This document shows, one piece after another, positions 1 to 64,000 of a DNA stretch of 64,000 nt. The stretch spans positions 138,182 through 202,181 of the forward strand of contig NW_006766883.1 of NCBI RefSeq assembly GCF_000275845.1, given 5' to 3'. The first letter of the stretch is position 1; each line of letters starts with the position of its first letter. Under the pieces are notes generated by a model, which was not told the DNA's origin, searched no databases, and was given only the letters and a program-made list of their open reading frames with translations. The stretch is from Dichomitus squalens LYAD-421 SS1. Lineage: Eukaryota; Basidiomycota; Agaricomycetes; Polyporales; Polyporaceae. Position numbers and translations under genes: made by a program.

Positions 1-80
1 GCATGACGAACTGTTTGCGTTCGCAGCCCCTTCCACTGATGGGGCAATATGATGTGCCGTCGCCTCCCCTGGCACGCTAG

Positions 81-452
81 TAGGGCCGCTCAATTCTTGA
101 GGACGCAGGACGCAGGACGCACTCAGAGCACAACTGATGGATGTGATGGGCTAGCCGAACCTGCCGCATATGGCAAGGTACCAACCTCATCTCTTGTGCT
201 CGTTGTTTTCCAAGGGGTCTGTCGTGTCCCAAACCTAACAGAAAAATATGAATCGCGAGTATGTTGGAGACGAAGGCTTTCCGCGTCGATTGACATTACC
301 CTTGAGGCACTTTGTGAGGGGGGATGAGTGTTATCGTCGCTCGAGGGGTTTCGAAGGCGAGCTCGTCGGCTAGTCTCGCTTAGCCCATCACCTCCATCAA
401 TGGCCTCTGAACGCGTCTTGCGTCCTGCGTCCTCAAGAATTGAGCGGCCCTA
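81..452. mobile_element. foldback / MITE-like element with about 80-bp terminal inverted repeats
   Basis: Positions 81-162 and 371-452 are inverted copies of each other. The outer 35-40 bp are nearly perfect (TAGGGCCGCTCAATTCTTGA at 81-100 is matched by its complement at 433-452). The inner 40 bp diverge with a few substitutions and one or two indels. About 208 bp lie between the arms and hold no credible coding frame. If the repeat starts at GGGCC, both ends are flanked by TA, which fits a TA target duplication of Tc1/mariner type. This is an inference from one copy; no second copy is visible in the window. It sits about 140 bp upstream of the GH43 TATA box. Confidence 0.75.
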
Positions 453-591
453 GTGGCTGGTCAGAAAAATGTTCCTGTCCACTGCTGGAGCTCAGATGCC
501 GACTGACATGTGCGCCAGATCACCCCGACGCACGACATTGACTTCGTCTGCTACCCGCATGTCCAGCTGACCGGTTTCCGGGCCCGACGCG

Positions 592-597
592 TATAAA
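592..597 (+). promoter_or_regulatory. TATA box of the GH43 gene
   Basis: TATAAA lies 77 bp upstream of the first in-frame ATG (674). This is a normal distance for a fungal core promoter with a short 5' UTR. Confidence 0.55.
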
Positions 598-673
598 GCA
601 GCTGCCAAGACATGCGGTACGACGAGGGTCCCTCCTTCCTGCTCTTGCTCAGCGTCGGACGCGTACGGTCGTG

Positions 674-2542
674 ATGATGGTTCGGTTCACCGTGCTGTTC
701 ACATTGGCAAGCTTGCTTCCCGCCTCGTTTGCTAAAATCAAACCTGCGACCTGGCATACGAATGGCACGTACATCAATAACGCGACAACTGTTGCTGCGG
801 ACCCGTACGTTCGCTGGGACAAGAGGAGCGGGGCGTACTGGGCGTACAGCACCGAGGGAGCCGACGAGGGTTGGTACTACGGCATTTACACGTCCCCGGA
901 CCTCGCGACTTGGACCAAGATCCCTGGAGGCGCCATCAAGAATGATTCTGCGAACATCTGGGCGGAGGACTGGTGGTGGGCGCCTGAGGTCTACTATAAC
1001 GTGCGTACGCATTCAGAGATCTCAATGGTTGCGGGGCTGTACAGGGCGTGGCGACTTACAGGAGAAGACCGGCTGGTATTTCCTCTTTCATGCCGGCCGC
1101 TTCCTCAATGCCACCAAGGTCGCAGAGTACTTCAAGTACCCCGACTTTGAGGAGGCATCCAAAATTGGCGTCGCGGTCTCGCGCTCGCCCCAGGGCCCCT
1201 TCGTTGAGATCGCGGACCGCCCGATCGACTACTACCCCTTCGATCCGGACTACGATGACGTAAACCTGATCATGCGGCCCCCATACCTCGTCCCGCCCTC
1301 GACGCATGAAGAGGGTAAGTCAGCGCCGAAAGGCACGTACATCCCGAGCATCGATCCGGATGTGTTCTGGGACGACGACGGGAGTATCTGGCTCTTCTTC
1401 TCACGGAACGCGTACCGCAACTGGGTCTGGAGCGACGAGTTTGGCAAGTATATCGAGGAGAGCAACATCTACGCCGTGCGCTTGGATAGCGCATGGTGGA
1501 ACGACCCGCATGCGAAGACGCTTCCGTCCGTACACAGCAGCTTCAAGGACGTGCACAAGGGCGAGCCGAAGAATTGGCAGACGTCGGTGAACTCTTCTTT
1601 CCCCGGTCCGACTCGTAAGGATGGCTGGGTCGCGGTCATCTCCTACGCGCTTCAGCCTCAGGTGCGTACTTTCGAGACGCGTTTCTGGTAGCTTGAAACT
1701 CAAGACCGGCGGTTATTTAGGCCTGGGAGAACGCGCACGTCAATGATCACGCTGCGAGTGGTGGCACGCTGAAGGACCGTCGCTGGTCCGAAGGCTCGAC
1801 TACCATCAAGCGCTACGACTCCAGCGGCAACCCAGTATACTATCTCACGTACTCCGCCAACAAGTAAGAGTGCTTTCCTGTGTCTCACATTCAGACGAAA
1901 ACCCTGACTTCTCACGGAATCAGCTACGAATCGCCCGACTACGGCGTTGGCTACGCCGTAGCAGACAAAGTCTCCGGTCCGTACTACAAGTCCGGCTCGA
2001 ACCCCGTGCTCTCCCAGGACGCGTCCCGCTCGATCTTCTCGACCGGCCACGGCTCCGTAGTCGCTTCGAGCGCGAACCCCGGCGAGCTCTACTACCCGCA
2101 CCACGCGCGCCCCTCGCCTGACGACGACCGCTACCTCTACACTGCGCGCCTCTTCGTCGAGCCCGACTCGCTCTACCTCGGCTTCGGGCCCGACGCGGGC
2201 GACCTGCGCTTGCCCTCCGGCGTCGCCCCGTTGTCGATCAAGACCGAGGGCGGGCAGAACGGCACGTACGAGGTCGTCGTGAGGAGCGCGTCCGGGGCCA
2301 AATTCGACCTGTCGAACCCGATCAACCGCGTTCGCGTCGAGGTCAGCGGCGGGGCGACCGCGCAGGTCAATGGGGGCTTGGTCACCATCGACGGCAACGC
2401 GACCGCGAAGTCGAAGGGCAGCTCTACGGTTCGCGTCGTGTACGAGCGCGCGCGCTCGAACGAGACTGCTCCTTGGCTTGCTGTTTCTCAAGCGCGTGGG
2501 ATCGATGCGGGCGACGTCGTCGATCTGATCATTGATGTCTGA
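674..2542 (+). CDS. secreted glycoside hydrolase family 43 protein
   Basis: Exons are 674-1000, 1062-1661, 1721-1863 and 1924-2542 (562 aa). The N-terminus (MMVRFTVLFTLASLLPASFA) is a classical signal peptide. A GH43-type five-bladed beta-propeller follows. The likely general-base Asp is in ADPYVRW near residue 43, aromatic WAEDWWWAPEVYY is near residue 100, and a second conserved acidic motif is SIDPDVFWDDDG near residue 205. The last 150 residues look like an accessory beta-sandwich rich in Gly, Val and Thr. The third intron ends at the second possible acceptor; the nearer one gives an early stop. GH43 enzymes are mostly alpha-L-arabinofuranosidases or beta-xylosidases acting on plant hemicellulose outside the cell; the exact substrate cannot be read from the sequence. 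ATG 677 is an equally good start. Confidence 0.88.
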
Positions 2543-2765
2543 ATACTGTAGTCCGATAGAGGGGTTGTACCTTCATGTACCATTCATCCGGACGTCCGTT
2601 AATGTGCTCGATCGGGTGGATATGTTATTGCTGTGTATACAATGTTGCATTCGAGTAATACAGCTAAAATTTGGCCGAACATTTACATAGCCGGAAGACG
2701 TGTACAGGATATCTCCGAGGATGGGGTATCTCCAAACAGGCTTGACACGAGTGGAACGCAGAAAC

Positions 2766-3742
2766 TCAGGAGTGTGCATTTGGCTCAAGGGATGGGAAGC
2801 TGCGGAAGCAGAAAGCGAGGAAGTTTGTGACACCCAAGGAGTCCCTGGCTCTCTCTCTCGGAAGAGCCAATAATGGCATCGTGGCTCCACTGGATGAGTC
2901 AAATGCGCCCGTGGTTACCGACAAACGCGTGTTGAATTGAGGCTGCCGGTTGGGTCTGCCAGAAACCTGTGAAGGACGACGACCAGCGAGTGACTGCCAA
3001 GATGAAGAGGGTTCTCGCAACTCTGCTTGCGACGAAAGCCGAGAAAATGTTGCCGAGCTGGAAGAGTTTCGCTGGCTAGATCGTCTGCGCAACCCGTTCT
3101 GAGAAGACGAAGAAGTCCAGGGATCGACAAACGAGCGCGAACGGGACCGGGAACGAGATCGGGAACGTGAGCGGCCATGAGAGCGAGAGCGGAGATGGGC
3201 CTTGGGTTGACTCTGCGAGAGGCGTTGCCCAGAAGACCGCTGCCTGCGACGGGGAGGCACTAGGACATAGGCCATCACGACACGACGCTTGCGAGTCTTA
3301 GGCGTGTCTTCCTGGGCGTCTTGACGGGGCGCGTTCTCGGGGACCCGAGGGACAGACTCGCTTGAAAGGTCAGGTTCGTTGGAGGCTCCGGCACTGTTCT
3401 GGAGGAGGCAGAAGTCAGAACTGGATGGTTGCAGAGCGCGCGGATCCCTACCAGACGTTGTCGCCCTCGTTTGCTTGTTCCGTGATTGGAAGCGTCCACT
3501 GGCACTGCGCGATAACGCGTGTGCTCGACGAGGATGTAGTGGTCTCGTCCTGCTTGAGTGATGTTGAAGAAGGTGTCCTTCCCGTCGCATTTTCGCTTTT
3601 TGGGAATAGGTACTTCAAGAGGTTCTTCTTTCACAGCTGGGCTTGCCGGTGTAGTGTTAGGCAACTCAGCTGTAGGACTTGCCACAACAGTGGCTGCCGC
3701 CTGCTGACGTCTTCTATATGCCCGTGTGCGCATTGGGGACAT
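2766..3742 (-). CDS. RS-rich nuclear-type protein of unknown function
   Basis: Two exons, complement(3452-3742) and complement(2766-3398), give 307 aa. The 53-nt intron has a clear gtaggg donor and ctccag acceptor. I do not recognise a domain. Visible features are a basic start (MSPMRTRAYRRRQQ), a nuclear-localisation-like PIPKKRK near residue 45, a run of alternating Arg-Ser dipeptides near residues 180-195, and a Ser/Arg/Gln-rich, low-complexity tail. RS dipeptides are typical of splicing and nuclear speckle proteins, but no RRM is present. The start could instead be one of the upstream in-frame ATGs at 3802, 3817 or 3877. It is divergent from the ABCD transporter. Confidence 0.6.
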
Positions 3743-4233
3743 GTTGATGGGTGATTGCAGACGGACTGTAGACGCAAAGCGAGCTGGATGGAGAATCGAC
3801 ACCTGGTCCCTCCCCATTGACTGATATAAGTACTCGGACGAACATGAAGGTTTCGTGCCCTTCACGTCGCCCTTCACGTTTGACAGAACGCGATACTGGT
3901 GGGATCAACTGACATCGGAGAACTCCCACTGTACTGTGCCTGCACAGAGCCTTGAACCAGAACAGTACAAGGGGCCCAAGTTGGATGAGGACCTTATCGA
4001 GTCGGTGGACGGTGGTACATAAGTACTGTGACATCAGGCAGTGGCTGAGCGCTGGGCCGCCGGGCCGGACGGACGCTGCCTGATCGAGATCGGTATACCC
4101 CGCGCAGCGATCTATCACATGCGAACAGTGGTCTGACGCACGACAACGTCCAACGTTCTTCCCTCTACACCTGCAATACTTCATCTGGCGTCCCAAGAAC
4201 GCATCCCACTCCCTCCACAGGCTGCGTCTCGCG
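3743..4233. other. divergent intergenic region
   Basis: About 490 bp separate the RS-rich gene (-) and the ABCD gene (+). It must hold both promoters. No repeat, tRNA or further gene is seen. Confidence 0.5.
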
Positions 4234-7128
4234 ATGGCCGTGCAGTCAACTATGAGGCCGTCCAACGAACGCGTCGCCCAGCTCGTCGCTGCCTACGTGA
4301 AGCACCGGCCCCTCGTTCAACGCGGGCTCACCGCTACGTTCGTAATCTATGCTATATCCACCACCTACAAGAGTCTGTCTGCGCGCCCACCCTCAACGTC
4401 TTCTGCATCCTCGAAGCGGAGAGGGAAGGGCAAGGACGGTGATGGTGCGGGCAAAGCGCCCAGAGTTGCAGTGAGTCTCCATCGCTCCCTCGTCTTAGCT
4501 CGAATGGTATGCTCAGCCGGTGTCTTAATGCATAGGTAGATGCGCTTTTCTATCAGAGGCTGTCGCGTATATTGCGTATCGTGATTCCCAGCCTTCGCTC
4601 TAAGGAGGCCATGCTATTATGCATGCACTCCAGTCTACTCATTTTCCGGACCGTTATCTCGCTCTATGTCGCTGCGCTGGACGGAAAGTGAGTGTCTCTT
4701 ATCGACGACAATGCCCCATTGGAACATGAACATGGTCTTCTTCCAGGATTGTAGCGTCCTTAGTGCGCGCGCAGTTTGTCCCCTTTCTCTTCAATATCCT
4801 CCGCTGGTTGCTTGTCGCCATACCAGCCACATGGACTAACAGCTGGCTCGGTTATGTCGAGAACAAGCTCGCCCTGGCCTACCGCACTCGACTGACGCGC
4901 GAGGTCATGAAGCAGTACCTCGGCGATGAGAGTGATCCGACAGACCTTAAGACGTTTTACAAGCTAGCAAACTTGGACGACCGTGTCAAGAATCCCGACC
5001 AGTAGGTTTCAGCGAGAATCATTGGAAAGGAGCAGAGTGGCTGAATGATTGTGCAGAATGATCACTCACGATATTCAGCGATTCTCAACACACTTGGCTG
5101 CTATTTATGCCAATGTCGCGAAACCCGTGCTGGACGTCATCCTGTACAATTATCAGCTGTCGCAGAATGTCGGTGCTGAAAGTCTTCTCCTTCTGACTGT
5201 CCTCATCCAGTCATCCGCCGCGCTCCGTGAGCTTCGAACTTCTAGATGCCCAATGCTTCCGCTGAGAAAACGCGTTCTCTATGGCAGTCCGAGCCCTCAC
5301 GCCTCCCTTCGGCCAGTACACCGCCATATCCGCCCAGCTTTCCGGGAACCTCCGTCACACCCACTCAAGATTAGCCGAGTTCGCCGAAGAGATTGCCTTC
5401 TTCGGAGGCGAGGAGACCGAAAAGATGCTCATCGAGCGTGAGTACGCGGGGCTTGTGAAGCACGAGAATCGCGTGCTACGGAGACGATGGTGGCATGGAT
5501 GCTTCGAGGAAGGTATCGTCAAGTGGCTGTGGGGAAGCTTTGGGGTGAGTGGGCCTCCTTCAATTGTGTTGTGTGACTGCGCTGACAGCTTGCGTGGAAC
5601 TAGCTATGCATCTGCGCCATTCCCGTCTTCTTCAAGCTCCCAGGCGCAGCTCTGCTTGACATGGGTGGCCGTACCGAAGGCTTCGTGACGAACAGGCGGC
5701 TTCTGCTCTCTGGGTCCGGTGAGTGCTCCGTTGTTCTATATCCGTCGATATAGCTTAGACTGGTTTAGATGCCGTCGGACGTGTCATGTACTCGTACAAG
5801 GACCTTTCGGAGCTTGCGGGATATACTACGCGTGTCGCGCTTCTATTGGAAACCATGGATGACGTGCGCAAGGGCAAATTTGAGAAGGCACTTGTCAGCA
5901 GTGCGAGCAACGAGGAACATGCGAAGAGTGTGTTGTCCGCCATTTGACAGTGCAAACTGAACCACTGATCACGCGAACTAGTCCTCAAAGGCCGCGGTGT
6001 CATATACGAGTCCGAGGAGATTGAATTCGAAAACGTCCCGATCGTCACGCCGAATGGCGATATTCTCGTCCGGAGCCTCAGCTTCTACGTTAAGCCAGGG
6101 GTGAGCCATACCCTTCTGCCGCATAGCCGCGTAACGGGTACTGACCATGCTGTCCCTGTGCTTCAGCAACACTTGCTCATCGTGGGCCCTAACGGCTGCG
6201 GCAAGTCTTCTCTGTTCCGCATCCTGGGAGGTCTCTGGCCGGTGTACGGCGGTATCGTGCGCAAGCCCCCAGCGGACCAGTTCATCCTCATCCCGCAGCG
6301 CCCCTATCTCTCCCTCGGAACGCTTCGGGACCAAGTCATTTACCCACACGGCGTCGAGGACATGGAAGCTCGTGAGTGTTTTCGCTTCCCCGTATTTCCC
6401 TCACGGTCATTTGAAGTATCTGAACGCTGGCATGTTCGCACATGTAGGGGGCATCACGGACGACGATCTGCTCCAGATCCTCGCGGTCGTGCAGATGGAG
6501 CACATCGTCGAGCGCGAGGGCGGTTGGGACGCGGCGCGCGAATGGCGCGAGGCGTTGAGTGGGGGCGACCAGCAGAAGATCGCGTGGGCGAGGCTGTTCT
6601 ACCACAAACCGAAGGTTCGTCCCTTGTGCGAGCAACATGATGGGTGGCGAGCTGATGCATGGACGTTGGGCGCTCTTAGTACGCCGTGCTTGACGAGGCG
6701 ACTTCGCTCGTCCCTCCGGATATGGAGGGGATGATGATGGAGCATGCGACCCGCCTCGGTATCACGCTCCTCACCGTGTCGCATCGTCCGTCGCTGTGGA
6801 AGTACCACTCGATGATCCTGCAGTACGACGGTCAGGGCGGATACGTTTTGTGAGTGCTTCTAATGAGTTGCTCGCTGCCGTTGACATGGAACCCTGACGC
6901 TTCACGTCATTCCGTAGCACAAAGCTCGATGCGGAGAAGCGACTTGCGCTGCAGCAGGAGAAGGAGGCGCTGGACTTGAAGCTGCTCGAGGTGTATGTGT
7001 TCCATCTGACCTTGACGGCGTTATGGAAGTTACTCACACGGGTGTCTTCCACTCGGTCTCATAGGCCCAAGATGAAGGCACGGCTTGCGGAACTGCAGGA
7101 GATCGCTGCGGAGCGAAACCGGGTTTAG
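4234..7128 (+). CDS. peroxisomal ABC half-transporter, ABCD (ALDP/Pxa) family
   Basis: Thirteen exons: 4234-4470, 4536-4687, 4747-5001, 5057-5226, 5288-5544, 5604-5718, 5769-5927, 5982-6100, 6167-6371, 6448-6614, 6680-6849, 6918-6992 and 7065-7128 (714 aa, the usual ABCD length). An N-terminal transmembrane region carries the NPDQ-x-MTHDI segment typical of the family. The C-terminal nucleotide-binding domain shows Walker [10 protein letters not shown] (near residue 495), signature LSGGDQQ and Walker [10 protein letters not shown], with the switch His in TVSHRPS. ABCD half-transporters dimerise in the peroxisomal membrane and import long-chain acyl-CoA for beta-oxidation. Whether this is the Pxa1 or Pxa2 partner cannot be decided here. 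Confidence 0.95.
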
Positions 7129-7938
7129 AGCGCTCTTCTTGTAGGCTGCTCAAGTTTCTCGAGGGGTACCGTCTCATCCGCGCGCACGACGTTGGCAATC
7201 GGACTGTTGTATATTTGGATGTATTTCTTGTGCTTCGCCCTCCCATGGATGGGATAGATAGTACATGCATCGCGCCATTGTGCTGACATCGTCCGCAAGA
7301 TATGGCACGAGACACGAGGGCGGCCCGCCGCGGACACGGAAGTATTCCACCCTCTGTGGTGGCGTGTCTCTCTTGTAGTATCATATGTTCCTCCGCGAAT
7401 AGTACTGAACTGGCAGGCGTACCTGATCGATGAGGTCTGCTATTATTGTGATGGGTCGACCTCACAGAAGATACTGTGGATAACGCCTCGAGCTCGTCGC
7501 GCATTCCGCCGCCAAAATCCCATGAACACGGAGATAGTGCGCTAGACGGAAGTCCGACCATGTCTAACCATAGCATCAAGTCACCCAAAGCAGGTCGTGC
7601 GAGCCGATTCAGAATTGGCCTTGGTCGTCTGAAGAAGCTCCATCGTTTGCATCAGTCCGAGCCATCGGCCGGGGGATCGGGAGGGTCCGGAAGGAATGCG
7701 GGGACTCGGGCCTCTCCAAAAATTATCACACTCCAGTGAAATGCCGGCACCTGATTGGGCACCCACTGCCACCTCCCACCCGTCGTCGTGTGCGCTGCTT
7801 TCGCCGCTTTCTCCACACGACGGTCATCATCTCCCTTTCTTCATCCACATCGCAAGACCTACTTTATACTCGCCTATATCCCGTTCTCTCCGTACCAAGC
7901 ACCCTTTAGACGCCTCTCGACTCTACTACGCCAGCGAA
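7129..7938. other. intergenic region
   Basis: About 810 bp separate the ABCD and Ups2 genes. A 59-residue ATG-initiated frame (7561-7739, basic, GGSGGSG-containing) is too short and isolated to support. The pyrimidine-rich stretch at 7780-7900 looks like the Ups2 promoter and 5' leader. Confidence 0.4.
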
Positions 7939-8668
7939 ATGCATTACTTCTCGCAGCTCTTCAATTACGAGTGAGTCTGGCTTGATTGCCCTCCGTGCGA
8001 AGTTAACTCTCCGCTGACTATCCTCCCTCCTTGCCCTCGTTACCCTTGATTTGCGCTCGTTTTGTCCTGCATGTGTCTGCCTGTACAGTCACCCCTGGTC
8101 CCATGTCGTCATTGGGATGTGGCACAAGTACCCGAACGCGCACTGCAGTCATGTAGTCACCATCGACGTCGTGGACCGCTCCGTCGACCCAAACACTGGT
8201 ATCGTGCGGACGGAGCGGATATTGGGGTGCAAGCAAAAGGCACCTACATGGATAGTGAAGGTATGCATCGACCTCTTCTGTGTGACTCTTGCCTCCCTGA
8301 CATATGTCTCTTAATCCCGACTCATCCAGTTGTTTGGCGGTTCTGAAGACGCGTTCGTCCGCGAGGTGTCCTTCATCGATCCCGCAACGCAAACAGCAAC
8401 GATCACTTCCGTCAACCTCTCCCTATCGCAGTTCGCGACGTGCTACGAGACTATCCGTTATTCTCCAGCGTCGCGCGGACAGACGTCCTTCCATCAGACG
8501 GCTGAGATACAGGCGCAGATGAACCTCTGGCGAACTGCATCAGACAAGCTCGAAAACTGGCTTGTTCAGCGGTTTGAGCAGAACGCACAACTCGGCAAGC
8601 TCGGCTTCTCGGACGTCCTCCGACAACTCTGGGAGAACCGTGACCGACAGCAAGCGCAGACAGCATAA
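7939..8668 (+). CDS. UPS2: PRELI/MSF1-domain lipid-transfer protein, Ups2/Ups3 type
   Basis: Exons are 7939-7970, 8089-8260 and 8330-8668 (180 aa, almost all PRELI domain). The start MHYFSQLFNYDHPWSHVV and the stretch KYPNAHCSHVVTIDVVDR match the Ups2/Ups3 (PRELID3/SLMO) branch, as do PTWIVKLFGG, ETIRYSP and the terminal helix. In yeast, Ups2 pairs with Mdm35 in the mitochondrial intermembrane space and moves phosphatidylserine between outer and inner membranes. Subfamily assignment is by similarity to the yeast proteins as I know them. A second PRELI gene lies at 34.8 kb and belongs to the other branch. Confidence 0.9.
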
Positions 8669-9471
8669 TCGGGTGCCTTCCTTCCCCGCCCCCGACCCTC
8701 GTCGTCTGCGTGCACTCGGTTCTTGGCTCTGGTCTGATCTTTCGTATTCTATGGGTCTTTGGTGGAGCATGATCACGCACGCACAGGTCTTCTGCGCGTG
8801 CGCGGTTTTAGACGGGTTCGAGGACGTTCGTATATAGTAGACTGCCGACCTGTCCCATTCCCCCGCAAAAGCGTCGGCGCCCTCGCCGACGCCTGTTCAC
8901 ACACCATGATATTACGATACACTCATTGTACTCTAACCCCCCGCATATCTTTCAGTCTGGCCACCGATTCGTTGTCGAGCAACATCTTAGATACCGCGCT
9001 CGTACCTCCCTTATTACTCCCTACGTGCGCCTCATCCCTCGACCGCCGACCTCATTCCACCATTCGCCCGTCATTGTTTGTCGACATCGTTGTGAGTAGT
9101 GCTATACGAAATGTCTGATATTGTTTGAGTCACAAAGCGCATGACGCGTGCTGCTTCTTACATGGCTCGCCGAAGTGACATGACCTTTCGGCCGTAGGGA
9201 GTCAAAGATGTCATAGTGTCGGCTAGATCCGGGCGCTTCCATAAAAGGACACGGCGAAAGAGGACGCCGTGGCGTAATCGCAAATCGCGCTGCACATCGT
9301 TGCCTTCGACTCGCCCCGTTCCTTGTGCTCAAGTTTGAGTTCGTCCACCGTGGAAGGGGATAGGCAAATTGTCTTGAAAGTGAGCATTTATTGAGCCTGA
9401 CCGAGAGCTGCAGCCCATCCTGACAGCCCTGAGAGCTACGTCTCGACAGGGGCCGCCTGCAGGAAATCAAG
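8669..9471. other. intergenic region with a short perfect hairpin
   Basis: About 800 bp without a supported gene. At 8871-8892 GCGTCGGCG and its exact complement are separated by 4 nt. This could form a stem in the Ups2 3' UTR, but no function can be assigned. Confidence 0.4.
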
Positions 9472-12400
9472 ATGGACGAGCTCGTCCGCCACTGTCTGCG
9501 TGAAATATCGTTTGACGGAGACTTGGGTGAGTGCTTGAACGCGAATTTTTCCATCCATGTGATCGTGTCGAGCTCGAGGCGCGCGGTGGGGTATGGCAGC
9601 AACGCGGTCGTCGAGGGGTTCGAATCCACGGCGGGTCGGTATCATTTCGACGGCGTCGTTGAGATGCCCTCACCATCCCCGTGTGCACTCGGCATCCTCG
9701 TCGCAGTGCAGAACTGACCGATGCCTATATGCGCAGGATGCGACGTCTCCCGCCTCAGGGATTTCGTCTCCGAGTTCTACTCGCACCCGTCGTCGAGCCG
9801 GGTCCAGGGACAGAACGTCGACGACGCGTTCTGTGCGTTCGTCTGGTCTGTGATCGTCCAGCAGCCCGGGATCCGCATCGGGACCACCCCCGAGGGCAGT
9901 TCGACGGAGGTATACATCGCCCCGCAGGTCCGAGCTATCAAGAAGGCAAAAGCGAAGGGGGAGGACACTACCGCTGCCGAGGATCCGCCCCCGGCGACGG
10001 GGCTGGACATCATCGAGGATGCTACGATTCGGCCGCTGGAGGATTTGAGGCAGCAGTATGGGGATAAGCTGCGCGTTGCGGTCGATCCAGAGACGACGTT
10101 CGTCGCTCTGACGGGGTCGCACACACGGGTGGATACAGCTTTTCTTGTCGTGCGAAGGCCGCGGGAGCTGATTTTGTTCGCGCATATAGCCCTCGAAATT
10201 GACTCCGATGATCTATACTGGTCTCCAGATTATCACAAGAGGCAGAGAGCACGGTGTCAGTGCCCTGGATCTCGGCAAGAAGTCCGGATATGACCAGAAG
10301 ACATGCTTCTACATCATCAAGCAGCTCGTCGACCTCGATCTTGTGTACGAGACCCTCATTAACTGGCAATCGCTCTCCCGCTTACCATTGACTATTGTCA
10401 GGGTCAAGCTGCGGCAGCCGGGTATCAGCACCAACATAGTCGTACATAAATACTTCTACGAACGAAGTCCGATATGGCAGCAGGTCGTGTCAGAGGAGAA
10501 GAAGGCCGTCTCTGAGGCCCAAGCCAAGGAAGATGGCGACTCGGAGGAGGAAGATGACGGGGATGAGACGAAGCCGTTAGAGCCAGTTCACTTCGACCCC
10601 ATTGATTCCCGACACCTGTCAAGCATGCCATTGCTCAAGTCCCGTCTGACGAAGCTCCTGAAGGCATGCCCACATTATATGCATACTTCCAACAACCTCA
10701 TGCTCAAGATCGTACGTGCTTCCTCGCGTGAGTAGGGCGAGGTTACTGATCATATCACACGTGACAGGGATTCGTGAACCCTACCAGGACAGAACGAAGG
10801 TTCTTTCGTACGCGTATTCGAGAACTGGTAGACGAAGGCTTCATCGAGAAGGTTCACGTTCCGCATGCTGATAGGAGGCGCTTCCCCGACAAGAAGGTCC
10901 CATGCATTCGCCTTGTAACAGATGATGCCGCATCGCAAGCACGGGGTGAAACTGTTCCTGTCGAAGACGATGAGCTTGAGGGTTCGTTGTCTCAGTTCAT
11001 CGTGCTACTCTGTATTAACTTCGGTCACAGATATTGAGATGTCTCAGGTGGAGGACTACACCGGCTTGAAGGCAAACGCGTCCCTCCACAAGCAGATGAT
11101 CGACCGTCTCGCAGAGGCCGGCACGACTGGAATGACTCTCAACGAGCTCTCCGCTACACTAGGCGACTTTGACCGGCGCACTGTCGACCTCCTCCTCAAT
11201 CGCCTCGAGAAGGACCCACCGCCTGCTCATCTTGCCGACCTCGGGATCGCTCAGCTCGCAGAGACGCACGGGCGCGAGCGGCGGTACAAGTACTACACCG
11301 TCGCTCACTATCTCGCGCTCGCCGAGAAGGAGCGGTTCGAGGACCGGAGATATCGCGACGTAGACATGTCTGCCGTGGGGGGCTTCATGCCCATCGAGGT
11401 CGAGGCGTTTTATGAAGACGAGGAGGAGCTGGACCGCCACGTGCGGCTGATGAGCAGTACGAAGAGCGGGAGCGCTTCCTTGTCGAAGGCGAAGGGGAAG
11501 AAGCGCACCAACCCCATTTTGGCAGACGGATCCGTCAAGAAGGGTCGGCCGAGGAAGTCCCAAGTGGTGGGAGAGGATGAGGAGGCCGTGCCTACACCGT
11601 CGAAGAAGGGCAAGAAACGGAAGAGAGAGGAGTCGCTGGACGGAGGTGCTGTCCGAGAGGGCGATGCAGCCAAGGGCGGCGAGCCTCCTATCAAGAAGAG
11701 GCGTGGACGACCACCGAAGAATCATGCTGCGAGCATTGCAACTGACGGTGGGCTGTCAGAAGTGGCCCCGATCCCTAAGAAGCGGGGGCGGCCTCCCAAG
11801 AAGGCAGCAAAAGTTGATGAGCCGACTGGTATCATGGCTGGGCCGTCTTCAGAGGTACAGGAGGGCGCTGTTGCTGCTGCTAAGGCTCCGAAGAAACGCG
11901 GTCGACCAAGGAAGACTCGTGAGCCGACAGTAGATGCTACTCCTCGGGACCTGGTCATCGCTCCCGCCCCTGCGAACGACGATGATATCCCGCCCATTTC
12001 CGCGCCAGTAAAGGATGTTCCAATGCTCGAGGATCCATCCTCGTCACCTTTGCCCTCGCTTTCAAATTCGCCCACTCCTGCGATCTCATCAGCTCGAGCC
12101 GTCACAAGTCACACGGAGGATGTAGCGCAGCCTGATCCTCCCTCAATCGCTGAAGATAGTCAAGGCGCCCCTGAAGCAGTGGCGATCTCACAAGTAGCTC
12201 CCGAAGTGGCTGCCAGCACTGGTGTTCGACGCTCTACGAGAACACCGAAGGCTCGCAAGCAAGACGACGCCCTCTCTCCACTGAAGAAGAGCATACGCCG
12301 AAGACCACTTTCTACAACGGTCCCCACCGCTGCCGAAGAGCCTTCTGCCCCATTGCCAACGATAGACATCGTCGAAGCCGATACACAAGAAGAACCCTCC

Positions 12401-15400
12401 GACAAGCCAAGCCTCGACGTGATCACTGCCGGCGAAGGGCCCCGGTCGACAGATCCTATACCGGCCGACAGCTCAACCACCGACATTCCTATTGACCCTG
12501 CCCTGCTCGGTGATAACGAGTTGTCCCGAATGGTCCAAGGACATTCGCTCATAGCGATGGTTTGTGCCCATGTCTCAGAACCATGTTTGCTGTACTAATG
12601 TTGAGCCCAGTCACCTGCGCCGGAGTTTCCCGAAGCTGGCCCCAGCACAGGTACAAGTGTACCTCACAAGCGAGATCAACCCGACACGGTGTCCGAAGGG
12701 CCTTCGACCAAGCGTACTAAGTCGGGTGACAGTGCGAAGTTGCGCACAAAGGGCAACATCTCTCAGCCGCGCCGGGAGAACGAGATCTTGCGGCTTCTTG
12801 CTGAGGCGGACGGAATCATCAACACAAGCTCCAAAGAGTTTTACGAGGCCCATGCAGCCCTCGTAGAACGGCTGGTCGCGGCCGGGGAGCCAGTCAGTAC
12901 CCGTGTTGGAGCGAGAATTGACAAGAGGACCCTCGAGGCGACGCTCAGGGAGCTCGAGTCGAAGGGCAAGATCAAGCTCCTGACGACGTCCGCGCCGACG
13001 CTCACGGGAAGCACGCGTATGGCTCGCATCGCATATCTTCCCAGGATCCCACCAGACGCGGTGAATACGTTTCTGGCCGAACTCAGTCAGCAGCTTTGGT
13101 CCCTGTCTCACAACCCTAGTACAAGTACTGCAAAGACGCTTGAGGAGCCGATGGACTACGGCGGCATTCGGAAGAAGACGTCAGGTCGTGTCCGTCCCTC
13201 AATCGCCACCGAGCAAGAGGACGGAGAGGTGCAGGAGATCAAGCCAACCGACTTGGGGGCACTATTCCAGCAGGATGACCAAATCATTCATGATACGCTG
13301 CTTACCGAGAAGCACACAGTGGCCCAGCTGTACGGGTATCTCGTGGGCAAGGCCGCGAGGGCGCGTTCACTCCATCTCGCAACTGTTGGGCTATTTGGAC
13401 AGGATGCGTCGTCCACCCAAATTGTCTCCAAGGAGCACAGGATAGTACATATCTCCTACTACTTCACGGACATTCCCATCTCCACCTACTGCTCTCTCGT
13501 CGCAGTCCTTCAGCCCAACGAGGAACTTGCCACGCTTCTCCGCTCCCCTGCGGGACAGGCTACGCCGGTCGGCGGTGTTAGCGACAGCCTTCGCAACGTG
13601 CTTACTCCCACACAGTCAAAGCCTCGTGCCCGGATACTCTCTCTTTTGGATCTACTTCAGGTGCTCGGTCTTGTCACACCTCTGATCCCTTCTGAGTCGG
13701 ACACTCCAGCCTTTTCTTGCACAGGCAACGTGCATCATCCTGCTGCCTTCGATGTCGCACCTCCTGACACATACACACCTGCAATTGCACCTTTGTACTG
13801 GCGATTCAACGACTCCGCTCCCATCCGCCTCTGGGCGATTGGAGAGGGAGTACCTGCGGTGTGGAAGATGGCCCCGGTCTCTACCAGCCAGCAGGCCGCA
13901 TTGTACTGGAACGACCTTCAGCAGGTCTGCACTGACCCGCTCCACGCACAGCACTTGCTTGGCCCCGCACCTGCATCCACGGGACCCGCGAGTCAAGAAG
14001 TTGCTACCACCTGCAAGTCTCTTAGGCGTACGATTTCCTGGAGCGCAGTGTACAATTTGTCATTCTATCAGACCGAGTATCTGCGCCGCTACATCGACCC
14101 TGCGACAGGCAATACGCCCTTGGAAGACGAAGACGGAGCCAGGCGTGACGCGCAGTTAGACCGCCTTTCCTGGATCGTCAGTGCATCGAGAGAAGTTGTC
14201 GCAAGCTGGTTTGAGAAAGCGCGGAAGAAGCAATTGCGCGACATCAAGAAGGTCAAATTGGCTTCGACGAAGGGTAAGCAAAAAGCTGCGACAGCGGAGG
14301 ATGCGGGTGTCGTCGTAGCGCGTCGCGCAGCCGAGGCGAAGGAACAACGCGAGCTCGCTTGGGAGGCCATGGTCCAACGTGTACATCCTGGAGAGCTAAG
14401 GCAGTCCGCTGCACAAAGGGTCAATCGGGTCAGATCTAAGTTCATACAAAGTTCCGCGAAGCCGAGCGACAAATGGGAGGCAAGGATATTGGAGGCGATC
14501 AAGGAGGCAGACTTGGTCGCTGACAAGCTCTTGTCAACGGCGCATCCCCCGCTGTTCGCGCCTATGCCTGTGGCTAAACCTGCACTTCCTGCCCCTGTTC
14601 CAACCGGTTTACAGGAGAAGGACGTGGATGAGCTCATCGCCTCGCAAGGTGCAAGAGCAGCCCAAGGTGCTCGCACTGGGAAGAAGACCAAGAAGGGGAA
14701 AGCGAAGGATACAGGTATGAAATCAAGGATATGTCTGTCGTCCTCGCACTGAAGCATAACCGGAGGTGAGACGGAAGTGAAGGTGCCCCGACGACATCGC
14801 TTTCTCTGGACCCGCGACTACGATGAGCTCGTGCGAGACGCATCGGCCATCATCAAAGCTCGATGTCGCGGTACAACGCGCCTTGACTGGGGCGCTATGG
14901 AGCAAATTTTCCCCGCTGTCCCCCGTAATTCCGTCAGGCAGCGCCTCGTCCACCTGAAGGAGGTCCCGGGAACGGAGACGTACCTCTCCCGACTTGAAGA
15001 CAAGTGGTATGATCTCTGGGTACAGCACCGAGGCACAGACGTCCTCCCGGATCCCGATCCAGAAAGTGCCACGAATTTCGACCTGGCGACGCACGTCAAA
15101 TTTCTGCGCAAGCATATTGACAAGAATGCCATGTTTGTGCCCTATCCACCCTTATATCCCTAGCGCGGACATAAATACGAATGCTGACGCACGGGACTTT
15201 CTCACAGACGCGTCGGGTTTGTCGAGGTGCAAGACAGCCAAAAGGTTGATCTCCCTGCGACCATTGAAGACATCAAGCGGCACTATGACATCGTCGAGAA
15301 GGTACCTAGCGCCCCGACCTGGGACTTCATGTGGAGCGTTGTTGCGGAAGAGGCCCGCGAGAAGCAGTTTGCACACCAGGCCTTTACAGCAGAAGTGGGT

Positions 15401-17261
15401 GGTATGCCTCCTTCGCCCTCTTATGAGTCAGAGTTCCTGTATGTTGCCGATACAGCAGTCAAGGTGCGTTCGCCGGCCGGCCTACTGCGGCTACAACAGG
15501 TGCATTGACTGCTTTGATGGCGTAGATGGCCCTAGGCAATCCTAACGAGACCTACGACGCCGACGTAGCATCTCGGCTGCTCAAAGGTGTTGGGGAGGAA
15601 CCAGTGCGCGCAACAACAACGGAGCTTTTGAATCGCGGAGTACTAGCGAGGACGACTCGAGATCCTACTAAGACGAAGCCGGGACGGACGCTCAAGATCT
15701 CCGATAGGTACGAGCGCCGATACCGTAGTGCCCGGGGGTGACTGCTCATGTTGACCTCGCGACTGCTCCCATCAGCAACTACAATTCGCTAGGCGGCCAG
15801 CTGCATCGGGAACTCTTCCAAGATGCATCTGCGCTTGAGGAGCTCATCGTCCAGCAGCAACAAGGAGACGGTCTGAATGCACCCCATGAACAAGGGCAAG
15901 AGTGGTCGCTGCTGGCCACGGACGGTGACACAGCCTTCCTCCTCGAGCTCACGTCCGAGAATAAGGTATGCTGTGCTCTCGAGGAGCATGTGCACTTGGT
16001 GTGTGTGTTGGGCGGTAGTGGTAACGATGACGTCTCCAGGTCCGATTTGATGTAGATACCACACACCCCCAGAAGATGCGGTCCAACATCGACTGGAACA
16101 GCAAGAAAGCAGGTGAGCCCGCCGGGGCTCTGGCCCAAGCACTTCGAGCTGACATGCGTATCCTCGCGTATCGTGCGCTGGACAGATGACGACGACATCG
16201 AGACTGCAATCCGGGTGCAGTATTTGGATGTCTCCGGCCCATCGCGAGATGCACTGTCAGAACCCTCAGCAGAGCCTTCGGGCATCGAGGTCGAAGCGGA
16301 GATGGACATGGATGACGAGCACTCCCTCCGCGAACATGGCACACTGGCAGATGGCGAGCAGGCCTTCTGTCGCCGCACATCTGAGGGCTTGATCGACTGC
16401 CAAGCGTGTCTCGAAAAAGCCAGGAAATCTCTCTTCCGGGGATTGAACACAGATGAGCAGGCTACCGTTGACAAGATCATAGCAGCGCTGGATGAAGCTG
16501 GTCCAACGGGCCTTACGAAGCAGGAACTTCTCGTAAGTCGCTAACGACAATGACGTCCAGGAACGAGCTAAGGATGCTATTAGGCGAAGTTAGAGTTCGT
16601 GCGAGGCGACACGCTCCACACGGTCGTTCAACGCATGACAGAAGGCCCTGTTCCCCTCGCGCACTGGACCGGATATAACGCCGTCGTCCTCGTGTCGTCT
16701 GCCGCGATCAGGAAGTGGACAGTGCTCGTGAACGACAACGCGACTGAGGAACCTGAGCAGCCCTCGATGTCCGAAGCCCCTGTGCTGAAGTCGATGATCT
16801 TTCCGCGCCGCTGGTTAGACATCTATGGACGGAAATTACACGACGTGTGGGAGTCCGCACTGCGCGCCGCACTGGGCCTCGTCCTCCTCCACCCCGGCAT
16901 TTCACAGGTGCGGTGTCATGCCCATCTTCATCTTCATCTTCATCTCCTTCCCAGGCTGCGCGCTGTTCCCATGCTCTAATACTTCCATCGCCTCCACCCG
17001 TCATCCCGTAGAACGCGCATCGCTGACTATAACATCGGAAATCCACAGGCCGAGATCCGGTGGCGGCTGCGGTCCACTTACGATCGTCAAGAGGTGTGCG
17101 AGGTGCTGCAGACGCTGCTCGAGGAGAGGTACATCATTGCACGAGTTGATGCTGTGCATCTAGGGCCGTTCGAGGGTGTGCCTGCCGATGAACGAGAGGA
17201 GAAGTTCACGTTCTGGTTCTTGAATGCTTCGGGCACTGGACGGCGCTGGTACCAGGTGTAG
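9472..17261 (+). CDS. TFC3: TFIIIC largest subunit (tau138 / GTF3C1), B-block binding
   Basis: Fourteen exons: 9472-9526, 9737-10128, 10190-10711, 10768-10981, 11031-12559, 12611-14714, 14766-15132, 15208-15463, 15526-15707, 15776-15965, 16040-16112, 16186-16532, 16584-16907 and 17049-17261 (2255 aa). The first exon encodes MDELVRHCLREISFDGDL. A winged-helix B-block domain starts near residue 152 (TPMIYTGLQIITRGREHGVS). More winged-helix-like segments follow near 310-400. A basic, acidic and Pro-rich linker at about 540-800 holds GRP-type AT-hooks near residues 562, 617, 643 and 681. The C-terminal third has another helix-turn-helix pattern. The protein binds the internal B box of tRNA genes and recruits TFIIIB and Pol III. 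Intron 1 (210 nt) is unusually long for this genome. Confidence 0.93.
16922..16946 (+). repeat. CATCTT microsatellite in TFIIIC intron 13
   Basis: Four consecutive copies of a CATCTT-type hexamer lie inside the 141-nt last intron, which is longer than its neighbours. Confidence 0.8.
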
Positions 17262-18602
17262 ATTATCTCCGTTGACGCAGCGCATGTTTGGCAGTTGTGG
17301 TCAGTTTGATACGCCAGGTCTGAGCCTGTATGATGGGTCGTGTACGCCACTGAGATCGAGGAACGGTGTTTGCGGAGTAAGATTCGAAGATAGCCAAGCC
17401 GCATTGCTGATATGAATGTACATACTTGTTACTGGTCCGGTTCAGATCAGAATCCGGCTGATTGCCACACTACGTTCTCATAATATGGCTTGATCCCAGC
17501 GAGCTGATAATGAAGGGCCGACTACTTGCACAAAGTTGATGAGCGACGTCTAAGTATATCGATATCAAGTCATCCATTCCTATTTACTAATGTGACTCCG
17601 CGACCCGACAGTGCTGGGCATCTAAGAGGTCAATTAACTTCTCTTAGGAGACGAGTGATTGCTGAATGGAATGAGGTTGGCAGGCGGCCACGACTCGGAG
17701 CTCGGGACGTGCATTGCCGCTGGAACTGCTAGAAATAGCTGGACAAAGAATAGCTCAGTGTACAGCTAACGCCGTCGATTGATGTCAAGTCGTTGTGACG
17801 GCTGTTAGACAAAGCAAGGGAGTGTGTACACCGCGTGTGCTATGTACCAGTGCACGAGGATCACGACGAGGGACTCGAGCCTTGCTTCTCGCCTGTCGGA
17901 GGACGGTCGGTAGCGAGGGCCGAATCGGACTGCGCGGCCTAGACGGGTCACGGCACCGCCCACACTATCTATGGATGATTGTTGGAGTACGCTGAGGCGA
18001 ATGCGGGGAAGTTGCTAGGGCAGCCTACAGCCCATGTCGAGCTCACCTCGGTGAACAGCTGCTTTGCAGACATGGAGGGCAGCGAAGGAAGATAGCGTGC
18101 AAGCGACCCTATGAATCGCAATATTGGAGCGGTATGTGAGGTGTTTTCGCGTGTTCGCGGTCAGGCGGAGAGGAGCGGTTGCTACGGACTAGCCATGGCG
18201 ACAAGAAGCTTCCTGATTGACGCGGGGCGGGAAGGGACGCCGGGCAAGATGGGATGCGTGCGACAGGTAGTATGTTTGTTTGTTGGTATGCTGCACGTCC
18301 TCGCTCATTCTCTGGCTGCACCAGGACTCCTTGGTTCCTACCATCACCACCTCCCCTCCTTCTCTTCTCCGTAAAACCTTTCTTCGGTTTGCAGCCGGCG
18401 CGCGGGACCGTCGTTTGCATTCCGCCTCCGGGACTGTTGAAGTTGCACTGGCTGGGCTTCACGTCGCTTTCTCCGCCCTAGCGGCACCTCGATCTTCTGC
18501 CAAGGTTTGCAATCTCGACCAGGATTGGTGAGCCTTGTCTTGGGCCTCCTGCCATGACATCGGTCGATTAACACTCCATGTGCGTTCTCAGAACATTCCA
18601 CA
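17262..18602. other. intergenic region
   Basis: About 1.3 kb with no supported gene. The last 300 bp (C/T-rich near 18340-18370) look like the promoter and leader of the next gene. A possible 5'-UTR intron runs from the gtgagcc at 18529 to the ttctcag ending at 18591. Confidence 0.4.
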
Positions 18603-21343
18603 ATGCAATTGCCGCATCTCCTCGTCGTCCATGGCTTGAAGCTTTTCGTGAGTGAACGCCTCGTTCTTTCAGAGTATTCCGGTTCCGCACGCTGGCGTGT
18701 GGGGTAACTGCGACTGGGTGATCGTAATCCCGCAACGTAACGGTCAATGCTGCTTGAACGCTTAGCCACCGCCACCGCGTTGTGGATACAGTACTGAATC
18801 CTTCTTCGTACAGTGGGATCGCGTCACCTTTTCCCGGCTCACGAAGATCTACTTCGCTTTTTCGGTTCTCCACTGCATCATCCAGGTTATCTTCCAGGTG
18901 CAAGCGTTTGTGGCCAATGCAGATGCTGCCAAATTCCTCTCAGGTCTCATAGCCCAGGGCAATGCCACTGACCCTGGCTTTGCTGTCTACGAGACCGACC
19001 TCCGCATGTGCGATGCTGTCCCCGCAAAGGTACTAGACTCCAGTTCATGTACTGTCATCTGGGATGGTCATACAAGCGCGAACGGCTCGCAACTCATTAG
19101 CGGCAGCGGCACCAATTATGCTGCTAATGTCACGCAGTCGTCTCCCGCGGCGGTGTCTACCATCACACTCGACTCCTCTGTCTCTGCGTCGCCCTCAACT
19201 ACTGCTGTCCTCTCGGTCAACGCCACAGTTTTATCGTCCACTGTCGCGTCTACTTCGTCTGCCACTCTCTCGACAACCGCTCTCTCGCAATCGTCTGTCC
19301 TTTCGTCGGCTGCTTCCAGTTCCCTTGCTACCCAGTCATCGGCTTCATCCTCTATCCAGTCTGCGCTGTCCTCTTCGCCCGACGCTGGAACGTCTTCCTC
19401 AACGAAGGCTCTGTGGGCTTCTTCGACCAAAGCCGCGTCGTCTTCTTCGACCAAGGCCGCGTCGTCATCCGCTGCGAAGGTCGTGTCATCTGCCGTTGCC
19501 ACTGCCGCTCACGCTAAGACGATTACACTCACTGTGTCGGAATCTGCGACTGCTACCGCTACTGCCACCAAGACTACGGCTAGCAATGATAGCGACAGTG
19601 ATGATGACAGCGACGACGAGTCTGGTGATGAGGATGACAACCTCTTCGACCGTCGGGATGTTGTGAAGCCCGAGACTCAATTGCGGCTCACTCTCAACGG
19701 CACCTCCACCGTCAACCTCCATGGCCTCAATGGTGTCTTCGCGACTGAGCTGCCACGCAAGTGCTTGTACGTTTTGAACTGGCCTGTTGACGTGTAAGTA
19801 CATCTATTGTTTTGCTGGGGTTGCTGCACGCTCATGGCTATAAAGGGTTGACAACACGAAGCGTGAGGACATTACGTTCATCGCATTCCAGATCTGGCTC
19901 CTAGGGATGTCTTTGGTTGCACTGTTGAATGAGTCGATCCCTCACATGTGAGTCGCGCGTTGTTTACCCCTCCATGCGCATTTGGGTTGACTTGCGTGTC
20001 AAAGTGCCGCTTCGCTCTTGACCCACATCATGGCCACGGCTTGGGGAGGCTTCCAGATTGTGGGTTCGCCTTACTCGCTTACAAGACATACGTCTCACGA
20101 GCTTGATGCGTCCAGGTCAACACCAACGACTTCCATAAGAAGTTCAGCACTTTGACGACGAAGGGCGCATGCGGCGTCAACCTCCTACCTGAATACTGGA
20201 AGAGACGCTCGAACGCTGAGATCCCCAGCTTGGCCCTCAATGTGTTTGCTCTGCTTGTATCCGCCTTCCTTAGCTGGAGGCTCATGAAGGTACTTCGCCA
20301 CGCGCATATATGCATCTTGATATCGATGTTGACGCGCTTCCTTCCAGACTTTCGGCTGGCAGACCTTCAAGCGTGTCGGCGCGTCGCGCACCATCAACCG
20401 CGTCTACAACCTCGTTTTGATGTTTTCCATTGGGATCCAGCTCGCGCTGTTCTTTGTCGGGGTGTCGGCTGCGCTCTGGGTTGACCAAGTGTACAACGGC
20501 AACATCGGCCGTCTCACCCAGGACCCGACCTTCTTCAAGGCTGTCATGATCACTGTTCTAGTTCTCCTCATCCCTTGGCTCTCAGTGGTGAGTAGCGATA
20601 CAGACGATGCGAGCCAAGTCTGTTCGTGCTGACCTCGTTGTGTAAATCCCTAGGGCTGGATATCAGTTCGCAGGGAGTATAGGATCCGGATGCTGACGTT
20701 CTTGGCCGTTGCTATCCTTGTCCTCGCCGGCTGGGGCACGATGTTCATCGCGGCAACCTTCCGCTGGACATACGTCACCTGGTTTTTCTTCAGGGTCATG
20801 ACTACTGGTGCAGTTCTACTGGCGCTCGCGGTCCTTATCCTTGGCATCGTCTGCCGTGTCAACTTCGGCAAGGGTCTCACTCGCTACCGTACGTTACCTA
20901 AGCCTCGGTTTTGTAATTCCACGCTAACTGAGTGTCATCCCATAGTCAACGCACACGAAGAGCTCAACGACGAGGGCGACTACCCAACCGAGAAGACGTA
21001 CGACTCGGAGAAGATCGACTTCCCCTCGGGGGACTCGAGCGTCCCGAGCTTCTCCGTCACATTCGGCTCCGGGCTCGAGGTCCCTCCCCCCTCGCAGATG
21101 CGCTTCGGCCCCGCGCCGCGCGCCATGGGCCCGCGCTTCTACTCGCAGACGAACTCGACCGCGTCGGACCCGTTCAACTCGCCGGTCGAGGGCAACTCGC
21201 TCCGCGCCCTCACGCTCTCGCGCCAGAACAGCGCGAGCAGCCAGATGAGCCACTCGTCGACGCGCAGCGCCACCTCCGCGCACTCGACGAACTCGGCAGG
21301 GTCGACGGGCCCGGGGCGGGGCAAGCGCTGGGTGATCGAGTAG
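18603..21343 (+). CDS. polytopic membrane protein with Ser/Thr-rich ectodomain, unknown function
   Basis: Exons: 18603-18703, 18792-19793, 19846-19947, 20005-20059, 20116-20289, 20348-20587, 20654-20888 and 20946-21343 (768 aa). All junctions from 18792 onward are secure; the first exon and start are uncertain. After one N-terminal TM helix (KIYFAFSVLHCIIQVIFQ) there is a long Ser/Thr/Ala-rich region with N-glycosylation sites and an acidic DSDDDSDDESGDEDD patch. About seven further TM helices follow, including LALNVFALLVSAFLSWRLMK and LVLMFSIGIQLALFFVGVSA. The tail is Ser-rich and hydrophilic. I do not recognise a named family; I believe similar proteins are common in Agaricomycetes, which needs a search. 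It could be a wall-facing sensor or channel-like protein, but that is speculation. Confidence 0.75.
19421..19468 (+). repeat. 24-bp tandem repeat inside the Ser-rich ectodomain
   Basis: The unit encoding (S/A)SSTKAAS occurs twice in a row with one silent change and continues in degraded form on both sides. It shows local expansion of the Ser/Thr linker. Confidence 0.7.
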
Positions 21344-21929
21344 AGAGCGCGGAAGCCGTAGTTCGACCGTACCTGTAGGCGTCCCCGTGCGGCGTTGTAT
21401 TATTGGCAGGCGAAAGCGAAGAGGTGCCTTGGCTCTGCGACGTGATTACGCATGTACCGCCGCCTAAGACATACATGTGCCTTCTTTGCTTTCTTATGTT
21501 TCAGACATATTCCCCGATTCCCCTCCGCACCGGTAGGATACCAGGCCTCATCTAAAGTGCATAGCGTGTATTCTGCCTTTTGCTTGTCTGATCACCGGAT
21601 GGTCCCAATTGTTGCGTGTATTACTGTAGATCCAATTCAGCTCCTTGCTTTGCGCGCTAGTACTAGTACATGCATACAACGTAACAACGCATCTCATCGT
21701 CTATCATTAGACCCAAAAGAAAATCGTTTAGCGTAAGAGATATGTGTATCAAAACAGAGGAAAACGTGGATGATGTCTCGAATCAGTCAAGCCTACAGCA
21801 ATACGAAGTATCGCGATGGAATGCGTGGGTACATGGGTGAATGGGTGCAGGGAAAGCGAGGAGTAAGCTACATGAGTTTCAACGGGTATTCTATGAATGC
21901 AGACAGGTGTCCATGGGAGCGGCGGAAAT
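21344..21929. other. convergent 3' region
   Basis: About 590 bp between the ends of the membrane-protein gene (+) and the MAPKKK gene (-). It should hold both 3' UTRs. No gene is seen. Confidence 0.5.
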
Positions 21930-24900
21930 TCATGAGCCAGAACCAGAACCAGAGCTGTTCCCATTCGCGCTCGAACTCGAGCTGTCTGGGGTCGAGAAGC
22001 TCGACAGCAGATCCAGGCGAGCGTCATTCAGCCCAGGGGAGAGCGAGTTGACCGACGAGCCCTCTGGTGACTGTATGGGCGACAGACTAGGTGACTGGGC
22101 TGCGATTAGCTCTGTTTCCTTCTCCTGCAGGATCGCGGCCTGGCGGGCGACCGTTGCGGCTTCGTAGGTGCCTTCGGCGGGTATTGACGCGCCGGATGCG
22201 ATGACGTTCTCCGCCTTCTCGTAGTCCTCAAGCTTCTCTCGGAAGTCGAGCATCCACGGGTGGTCCATGAGCTCTATGGCGGTCGGACGGGCCAAAGGGT
22301 CAATCGTAAGGCATCGCCTGATGAAGTCGATGCCCATCTCGCTCAGCTGGCCGGGCTCGGGCAGGGGTGGATGCTGAGTTGCGACACCGATATGGAACAT
22401 TATCGCCCTACGAGACGAAGTATGTTACGTGTGAGCTCACGGCATGTCAAACCACGAAACGACTGCAAGCGAGACACCCACCATTCGTTATCGAGATTGC
22501 TCCAGGGCTTCCGGCCAGTCGCGCACTCCAGGACGACACAACCTAACGACCAGATGTCCATGGCACCATGACGTCCCAGTTTGTTGTTCCTGATGACTTC
22601 AGGCGACATGTACATCGGTGTTCCCGTGAGGGAGTTGTTGAGACCGAGTTGGTCAGGGTCTGCCGCTGCTGATCCTGGTGAGGCAACGGAGGAATCTGAA
22701 CGACGAGTGCGTCGGAGAGTCCCACGGTTTTTCGCAATGATCTTGGCCGCGCCGAAGTCGACATACTTGATGACGCCCATATGGTCGAGGAGGATGTCTA
22801 GAAAGAGACACCAGTGAGTGACGCCAATAAGAAGGGCCAGTCAACTCACTGTCTGGTTTGATGTCTCGGTGGACAATGCCCTGAGAATGCAAGTACGCAA
22901 GACCCTCTAGCATCTGCAAAGTGTAGACTTGCAGGATACCTTCGTCCTCGATACGTCCGTGCTCGAGCAACGCAGCCAAGCTTCCTCCCTTGCAGTACTC
23001 TTCGAAGATGTATACCTTGTCTCGGTGAACTTCGATGCCGTAGTACTCGACTACGTTTGGATGATGCAGCATTTCCATGACCGCAAGCTCGTCGCGGATG
23101 TGCGAGTACAGGCTCGTGAGGCCCGCAGTCTCCTGGAACTTGATCTCCTTCACGGCCATCAGCGTGTTGGAGTCGAGGTTGATCGCCAAATACACCGACC
23201 CGAACGACCCTGCGCCAATGAATCTGCTTTGCTGCCATCGGATGGACACGTTGGAACTCGACCCAGCAAGGAACACAACGGAGCGATCTACCAGGACGCG
23301 CTCGTCCAGTACACGACCGATGATATGGTGCTCGGTTCCCATTTGTGCGCGTTGCTCGTCGAGTTCCCGAGCGAAGTCGGAGGTCTTCTGCCAGAACGCC
23401 CGCAGCGCAGGGTCTATATACGCGTAGACGGAGTCCTGGTTTTCCGGAGACGCTTGGAATGCAGCTTCCTCCTCGTCCTCGTCCGACCGCCGGTTGGACG
23501 TCCGCAGCCGCAATAGCTCCTCCTGCCGCTCCTTCTCCCGCTTCGCGTCCAACGCCGAGCGCGCGCCTAGAATGTCGAAGTGGGAGATGAGCAGAGTCAT
23601 GCAGGTTGCGACCTTCTGGCGCAGCATTTCGAACTGGTCGTCTGGCAGATGGAGGATGTTGTTTCGCCGTGTCCGATGCAGGGGGAATTCTAGCGCGGTG
23701 ACAGCCCATCGGAAGGTCTTGCGATCATTCGGGTCGCAATCGTCGCAGATGAACGACACCCATGAGATCGCGAGCTTGATGAGTGACTGGTTGTACTTGA
23801 GGAGCATTGCCTGGTCCATGTACTTCTCCACGTGAGCGCCATAGTCGGAGGCGAACACGTACCAGTTCTCGAGGAGCTCCTGGTAGTTGGTAGTGTCTCG
23901 CAACGTCTGACGAACATAGTGCACCGATTCCACGATAGACTCCGCTAGGCGATTGGTCGCGCGCCCTATCTTACGCAGCTCGCGATTGACCGAGGGTAGA
24001 TGTGCTTGCTGTTCGATCAGGCAGTTGGGCATCGGCATAGCGGGTTCTATCGGCTCTCCCGTCTCCTCGTCTTCTACGGATTGGAAGAATTCGGAGAACT
24101 GGCGTTTGGCAGCCACTAGTCGGTGCTGGGAGCCATCAGCGATGAGACGGATGCGGTTGTCCTCTAGATGCAGATCAATCTTGGGTAACTGCAGCATCAG
24201 CACGAAACCGTTCCAGAGAAATCGTGTTCGTGGAGACAGCACGAGCAAGTAAGAAGCATCCTCCTCCACCTCCTCCGGCTCCGCCTCACCCATGTCCATC
24301 AGCCAGCTGCTCTCGTCAATTTCATGAACATGGAACGCGTCAAGGAGGAGTCGTCGGATAGTGTCCGGACGGTCTCGGAGAGAAGGGTGTCCCACGATGT
24401 ACGTGCCCTCTTCCTCGAAAGTCTGAGTGTACACGAGAAAGTGGTCTGACTCCACCAACGTTGCGATGAACACGTCAATGCTGGCATCCTCGAGATCGTA
24501 TTCTGCCGAATCGCAGAAACGACGTGACAGGACACTGCAACATAAGCTAGCTCAGTGCGCATGTTCAGCTGATTAGGCGAGTATACGACATACCGTCCCA
24601 GGCGCAGCAATTTCCGCGAGCGTTGCTTCACGCCGTCGAGAATTTTGCCGTACCAGGTGACCAGCCGGTCCTTGGGAACATTCGCACTTGGCGGCTGCAA
24701 CCCGGTCGGGAGCGTTTGCTGACCTGTAGGAGTACCGTTAAGCCCACTAGAACGGAGAACTTTGCGGACGCGATCGCTGAGCATCTCTGATAGGGAACCG
24801 TCGGCCATACCGGGAACGCGGATAGATGTGTCGAAGTAGTTCGTGACACGGACAATGAGCTTGTTTGTCAGAGCGCTGTAATGCTCGTGAACAGGCCGCT

Positions 24901-26551
24901 TCATGAGAAGAGACGTCATGGATACGCACCATAGTTGCTCGGCGACCAGCGTAGCGCCTCCAGGGATGGTCAGACTGACGTCGTTGAAGGTTGCCCACTG
25001 TGCCTCAATGACGTCGGTCTCCTTGAAGTGAATTCCCTTCGTCCCGCTCTTCAACTTCCAGTGGATGAGTTTGAAGAAAAAGGTCAAGGATTCTAGGATG
25101 GTAGAGTCGTAATCGGCACTGATACAGGGAGGGAGCCTCCAGTTGCCCCCTGGATCGGGCACAAGGAAGGCTTCATATTGCCTCTTCAGCGTACAGGCAA
25201 AGCCAATCTTGACTTTGAGGTCATCTGTCATCTGGTCGATGATGAGGACGTCGGGGTTCTTCAGCTTCTGCGCGTACGCGAGCCGGACGCGTAGCACGGC
25301 TTGCGCGAGGTTCGTCAAGAAAGAGACAAGCGGCACCAGTTCTTGCTCGAAGGACGGCAGATTCATCTTCTTGAACATGGGCGCCAGGTTAACGTGCGCA
25401 TCGCGAGTTGTGCCGACAAGAGCGTGAATGGTGGTCATAGAGCCCTTCTCGAACTGCCTCTGGATGCTCTCCTCCTTCAGGAACCTCTCGACAAAGGTCG
25501 TGCCGCCGCCGTTCGCGTTCTCGCTATAACGCAACGAAGGCGTTGGGGGATGTGACGAGGGCTGAGAGACGTCCATAGTTTCACTCCCGGTCCATTTCCG
25601 CAATGTCCCGAGGAGCTGTCTCAGGGATGTAAGGACTGTGGACCAAGTATTCAGGGTATCGCATCGCGACTGGAACTCGACGTCAACCGCGCTGTGACAG
25701 TCTATGTAGAAGGCGCGTAGACTGGGATATAGGGAGTGTGCGATCTCGAGCCGGCGGAGCACGGCATTGACCTGCTGAAGCGCGTACGTTTCGCGGCCTT
25801 CTGTCGAACCGGCGGGCGGGTCCTGGACGCGGAAGTTCAGAACCTCCTCGATCACGGGCTTGACCGTCCTCAGCCGCCTCTCCTCGAGCTTCCTGCGCTC
25901 CTCTTCGACCGTGCGGCCATGGAGACGCGCGCGAATGCCGAGCCAGATACCAGAGCGGGGATTGTTCTCTTCTTCGGAAGAGGAGTTGAGCGCAACGGCG
26001 ATGCGCGTGTTCTCCGCTTTGAGTACGTCGCCTGCTAGGACCGACGCGAGCATTGTCTGCCACTCCAGCCGCTCTCGATCCTCTAGTGACTGCGGTTCGA
26101 TGGGTTCCGCGTCCAACATAAGGGACGACATACGGTCGTGTGGCTCGCCCATCCCTGGAACGCCGCGAACGTCTTCATCGTCGCTCTCCGCTCCATCCAG
26201 AAGCCCTCCAAACCCGCGCTGGTAGTAATGGGTTTCTGGGTCGTTCCGTGGGTCGTCGTCGTGGTTGTGCCCGGGCCGGTAGCGTCGCACGAACTGATTG
26301 TAGATGTTGGTGTAATTCCCGCGTACAGGGGTGGGAGGAATGGCGGCCGCAGCGGTAGACGCAGCGTTGATACTGGGAGCGTTCGGGTTGAACGCGGCCC
26401 TTTGCCTGGCCTTTGTCCGACTTTTGAGGCTACCAGACGGGGGGTACCCGTGCGAGCGCGTGCTGCTGGTCTGCCAGGACTCATCATCTTCATCGTCTGC
26501 ATCGTGCTCTGGATGTGTGAAGAGCGTTGGCTGGTGTCGTTTGTTAGGCAT
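21930..26551 (-). CDS. SSK2: MAP kinase kinase kinase of the HOG pathway (Ssk2/Ssk22/Wis4 type)
   Basis: Four exons: complement(24594-26551), (22850-24534), (22482-22797) and (21930-22407), giving 1478 aa. A long N-terminal half with an acidic start and helical regulatory region precedes a kinase domain at about residues 1080-1375. Kinase motifs are GAGSFGSVY (P-loop), AVKEIKF (Lys), VHRDIKPDN (catalytic loop), DFGAAK (Mg loop) and GTPMYMSPEVI (activation/APE-type motif). The size and domain order match fungal Ssk2/Wis4 and animal MEKK4. This kinase phosphorylates the MAPKK Pbs2 in osmotic and oxidative stress, under the Ssk1 response regulator. The tail ends in a Ser/Gly repeat. It is divergent from DRG1 over 244 bp. 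Confidence 0.93.
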
Positions 26552-26795
26552 AGAGGACGTAGAGGGGGAAAGGAGCGGAAGGACGAGGATGAGTGACTGA
26601 GAGGCCGAAGATGATGCTGCCCCGGGTCGTCCAAGAGCCGCGCCTGCCGCGCCTTCCGTCCACAGCGCTTACCTGCCCGCTCACCTTCACGCTTCACCAC
26701 CTCCACCCCCTTGCTGCGTTGAGCCTCGTGTTTTCTATACCAAGAGAAAGAACGTCATTCACATCGTGCCTGAACTCAACGGGACGTAGGTCAAG
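26552..26795. promoter_or_regulatory. shared divergent promoter, MAPKKK / DRG1
   Basis: Only 244 bp separate the two start codons, so both promoters must lie here. No TATA box in either direction is convincing. Confidence 0.5.
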
Positions 26796-28886
26796 ATGGG
26801 CATTGTAGAGAAGGTAGGCCGGGATGTCTACATCCCGAGCGCGTGTGGCTAAAGATGGCTATCCATGTCTGCAGATCAAGGAGATCGAGGGTAAGAGCTC
26901 TATAGACGACATGCGAACTGCGAAATTGACGCTATGCTTCATATCCAGAGGAGATGGCGAGGAGTAAGTCTTCCATGCACCATGTTGTAGCTTTGAACTC
27001 AGCTCTTGAATAGCGCAGAAGAACAAGGTGAGGACGTTACCCAGTCCGCGACTCGCCCAGCCTGTTCATCAGGCAGCGAAGTAGGCCACGGAGTACCACC
27101 TTGGCCTCCTCAAGGCCAAGCTCGCCCGATACCGTGCACAACTCCTCGAGCCGACAGGCAAGTCGAGCGGCGGTGGGACGGGCTTTGATGTCCAGAAGTC
27201 CGGCGATGCCAGAGTCGCCCTCATCGGCTTCCCTTCAGTTGGCAAGGTCAGCGTCCGATCGACTCAGGATTCTATTGCCGCTGCCTCGTCTGACATCACC
27301 CCTACGTCCGGGCTAGTCAACCCTCCTGAGTAAATGCACGCACACCCAATCCGAGACCGCGGCGTATGAGTTTACCACCCTCACGGTGGGTTTGTTCATC
27401 ATACAGACCATTACGTCCTGATGTGCCTCATGCCGTTACCCTCTCAGGCTATTCCTGGCGTCTTGGAGTACGAGGGCGCGCGGATACAGTTGCTTGACCT
27501 GCCAGGGATCGTTGAGGGTGCCAGCCAGGGCCGCGGTCGTGGGAGACAGGTTGTAGCCACAGCCAAGACTGCCGACCTCATTCTCATCATGCTTGACGCA
27601 ACGAAATCGGAAGAGCAACGACGGCTGCTTGAGATCGAATTAGATGCCGTAGGCATTCGCTTGAACAAGCAGAAGCCCGATGTCGTGTTTAAGCGGAAGA
27701 CTACTGGAGGGGTGCGTGGTGCGCTCGATGCCGTCATTGTGTCCCTTGATACATCCGGATTCCCTCTTTACACAGATTACGGTGAGGTACACCGGTTTAA
27801 CTCCCCTGATCTCTTGCTCATATTCGTCTAGATCAATAAAACGGTGCCATTGACAAAGACCGATGAAAAGACCATTCGGTCCATCTTAGCCAGCTGTAGG
27901 TGGACCCTAGAATTGGACCATGCGGTAGCTGCTCACGCTCGTCTGGGTTACAGACAAACTGCATAACTGCGACGTAATGATCCGTGAAGACGTAGGTTCT
28001 GTCTTTTCTGTCCGAATATGCCAGTGACATTCCCCACAGATTACGACCGATGAGTTCATAGATGTCTTAATAGGTATGTCCTCTCCTATCGACCAATGTG
28101 GACAACGGCCTTGCTGAAACCCCGCGCTAGGAACACGCAAATATCTTCCGTGTCTATGTAAGCTTTCCCGATCCTTGAATGCCGGCCTTGCTGAGAATAA
28201 TTTCGACATAGACGTTTACAACAAGATAGACGCCATCAGCCTTGAGCAGGTGGACAAGCTCGCGCGACAAGACCATACCCTGGTGATCAGCTGTGAGCTC
28301 GGGTTGAAGTAGGTCTTGGTCAATGCGTCTAGAATAGCACCGAAGCTGATGTGATGCTGCGCAACGCAGCTTGGAGTACCTCTACGAGAGGATTTGGGCC
28401 GAGCTTGGCCTGGTGAAGGTGTACACTAAGAAACGGGGTGCCCACCCCGATCTTGCGGATCCTATCTGCCTGCGCCAAGGGGCCACCATCGAGGTGCGCA
28501 GACACGGAAACTTACAGCACGGGGATGGGCTTATCTGATGCCTCGCTTTGCAGGGCGTTTGCAATGGTATTCATCGCTCGCTCGCGGCCAACTTCCGATA
28601 CGCACTAGTCTGGTGAGTCTGGAGACGCTCGTGCCGCCTTGTCGATGTCCGCTGACATACGTTTCTTCCAGGGTGAGCACATCAGACATGTTGAACTCAA
28701 GGAATGGTGTTGTGACGCCTATAAATCAGGGCAAGTCTTCGAAGTTCAACCCACATGCACAGAAGGTTGGGCTAAACCATCACGTCGCGGACGATGACGT
28801 TGTGTCAAGTGAGTATGATCGGACGCCTTGGAACCCGCGTGTTCTCTAGACCTGACCGCCGGCGTTTGGCAGTTTTCACGAAGTAA
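26796..28886 (+). CDS. RBG1: developmentally regulated GTP-binding protein DRG1/Rbg1
   Basis: Eighteen exons: 26796-26813, 26875-26890, 26949-26963, 27014-27027, 27085-27246, 27317-27385, 27448-27711, 27776-27781, 27832-27895, 27954-27991, 28040-28073, 28131-28157, 28212-28308, 28370-28493, 28554-28612, 28672, 28730-28808 and 28873-28886. The product is 366 aa, the normal DRG1 length. It has MGIVEKIKEIEEEMARTQ, G1 GFPSVGKST, G3 [10 protein letters not shown]4 NKID, a C-terminal TGS domain and the conserved end DDDVVSIFTK. DRG1 partners a DFRP1/Tma46-type protein and acts on ribosomes. Exon 8 is 6 nt (encodes IT) and exon 16 is 1 nt (third base of the Trp in ALVWGKSSKF). If 28673-28729 is retained, the protein gains 19 residues in frame. 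Confidence 0.92.
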
Positions 28887-29540
28887 TTTAGGCGGCACGA
28901 CTAGGCGGCGGTGAGCACGTAGGAGCTGGGTGACCACGATCAGCCGGCTGGTCGTATCCCCCGGGCTGACTCGGAGATAATGGGCTGCTTGCTACAGCGT
29001 GTAAGATAAGCCGATGAAATGAATACACAGCATTCGAAGTATAATTATTCGACCGCATGGCGAAGCTCGTTGCGGGAATGTGTAGATGGTTCGATGCATG
29101 GACGCTCTATATGCAGCTGGGGGAGAGGCTGACGCCACAGAGCGGACCCGAATCTCGATTGAGGGCAGCCACGTGAGAGGAGGTTGCGTCGCCTGTTGTG
29201 CGGACGAAAGGGCATAGTTGCCGTAGTGCTAGTACGCCCTGTATCTTCCTATGCCGCACCGCCCTGGCAATCTTTGGTTCCATATCACTCGCCCCCTCTG
29301 CGGCGCACAAACAGCCTCAAAGACTTGATCGTTCGCAGCGCAGACGCCTTGCACGTGCAAATTTGCTGATAGGACAGGATGAGATCACTCTCGCGCCGTA
29401 CTCCGTTCTGTCCGCCAGATTAAGATGCTTGTCAGCCTAACCCAGCCGCCGCCCTCCGACATATAAATTTGACATCTTGGGCACCCATGAGCGACTCAAC
29501 ACACCCCTCTCACCCCCCGCTATCTCCCTCTGTCATACAT
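28887..29540. other. intergenic region
   Basis: About 650 bp between DRG1 and the metallo-beta-lactamase gene. It holds the TATA box at 29462; otherwise nothing is recognised. Confidence 0.4.
29462..29467 (+). promoter_or_regulatory. TATA box deciding the start of the metallo-beta-lactamase gene
   Basis: TATAAA lies only 25 bp before an in-frame ATG at 29487, so transcription probably starts near or after that codon. ATG 29541 is then the likelier start. Confidence 0.55.
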
Positions 29541-31160
29541 ATGGGTTCGATCGACGCTCTGCACGCCTATGATGACCCGGTCGAGCTCATCCTGCTTGGC
29601 ACCGGAACCTCTTCGACGCTCCCGCACGTTGACTGTCTGACGGCTCCACCAGGTGCGAAGCCGTGCAGGACGTGTCTGTCGACGCTAACGCCTGAAGGCT
29701 GGAAGAACAAGCGGGTGAGTACGCTGTGGCCCATCCTGCCTCCGGAGCGTCTGCCCTAACGCCAGATCGATATGATATCCAGCGCAATACATCCGCCGTG
29801 CTCAGAGTCCGCGGCCGGGATGGGCTACCCAAGTGAGTATTACCCCCGTGCCGAACCCATCCTGAGACTCCGACTCCGCAAAACAAGCGCTGCAAGCTGA
29901 CTGCCGCCGCCGCCGCCTTGTGCCTCCGATACATACAGGACTATCGTGATAGATGTTGGGAAGAGCTTCATGCCAGCCGCAGTGGAGTGGTTCCCGAAAT
30001 ACGGCCTCCGTCACATTGATGCCGTCCTCATTACTCACGCCCACGCGGATGGTACGTGCGATTTTGCTTTTGCGCTCAATGCAGTAAGCCCACGTATCGT
30101 GCAATTGCCTTTTAGCGATGAATGGCTTGGACGACTTACGAGGTGAGCCTGTGTGACGTTTGCCGCTTGCTGTTAGTTCAGATGGATTCCTGACGCAGCC
30201 GCCGGGTTTCAGGGTGGACATTGGGTGGCGCGATCCAACAGGCTGTAGACATATATCTGTCTGCGGAGACCTTCGAAGCGGTCAAGATTGCCTTTCCTTA
30301 CTTGGTTCGCAAGGAGTTCGCTTCGGGCGGAGGAGACGTGAGATATTATCGCCGACTTTCTCATGTACCCTGTGAGCTCACCGAAGTCGTCCCAGGTGCC
30401 GGAGTTCAATTGGCATCCCTACGTTACCGACCGGGAGCCTTTCGAGATCGGAGACACCGGGATTACGGTGAAGCCTTACGCCGGTACGTAGCGTAGGATT
30501 TACCGCTTCATGGAACGGTGATCGACAGTTGTCGGTGTCTGTGCAGTCCCCCATGGCTTTTGCGGTGCGAAGCCCGTCAAACCGGTCCCCAGCATCGCGG
30601 ACCAAATTGCGGCCGCGGTACCATTCTCGACCTCAAGCCCTTGCGGGACGGGCATGCCGGGTACCCCCACCACGACCGGCAACGTGACACCAGTCGAGAA
30701 GGAGAAGAAGGAAGACTTCCTGTGTCTCGGTTTCACCGTCCAGAACGCGGTGACATATATATCCGACTGCTCCAAGATACCCGACGACGTCCTTGCCGAC
30801 CTTCTGTCCTCCCCGATACCCGTCCTCGTCCTCGACTGCCTGCGTCTGAAGGCGCACCTCTCCCACCTGAGCCTCGCGCAGGCGGTCGAGTACGCGCGGC
30901 AACTGAGGGCGCAGCGGACGTACCTGCTCGGCTTTAGCCACGAAGTCTCGCATGAGGAGTATGAGGTGATGCTGAGGGCCGTGGGCGGACATCGCGTGCC
31001 GAAGAACAGGATGACGGAGATGGTCACGGCGGGCCTGGACACTCTGGACTTGGGGGGCGAGAAGATCTGGATCCGGCCTGCCTTCGACGGTCTCCAGGTG
31101 TTTGTGTCCGACAAGGGCGAAGCGAGGGACACGGCATACTACGACTACCCGGAGGAATAA
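29541..31160 (+). CDS. metallo-beta-lactamase-fold hydrolase, PhnP-like group
   Basis: Exons: 29541-29714, 29783-29832, 29939-30051, 30116-30142, 30213-30337, 30396-30483 and 30547-31160 (396 aa). The start [19 protein letters not shown] and [10 protein letters not shown] are typical of the fold. The metal motif reads [15 protein letters not shown], so the usual HxHxDH has Ala in the last position; I recall HADA-type motifs in related fungal proteins. Later motifs are PHGFCGAK and [11 protein letters not shown]. The Cys-x3-Cys-like cluster near residue 40 resembles PhnP cyclic phosphodiesterases. Substrate unknown; a phosphodiester or cyclic phosphate is plausible. Starting at 29487 would add 18 residues. 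Confidence 0.85.
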
Positions 31161-34100
31161 TGAGTGCTGTGTACATCTCGGTGCGCGCGGCGTTGATGTT
31201 ATGATAGCTTATCAGAGGTGTCAAGCATTGAACTTCCTGGCTCCAGCTTGGTTTAGATTATTTCTAATCATTTCCATGTACTACTAATGATGGTAGCCTT
31301 AGCAGTTGTAGTAAGTAGTAATGCATCCTTCGTGTTTGCCACCTGGCATCACGCCGACGCCGGAGACTGACGCGTCACATTTGCCCCGATATATGCAACC
31401 TAGCCCAACAGCAGTCGGATGCCATCGCGCGGCCACCCAACTTCATACAACTGCATACAGCCAAAGTAGGGTGTACTGCCAAATAATGGGCACCGCGTGA
31501 AACGTCAGATTTCGGAGGGAGGAGAACACGGCGGCAATGAGCAGATTCCCACCACGTTCTCCCCACATTCCCGCCACATTCTCCGAGAAAGGAGAATGCG
31601 TGTTCATCCTCTCACAGAGCCACGCATTCTCCACACATTCCCTTCCATATTCGCCACACATTCTCTAACGTAGACAATTTAGGACAGATCCGGATACCAC
31701 GAAGCTTGGCTTACCTGGTGCCATATCAAGAATTCATCAATTTGTCAGCGCACATGTTGCCACATCCCGCGTGCTCCATTTGCGAGGTTATACTGGACCG
31801 CATATTCACCGCGCAATGATAATTTAGGCACACAGATTCAAGACGGACATGAATGCCTACGTAACTACAAAAGATAGCTGGGTCGCCGGATGAAAGCTAG
31901 CGCGCGGCTTGTAGAGTGCCCGCTAGCAGCGAGGATGCTGCAGCTGGTGAGGCAGCTGATCGACATACACCACAAGCAGCGCATCTCCTTGAGTTTCAAG
32001 TGACGTCCGTATATGTAGGAGTTAACCCTGCCAGAAACCGGCATGAGTTTGCACATTGTGAGAAGGGAATGTGCCAGCTTCCGGGAAGTATTGGGATATG
32101 TTTCAAGACACAACTTGATGATGGCGCGCTTTGCGTCCAGGCGTCTCTCAGCACCCAGGATAGGAAAATATTCAAAGATGTTGGCCGGCTCGGAATGGAG
32201 GATCGCGAGACAGATAGGGGGGAATGTCTCGAACAAGGGCACCGGCGTAGACAAGTCACTATCCCCAGTAAGGACCGAAAACACCAGAGGATCCGGCACA
32301 GTCATTTTCATGGTCGTCCAAAGGGCCAGCTGACTAGTAGTGAGGAAGACGGCGAAGGAGGCGTGTCGGTTGCAGAGTCCAGAGATGTCCCCCAAATGGC
32401 AAGTGTAGGCGGTGATGAGACTCGGGACATACTAGTACGGCCAGGAGACGTTGCCAAGAACCATGATGATGCGAGATCGAGTCTTCCGACACCATCGACA
32501 ACGTACTGAGTGCTCCGCCCTCCCGGTCTGCAACATCGGCACTGGACAGATCCTCGCGTACAGTCCGCGCACATCCATTGCTCACCAGTGGTTCTCCAGG
32601 TTCTCTTTGCACTCGGATCCGCTCTTGAGTCTCGCCTTGAGGTACGGCTTTCTGGCTGCTGACCTGCACCACTGCAAGTGCGCGTTCCTTGTGTAGACAG
32701 TTCACAGACCAAAGACGTCGTATCCGAGAGCCTTCTTCGAGACTTGCTTTTGCACTTGCATCATTTCGGTTGTTGCCAGGATGGTTTGTCGAGCATGGTG
32801 ACAGCCCGAGGTCGACTGTCGACAGTAGATGGATGAGCAGTGGTTGAGATCGATGCAGACCTAGAGTAGTAGTGTACTGGTACAACTTGGGATCGTGATC
32901 TCGACGCAATCCACGCTTACAAATCAATGCGCATCCAAGGCCGTGGCATCGATAACCTATCAGACAGAAAGTCATCTCAATATCACTTATCTTGAGCTAT
33001 TCGAGGCTACCAAATTGAGAACTAGAGAACATGATGAGATTGTCCAGGCAACATGCATATAGTCTACAGATTCGCCGTCCTGGAGAACATGGGGGAGAAT
33101 GTGGAGCGAATGTGGTGGGAATCCGCACATTCTCTGCATGTTCTCTCCCGCCAGAATCTGGTGCTTCACGCTGTGCCTGCTCAGGCTACCCATGACCAAA
33201 GTCACTAATATTCGCGCAGTACCGCGAGACTCAGGATCGCTCTAAAGGTCCAACGTCCCAGAGGCCAGACATCTTGAGCTGGAATTAGTCGGTTGCAGGT
33301 GGGTGCATTCGGCTTTATTCGTTTTGGGCTTGTTCACACACTATTGGATGGTATGGGTCAAATGACTGTATAATTTCGTATAGGATCGCATTACTAGTAC
33401 ACAGTACGTCTACAATGGGAGCGCAGTTGGATTCCATCGGTAACCACATCTAGTGGGGTGTACTGGTCAGGCACCTTGCAGAGGGGGATGTGTCGTGCTC
33501 ATGCTACTTGGCTGGTGCACAAGCATCGCCAACTGGGCCAAAGCTTGTGAGCTGTCGGATGCACATAGCCAGAATCATATAGGACATACCTTCTAGTCCA
33601 CATGTGCACATGCGCCTGCAATGTTCCGTGAGTGCTGCCTCTGTGCTGGGGCTCTTTACATACAAATGGAGTGGGTGCATACAGTAGGCAACTATGGCGA
33701 CGTACCTCCAAAGGTGCTGCACATACATACTATGACCCACTAGGATGGTGTTGCGATGGCGACACCATTCGCCGCAGCTCACCTTATGCTCACCTCAACT
33801 GTGAGACGCACCTTTATAGTTGTCTAATGCACCTTCATAGCTATTCCAAACCCCGACGTACCTGCCTGGTGTTGGGAGTCGGTGTTTGGGCTGTGCAGGA
33901 GGGATGTGTGCAAGACTGGCCATAGGGCGGGGGAGAGGAGAGGAGAGGTTGGAGCCAAGGTAAAAGACAGCTGTGGTCCGTGCGAGCAACGAGTCAACCA
34001 CAATGACATCATCTGTTGAGGGCAGGTTCCCGCTCTCAGAGAACATGCCCTTCGCGTAAGCGTGGGAGCTCTTTGCTGTCACGCTAAGTGGCCTGAGGGT

Positions 34101-34771
34101 CCGGCTGCGAGCGTATTTGCAAGGGACTGTTGCAATGGTTCGTTCTGGGCGGCCTTGCGGTAGTAGTACGTCCTCTCGGGGACTGGGCGCCGCTGGCCCC
34201 TGCAATACCTGATACATTCACAGAAGGACTCCCTTTGTTTCGACTGGCGCGAGCGTGGCATGACTGATTCCAGCGGCGAGATGAGGTACAAGGATCCTGC
34301 AGAGGACTTGGGCGGCCGGCTGAAATGACATGTGTGTTACTTGTATGGCGCAAAGCAATGAATTGTGTTACACAGCTAGACACACAGTTAGACACATGCT
34401 AAAGACATGTCTATGTCAGAGACAAATGGACGTCACCGCTGTCGGGACATGTCCGATCGAGGCACTCTACGACATGATTTGGGCGCCTACAGCCTACCGC
34501 CCAATCTGAACCGACAGCTCCCGACCTCAACCGCTTTTACACGACTTTCGCCGACCTAAACCAGCGGAGCCCATGTAAGTTCTCACTGGGGCTGAGCCCG
34601 GGCGCTTGCCATGCGAAAGCTTGAGGGGCTCGTCCTGGCTCGTTCTCTCTAGCTCCATCGTCCTTCCTCCCATCTCCTCCCTAAATACTCGTACCCTACC
34701 TTTAGTTCTGCCTAGTCGCTCATAATCAAGCTGTCAGTCTTTGCTAAACACTCGTGCCGGGATCGCCTGCA
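31161..34771. other. 3.6-kb gene-poor interval
   Basis: No gene is supported. Several open frames of 60-210 codons exist on both strands but none has a recognisable motif or a consistent splice chain. It holds the inverted repeat at 31488/33081, many copies of an ACATTCTCC-like motif near both arms, and AT-richer, less coding-like sequence at 33.2-34.5 kb. It may be a decayed transposon insertion site. Confidence 0.45.
31488..33177. repeat. degenerate inverted repeat bounding a 1.7-kb segment
   Basis: The arm at 31488-31584 matches the reverse complement of 33081-33177 at roughly three quarters of positions. The best-conserved core is GATTCCCACCAC followed by CCACATTC. Both arms contain clustered ACATTCTCC-like motifs. 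The interior (1.5 kb) has no recognisable transposase. It looks like an old, eroded DNA transposon or foldback, without visible target duplication. Confidence 0.5.
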
Positions 34772-35656
34772 ATGAAGTTCTACTCCCAGTCCTTCTTGTA
34801 CGAGTGAGTTGAAGCACCTTTGCTGGTCGTCTCGAGACACCCTCGCACCCGCACCGATACTAATCATATGATGTACGTGACAGCGATCCCTGGTCCATCG
34901 TCTCGCTCGCGTATCTACTCCGATACCCCAACCCGTACGCGAACCATATACTCTCCTGCGACGTCATCTCGCGCGAGGTCACACCCGAGGGCTCGCTTCG
35001 CACGACACGCCTCATCCTCAAGAAGGGTTCGCTGCCTCGATGGGCGCCGGCGGGCATGATCCAGCGCGCGGAGTCTTGGGTGCTCGAGGAGAGCGAGGTT
35101 GACCCGCTTGGGAAGAACATGCGGTGCACGACGAAAAACCTTGACCATGTCAAGGTCATGCGTGTCGAGGAGCACATTCACATACGCCAGGCGGAAGATG
35201 GGTATATCACTCATGGTCTTCAGATATGGAGGCAGTGATAATGACACCTTATCAGGAAAACGCTACAGACCACGGAGGCTATGTTCTTGTCTGGTTTCGG
35301 CTGGGGCCTGACGAAGAAGATTGAGAATTACGGGCTTGCGAAGTTCAAGGCGAACTTGCAGCGGGTGCGTAGCGCTGAGTTTGGGCCTATCCTGGACTAT
35401 GCTGATGAATACTTAGTCTCGCGAGGGCTTCTTCGTCATCCTTGACCTCATCCGTCAATCCCGTATGCAACCTATGACCATGGGCGCGCCGAGTTCTTTC
35501 CTCTCTCACCGTTCCATTGCGGGTCCAGACGCAAAACCTCCCGCTCATCACGAGGTGCCTGCGAAGGGCGACAGTAGGGAAGACGGTGCTTCCAGCCCCG
35601 CCCCTGCAAGAAGAGGGTATTGGGCCAGGTGGAAGACCTGGCTTGGTTCAGGCTGA
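34772..35656 (+). CDS. UPS1: PRELI/MSF1-domain lipid-transfer protein, Ups1 type
   Basis: Exons: 34772-34803, 34884-35201, 35256-35364 and 35417-35656 (232 aa). The PRELI domain reads RYPNPYANHILSCDVISREV, EGSLRTTRLILKKGSLPRW, TKNLDHVKVMRVEEH and FLSGFGWGLTKKIENYG, close to yeast Ups1. The C-terminal 50 residues are Pro/Ala/Ser-rich and end in a basic Trp-rich patch (GYWARWKTWLGSG), longer than yeast Ups1. With Mdm35, Ups1 carries phosphatidic acid to the inner mitochondrial membrane for cardiolipin synthesis. Exon 1 has the same length (32 nt) and phase as exon 1 of the Ups2 gene at 7.9 kb, consistent with shared ancestry. Confidence 0.92.
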
Positions 35657-36119
35657 AGTTGCTCGTCTCGATTAATATTATCCTGATTATTGAACGGCCC
35701 TTCGTGATTTTATCCGATCCTGCTCCCTGCTCAGTTCCTGTCTCTTCGGTATTGTGTCGTGGGTCGTGCATGTTTTTTCGTTGTACCATTCGTGTATTTG
35801 TAGTCATCGTAGTCAGTACTTGCCCACGTTCGTCAATCGCATTCATAGTATACGTTCGCATTCACACTGATGAGCTAGTCGTCGCGAATGAGTGTGAGAG
35901 CAAAGTCTGTTTTGTCCGGAGCCGGGAGTGCACACGCGCACGTACGCGGGATGGCTGCATCATCGGCGGGAACGGCCCTGACAGATGCTATGTGTGTTGA
36001 GGCGCATCTCCATCCATTTCCACCTTCATGCCACGGATCCTTCCCAGACTTGACCGACGCGCGCGACATTCCAGGTCCCTTCGCGTCTGTCGCCCGCCTC
36101 GTCTTGTACCAGAGCTGCC
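35657..36119. other. intergenic region
   Basis: About 460 bp between Ups1 and RIC1. Nothing is recognised beyond presumed UTR and promoter sequence. Confidence 0.4.
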
Positions 36120-39100
36120 ATGTACTTCCCGACCTCTGCTGCGCGACAGCTCTCCAGCGCCCCGGCGCTGCCTCTCCCAAGCGAGCTCGTGCTCTCGATA
36201 GCCCCGAGTCCGCGGAAGACGCTCTTCGCGGCTGTCACAAAGACTGGGCTTACGCTATGGCGTGTTCGGGTGCGTGCATACCTTGCTCAAGCGCAAGGCC
36301 GATCTGACGTCTCGTTGCGACGTGGCCCTGGATGTAGCCCTCCGCGGTAATAGCACACCTCTCGCGCACCCCGACGTCAGTGCAGGAGCACGGAGAGAAC
36401 GTACACTTGCATTGGTCTCCTGATGGGCAGAGGATTGTTGTCCAGGTGCGTAGGTCTCGCCGCAGCTTGTGTACGTGAGATTGCAGACTTAGCGTGGGCA
36501 CGCAGACTACGGACTCGTACCTCGTCCTGGTCACCGTCGAATATAATGCGGATGAGCTCCCGTACCAGCCCCCACCGCTTGCGCCCAATGCGGCGCGACA
36601 CTTCTTGCCTGGAGCAGGCGAAGCCTTGCCCTTCCAATCGCTGAGCTTGCGACTAGATGGCGTTATACGGATTGAGGGCACACTATTGAGGTGCGTCTCC
36701 TGGTTTGCATGACCTCCGTGGGGCGATGGTTGCTATAGCCATTTTGCCACTAGCGTCTCGCCCCGCAAGGATTCCATTCTGTTCTCTACAAGCACCCCGC
36801 CGGCAATCCAACGTGTGCCGTGGCCAGATATCTCCCGCGGTGGGACCTCAGGAGGGGGGTACGAGACATGGATCATCAACGACGAGGAGTTCCCGTGGCT
36901 TGCAGATGCAGATGGTGCGTGCTGCTATCTACCGCTTGTACCTCACCTCATATATACCCACCCTGCCGGCAGTCACTGTATCCCAGATCACTTACCACCG
37001 CCAGACTGGCTTCGAGACGTGGATAACCTCCGACGGCCGGGGATATCTGGTCCAGCTCTACGAGGACCAAGATATACAGCCCGGTGCGTCCGAAGCGAGC
37101 ACCGATGACACCCAAGCGGACCTCGGGCCCTTCCGACACCCTCGACGGTCCTCAGACAGCTCGGGCTCCGCACGACCGTCCCAATGGCTTGGAACGTGCA
37201 TACACCACGTCGACCCGCCTCGCTGGGTGCAGAAACGGAGACAGGTCGATCCGGGAGATGTCGTCGGGTACACATACAACGAGCCTCGGCGTGCAATGAC
37301 TGTAGCTCTCAACCCGAAGTTCTCTTTGGTCGCTACGGGGACGTACAAGTGAGTGTGTGGCCTGCGTTTGGATGCGGGCAGACACTTACGTTGTACCTTT
37401 CAGTGGCACCGTCGAGTTCTCGAGCTTCCCCTCGCTGGAGGGTGTGGTTCCGACGCCGCAGTTATTGCAAATACCGAACATGTACGCGCGAGAAGGAACA
37501 GGGTCAGTATGCACCATGGAGTGGAGTTCGGACGGTTACGTTCTAGCGGTGGGATGGGAGAAGGGGTGGGCAGTATGGAGTGTTGGGGGACGATGCCTTG
37601 CTTGGGGCTTCGGCGTCGAGTATGAAGTGGACGAAGAGAAGTTCACGGACTCTTTCATGTACGGGGTCAGGAGTTTGGTGAGTGCGCCGTTTGTTGGCAG
37701 CTTTCCTCGCATGACTGACCAAGTCCAGTTTTGGGTGTCAGGCAACTTCGAGCTCGTCATGTTGGCGCAGAACTCTCCTAACAGTAAGTCATCGCCTTAT
37801 ATGCAGACGACTCGAGGATCTGACGTCAGTTATAGAGCCTGATGGTCAAATGTTTGTCCTCCCATTCGCCAAGAGCGCAACGACGGGGCAGCACTCTCCA
37901 GTATGCGTTGACCAGGGTTGTATCCCGCGCTTCTGCTGACATACAAAAATAGGACAATACACAATACGCATTCCTTCAGATGGACGACCGCGTTCTGGTC
38001 TACCGCGGCGCAGACCAACCGGATATGAGCGTTATCAATCCCGAAGCGGACGTATGGCAACACATCAAGGTTCCACAGGACTACATGTCCGCGAACTGGC
38101 CCATACGGTACTCTTCCTTGAGCTCTGACGGGAGGCTTATTGCCATTGCTGGTCGACGAGGACTGGTCCACTATAGCTCGACATCAGGACGGTGGAAGAT
38201 GTTTGCCGATGAACGACAGGAACAGGCTTTCACCGTGAAAGGCGGCCTTCTATGGTTCCACCATGTCCTCATCGCCGCTGTAGAGGTTGCTGGGGCTTAC
38301 CAGGTAAGCGAGATATGCGCACGCCGGTGTGGGCCTGCTCAATGACTCGTGCTTCCTCTGTTGCAGGTCCGCTTATATTCGCGTGATCTGGAGCTAAGCA
38401 ATCAGAACGTATTGCACCGCGAGATGATCCCTTCGGCCGTCGTCATCCTTTCGCTTGTCGACAACTCGCTGCTTGTGTATACAGCGGATAACACCCTGTA
38501 CCACTATCTCATCATCCCCACAGCCGACTCCATCAAGCTGCATCTCTGCGGTAGTATCACATTCGGCGGAGTCATCGCCGTTCCAGGCGCTGTGCGAGCT
38601 TTGAGTTGGATGATCCCGTCCGCGCAGAAACGTGGGTCCCGCTGCCCGAGGCGAGATAGTCTATCGACTGACAATTTGCCTTGGACAGAGTTGGGCGACC
38701 CATCAGACGACCTTGCCGTCGCTACCGTTCTCATGATTGTCGGAGGTAAGCTCGTGTTGCTGAGGCCGAGGAAGGTAAGTTATAGCACATTCTTTTGAGA
38801 GCTTCTGTTTCTTACCTGAGTCTGTAGTCAGAGGAGGGCGAAGTCAATTACGATATGCAAATCCTAGCGGACCGTATAGAGTTCTGTTGGATCCACTTGC
38901 GTGGCATCGGGACGCTAGAGAACTCGTTGTGGGGCTATGATGGGCAGGGCATCCGGGTATGGCTGAATGCACTGGCGATCGAAGCTGTCCCACCTCCCGC
39001 CGAGGACGGAACAGTAGTTCTGGATCATGTCAAGGAGAGCGTGAACATACCACTTGACTTCTATCCCCTCTGTAAGAGTTTCTGTCGTGCACCGGTGGTA

Positions 39101-39951
39101 ATCTGACTGACGGTCCCTGCAGCAGTGCTGATGGACAAGGGAATCATCATCGGCGTCGAGGTCGAGGCAGCGACTAGGATGAGCTTGTCCTTCACCATCT
39201 TTCGGCATGTCACTAGCGTGAGTATGCCTTTTGCAGCACTGCACATGCACGACGCACTTACTGATGCTGTGTCCGGCAGTCTCACCTCTTCCTCCACCAT
39301 ATCTTGCTCTCCCACCTAGAGAACTCGCAAGGCAAGGAGGCCGTTTCCTTTGCATCGCATTACCAGCACCTTGTCTACTTTGCGCATGCGCTAGAGATCC
39401 TTCTCCATACTGTCGTTGAGGAGGATGCAGGTGCGCCAGAGAACGATAGCGTGGATGGGCCAGCAAAGACGAACGGGCTACTTCCCACTACTATCGAGTT
39501 CTTGGACCACTTCGATGATGCTCTTGATGTCGTCGTCGGCTGCGCAAGGAAGATAGAGATGACTAGGTGGCCGCGACTTTTCGATATTGTCGGAAACCCC
39601 AAGATTCTCTTCGAGGTATGTCACGACATGTCACACGGCACGCTTTGCGTATTAGATACTGTGCTGACGACGAGCTACCAGTCCTGTTTAGGGTCAGGTC
39701 GCTTGAAGACGGCAGGCTCGTATCTGCTCGTGTTGCATGGCCTTGAGCAACTTGACGGGATGAACGGCGACGCGATTCGGCTGCTTCGCTGCGCAGTTGC
39801 TGCACAAGATTGGCAGCTCTGCCGAGAAATCCTGCGTTTCTTGCACTCCATCGACGACACCGGTGCTGCTTTACAGACTGCGTTGGTAGAAACCCAGATA
39901 TTACCTCAGGCTGCTTCGCATATCGGCCTAGGGAACGGCACGGTTCATTGA
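36120..39951 (+). CDS. RIC1: RIC1, WD40 subunit of the Ric1-Rgp1 Ypt6/Rab6 GEF
   Basis: Fourteen exons: 36120-36269, 36338-36445, 36506-36690, 36739-36914, 36973-37348, 37404-37677, 37729-37783, 37836-37900, 37953-38303, 38367-38774, 38828-39071, 39123-39217, 39280-39615 and 39682-39951 (1030 aa). It starts MYFPTSAARQL with N-terminal WD40-like blades (LHWSPDGQRIVVQTTD, MEWSSDGYVLAVGW, YSSLSSDGRLIAIAG). The C-terminal RIC1 domain has HHILLSHLE, FASHYQHLVYFAHALEILLH, PRLFDIVGNP and LKTAGSYLLVLH. The complex activates Ypt6/Rab6 for endosome-to-Golgi retrieval. The last intron (39616-39681, 66 nt) is in frame without a stop; I removed it because family members continue LFE-x-CL..LKTAGSYL. Confidence 0.93.
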
Positions 39952-40453
39952 CACCCTCATCTCTGCTGTAGACAGTATATCTCATCATGGGACATTCTTC
40001 GGGTCTGGATAACTTATGTAGATCGTACAAGTGTACCAATCATTGCACAACAACCAAAGTTGTCTCACGGCATATATTTGCGCCTAGTGCCAGGTCAGGC
40101 TCGGTCGAATGAGGGTGGTCCTCTGCGGACCGCTCGCCCCGGATCTCCGAATCGATGGTGTTGTTGGAGTGAGCCCAGATGGCTTGAGCCAGACCAAACG
40201 ATACCCTGCGGACGAACTCACATGTGAAGCTTAGAGACGACCGCACCTCCGAGTGGACGTTGACCGGAACGCAAGAGGCCTTAGCTATCGTGTACGTGTC
40301 CATCTGCATCGAGCGGCGGTGAGTCCAGTAGCCTATGATAGGGGCATGTAGACTCTCGTTCCGGCTATCTCGCCCGGGAATTACCGATTTGTTCGACGTT
40401 TGGTATACTTTGCTATCTGACCCGCATGCGTATCTTGTCTTGGACCACAACCC
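39952..40453. other. intergenic region
   Basis: About 500 bp between RIC1 and the oxygenase gene. No feature is recognised. Confidence 0.4.
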
Positions 40454-42015
40454 ATGTTGTCCCTAGCGAGAACCGCTCTCAGGAGAAGTATGGCCACTGT
40501 AGCTGGCAACGGCTCCATTACCTTGACCTCTGAGGGTGCTGTGTCAATTTCGTACAATACCCTCGTTTCTTCTCCGCTTTCGCTTGCCGACTCCATCGGT
40601 AGGTGCTTTGTGCGTCCGGTAAAGCCACTATATAGCTAAAGACTATTCAGAAAGGGCATTCGGCTCGCATCCGGATAGCTTGGGTATCGTCATCGTTCGC
40701 GACCTGCCTTCCACGTATACTCCGGCTCGAGAACGGCTTCTCCGACTTGCATATCGCTTTGCAAACCTAGAACCGAGCATCAGGGAACGTTATGCGGACC
40801 CAAAGAGTCGATACAGGTATTTCATTGTCTTTTCTGGCTGCGCACGCATATGCTGATGGAATGTGCAGCTTCGGATGGTCTCATGGCAAGGTGAGCGCAT
40901 CGCTTGCCAGTCTCAACCATTCGGTAGCATCCTGAACTTCAGGCGGTAACATAGGAAATCATGAATGGCAAACCAGGTAGGTGGAAATATTCGAATATCT
41001 GTCGAAGTTTGCCTTATTGACTTACTACTCGCAGATACTATGAAGGGCTCTTACTATGCCAATCCGGTGTTGGATGAGCCCAATGTCTCCGCCGAACTGC
41101 GTCAGGCATACCCCGAATACTACGGCAAGAACATATGTGAATACAAAGCGATGCTATGCAGGACATGTACTGATCTAAACTAGGGCCAACGGATACGCCG
41201 GAAGTCTCGGAATTTGAACAGGCATTCAAGGATCTCGGAGGGTAAGCTAGATGAGTGATGTCTTCTGAACAGTAATACTAACGCCGAACATTGCAGTTTC
41301 GTCTTCAAGGTCGGATGTCAGCTCGCAGTCGCCTGCCAGCCCTTCGGTGAATATTGCACTTGTGTTCACCGACTGAGAGGGCTTGCTCTTACACACCTCA
41401 TTCAGCCTCGTCATACTTGTCGGACTCCTCGCTCTCTTTGTCAGACTTGATCAGCTCCTCGCAAACCGTTAAAGCGCGGCTGTTACACTACTTCCCTCCC
41501 TCGCCCGAGAATCCTCTTCCGGCAGAAGACGAGGCTATTGACAGCTGGTGTGGCTTCCACCTCGACCATTCCCTGCTCACAGGTTTATGCTCCGTGAGTA
41601 TCCATGTATTCTGCTTCCGACTAGGTCTAAGACGTCTGCCTTGGTACAGGCCTTGTATCTCCGCAAAGACCCGTCGGGGGAGCCCGCCATCGTTCAATCC
41701 CCTTCGCCCACGTCCGGGCTCTACATTCGTACTCGCGGCGGTGCCCTCACCAAGGTCTCTATTCCCGCCGACTGTCTCGCCTTCCAGACTGGGGAGGCCC
41801 TCGAACTCGCTACTGCAGGCAAGCTCCGTGCCACCCCACACTGTGTGCGGGTTGGCGCCGCTCCTGACGCAGAGAAGATCTCCCGCGAGACGTTTGCGCT
41901 CTTCATGCAGCCGAACGTTGACCAGCAGCTCTCTGCATCGGAGAATTTCGGGCAGTTCAGCAAGCGCATCTTCAACGAGCACTACAAGGACGAGTCCGCC
42001 GGAGCAGCTATGTGA
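40454..42015 (+). CDS. 2-oxoglutarate/Fe(II)-dependent oxygenase-like protein
   Basis: Nine exons: 40454-40598, 40651-40816, 40869-40890, 40955-40976, 41035-41136, 41184-41241, 41297-41346, 41406-41593 and 41650-42015 (372 aa). The isopenicillin-N-synthase/clavaminate-synthase fold is suggested by FGWSHGKEIMNGKPDTMKGS in the N-terminal half. Metal ligands are visible: His-x-Asp in GFHLDHSLLTG (near residues 243/245) and a distal His in ATPHCVRVG (near 314), whose Arg could bind 2-oxoglutarate. The first 20 residues (MLSLARTALRRSMATVAGNG) are Arg-rich and could be a mitochondrial presequence. Substrate unknown. Two exons are only 22 nt long. It is convergent with ATG26. Confidence 0.88.
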
Positions 42016-42232
42016 GAAGAGGCATACACAAGGGGAGCGGTATGTTATACAGCAAGATGGCTATACAAGTGGCCCAAAGGGGGAGGGACATCTAGAAACA
42101 TGTACAGATTCAATTGCGCTAGCGCAAGTTGTGACAAACATTAAGAAACTGCAGGCGGCGTCCACCAGTGTTATATATGCATAAGAGTGCCTGAAGGTCC
42201 GTCTAGATGAGACAGAGATGTTCGTGAAGTCA

Positions 42233-45200
42233 TTAAGGTGATTGAGGCTCGTGTGGACCGTCGTCGGAGTCAGAAATGACACTCCAGTCACTGACCGCGC
42301 CAGATGCGGACATGCTGGGACTTGCGCGCTCCGGAGGCGTGGACGAGCCGGAATAGTCGCGGATGGTAGCGTGTTCGGCATTAAGGTGTTCCTCGATGTG
42401 ACGTTGTGCAACGCCCTTGATCAGGGTTCGAGCATACTCCATGTCACGATAGATGGCTTCTATAGCAGTCGCAACGCCGTTCTCCTACAAGCACAATCAG
42501 TGTGCCGCAATGCAGTATCGACAACAGGACGTACAGCTCGAATTTGCTCGCCAACCAATTTGGCGCGGTCGATGACCTTCTGATTAGTTGTGGCTTCACG
42601 AAGCGCCTGCGACAGGCTCTCAACGGTCAACTTGCGCACAGCAGCTCCGATACCCAGTGCTTCGACGCGATCACCCCAGAAAAACTGGTCACCGAAGAAC
42701 GGCTTAATAATCGTAGGGATGCCAGCTGCGTATCAATGGTGAGCAAAACAACAGCCAAGTGGGACACTAGACACACACCCCGCAAACTCGCTCCGGTTGT
42801 CCCTGCTCCCCCGTGATGGCAAGCGGCATCGATTTGCTTGAATAGCCAGTCATGGGGAATGGACGAGATGGGATAGATCTGCTTCGGCAGAGGTTCTTCG
42901 GGCTCGGTCTGAGCTGGGACATTCTTCACCAGTCGGTCAGACCAGCCCTTGGACAGTATGGCGTGCACGCCACTCTGCACAATCGCATCGATGACACAGC
43001 GCGTCATAGCCTTAGGGTCGGGCACGACGATACTCCCAAAGCCAATGTAAACGATCTTCTTGTTAGCTTTGCGCGCTGCATCGATGAAGTCCAATAGATC
43101 CTGCGGGGGTTCCCACTTCTTCGAGCCCACGTCGGCGGCGTCGAGGAACCAGTAACCTAGACAATGCTCGGTACGTGGTTCAAGAGCACGATAACAGTTA
43201 ACTCACCCGTGATGCGAATCCATTCGGGCCAGTCAAGGGGTGGGGGCACGATGGTTGGGCTGAAGTTATAAAGGAACGGAATCCTGTGAGGCTCCATCTT
43301 GTCCAGGCTAGTACCCGGGAGGCCGAGGGTATGCTTCCGCCAGCGGTTGATCTGTCCAGCCGTTCCACGCCAGAATACCTGGTCGAACAGTACATATGTC
43401 TGGGATCCCGGAAACTATCAGGAGCCAGTTCTACAGATTGGCTAGAGCGAGCTTACCATGTAGTTGTAATTGCCTCCCATCTATGAATTATGATCAGCGC
43501 AGCCCTATGTGATCGCACTCATCTCAAACACACCTTGTGCTCTGGAACAGCGAATGCATGTGGGTATGCCCTGCAACGATCGTCAATAAAGCTACCAGCG
43601 TGTCCTTATCGACACGCACCTCGTCCGAGACCAGGTCATAGTGAACGCACGGAAGTACGGGATCTTCAGAGCCTCAGCGATGTGGTAGCCAGCCATTGCA
43701 CTAGGGCTCTCAATGAGGACATCTGTGCCTTGGCAAGCCTCCCATGACGTCTTGAGGAGATCGTCTATCCATCCTCGGAACTACACGAGACATGAGTACC
43801 AGATCCTTGGGTTGTAAACACGCTACTCGCCTTCTGTACGCCTTCCTTGAGGAAGGCGACCGTAAAGGTGCCGTTCTCGACGCATATACGCATGAGCTCC
43901 GCAGGATCGCCGCCTACATAGCCAAACTCGATCCCATGCTGCGACCAGATCAGATACAAATGCAGTACACGGCAAGTCTTGACTTACGGATTCGATCCAC
44001 TCCTTGAACTCGCCATGAGTGGCAATACGCACACGATGCCCGTCCGCCTTGAGGCCCTTGGCAAGCGCGATGTACGGCTGGACGTCTCCACGCGAACCGA
44101 TGGTGAGGAACGTGAAGTGGAGCGACTTCTCCGGCTTGAAAGAGAGGAACGTCGACGATTGTGATGTGAACATGTACGCCGGTGCGGATTCGGACGAGGT
44201 CGACCGCGACTCGTCCATGTCGAGCGCATTTCGAGCGCCATATTCCTCCAAGATCAGAGCTTCGTGGTGGCCGTCCGAGGGTGCGCGCGGGTCGCCAGAG
44301 CTCGTCCGCTGCCGCACAACCTCGATCTGCTTCTGGAGGACACTGATGAGGGCGTTGCGTCGCTCTTCGTCGACGAACTCGAAGAACAGCTCCTCGTGCC
44401 CCTTGACGATAACTACGAGACCGTGATGGCCGAAACGGAAGGACTTTGACTTCTCCGTGGCAAGTACATCCCTCAGTGGGAGGATCATCTGTCCCAAGAG
44501 GTCAGGGGAGGAGCGTCGTGCACGTGCGCGAGGTACATACCTTTGTTTTAGAGGTCAGTGGTCCGCTGGACTTGAAGCAGAAGTAATTATCGGAAACGTA
44601 AAGACGGCCATAAACAGGCAACAACCGGAACAGATATCCCGTGAACACTGCAAATTCGTAAGGCAACGCGTCTCCAAGCAGGGGACGTCGAAACTTACTG
44701 CCAAGCAGGTTCTCCTTGTCATCAAACGCGAACGCGTCGCGGAACTTATCGACCATCTCGCTGTCTACCGCGGTCTCCGGGGTTTCAAGGATACTGAAGA
44801 ACCCGAAATCGCCGCTCATGGACGCGCTGGGCAGCTTACCGGCTGATGAGGCGCGAGACGACACGACCTCACTCACTGTCCGGAGGGCATGGGCGCTAGG
44901 CGGCAAATGAACCGTTGCCGCATGCTCGATGACCGGCCTCGCTAAGTTGCTCGTCGACGGCACTCCGAACAAGCTACGAGACGGCGCGCGAAGCCAGGCG
45001 GGGATTGAAGGGATCGAGGGTATGCCCACCGACCATCCGCTCCCGCTCGAAGACGCGGTTGGTTCCTTGGTCGAGCCCGCGGCGCCATTCCCGCGGAAGT
45101 CTACGACCGACGCGGAGGTGGAAGGAGGGTACGTGTGATCAGAAGCGGTGAGGGTGGAAGTGGGTGTCAGAGTCGCAGTCGAGTTGCGGAGAGAGCCGGG

Positions 45201-47545
45201 CCCACCTTCAGTAGGGGAGGTGGTCTCGTTTGTCGTCGCGATGGGCACGAAGGACGAGCTACTCTTCTTGACAATGTGCGTGAAATCTTCGTTATGTGCG
45301 TTGTTCGCGCCATGTGTGCTACCCGAGCGGCCATGCGTCTCTTGCAGCGGCCAGAGCAGCGAGGTCAGTCTAAAGCCTGCTGGGTGCTTTGTGTGAGGAT
45401 CTGCCGAGGGTTTGGTCGGCGACTGTGCCGAGGGCGACCGAGCGCTGGTGCTGTCAACCACGGTAGGCGAACAGTCAATTGAAGGTATGCCGCGATATGT
45501 GCGAACGGCATCCCGGATCTGTTCCAGGGCAGTGGGTAGATCTTGGAAGTAGGCGAAGAAGTAGGAGTCGAGCGCCAAGTCAGTCGTCTTGTCCTGCACT
45601 TTGATCTCGATTGTTTCGCTGAAGTCCATCGCCCCTGATACGTCGACATCAACAACCGTCGGATACGGGATAGCAATCTTGGCTACACATCAGTGTTAAG
45701 TCCTTGGTTTGCGGAAATGCTGCTCACCTTGATACTATCTCCATTATTCTGAGCCTTCAACATGACCTTGCGAATGGCCTTGACCCATTCATCGCGACTG
45801 GGTACGGAGTCTGCAGACAATCGAATGGACTTCTGGTTGGTCCGCAGGCGGATGTCCTTCTGATTCACCGGTTCGCAGCTGATCGCATACCGCAGATCGA
45901 CGACTCCATGCGGGAAGTATGGATCCTGACGTTTGACTGGTATCAGTACCATATATACATGACACCGCCAAGCTGATCTCACCGACGCAGACTGGTACCA
46001 TGATAGCACGTCGTTCTTGAGGACAAACCAGTGTCTGATCCAACGCTTTGTCCGCTGAGCCTTCTTGAACAGGAAGCCGGACTTCAGCACTTGGTCCTGA
46101 GGACACTCAATCAGCAATGATTCCGACTATTGGTATAGCAAACAAACCTCTCTTGATGGGAGGTGTGCGAAGAAGCATATGTATGCGTCCGTGAGATACA
46201 TATATCCTTGGAGCACTTCGAGGGACATCAGTTTCTGGTAATCGTAAAGCGCTCTGGGGGTCCCCACTCACAGACCGATCGAAGCAGCCAGCACGGCATC
46301 TCTGCATAAGACGTAAGCATTCCCTTACGTAGACGAGTTCAAGTTGAAGCCAAAGCCCTACCTGCTACTACTTCGTTGATGTTGCTCAACTCGAACACGT
46401 CTCGCAGCTTCCCTGCCAGCTGCGCGCGTCTGTTCTGCCGTACGGTAGCCATGCTACCAGACCGACCCGTTCCTCTCGTACTGCCATGGGCTTCTAGCAC
46501 TGAAGAATCCAGGTCCGGTATCGTCTCGGGAGACATCCGACCTGAATGTCCCGGGCCAGTAATCAATCCTCCTTCGTGCGACTCGAAATCGCCTTCAGTA
46601 TCGTCATCCGAAGGCGAGACATCGTCTGGGCGCGACGCCTCTTCGTTGTCAGACACACTCGGAAGGTCTGGGCTTCTAGCAGCACGATGCGAGGACGGGG
46701 CCTCTCCCTTCCGTGAGCGCGCGAGGGGTCGGTATATAGCATGTATAGAGGACGTGAGGCGGTTGACTGCGCGAAGTATTATCAATGTAGGAACGATCAG
46801 ACCCTGCAGAGATAAGCTCACCGCTCCTGTCCTCATCATCGCTCTCCGTGCCTACGGGGGTAGCATCATGGTTCATCTCCTCATCGTCATTGTCTTGGTC
46901 CTCAGCCCATGGGACGGCCTGGAGCGCTTGTATAAAAGTCTGGGTGCCGGCATGCATCTGCGACGTGCAATATGCTTGTCAATATAACGCGATTAGCACA
47001 TGTCAATTGAACACACGTACCGATCGGAACCCGCGGAATATGAGGTTCTCCGGACGAGTGGGATCCAGAGACGGCGAAGTAGGTGTGATGAAAGGCGATT
47101 CATCGTCTCCGGTTGCACCCTGGACACGGTGTTGCTTACGCGATGGAAGCGGTGGGGAGGACGGAGATGTATCCAGTTGTTGTGAACGCGAGGTCGATTC
47201 GTGTTCTAACACGGCAGCCACGTTGAGATCTGTTTTCCTAACTCGTTGCGAAACAGGCGATATACCTTCTTGAGCTTGTCTTTCCTTCCCCTTGCCCCTA
47301 GAGAGGCTCAGTATGCGTCGATGGCTCGATTGCGGCAACGAGGGCTGGCTTTGCGAGAGCAGGGGCATGTTCCGCCCTAGCTTGTCCGAGGTCTTCTCCA
47401 TGACGCGCTTAGCGACGTCGCCCTTGGAGTCGGACACAGTCTCAGCAGCAGAAGTTGATGAGCGGTCAGATGTGGGAGAGGTCGTGATCGTCGGGCGGCT
47501 TCCTGGGGTATCGGGTGGAGAGTCTGGCTGTCCGTCTTGCGCCAT
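42233..47545 (-). CDS. ATG26: sterol 3-beta-glucosyltransferase (Atg26/UGT51)
   Basis: Seventeen exons on the minus strand: 47021-47545, 46822-46957, 46362-46766, 46272-46301, 46148-46215, 45983-46096, 45728-45925, 44541-45677, 43988-44488, 43831-43938, 43620-43780, 43534-43570, 43457-43480, 43207-43399, 42779-43156, 42535-42725 and 42233-42484 (1485 aa). Order: disordered N-terminus; GRAM at about 340-390; PH at about 390-492 ([19 protein letters not shown]); Ser-rich linker; second GRAM at about 790-910; and a GT1/GT28 transferase domain ([46 protein letters not shown]). It glucosylates ergosterol with UDP-glucose at membranes marked by phosphoinositides. Intron 43781-43830 uses a GC donor. 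The 24-nt exon 43457-43480 is flanked by ordinary introns. Confidence 0.94.
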
Positions 47546-47920
47546 CACTCGTCAAGGCAGTTGGATCAGCAGACACGACAAGGATGCGGTGGATCAAGTG
47601 GTGCAGGATGCGAGGTGAAATATTACAGAATGCGTCAGAGCGGCATAGCTGGACGACTGAGGGTGCGGAGGGGCCGCGCGAGCTCGCTCGCGACACACGC
47701 ACCATACGGGCCAATCCCAGACGCCCAGACGCGCCCCTAGGAATGTCCCGAAAAGGCAGGCGGGGTTGGGCGAGGCAGGTGACTGGGACTGCAGACGTGC
47801 ACGTCGCGTCCGGATTCCGCGAGGCAGGTTGGCATCGACGCTCGCCCGTTAGCTTTCCCCGCAGTTCGCCCTGGATACCCTAATCTTCCCTCTCCTCCCC
47901 CTTCTTGCCCTCAGTATACC
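47546..47920. promoter_or_regulatory. divergent promoter region, ATG26 / SUR7-like gene
   Basis: The two start codons are 375 bp apart on opposite strands. A C/T-rich tract just before 47921 fits a fungal transcription start region for the plus-strand gene. Confidence 0.45.
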
Positions 47921-49062
47921 ATGCGAGGCGAAATATGCATCGGCTCTGCCTCCTTCCTCTCGTAAGCACCGTGTTCCTCCGCTACCCGTGCAGCGTGTCT
48001 TCGAGTTCTGTGACTAACTCTCGCGGCGCATGGCGAAGCTTCGCCGCGTTGCTCATGTTGATATTCGTACATGCAAGTCATCCCGCCTCTTCTAGATTAC
48101 CGCTATCTCCTACTGATAGCCCACGCTCATCCAGGTTGGCCAAATCAACACCTCCACCGTCCCGCGAGGCATATCCATGGTGATTCGACCCTACACATCG
48201 ACATGACAGAGCTGTTCGGGTTGACGCCGTGAGTCGCGCAGGTCAACATCAACATGACTGGATATGGGTGCGTGTTTGGCACATTTGCGGCGTCGATCGG
48301 TGGTGCTTAGTCTCCAAAAGGCAAGGTCTTGCTGCTGCACTGGGTGACCCCATTGGCGGGCTCTATGCCACCAACGCTTCTGCTCCGTTGCAACAGATGG
48401 AAGGCATCCGCGACACTTACAAGTTCGGCTTGTACTCCTACTGCGGCTATCTGAATGGCTCGCAGGGCACTTGCTCCAACACCTCGGCCGCCAACAGGTT
48501 CGAGCCGTTCAGGGTCATCACGGCCGACATGCTCGGAAACTACACCGGTTTCACGACAGCGCTCATCACCCAGGGCACCTTCATCGACTCGAACTACTTG
48601 GGAGATTTCACAAACGGCGCGTGGTACCTCATCCTCATCGGAACGGTTGCAGCAGCTCTTGCTTTGCTCACGTAAACGGTTGCCCATCGCTGTCAAGAAT
48701 TACTACTAAAACTCCTTCATAGCGGTTTTCTTAAACACACTCTGTTCTTCCTGCTGTCAACCGCCTTCGCCGTGCTAGGCGCACTATCGCTACTCATCGG
48801 CGCGACAATATGGACGGTCATCATCAAGAAAGCCGAAGGCATAAACAACTTCGTGGTCGGGTCTGCCGGTTCGCCCACCCCTCTGGGCATCACCGTCTCG
48901 ACAGGCGATGCGCTGTTCCTGCTGTGGGCCTCGTGGGCATGTCTGCTGGTGTCGTGCCTGCCATACATGATCAGGTTGAGTGACGTCCATCCGTGCTATG
49001 TTTAAACCGATCTGCTCACATGTCCAACCTTGCTGCGTAGCTGCTGCACATACCGCGGATAA
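47921..49062 (+). CDS. SUR7/PalI-like tetraspan membrane protein
   Basis: Exons: 47921-47961, 48039-48072, 48135-48179, 48242-48267, 48321-48671, 48723-48974 and 49041-49062 (256 aa). It begins MRGEICIGSASFLSFAALLMLIFV (TM1). An extracellular loop holds SYCGYLNGSQGTCSN, the paired-Cys pattern of the SUR7/PalI family. TM2 is AWYLILIGTVAAALALLT, TM3 LFFLLSTAFAVLGALSLLIG and TM4 ALFLLWASWACLLVSCLP; the tail is very short. Family members sit in plasma-membrane eisosome domains or act in pH and wall signalling. Intron 48073-48134 has a GC donor (gcaagt). The first intron acceptor is the least certain junction. Confidence 0.87.
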
Positions 49063-49340
49063 ATTTCCCATTGACCGATGCTGAGCATCATAGACTGCTA
49101 TTTGTTTACTCTACGACCCCACATCCACGTCTACTACGAGGACACTTTCATGACTCTGCTATGTATTGGACGTCTGTCAATGAAACAGGTAGATTAGAAG
49201 TTCTATGCTCCTGGGTATTCCAGTCGTACGATTGCGTCCACGCCTTCTGTGGGAGCTCCGTTCAATCGGAGCCTACCTCACACTGCGGCCATAGGACGGT
49301 GAGCAGACCCGTAAAAAGCGGGCAGGGTCCCACCGGCCGC

Positions 49341-49766
49341 TTGGAGTTGAACGGAAATATCAGGTCCGAGCCGATTAGCGTATCACGTGCTAGATGTTCT
49401 GAACCTTATTTTCCTTCAGCTGGCACAAACGCAGGATGCAAATCAGCGTTGACGATACTGTGAACAAATTCTGAACATTTCTAGTATCTCCCGCCTTGCC
49501 TATGGTGAAGTCATAGAATTCCATTTTGATAGGATTGTCTCCTGGCACAATCCGGCTTACAGTGATGCTGCCGGGGGTATCCGGACTTATTCTTGTGTAA
49601 TTGTGTTTCCTACGTTATTAGTTTACTTAACGCTGATTTGCACCCTGTGTTTACTGGTACGAGCCGCTGCCGAGAGTTGAATGAAAATAAGGTTCAGAAC
49701 ATCCAGCACGTGATACGCTAATCGGCTCGGACTTGCGACCGCTCTCCCTTTTCGTTCAACTCCAAG
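49341..49766. mobile_element. foldback / MITE-like element next to tRNA-Lys
   Basis: The arm at 49341-49450 is the inverted copy of 49628-49766. The best block (49365-49412 against 49684-49731) differs at one or two positions and contains CCGATTAGCGTATCACGTGC. A second matched block holds GCAGGRTGCAAATCAGCGTT. The right arm has an extra 20-25 bp, and the central 180 bp carry no coding frame. It ends 52 bp from the tRNA gene. No target duplication is evident, and it has no sequence in common with the element at 81-452. Confidence 0.75.
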
Positions 49767-49818
49767 CAACGTCGGCTCAGAGCAGCGGGTAGGACGGAGC
49801 CTGAGGAAAATGTATGTA

Positions 49819-49913
49819 GCCCACCGCGAGGGTCGAACTCGCAGCCTTCAGATCACGTGCCAGGTCACCCGCTAGTAAGAGTCTGACGCTCTATCCGATT
49901 GAGCTAGGCGGGC
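49819..49913 (-). tRNA. tRNA-Lys(CUU) with a 22-nt intron
   Basis: Read on the minus strand, the 95 nt fold as a full cloverleaf. The acceptor stem is GCCCGCC/GGTGGGC with one G-U pair, the D-loop segment is AGCTCAATCGG, the anticodon loop is CTCTTAA (anticodon CUU), and the T arm is GCGAGTTCGACCCTCGC. The intron 49854-49875 starts after the base 3' of the anticodon, the canonical place. The mature length is 73 nt without CCA. The base after the acceptor stem is U. The B box matches GGTTCGANNCC loosely. Confidence 0.93.
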
Positions 49914-50177
49914 GATGAAAGTCAAACAACTCTACACAATATCATCCCATTTCGTGTGTCCCTCGGGCTCTGTTCACCGTCGGCGCCTGAGTGCTCTTGG
50001 CATGCACCGGTTCCCGAGGGCGAGGCTGGCGGCATCCTCGACCTCGTTCCTATTCTATAAACCCCCACGCTCCCTGAGGCCGGTCCCCTCCACATCCCTC
50101 TTCATTCTATTCCTCCGTTCCCCCCGGCTTGTCAGCTCCAAAGTCTCCTACGATCTTTACGCCTCTCCTGAAGTCTA

Positions 50178-52191
50178 ATGTATACCAAGCACTTCTCAAG
50201 AGCCGTCGCGCTCACCGGTGGCGTGCTAGCTCTCGTCGCCGGTGCACACGCGCTCCAAAAGGTCTCCCGGGTCGGACGATACCTGTATACGGACGACGGC
50301 AATCGCTTCTTCATCAAGGGTATCGCATACCAGGAGCAAGGTCTGTGATCATTCGATTCTGGTCGCAGTAGTTGTCCTGAGTGCTCACCGCGGATTGGAA
50401 TTGATAGGTGCTGCTTCAACCGACCCTAACAACCCTTTTTCTGAGCCTTCAACGTTCATCGACCCGCTCCAGGATGGCACCGCTTGCAAGCGTGATATTC
50501 CCTTCCTCCAGCAGCTCGGCGTGAACACCATTCGTGTCTACAGCGTGAACTCGTCCCTCAACCACGACGACTGCATGAGTGCTTTCAGTGCAGCTAACAT
50601 CTATACCATGTATGCACCCTCTCTCGTACCCTTCTTTTCTTGCACCGACCCCGCTTCAGCGTCGACCTTGCCCTTCCCGGGAATGGTTCCATTGACCGTC
50701 TCAACCCCACATGGACCACGAACCTCCAGGACCAGTACATCAACACCATCAATGTCTTCAACAAGTACGACAACGTGCTTGCCTACAACGTTGGAAACGA
50801 GATTATCGTCGACCCTTCGGGTACTGGCGCGGCTCCTTTCATCAAGGCTGCCGCTCGGGATATTAGGTCATACCTGTAAGTCGTCGCTCTGCGCTTACTC
50901 GTTCTGCTGACAGACTATTTGATGGCCCTTCAAACGCTCGTACTGGTCTGCAGCAACTCAGTCGGTTCCTCTGCTCTTGTGGGCTACGCCGCCATCGACG
51001 GTGACGACAACTGGGTTCTCCCCCTCGCGGAATACCTCTCTTGCGATCCCACGTCTGCTAATAATGGCTCGTCCGCCATTGACCTCTTCGGCCTGAACAA
51101 CTAGTAAGTTAGCTGCGCAGCACTTCCTGTGAGAGTGCTCTACAACTCATGGCCCACGCGCGATCTGCTCCACAGCGAGTGGTGCGGCAACGACTCTCCG
51201 TCCGCTTACTCCGGCACGAACGGTAACTTCGCGGGCTACAACGTTCCCGCGTACTTCTCCGAGTTTGGATGCGTAAAGAACCCGCCGCGTCTCTGGACGG
51301 AAGTCGGCACGATCTTTAGCCAGCCTATGTCCGACATCTGGTCTGGCGGTGTCGCGTTCAGCTACTTCCCCGCCGAGTCCAACGACGGAGAGTTCGGCAT
51401 TGTCACTATCAATGGTAACACCGTCACGACCAACGACGACTTTGGTCGCCTTCAAGCTCAGTACGGCAACGTGACGTTCCCCACCGTCCCCTCCAAGAGT
51501 TCCGCGGGCACAACACAGTTCCCGAGCTGCCCGCCCAACAACTCAAGCTGGCTCGCGTCGAACACGCTCCCGCCCACACCTAATGACAACGAGTGTCAGT
51601 GTCTGGCCAGCACGTTGAGCTGTCAGTTCACGCCCAAGACCGACAACACGAGCGTCATCATCGGGTCCCTTATCGACTTCACGTGCTCGACCCTCCCCAG
51701 TGTCAACGCTAACTGCGACGACATCTCGGGCAACGGCACCACCGGAAGTTATGGCCGCGTCGCCTTCTGCGATCCCGGTACGCCTTGCATTCACGATTCA
51801 CCGCGCGTTCACTGACACATAAACACTCTTCTCCTAAACAGCGACCAAGCTCTCTTTCGTGATGTCGGAGTTCTACGAAGCCACAAATCGCGCCGCGACA
51901 TCGTGCGACTTCTCCGGCAACGCGACCGTCAACCCGAATGCGCCCACGTCCGCCTCGGCGGAGAACGCCGCCGCGTCCTCCTGTCTCTCCAACCCCAATG
52001 CCGTCTTCACGCCTTCCTCGCCCGCAAGCGCCTCAGGGTCTAGCTCGACTGGCGGCTCGACTGGCTCCGGCCAGAGCGGCTCGAGCGGCAACAAGAACGC
52101 CGCTGAGTCGCTCTTCGAGAGCAAGGCGTTGTTCGGCGTCGGGATCGCAGCGCTGTTGAGCGTCCTCGGGTCTGCGCTGACGCTCGCATGA
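50178..52191 (+). CDS. GAS1: GPI-anchored beta-1,3-glucanosyltransferase, GH72 with X8/CBM43 (Gas1/Gel)
   Basis: Exons: 50178-50340, 50408-50609, 50660-50875, 50954-51103, 51176-51777 and 51842-52191 (560 aa). A signal peptide (VALTGGVLALVAGAHA) leads into the GH72 domain with YTDDGNRFFIKGIAYQ. The two catalytic Glu are in YNVGNEI (near residue 168) and YFSEFGC (near 270). A Cys-rich X8 module lies at about 385-480 (ECQCLASTLSCQF). A Ser/Gly linker and hydrophobic end (LFGVGIAALLSVLGSALTLA) form a GPI-attachment signal. It elongates and branches wall beta-1,3-glucan at the outer plasma membrane. Confidence 0.96.
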
Positions 52192-53542
52192 GCGACGGCA
52201 TTTCAAATGCTTGGAGGGTTCACGAGGTAAAACCTATAATGCGGAAAACAGACGGACTGAATCGGTGTATTGTTCTCTGCAGTGCTTCGGCATCGGATGT
52301 GTATGACTGGACCCTTTGCTCGCAACGGACCGTACGGCGTTGTTCCCCTTGACCATACCCTAGCCTACCTTCTTATGACAACCTAGCTAGTACTACTTAG
52401 TGGCCTCGCCCGCTTTGCTCCTCTTTCCGGAGACGTCGGCCCCGCTATGGGACCGCAATGGACTGATCTTTCAACGTAATCGCAGCTCTGGAACCAGCTT
52501 TGTTCCAACCGTCTGCAGATGCCTTGTTACCTGCCCGAGCCAGGCAGGTCCTTGTTCAGCGAGCCGCCTTGCCATGACTCGATGCGTCGAATTCGCCGAC
52601 GGCCTCGGAGCCGTTGCGACAGCTCTGCCCAGTAGTCCACCTTCGAAGGTCATTTCGAGCGACAAGGGGGCACCGGCGGCCATCGAACGAAGCCTGCCGC
52701 TCTGGCCTCATCAGCGACAGGACATACATAGGAACGCGCGCCGAACCTTGGAAGTGCTTCGGCAGAAGACGCGCACACCGCGACGAAGTGCCGCTCCTGT
52801 CAAATAACGTTGGCCAGGGACAGCCGATGGGAGAGTATTAGAGGTTTGGCAGGGCGGGAAAGGGTTGGGACAGCGGCCGCCCGCGGGACTTATTCGGTCA
52901 GGCCAAGCGAGTCAATTGCGGGCACACGCGGGTGGAAACAACCTGAGACGGCCTGGTGATTGCGCGGTTAATATCATGTGGGCTGACGACGGGGGCCCCC
53001 ACGATGAGGTCGGATACTGCGTCGTGCGCGTCTGGTTGAGTGCGACGAAGGTGAGAACACTGAACAGCCATAAACTCAGATGCGGCAGTACAGCATGTGG
53101 GGTTGCGCTCGATGTTGGTTGAGAGGGACAAAAGTGAATAACAGAATCGTGGGTAGTTCGTGACAGTGTCAAGATGCGCGAAGCTGAACGTAGAACGGTA
53201 ATGTATGGTAGTTTTGAAGGGTCCATGAACGCACACGGCAGGTGCGATGGCAACTATTTCATGAGAAGGAGAAATGACAGATTGATAAGCAATGCGGTGG
53301 CGACATTCTCAACAAGATGAGTGGTATGTACTGTAATATGTTATGCGGAGTCCAGAAAGTCTGAGAGATCACATTGTACGGCCAGGACAATGCGAGGGTG
53401 AGTGGCGACGCCAATCTAGGCATCGTCCATTTGAGGAGAATGACGCTCGTTAACGACGCCCATTAGGCCGGATTCCAGTTAGCTTTAACGACTTCCCGTT
53501 CAACGACCAACAAAGCGAGCCATACAAGATCGTGTCGACGCT
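52192..53542. other. convergent intergenic region
   Basis: About 1.35 kb between the ends of the GAS1-like gene (+) and the chitin deacetylase gene (-), more than two 3' UTRs need. Open frames of up to 135 codons exist but lack motifs, and I cannot support a gene. No repeat is seen. Confidence 0.4.
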
Positions 53543-55197
53543 CTACAAGAGGAGTGCTCCTGCGCCCGAGACGAGCGCGAAGGCCATCGCACCAAGAGAG
53601 CCGGGAGCGGAGAATGCGCTCATCGCGCCGTTCTTGCCAGCACTGGCAGCGGAACCCGAATTTCCACCAGAGGCACTCGCCGAGGCAGCGCTGCCGCTGC
53701 CGCTTGCTAGAAGTGATGAAAAGGGTCATTTAACAACCTGTCGATTTGGTATATGCAGTCTATCAAACGTACCGATCGGGTTAGACGTGTTGTCGTTCGT
53801 CTCAATGTACGCGTCCTGCATGGGCTTGCCGAGGCAGGAGATGATGGGCTCGATCTTGAAGGGCGGCTGGTGCGCAAGAGCATCGGGCAGGATGTAACCA
53901 GTGGCGATGTCAACGGTCTGCTGGAACAGGTCGTGCTCGAGGACAATGAAACCGTGGTCAATCGTCGTCGCGTTGCCGATGATGTTTTCCCAGTTGTTGA
54001 GCACCTGGGCCGACGTGATGAGGCCGCCAGCGATGTCAAAGTCTGGTAAAAGAACCGAATATTAGCGGCGTCCGAAGATTTCTTGGCGTGAGTAACGCAA
54101 GAAAAAGGAACGCACCTCCGGTGTCGAACGTGGCAGTGGGGCTAATGCGGGTCCAGATAGAGGTCTGGAGACCCATGGCCTTCGCAATGGCGCGGACACG
54201 GTTATCGACATCACCGTAAGGGGGGCGCCAAAAGGTGGGAGTGACACCGAGCACGTCCTTGATAATCTTCTTGCTCCATCCCAGCTCAGCAATGATCTCC
54301 TCGTTGGTGAGAGTAGTCATCTGCGGGTGGCTCCAGGTGTGAACGGCAATTTGGTGCTGAGCCATGTACTCCTGCTGGAGGAGAGCAGGGTAGGAGATCG
54401 CACGCGAACCGACGACAAAGAACGTCGCCTTGAGGTCGGCGCTGTCGAGATAGGCAAGGAGATCACCGGTGTAGAGGGCAGGACCGTCATCATAAGTGAG
54501 ACCCCAAGTCATCTTGTCCGGGCACTGGACGACATCGTCGTCGTCCGTGCACCCACCGCACGTCCACCAGCAGCGGCTAGAGTCCGCGGCCGCCTGGGGG
54601 TTGGCAGGGCATCCACCAGCAACAGTAGGGCTGATATCAGGGATGGTGATGCCGGACGCATTGACCGCCTTGATCCATTCCTGAACCTGGGGGGAGCTGA
54701 CGTCGGGCGTCTTGTCCAAAGTAGGGTAGTTCGCCGGGTTGAGGCTGAGCGCTTCATTGATGAACGAACAATGTCAGTAAATCGAAAGAAGATGACCACG
54801 GATATTTGATTGACTCACCGTTAGGTAGCGCAGGCGCGTTGGGAATGTAGGTCGGGGTGGTGCCGGATGCAAAGGTCGTGGTAGCAGCAACGGTGGGCTG
54901 AGAAGACGCCCCAGAAACGATCTGAGAAAGAGGAATCGCCGAAGGGTTCGTGGACTGCAGGGTAAAGGTCAGGGACACAGCTCCGCTTGGACCAGGGGCA
55001 GTAGTGGCGGCTGCGGCGGAGCCGGCACCCGCGACTGAGCTAGCACCTGCAACGGAGGTGGCTGGAGCGGCAGAGCTCGAGGCAGCAGCGGGGGACGAGG
55101 CAGCAGCGGCCTGCTGGCGTGCGTGGTGCAGGTCACGGACACCGTGTGCAGAGACCAGGGCGGGCAGCGCGACGGCGGAGACAAGGGCGAGCTTCAT
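53543..55197 (-). CDS. GPI-anchored chitin deacetylase (CE4, NodB homology)
   Basis: Exons: complement(54819-55197), (54116-54751), (53773-54042) and (53543-53706), giving 482 aa. A signal peptide (MKLALVSAVALPALVSAHG) and an Ala/Ser-rich stem precede the CE4 domain. The motifs are TYDDGP (near residue 210), HTWSHP (near 263) and RPPYGD (near 301), containing the catalytic Asp and the metal-binding Asp-His-His set. A Ser/Gly linker and a hydrophobic end (MAFALVSGAGALLL) form a GPI signal. It converts wall chitin to chitosan outside the membrane, which affects wall strength and recognition. It is a close neighbour of the GAS1-like gene, facing it tail to tail. Confidence 0.95.
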
Positions 55198-55629
55198 GTC
55201 GAACGAGTAAAGAGCGTAAGGTTATGCCTATGGAGAGGTGGAAATCGTCGTGGTCGGGTCGCCGTCGAGGGCGGACAGGGTGGGAGCGTGGACGGAGAAG
55301 ATGGACAGGAGGAGAGAAGCGTGCGACAGGTGCGGGAAGCTTTGAGTGGATTTTACAGAGAGCAGGGTGCTCGGAGGACAACAGGCCCAAACAGAGGAGC
55401 CACTCTCGGCCGTGCGCGTTGCGGTGACAGAGGAAGATGTCTCATGCCCTCTGCCAAATATAGCATCCAATACAGCATCGCTTATATTTAGGTGACATCA
55501 TCGCCGACACACCAGACCCTTTTCGCGAGCGCACCCGGACATGGCCGCGGCTCTCCTCCGGCACGCTCGGTCGCATGAATTACCCACTGCCAGGGCAGCG
55601 CGCTCGGCACATGCAACGCACAACGCCCT
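55198..55629. promoter_or_regulatory. promoter region of the chitin deacetylase gene
   Basis: About 430 bp upstream of the chitin deacetylase start. On the minus strand, AT-rich TATA-like stretches occur at about 55455-55495. It also contains the 3' UTR of the NAP gene. Confidence 0.35.
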
Positions 55630-56957
55630 CTACGCCTTCTTCTGCTTTTTCAGACGCGGCTTTTCCAAATCAATCTCCTCCTCGTCTTCCTCATCATCGT
55701 CCTCGTCGTCCTCGCTGTCCACGTCCTCGCCACCCGCGTGCCCGAGGAAGTATTCAATCGCCTCCGGGAAGACGTCGTTGGCAATCGTCACCCCAAGCTG
55801 CACAACCGCTCGCTTATCAGCCGCCGCACAGCATGCTCGCGAGCAGTAATTATAACTCACGTCGAACGGGTCGTCCGCGACTTCAAACAAGTTGAAGAAG
55901 CTCCCGCCCTCCGACGGCAGGTCGTCGTCCACATCATCCTTCACCCGCGGGTGCAGCTTCGTCAGGTTCTTCGAGTCGTCCTTCCAGTCGATCTTTGTCG
56001 CCTGCATGTTCCAGCCGAGCAATATTAAGCCACAATTACGACAACAAACACGCCCTGTGCGCGCCGAAGCGAATTGCAACGCGCTCAAGCGATTAACATT
56101 TAAAACTTCTAAACTTACCTGAGGTTGCACGTCGCGCTCCCAAGAGAACTCGAGCATCGTCTCCGTGATGCCGTCAGCGTCCGGCTTGTCTTCCGACGCG
56201 ACCGGCGGTGGCACGTATTTGTATTCCTTCTTCAGGACCGTGTTCGAGAAGAACGGGTTCTCCTTGAAGTGCTGTCGCCACCAACACCGCGTAAGCCCCT
56301 CTCCACTGCATGATTCACAACCGGACAGGAAGGAGAGACACGGCACCCTCGGGCTGCGAACCCAAACCACCGTCAAGCCCGAGGCCGGGGAGCACACAGA
56401 GTCCAGGGGAGCCCGAGGTGCGCGTCCGATCCAACCTGACAAAGACAGCAACACTCACGAATTCGAGCGTGAAGCAGCGCGACTCGACCGGGTCGCGGAT
56501 GAGCCACAGGTCCTCGAGGTAGCTCAGCGCGGCCTGGTCCGCGTTGTGCTGCGCGTGCACCGCGAGCAGATCGTGGTTCATGAGCGCGACGGGCCAGAAC
56601 TTGTTGATCGCCTTCACCACCGCGCGCCGCTTCTCGTACACGGGCACCATCTTCTCCTGCGCGCGGCGCTCTGCAACGCCACGCGTAATTCGTCAGTACG
56701 TCCATCCTTACGCGCCAAACTGGAGACAGCGCAGCCACGATTACGGAGTAGAGGGAAAAGAGGGGGCCGGGGGTGGCAATGGTTGGGAGAGGGAGAAAGC
56801 ACAAGTTCAACGTACCAAGCACGAGCTCGATGCGGGCGATGTCCTTCTGGATGCCCTGGAGCTTGACGGCATCCTCGTCGGAGAGCTCGACGTCGCCCAA
56901 GGGGTTCTTCTCGACTTCTGCGCCGGGGGACGCGCGTTTTACGCCCTTGTTGCTCAT
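55630..56957 (-). CDS. nucleosome assembly protein family (SET/NAP1-like) histone chaperone
   Basis: Exons: complement(56816-56957), (56459-56670), (56119-56271), (55861-56001) and (55630-55797), giving 271 aa. The start MSNKGVKRASPGAEVEKN is followed by a dimerisation helix (VKLQGIQKDIARIELVLERR). The NAP fold has KFWPVALMNHDLLAVH, HFKENPFFSNTVLKKEY, TKIDWKDDSKNLT and FFNLFEV. A strongly acidic tail (DVDSEDDEDDDEEDEEEID) and a short basic end (LKKQKKA, possible nuclear signal) complete it. The length and single short tail fit the SET/TAF-I/Vps75 branch better than Nap1. It binds and deposits histones. Confidence 0.92.
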
Positions 56958-57345
56958 GGCTGGTCGTCGTAGGGAATGTGATGGGTAAATTTCTGAGCTT
57001 CGCGCGCGCGTCCTAGGCTCCCCGCACGGGACCTGTCGTCGGAGTTGTCACGCTCGTCTTCCGGACTCCGCTGTGGCGTGGGTACGCTTTTGGCGTCTCC
57101 TGGCCGGCCGGAGCCGCATCTTCGCCGACGACGAGTGCCAATGCCGGTGGCCGCCTCCGCGCTGGTCGCCTTGTGTTGTCACGCTCGGTCGGGCAATGCT
57201 AGGTTGAAGGTCCCATGAACATGTCGTGAGGCATTAACATAGATACATAGGATACGGGGCTCGTGCATAGCGGAGTCCCAAGGTCCCAGTCGAAACACAG
57301 CCCGACGCGCCACCAGCATACGAAAGCAATACCTCAGGATCAGGA
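56958..57345. other. intergenic region
   Basis: About 390 bp between SAC1 and the NAP gene, both on the minus strand. Only presumed promoter and 3' UTR. Confidence 0.4.
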
Positions 57346-60221
57346 TCAGTCGAAGTGCTCCTTGGACGTAACAGATCCCATCTCAATCTCGTCAAGCTTC
57401 TTGCTTTTCGCGCGGCGGTGCTCCTTGTCACCCGCCTTGAACCTCTCAAGCGCGGGCAGGCCAAGACCCTTGCCGTGGTGCGCAGCGCGGAATCCGGGGC
57501 CGTCGTAATAGATGATGTCAGTGAGCGGCTGCAGGCGCGGCCAGTTGACGTAGTCGATGCCGTGCACGAAGATGAACGCGAGCGAGACGAAGACAAGGGT
57601 AAACCAGAGGAGGAAGTAGTAGAAGAGCGAGTAGTCTGGGTGTGGATGGATGGACCGGGCCATCGAAGATGCAGTCAGCGGCTGCCATGTGCGGAGATGA
57701 GGAGCGGGCCACAAACGTACCGGACGTGCGAGGGAGCGTGAGACCGGCACAGATCATGAACAAGGAGAAGAGCAGGATGTATGGAGGCTGGAAGCGATTG
57801 TGAAGGAGTCGTGAGCGCGCAGCCAGTGTCAATTGCAGACCAGAAGACTTACCGCACGGATGATGAGCGGCCTGCGATCGACCACTAGCGTTGCTGGGTT
57901 CCACCCACGGCGAGGCCACCACGCACCGGTCATCAAGTCAAACGCATCCTATAGAAGCATGCCATGTTCAGCATGCCGGCATTCCAAGCGACCTCGGTTC
58001 ATGGAGATGAAACACTCACCTGTCGTGCGCCGTCGAAGAAGTTGTTTTTGAGGTATCGCATTACAGAGTTCCAGCCATCCTCGAACAGGCCTTGTCGGGT
58101 CCTCTTCCCCGTGCGTGTGAAGTCGGTCTTGAGCGCCCCTGTTCCGGAGTACGCAATGGAGATGAAGTTGGCGTGATCGGTCCACACTGTCATGCAGAAG
58201 AAGGATGCATGGAGCCGAGATGTCAGGTACGTAAAAGACCATAACAGGATGACAAGATGGTATCGTTAGGCTTCTTGTCAAAAACTGAGAAGCAAAAGAC
58301 GCACTTTCACGGAAGTCGCGCGTGAGCTCCTCATAGTTATCCACGGAGTCATTCTCCTGGATCACCCGCAGGTCCTTTAGCTGACGCTCAAGCATCCACT
58401 TCGCAATGGCCGACTGTGCGACGTTGGTGCGATCAAGGTTGTCCATGCAGTTCGTGCGGACAACACCGGTCTGCAGCTTGACTGGCTCCGGCTTGTTGGA
58501 ATCAAGATGGAAATATCTGCCAACATCATTTCATCTCCTGTCCGCTGCACTGGTGACAAGATGGCTTATTACCCGTTTTGAAGCAGCTCTTCTTCCAACT
58601 TATCGATGAGAACGCTGATTCTGTGCCAGCGCATCTTGCTGCACTCGCTGTGGAAGTCGAAGTACTCGTATCTGGTCTTCGGTAAATTGGCCTGTCGGAG
58701 GCGATTAGTTGACCCGTCAACTGTCGGTCGTACCATCACACATACCTGGGCGATGTACTTCTCGAACGCCTCCTTGACAGGCTTCTCATGACCCTTGTGG
58801 TTGACTAAGTTGACTAAGGTCTGCCCGCCATACAGTTTGAGGTTCTCCTGTAGATGTGCACGCATCGCGTCGACCTATGGCCGCACCATCAGTAACACTG
58901 TGCAGAGCCACAGACTATCAGTGGCACTGACCGTATCCTGCAGTTCCATGATCTGCACGTCGGGTTTGTACCTTAGGGTGTTCACTTCTGCCCAGTACAC
59001 AGGGATGCTGCCACGGATCTGCACAAAGCTGAGCTGGGTACCCGATTCATCCCCTCCGACGAGCAGGATCTGCTCTGTCTCGTTGAAGTTCGCGACATGT
59101 CCTTCAGGATCAATGCCACGCCTGAAGTACCGTGTGCCGGCGCGATAGCGAGACCGGCGACTGATGAGACCGAGACGGATCTGCCATATGCTGATCTGCA
59201 CAGGGCGGATATCGAAGGCTACAGATGGCAACAGTAATACAACGGCAGTGAGCTCAAATTACCACTGAGCCTCGGAGTCGCTAACAAACGTACTGCCGTA
59301 GATGACCGGAAGGATGTAGGCACTGAGCTGCACGACACCGGGGTCAGTACCGTCTTAACACACACCGATAGTCCACGACACCTACATTCTGATCGGGATT
59401 CGTAGACGTGATATCTATGAACCTGTTGTGGAGGAACCTGGATCACAGTTGGTTAAAGAGAGCACCGAGGTAGGTCTGACTAATGCATACTTGTTCCAGA
59501 AGAACCTATCGTCTGCCTGACACGTAACCGTTGGTTTTTCTACGTTGGAAGCATGAACACACGCGGGACACTCACAATCTCCCAAAGTGCTTTATCTCCT
59601 TCTTCCTTCAAGGATGCCCACTGCGCCTGCAGTCTTCTGGTGACGTCCCAACCATAGCTGAAGAAGAACGTGCCACCCTGAAGATGCGACTGCACAAGTG
59701 CCAGGAGATGCGACTCCACGACGTTGGGAGGATTCTGGATAGATACATCCGGGTTGAGGGGGAGGATGTCATACTCCGTGGCGCGATAGATGTTCTGTCG
59801 CATTATGTGGCCGCGTAGCTCACGGCCAGTGATTACAATGACGTATTCCGCTACCAAACACATTGAACAAGGATTAGTGAATATGGGTGGGAGCAACGTA
59901 CACATTGCCAACGATATCATGCCGTATATGCCGTATATTGTCTTCACGGAGCGTTCGGCATTCGTGGGCAGAGGAGTGTTCGGGGCTGAGGGTAATGGTT
60001 CACAGCGTATCCTGAGTCTGCGGAAGGGCGCACTCACCGTTGAGCACGATGTCCCCGGAGTTGCGGTATATTGTCAACGACCGCGCTCCCACCGGCTCGG
60101 CAGGGACGAATGTGTACGTCTCATTCCCGTCTATGTACCTATGCCATGTACGGTAAGCGCACGCGCAACATGTCGAAGCAATGTTCACGCACAAGTTCAG
60201 CCTCTGGTGTAAGGGCTTCAT
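57346..60221 (-). CDS. SAC1: SAC1 phosphoinositide phosphatase
   Basis: Fifteen exons on the minus strand: 60193-60221, 60038-60138, 59902-59985, 59576-59850, 59491-59516, 59386-59437, 59294-59327, 58932-59218, 58746-58874, 58573-58691, 58305-58516, 58020-58186, 57853-57948, 57721-57787 and 57346-57635 (655 aa). The SAC domain has [34 protein letters not shown] and [17 protein letters not shown]. The catalytic CX5R motif reads CMDNLDRT near residue 404. Two C-terminal TM helices (about 540-557 and 560-586) anchor it in the ER/Golgi, and a KSKK basic tail follows. It dephosphorylates PI4P and so links lipid exchange at ER contact sites to Golgi trafficking. Its start is 194 bp from that of U2A'. 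Confidence 0.95.
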
Positions 60222-60415
60222 GATGGGGGAGGGGGCAGTAGGGAAGCAGGAGGAAAGGGGGAGGATGCAATGGTCAACGAATGCGGACACACTGCGCGGG
60301 GGCGCGTCGTGGGTGTGATTGCGCGCGACACGTGCGCGAGCCGCCAGATCCAGCTTCGCTTCGTCCACAGTCCAACGCCTCGCGAGTCGCGCCCGTCCCT
60401 CCACGCTCGTCTGCC
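60222..60415. promoter_or_regulatory. compact bidirectional promoter, SAC1 / U2A'
   Basis: Only 194 bp lie between the two start codons on opposite strands. The sequence is GC-rich with GCGCGCG-type tracts and no clear TATA box, as expected for a housekeeping pair. Confidence 0.55.
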
Positions 60416-61324
60416 ATGAAGCTCACCCCGGAGCTCATCCAGTCCGTCCCCTCCACGCTCAACCCCGTAAAAGAGCGGCAGCTCGACCTCAGAGGTGCGT
60501 TGCGGGCTCTACGCGCCGAATGGCTCACTAGAAGTTTGGCTCACAGGATACACCATCCCTGCCATTGAAAATCTTGGTATAACCAGGGTACGCGCCCCCA
60601 CCCCTCCGAGTATTGACCTTGGCCGAATGCTCATCCCCACGTGCAGGATCAGCATGACTGTATAGATTTTACAGACAATTCGATCATCGTCTTGGGAAAC
60701 ATACCCCTCCTCCGTCGCTTGCGCACGCTCTTGCTCGCGAACAACCGAATATCGTCCATCTCCCAGTCCCTGCATCTGTCTGTGCCGAACCTCACCACGC
60801 TTGTGCTTACGAACAACAACATCGCCGAGCTGGGCGATCTCGAGCCTTTGAAGGATGTCAAGTCTCTGCAGTATTTGTCCTTGCTGGGAAACCCTGTGCG
60901 GGAAAAGAAGTGGTATCGGGAGTGGCTTGCATGGCGTATTCCCAGTCTGAGAGTTCTTGATTTCCAGAGGATTCGCGACAAGGTGCTGTCTGTCTGCCAT
61001 ACGTCCCCATATATGTTCTCACGCGACACTCAAATACAGGAGAGGCAAGCTGCAAAAGCTTTGTTCTTGACCGCGGACAACCTCCCAACACAGCTCGCGA
61101 CTACGATCTCGCAAACTGTCACAACACACTCGTCAAAACCTCCAATCACGACCGACGAGCCCAAGCCGGCCCTGCAGGGCAAGGCGGGAAGACTGATGTC
61201 CAAGGAGGAGGCGGACAAGGTCCGCGAGGCGATCGCGCGTGCGACGTCGGTGGAGGAGATCAGGAGGCTGGAGCGGATGCTGAAGGAGGGATTCTTGCCT
61301 GGGATGGAGTCAGTTGGTGCATGA
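60416..61324 (+). CDS. LEA1: U2 snRNP A' protein (Lea1)
   Basis: Exons: 60416-60494, 60547-60587, 60647-60982 and 61040-61324 (246 aa). The start MKLTPELIQSVPSTLNPVKE and RQLDLRGYTIPAIENLG are diagnostic of U2A'. Leucine-rich repeats follow (NIPLLRRLRTLLLANNRIS, PNLTTLVLTNNNIAEL, LKDVKSLQYLSLLGNPV), and the cap ends YREWLAWRIPSLRVLDFQRI. The C-terminal third is hydrophilic with a Glu/Arg-rich helix. U2A' binds U2B'' and the U2 snRNA, and is needed for branch-site recognition. Confidence 0.95.
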
Positions 61325-61540
61325 ACGTGTACGAACAATGTATCATTTGTTGTTGTTTTCCTTGTTATCCTTCCATGTCCATGACGGACCGAACTGCATT
61401 TGTGTGACAACATCCGTACTCCACATTTCTTTCCAAAGCAAACAAGAGATGACAACGAGTAGATGCGTAGTTGTGTACATAGGCGAGACAACCGTACGAT
61501 AGAAGGGGATGAGGTGGTGTCGATGCGAGGGGAATCTGGA

Positions 61541-62351
61541 CTAGAAGATGCTCTTGATACCCGCACCGGCGTTTCCGATGTACAAGCCATGGAACACCAA
61601 GGCAAAGAAGGCAGTCAAGTTCGCGAGGGAACTGAGGCCGTGAAGCTGACCAAAGGTCTTGTTCAAGCTCTTCATCTGCTCAGAAACCTGCGCCAGAAGA
61701 TCAGTCGTGTAACGAAGCGCTCACGCCGATGTCGTAGACTCCAACGCACCCCAGGTTCGTTATATGCCTTACCCTCCTCCTTCTCCAGTCTGTGACGCTG
61801 GAACATCGTCCTGCCCCTGTAGTCAGCACCCAATCGCCCTCGAGATCTGTTCAACACTCACTTGCTAGTCAGGGGACCAATGACGAAGTAATTCACCACC
61901 TGGGAAAGCAGGACACTCGCAAGCGTGTACGCCTGCGAGACGTCTGCCACGGCAGGCTGAAGGTAGTGAGTGAGGACGAGTGGGTGACTCCATGTCCAGA
62001 GCGCGAGCAGCCCGGAGGACAGCGCGATGCTGATTGAGAAATAGATGGGGAATGTGCGATGTTGGAGGTTGCCGAATTGCTGCCTAGGGAGTACCTTGAA
62101 GGCAATGACACCTATGAAGAAACGAGATACGGTCTATTAACTCTGATCTTAAACGTGACGTTCAGGGGTACATACCTCCGATGAAAGTAACCCAAAGAGC
62201 TCAAGTGCATACTGGCGTAAGCGATTGAAATTACGCAAGATGGTCATAACGTACTCATGCCAAACAAGCTTGCATATCCAATCTGGTACGCCGCCTTGGC
62301 GTTGAACAGACTGACGAGCGAGGACAACGAGAGCGTTTCGACCTTAGCCAT
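61541..62351 (-). CDS. TMEM205-like small membrane protein
   Basis: Exons: complement(62255-62351), (62176-62199), (61862-62111), (61750-61810) and (61541-61687), giving 192 aa. About four TM helices: QIGYASLFGMTLWVTFIGG, FPIYFSISIALSSGLLALW, SQVVNYFVIGPLTSK and SLANLTAFFALVFHGLYIG. Motifs PRQQFGNLQHRTFPIYF, MFQRHRLEKEEGKAYNEPG and LNKTFGQLHGLSSLANL match the TMEM205/DUF4149 family as I know it. Function is unclear; membrane stress or drug-tolerance roles are reported for animal members. One exon is only 24 nt. Confidence 0.87.
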
Positions 62352-64000
62352 GGCGAATTGGTGATTTGTACGCGCGGAAATGCGACGAGGACTGGCTTTT
62401 CGGGTAAAGATGAGACAGTCGGGCTTATATGAGGACCAAGGCCGGAAGAGACACGCAAGCAGGATGTGGTCCTGGGAAAGGACGTAGGCCCGGATGCGAC
62501 TCGATCGCGACGGGCTCTCTATGTGCGAAATCACGCTCACGTGTGCGCCGTGCGGGGCGTCGCTGCAGGCTTCGACGAGTACTACTACCAGAATCTCAAG
62601 AATAGTTGGGAAAGCCGTTGCGAATTGGTGAGAGCGCATGGCAGAACATGTCAGACACACAACGACATATGGGAGCCGAAGACGATTGTGAACTATCCAT
62701 GGAGATTGGCAGCGCTGGCCTAAGCGATGAGGCGCGCGTCCAAGCGCCAGGTCCTCGCATAGACCAGATGGCGAGCATCTCCAAGAGATAACATCGGCTA
62801 TCATGCTCCTGCTCTTGATCTCACCTGCGTAGCTGATAGCGGCGGTCCCTCATTGTATCTGCTTCTCCTCGCTAACCGCTGGTCCGATTACCTCAAAACA
62901 ACGTGTGTACAATACTCATGTACGCAGCGAAGAAAATGTTTGGTCCAGATTTTGGCGAAAGTGCGCGCATTTTGATGAAAACACATCTTAAAAAAACTAT
63001 ACCAAAGACTTCAAGCCCCCAAAGCATACAAATGGATTGGTGTATTTCGTTTTGCAGGCAATAGGGTATGGACCATGCTATTAGACAATCTATGGAGGCA
63101 ACCAAGGACAGCGGACGGCCTAAGCGCGCAAGCCGGAAGAAACGGTTTCCAAAAAAGGCATCTTGATCGTCCACTACCACGATGGCTCTGACACGCCGTT
63201 CTTCCGCTCAGATAGCTCACTCTGCAAGTCAGATGTGAAGAATTAGTGACAGGCGACTAGCAAAGGAGAAATATCAGCCTTACCACATTCCTCCTCCCAT
63301 CCGGACATATTCTGGGCTGCCTCATAGCTCTACATCTGACACCCATCCTAACGCCCAGCAGCTCAAGACAAGCAGCACAAAGCGGCGATAAAGTTTGACG
63401 TTCCCACCCGCAGCATGCGGCTATACTTAGTAACGTAACGGAATGTCAGTAACCCTAATAGGCCTGCCATCTATCCTGCCCCAACTTACAGCCCGAAAGC
63501 ACCTCAGAAAGGACGATTTGACGTTGTACCACTGAAGGTCCATGTCGGGCTCATAAATTCAATCGCAATCGTGTCGCTTAGATGATAATGCAGCCAAGAT
63601 AATCGGAATCGGACAAATCTCGATATAGCGGCGAGCGTCTCTATCACATGTCCTGAACATCGGCTAGCGGGCGCTGCCAATCTCCACTATCCATCAGCGT
63701 AAGCTTGTTGTAACGCGCATGACTGACGATGTGCGTTGATCAGAGTCGTTAGTGAATATGTACCGCCCTGGAGGCTCCTAAACGAGACGAGGACCGCGAC
63801 AGGCCAGTCAAATGGTGCCAGTGGTAACAAGCCTTTCACGGTTCCATGTGACATACGTGCCAGGCTAATCGTTGCTGCTACCACTCAGTCTGCTTCTCAA
63901 ATCTGTCCGTAGGTTTCGAATGCCCGTTGCGAAAGTTTGGCCTAGCTCACTTACCATGAAACTGTGTCTGTAGGCATGATGAAATATGCACGCGGTTCAC
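62352..64000. other. right-hand end without a recognised gene
   Basis: About 1.65 kb. Open frames are short (under 100 codons apart from one overlapping the TMEM205-like exon), with no motif or splice chain I can support. AT content rises near 62.9-63.6 kb. No tRNA or repeat is seen. Confidence 0.4.

Follow-up and report, generated by a model that had tools for sequence, protein, structure and literature searches.

Exons of a single nucleotide are in print for APC11, VPS55, Fusarium CYP621A and Cryptococcus neoformans, and the count given in the first-pass annotation of the fungal DRG2 locus described here, one report in a plant, was thus too low. The Arabidopsis APC11 exon, like the apparent one in DRG2, consists of 1 nt between two introns, is essential to the reading frame, is old and has been partly lost, and it too was missed or mis-modelled by annotation (PMC4674806, PMC8831610). 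It differs from the DRG2 exon in that its base is an A rather than a G, in belonging to a plant and in having been proven with cDNA and reporter mutants; it also lies 333 nt into a 422-nt stretch, so that its upstream intron, unlike that of DRG2, is long (PMC4674806). The plant VPS55 microexon shares with the DRG2 exon its 1-nt length, a conserved GTRAGT donor, deep conservation and absence from some copies; in contrast, it is found in plants, some lineages have transcripts with and without it, and it is supported by RNA-seq and RT-PCR (PMC8831610). In Fusarium CYP621A the exon is, as in DRG2, fungal, has the arrangement AG/G/GT (slashes mark splice boundaries throughout), lies in a stretch resembling one intron of roughly twice the length and falls in a conserved motif, and it is backed by RNA reads in two species; however, it belongs to the Ascomycota, to one genus and to a rarely expressed P450 gene, and it supplies the middle base of a Gly codon (PMC12940212).

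The Fusarium paper claims the first 1-nt exon of a fungal gene (PMC12940212). Because 1-bp exons were already mentioned, in one sentence, for Cryptococcus neoformans in 2014 (PMC3990503), neither ‘first in fungi’ nor ‘first in Basidiomycota’ can be claimed for DRG2; compared with what we describe here, the pertinent passage of that report leaves its genes unnamed and contains no conservation analysis. Stwintrons (spliceosomal twin introns) resemble the arrangement proposed for DRG2 in that two short introns leave sequentially, but they are nested, one intron interrupting a splice element of the other (PMC5639578). In P450 genes of P. chrysosporium the shortest exon is 6 bp (PMC1184071). A single-base exon in placozoan mitochondrial cox1 is also in the literature and, being mitochondrial, was set aside. 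No single-base exon in DRG2/Rbg2 appeared in the literature searched; within that literature, the gene seems to be new, as does how widely the exon is apparently conserved across Agaricomycetes.

Dichomitus squalens is a wood-rotting fungus. The window, by which we mean the whole 64-kb stretch of its DNA that was analysed, contains the gene summarized in Table 1. Because its predicted protein matches yeast Rbg2 in the PDB with 476 bits and yeast Rbg1 with 394 bits, the gene is DRG2/Rbg2 and not DRG1, the name it had been given at first. PF01926, PF02824 and PF16897, which denote GTPase and TGS domains, are precomputed for the top protein matches, so that both domain content and the closer similarity to Rbg2 place the protein among the DRG2/Rbg2 GTPases. 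DRG2 is a housekeeping gene for a translation-linked GTPase. A DRG1-like paralogue, matched in three blocks, lies on a different contig of the genome (L010, G000:C15:639400-642000); it has no intron at the Trp-Gly (W-G) site, where YAIVWGASAKH is unbroken. From 29541 onwards on the plus strand there is another gene with an ITHAHAD stretch, which by eye has the look of a metallo-beta-lactamase-fold hydrolase.

Table 1. Coordinates in the window of the DRG2 gene and of the features around its one-base exon
Feature	Position	Strand	Description
DRG2/Rbg2-type GTPase gene	26796..28886	+	18 exons, 366 aa, introns 48-70 nt; spliced translation
Exon 8	27776..27781	+	6 nt, ATTACG, Ile-Thr; spliced translation
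Exon 15	28554..28612	+	ends GCA CTA GTC TG, phase 2
Intron 15	28613..28671	+	59 nt, GT-AG, gtgagt...ttcttccag; branch-like CTGAC 16 nt before end
Exon 16	28672..28672	+	single G, third base of Trp codon (TG+G)
Intron 16	28673..28729	+	57 nt, GT-AG, gtgagc...ataaatcag, phase 0
Exon 17	28730..28808	+	begins GGC AAG TCT TCG (GKSS)

Read directly from the window, exon 16 is one base between a complete upstream intron ending in AG and a complete downstream intron beginning with GT, and without that base the conserved protein would lose its reading frame. The end of exon 15, both donors (28613 and 28673), both acceptors (28671 and 28729), the lone G between them and the two intron lengths had all been proposed in the first-pass annotation, and the sequence agrees with each of them. 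Joining 28612, 28672 and 28730 (TCTGGGGCAAG) was the only one of five joins tested that gave ALVWGKSSKF in frame, which bears out the earlier claim that TG+G+GGC is unique in this respect. Skipping the G by joining 28612 to 28730 (TCTGGGCAAG) shifts the frame, as had also been claimed, and leads to a stop 15 residues past ALV, and keeping intron 15 places a stop directly after the W. When intron 16 alone is kept the frame stays open for 19 extra codons, and retention therefore needed testing; the first-pass annotation had listed an exonic 28672-28729 as a refuting outcome, but was silent on the open frame. The W and G that the G at 28672 helps to join are contiguous in yeast Rbg2 and in the DRG1-like copy of the same genome.

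The composite pattern GTRNGY...YAG/G/GTRNGY...YAG, searched on both strands of the 64 kb with introns set at about 44-75 nt, has a single match, at 28672, and YAG/G/GTRNGY alone occurs three times in the window. Splice sites were scored with a matrix built from the gene’s own 15 other introns, and because it rests on so few the scores are rough. The intron 15 acceptor (7.4) and the intron 16 donor (8.2) are each the third highest of 17, whereas the intron 15 donor (4.5) is the lowest and the intron 16 acceptor (1.0) the second lowest of 17; these last two values count against a 1-nt exon. A strict branch-site match is absent from intron 16, as it is from six other introns of the gene. Introns 15 and 16 show no similarity of the kind left by duplication, with 892 of 1000 shuffles scoring equally well.

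Relatives were compared as predicted proteins, from which the structure of their DNA was deduced. A protein search found 7,809, of which the best 120 were used, nearly all of them from Agaricomycetes where named; by source column, 94 are annotated models and 26 come from elsewhere (lgn, jgi, eukprot). Contigs of no more than 1,600 nt carry 16 of the latter; the others have longer contigs (to 14.9 kb) or none. The two W/G junctions are disturbed in 40 and 41 of the 94 annotated models among these best 120 of 7,809, and any other junction in at most 26. Among the 26 non-annotated proteins of the same set, two are disturbed at W/G: P0005, which is without this region, and P0070. When the best 120 were sorted by pattern, W-G was clean in 24 of the 26 non-annotated proteins and in 48 of the 94 annotated models (46 not), although cleanness alone is silent on the presence of the exon; the remaining annotated models comprised 11 that lack Val-Trp in frame (dVW), 10 with one extra residue, 11 of class W-V and 14 others. 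A loose pattern, ‘dVW frame2’, matches almost every protein and was disregarded in favour of the frame-0 rows and inspection.

Two kinds of error in these models bear on the site. Inspection removed P0072, which joins TG straight to GGN after an upstream frame shift, from the dVW class, leaving 10 of the 94 annotated models (best 120) in which Val-Trp is missing, as would happen if splicing started from the GT within the Val codon; such an in-frame loss requires an AG immediately 5′ of GGN. These models come from Ganoderma, Trametes, Epithele, Lenzites, Tricholoma, Hygrophoropsis, Collybia, Russula, Suillus and Mycena. The single extra residue found in another 10 of the 94 (best 120) is Y in three, C in three, S in two, L in one and W in one; all have TNN codons, which fits a TG/GTNN donor used 4 nt late. 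This group comprises Trametopsis, Lactarius, Lactifluus, Coniophora, Leucogyrophana, Coniferiporia and four Mycena. Orders were looked up for some members of the two groups (Polyporales, Hymenochaetales, Russulales, Boletales and Agaricales), and the other genus names are as printed in the protein listing. Both errors would say the same thing about the underlying DNA: a phase-2 donor, a phase-0 acceptor and one base missing between them. By inspection P0108, of class W-V, is also a direct TG/GGN join, P0091 was left undecoded, and P0077 and P0089 (W-V-M) and P0055 (W-V-L) are at odds with a GTRNG donor.

As an observation on annotation, 20 further annotated DRG2 models (10 dVW and 10 with an extra residue) seem to be wrong at the site corresponding to 28702-28729. 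The junctions on either side of exon 8, numbers 7 and 8, show disturbance in 21 and 23 of the 94 annotated relatives and in 0 and 1 of the 26 non-annotated ones (best 120 of 7,809). Exons 1-4 (26796-27027) are only 18, 16, 15 and 14 nt long, and the junctions that follow them are disturbed in 13-26 of the 94 annotated relatives in the same set.

The introns of relatives can be seen, in part, in short open reading frames (ORFs) that run into them. Such ORFs were drawn from 99 proteins plus four more (one already among them), and those crossing TG/GT with at least 50 nt remaining were tested as degenerate back-translations rather than as DNA. By script, YAG/G/GTRNG lies at 44-75 nt in nine of 11 testable ORFs, where residue shuffles lead one to expect 0.43; the same test at intron 14, as a control, gave two of 47. 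Three of the 11 were then removed: P0145 is an annotated model, and P0140 and P0153 look like cDNA and enter exon 17 as AG/G/GGN, the match in P0153 being false. By inspection the arrangement is present in all eight that are left, although these are not independent, because P0189, P0205, P0212 and P0214 share ICMRKGSTIE or look alike. P0205, P0212, P0213 and P0215 stop within the second donor (G-stop), leaving only its start visible, while P0189, P0214 and P0222 continue into exon 17 with an AG immediately 5′ of GGN and imply intron pairs of 54 + 67, 54 + 51 and 55 + 69 nt, respectively. P0222 fits the exon-15 residues of P0008 jointly (GIHRSLATNFRYALV+TG/GT) and carries the exon-17 residues of P0008; it is incompatible with the exon-15 residues of P0007 (Thelephora terrestris), which differ by one. 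P0008 reads ALVWGKSS, and the intron-bearing gene would not fit on its 1,224-nt contig; P0008 would be transcript-derived, and P0222 and P0008 presumably come from near-identical Thelephora-like species. A comparison of this site in related species had been suggested at the outset, and the back-translated ORFs point to YAG/G/GTRNG, an acceptor-base-donor arrangement that appears to be kept in orthologues, though not in every relative.

The public D. squalens protein (P0001, the top database match) equals our prediction apart from nine extra residues, NGVVTPINQ, between the W and the G. These are the translation of 28703-28729, part of intron 16; the public model keeps 28 nt (28702-28729) as coding and seems to take an acceptor at 28701 that rescues the frame. 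There may be reads behind that acceptor, and P0001 has precisely the protein expected if a single 89-nt intron ran from 28613 to aactcaag/G at 28701. We regard such an intron as very improbable: its acceptor, at -1.9, has a lower score than any of the gene’s 17 and is AAG, whereas those 17 are CAG or TAG, and NGVVTP occurs in none of 221 other proteins fetched. The insert is probably an annotation artefact, a piece of translated intron. Slightly less improbable, though still hard to credit, is that intron 15 is real and 28673-28729 is an exon that places 19 extra residues between Trp and Gly. These 57 nt contain no in-frame stop, the annotated models P0044, P0075 and P0092 continue from W-V to S, R or C as if intron 16 were retained, and the cDNA-like P0070 also reads on, but then stops. 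However, the insert would separate the W from the G, which adjoin in yeast Rbg2, in the DRG1-like copy and, among the best 120, in 24 of the 26 non-annotated relatives, and the stretch opens with the donor scoring 8.2 and closes at CAG.

An error in the assembly would remove the need for an exon altogether, if a G had been lost from a GGG at 28612/28613 (assembled genomic letters, TCTGGTGAG) and one 117-nt intron in truth followed TGG. This we consider the least credible account, since 117 nt is outside the gene’s range of 48-70 nt, sites giving 59 + 57 nt would be a coincidence, given the composite’s single occurrence in 64 kb, the public D. squalens model (possibly from the same assembly) requires an equal base count here, and relatives show TG/GT ... 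YAG/G/GTRNG. The adjoining acceptor and donor would suggest stepwise removal, as in a stwintron or at a recursive splice site, and either might be proposed in place of an exon. A recursive splice site, or zero-length exon, is AG/GT and leaves no base, whereas the site here is AG/G/GT and its G is needed in the mRNA; as to a stwintron, neither DRG2 intron interrupts a splice element of the other, both being complete and non-overlapping. Either identity is therefore highly unlikely, and the recursive splicing raised in the first-pass annotation holds as an analogy but fails as an identity because the G would stay in the mRNA.

Taken with the integrity of the W-G pair, which the 19-residue retention, the 28701 acceptor and skipping would each break, and with the YAG/G/GTRNG arrangement in the intron-bearing ORFs of relatives, these considerations support the original proposal of a 1-nt exon: at a probability of about 0.92, DRG2 has at 28672 a genuine exon, one nucleotide long and constitutively used, whose flanking introns are removed stepwise. 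We infer from the sequence comparisons that the mRNA of this species is spliced in this way, that use of the exon is constitutive and its splicing stepwise, and that it is old. Each flanking intron, as a complete short GT-AG intron, would be recognised through intron definition. The acceptor of intron 15 (cag) overlaps the exonic part of the intron 16 donor; the two could hardly be bound at once, so the introns would leave one after the other, presumably through steric exclusion between acceptor and donor recognition. Guo and Liu likewise judge simultaneous removal of the introns flanking the APC11 exon very unlikely (PMC4674806). Once both introns had been removed in sequence, the G would be left to complete the Trp codon.

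The order of removal is probably not fixed. In the cDNA-like P0070 the other exons are joined and G/GTRNG follows, as if intron 15 were out and intron 16 kept. In P0140 and P0153, exons 14 and 15 are joined, intron 15 is kept and the G is joined to GGN, as if intron 16 had left first, unless their genomes hold one intron there. Set side by side, the two patterns make either order seem possible. The reading frame and the conserved Trp-Gly would suffice to hold the exon in place, and a regulatory role would be unnecessary. An unlikely proposal, though one we mention, is that the exon goes back to the ancestor of most Agaricomycetes and owes its persistence to a checkpoint exerted by its obligatory stepwise splicing, whichever intron leaves first; omission of the base or retention of intron 15 would truncate the C-terminal TGS region, and the speed of splicing would thus set the level of intact DRG2.

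The 1-nt exon is apparently old in Agaricomycetes and looks to be absent from some relatives and patchily kept. W and G are contiguous in several ORFs that read through intron 14 (P0139, P0147, P0167 and P0168), the AG/G/GGN of P0140 and P0153 may mean a single intron at the site, and inspection of P0219, which has R before G, suggests AG/G/GGN as well. An old origin followed by repeated loss of one or both introns would be the simplest account, with parallel gain also possible. The repeated intron loss proposed here for DRG2 resembles the history reported for plant APC11 (PMC8831610).

These results lengthen a very short list by a one-base exon, apparently kept for a long time, in a core GTPase of translation, and they do so in the Agaricomycetes, a class with many sequenced genomes and tractable species. 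The 1-nt exon explains why many public mushroom DRG2 models are wrong at one spot, and its layout, TG/GT ... AG/G/GT ... AG/GG, provides a search pattern for more such exons. The DRG2 site also offers natural material for studying how the spliceosome copes with an acceptor and a donor separated by a single base.
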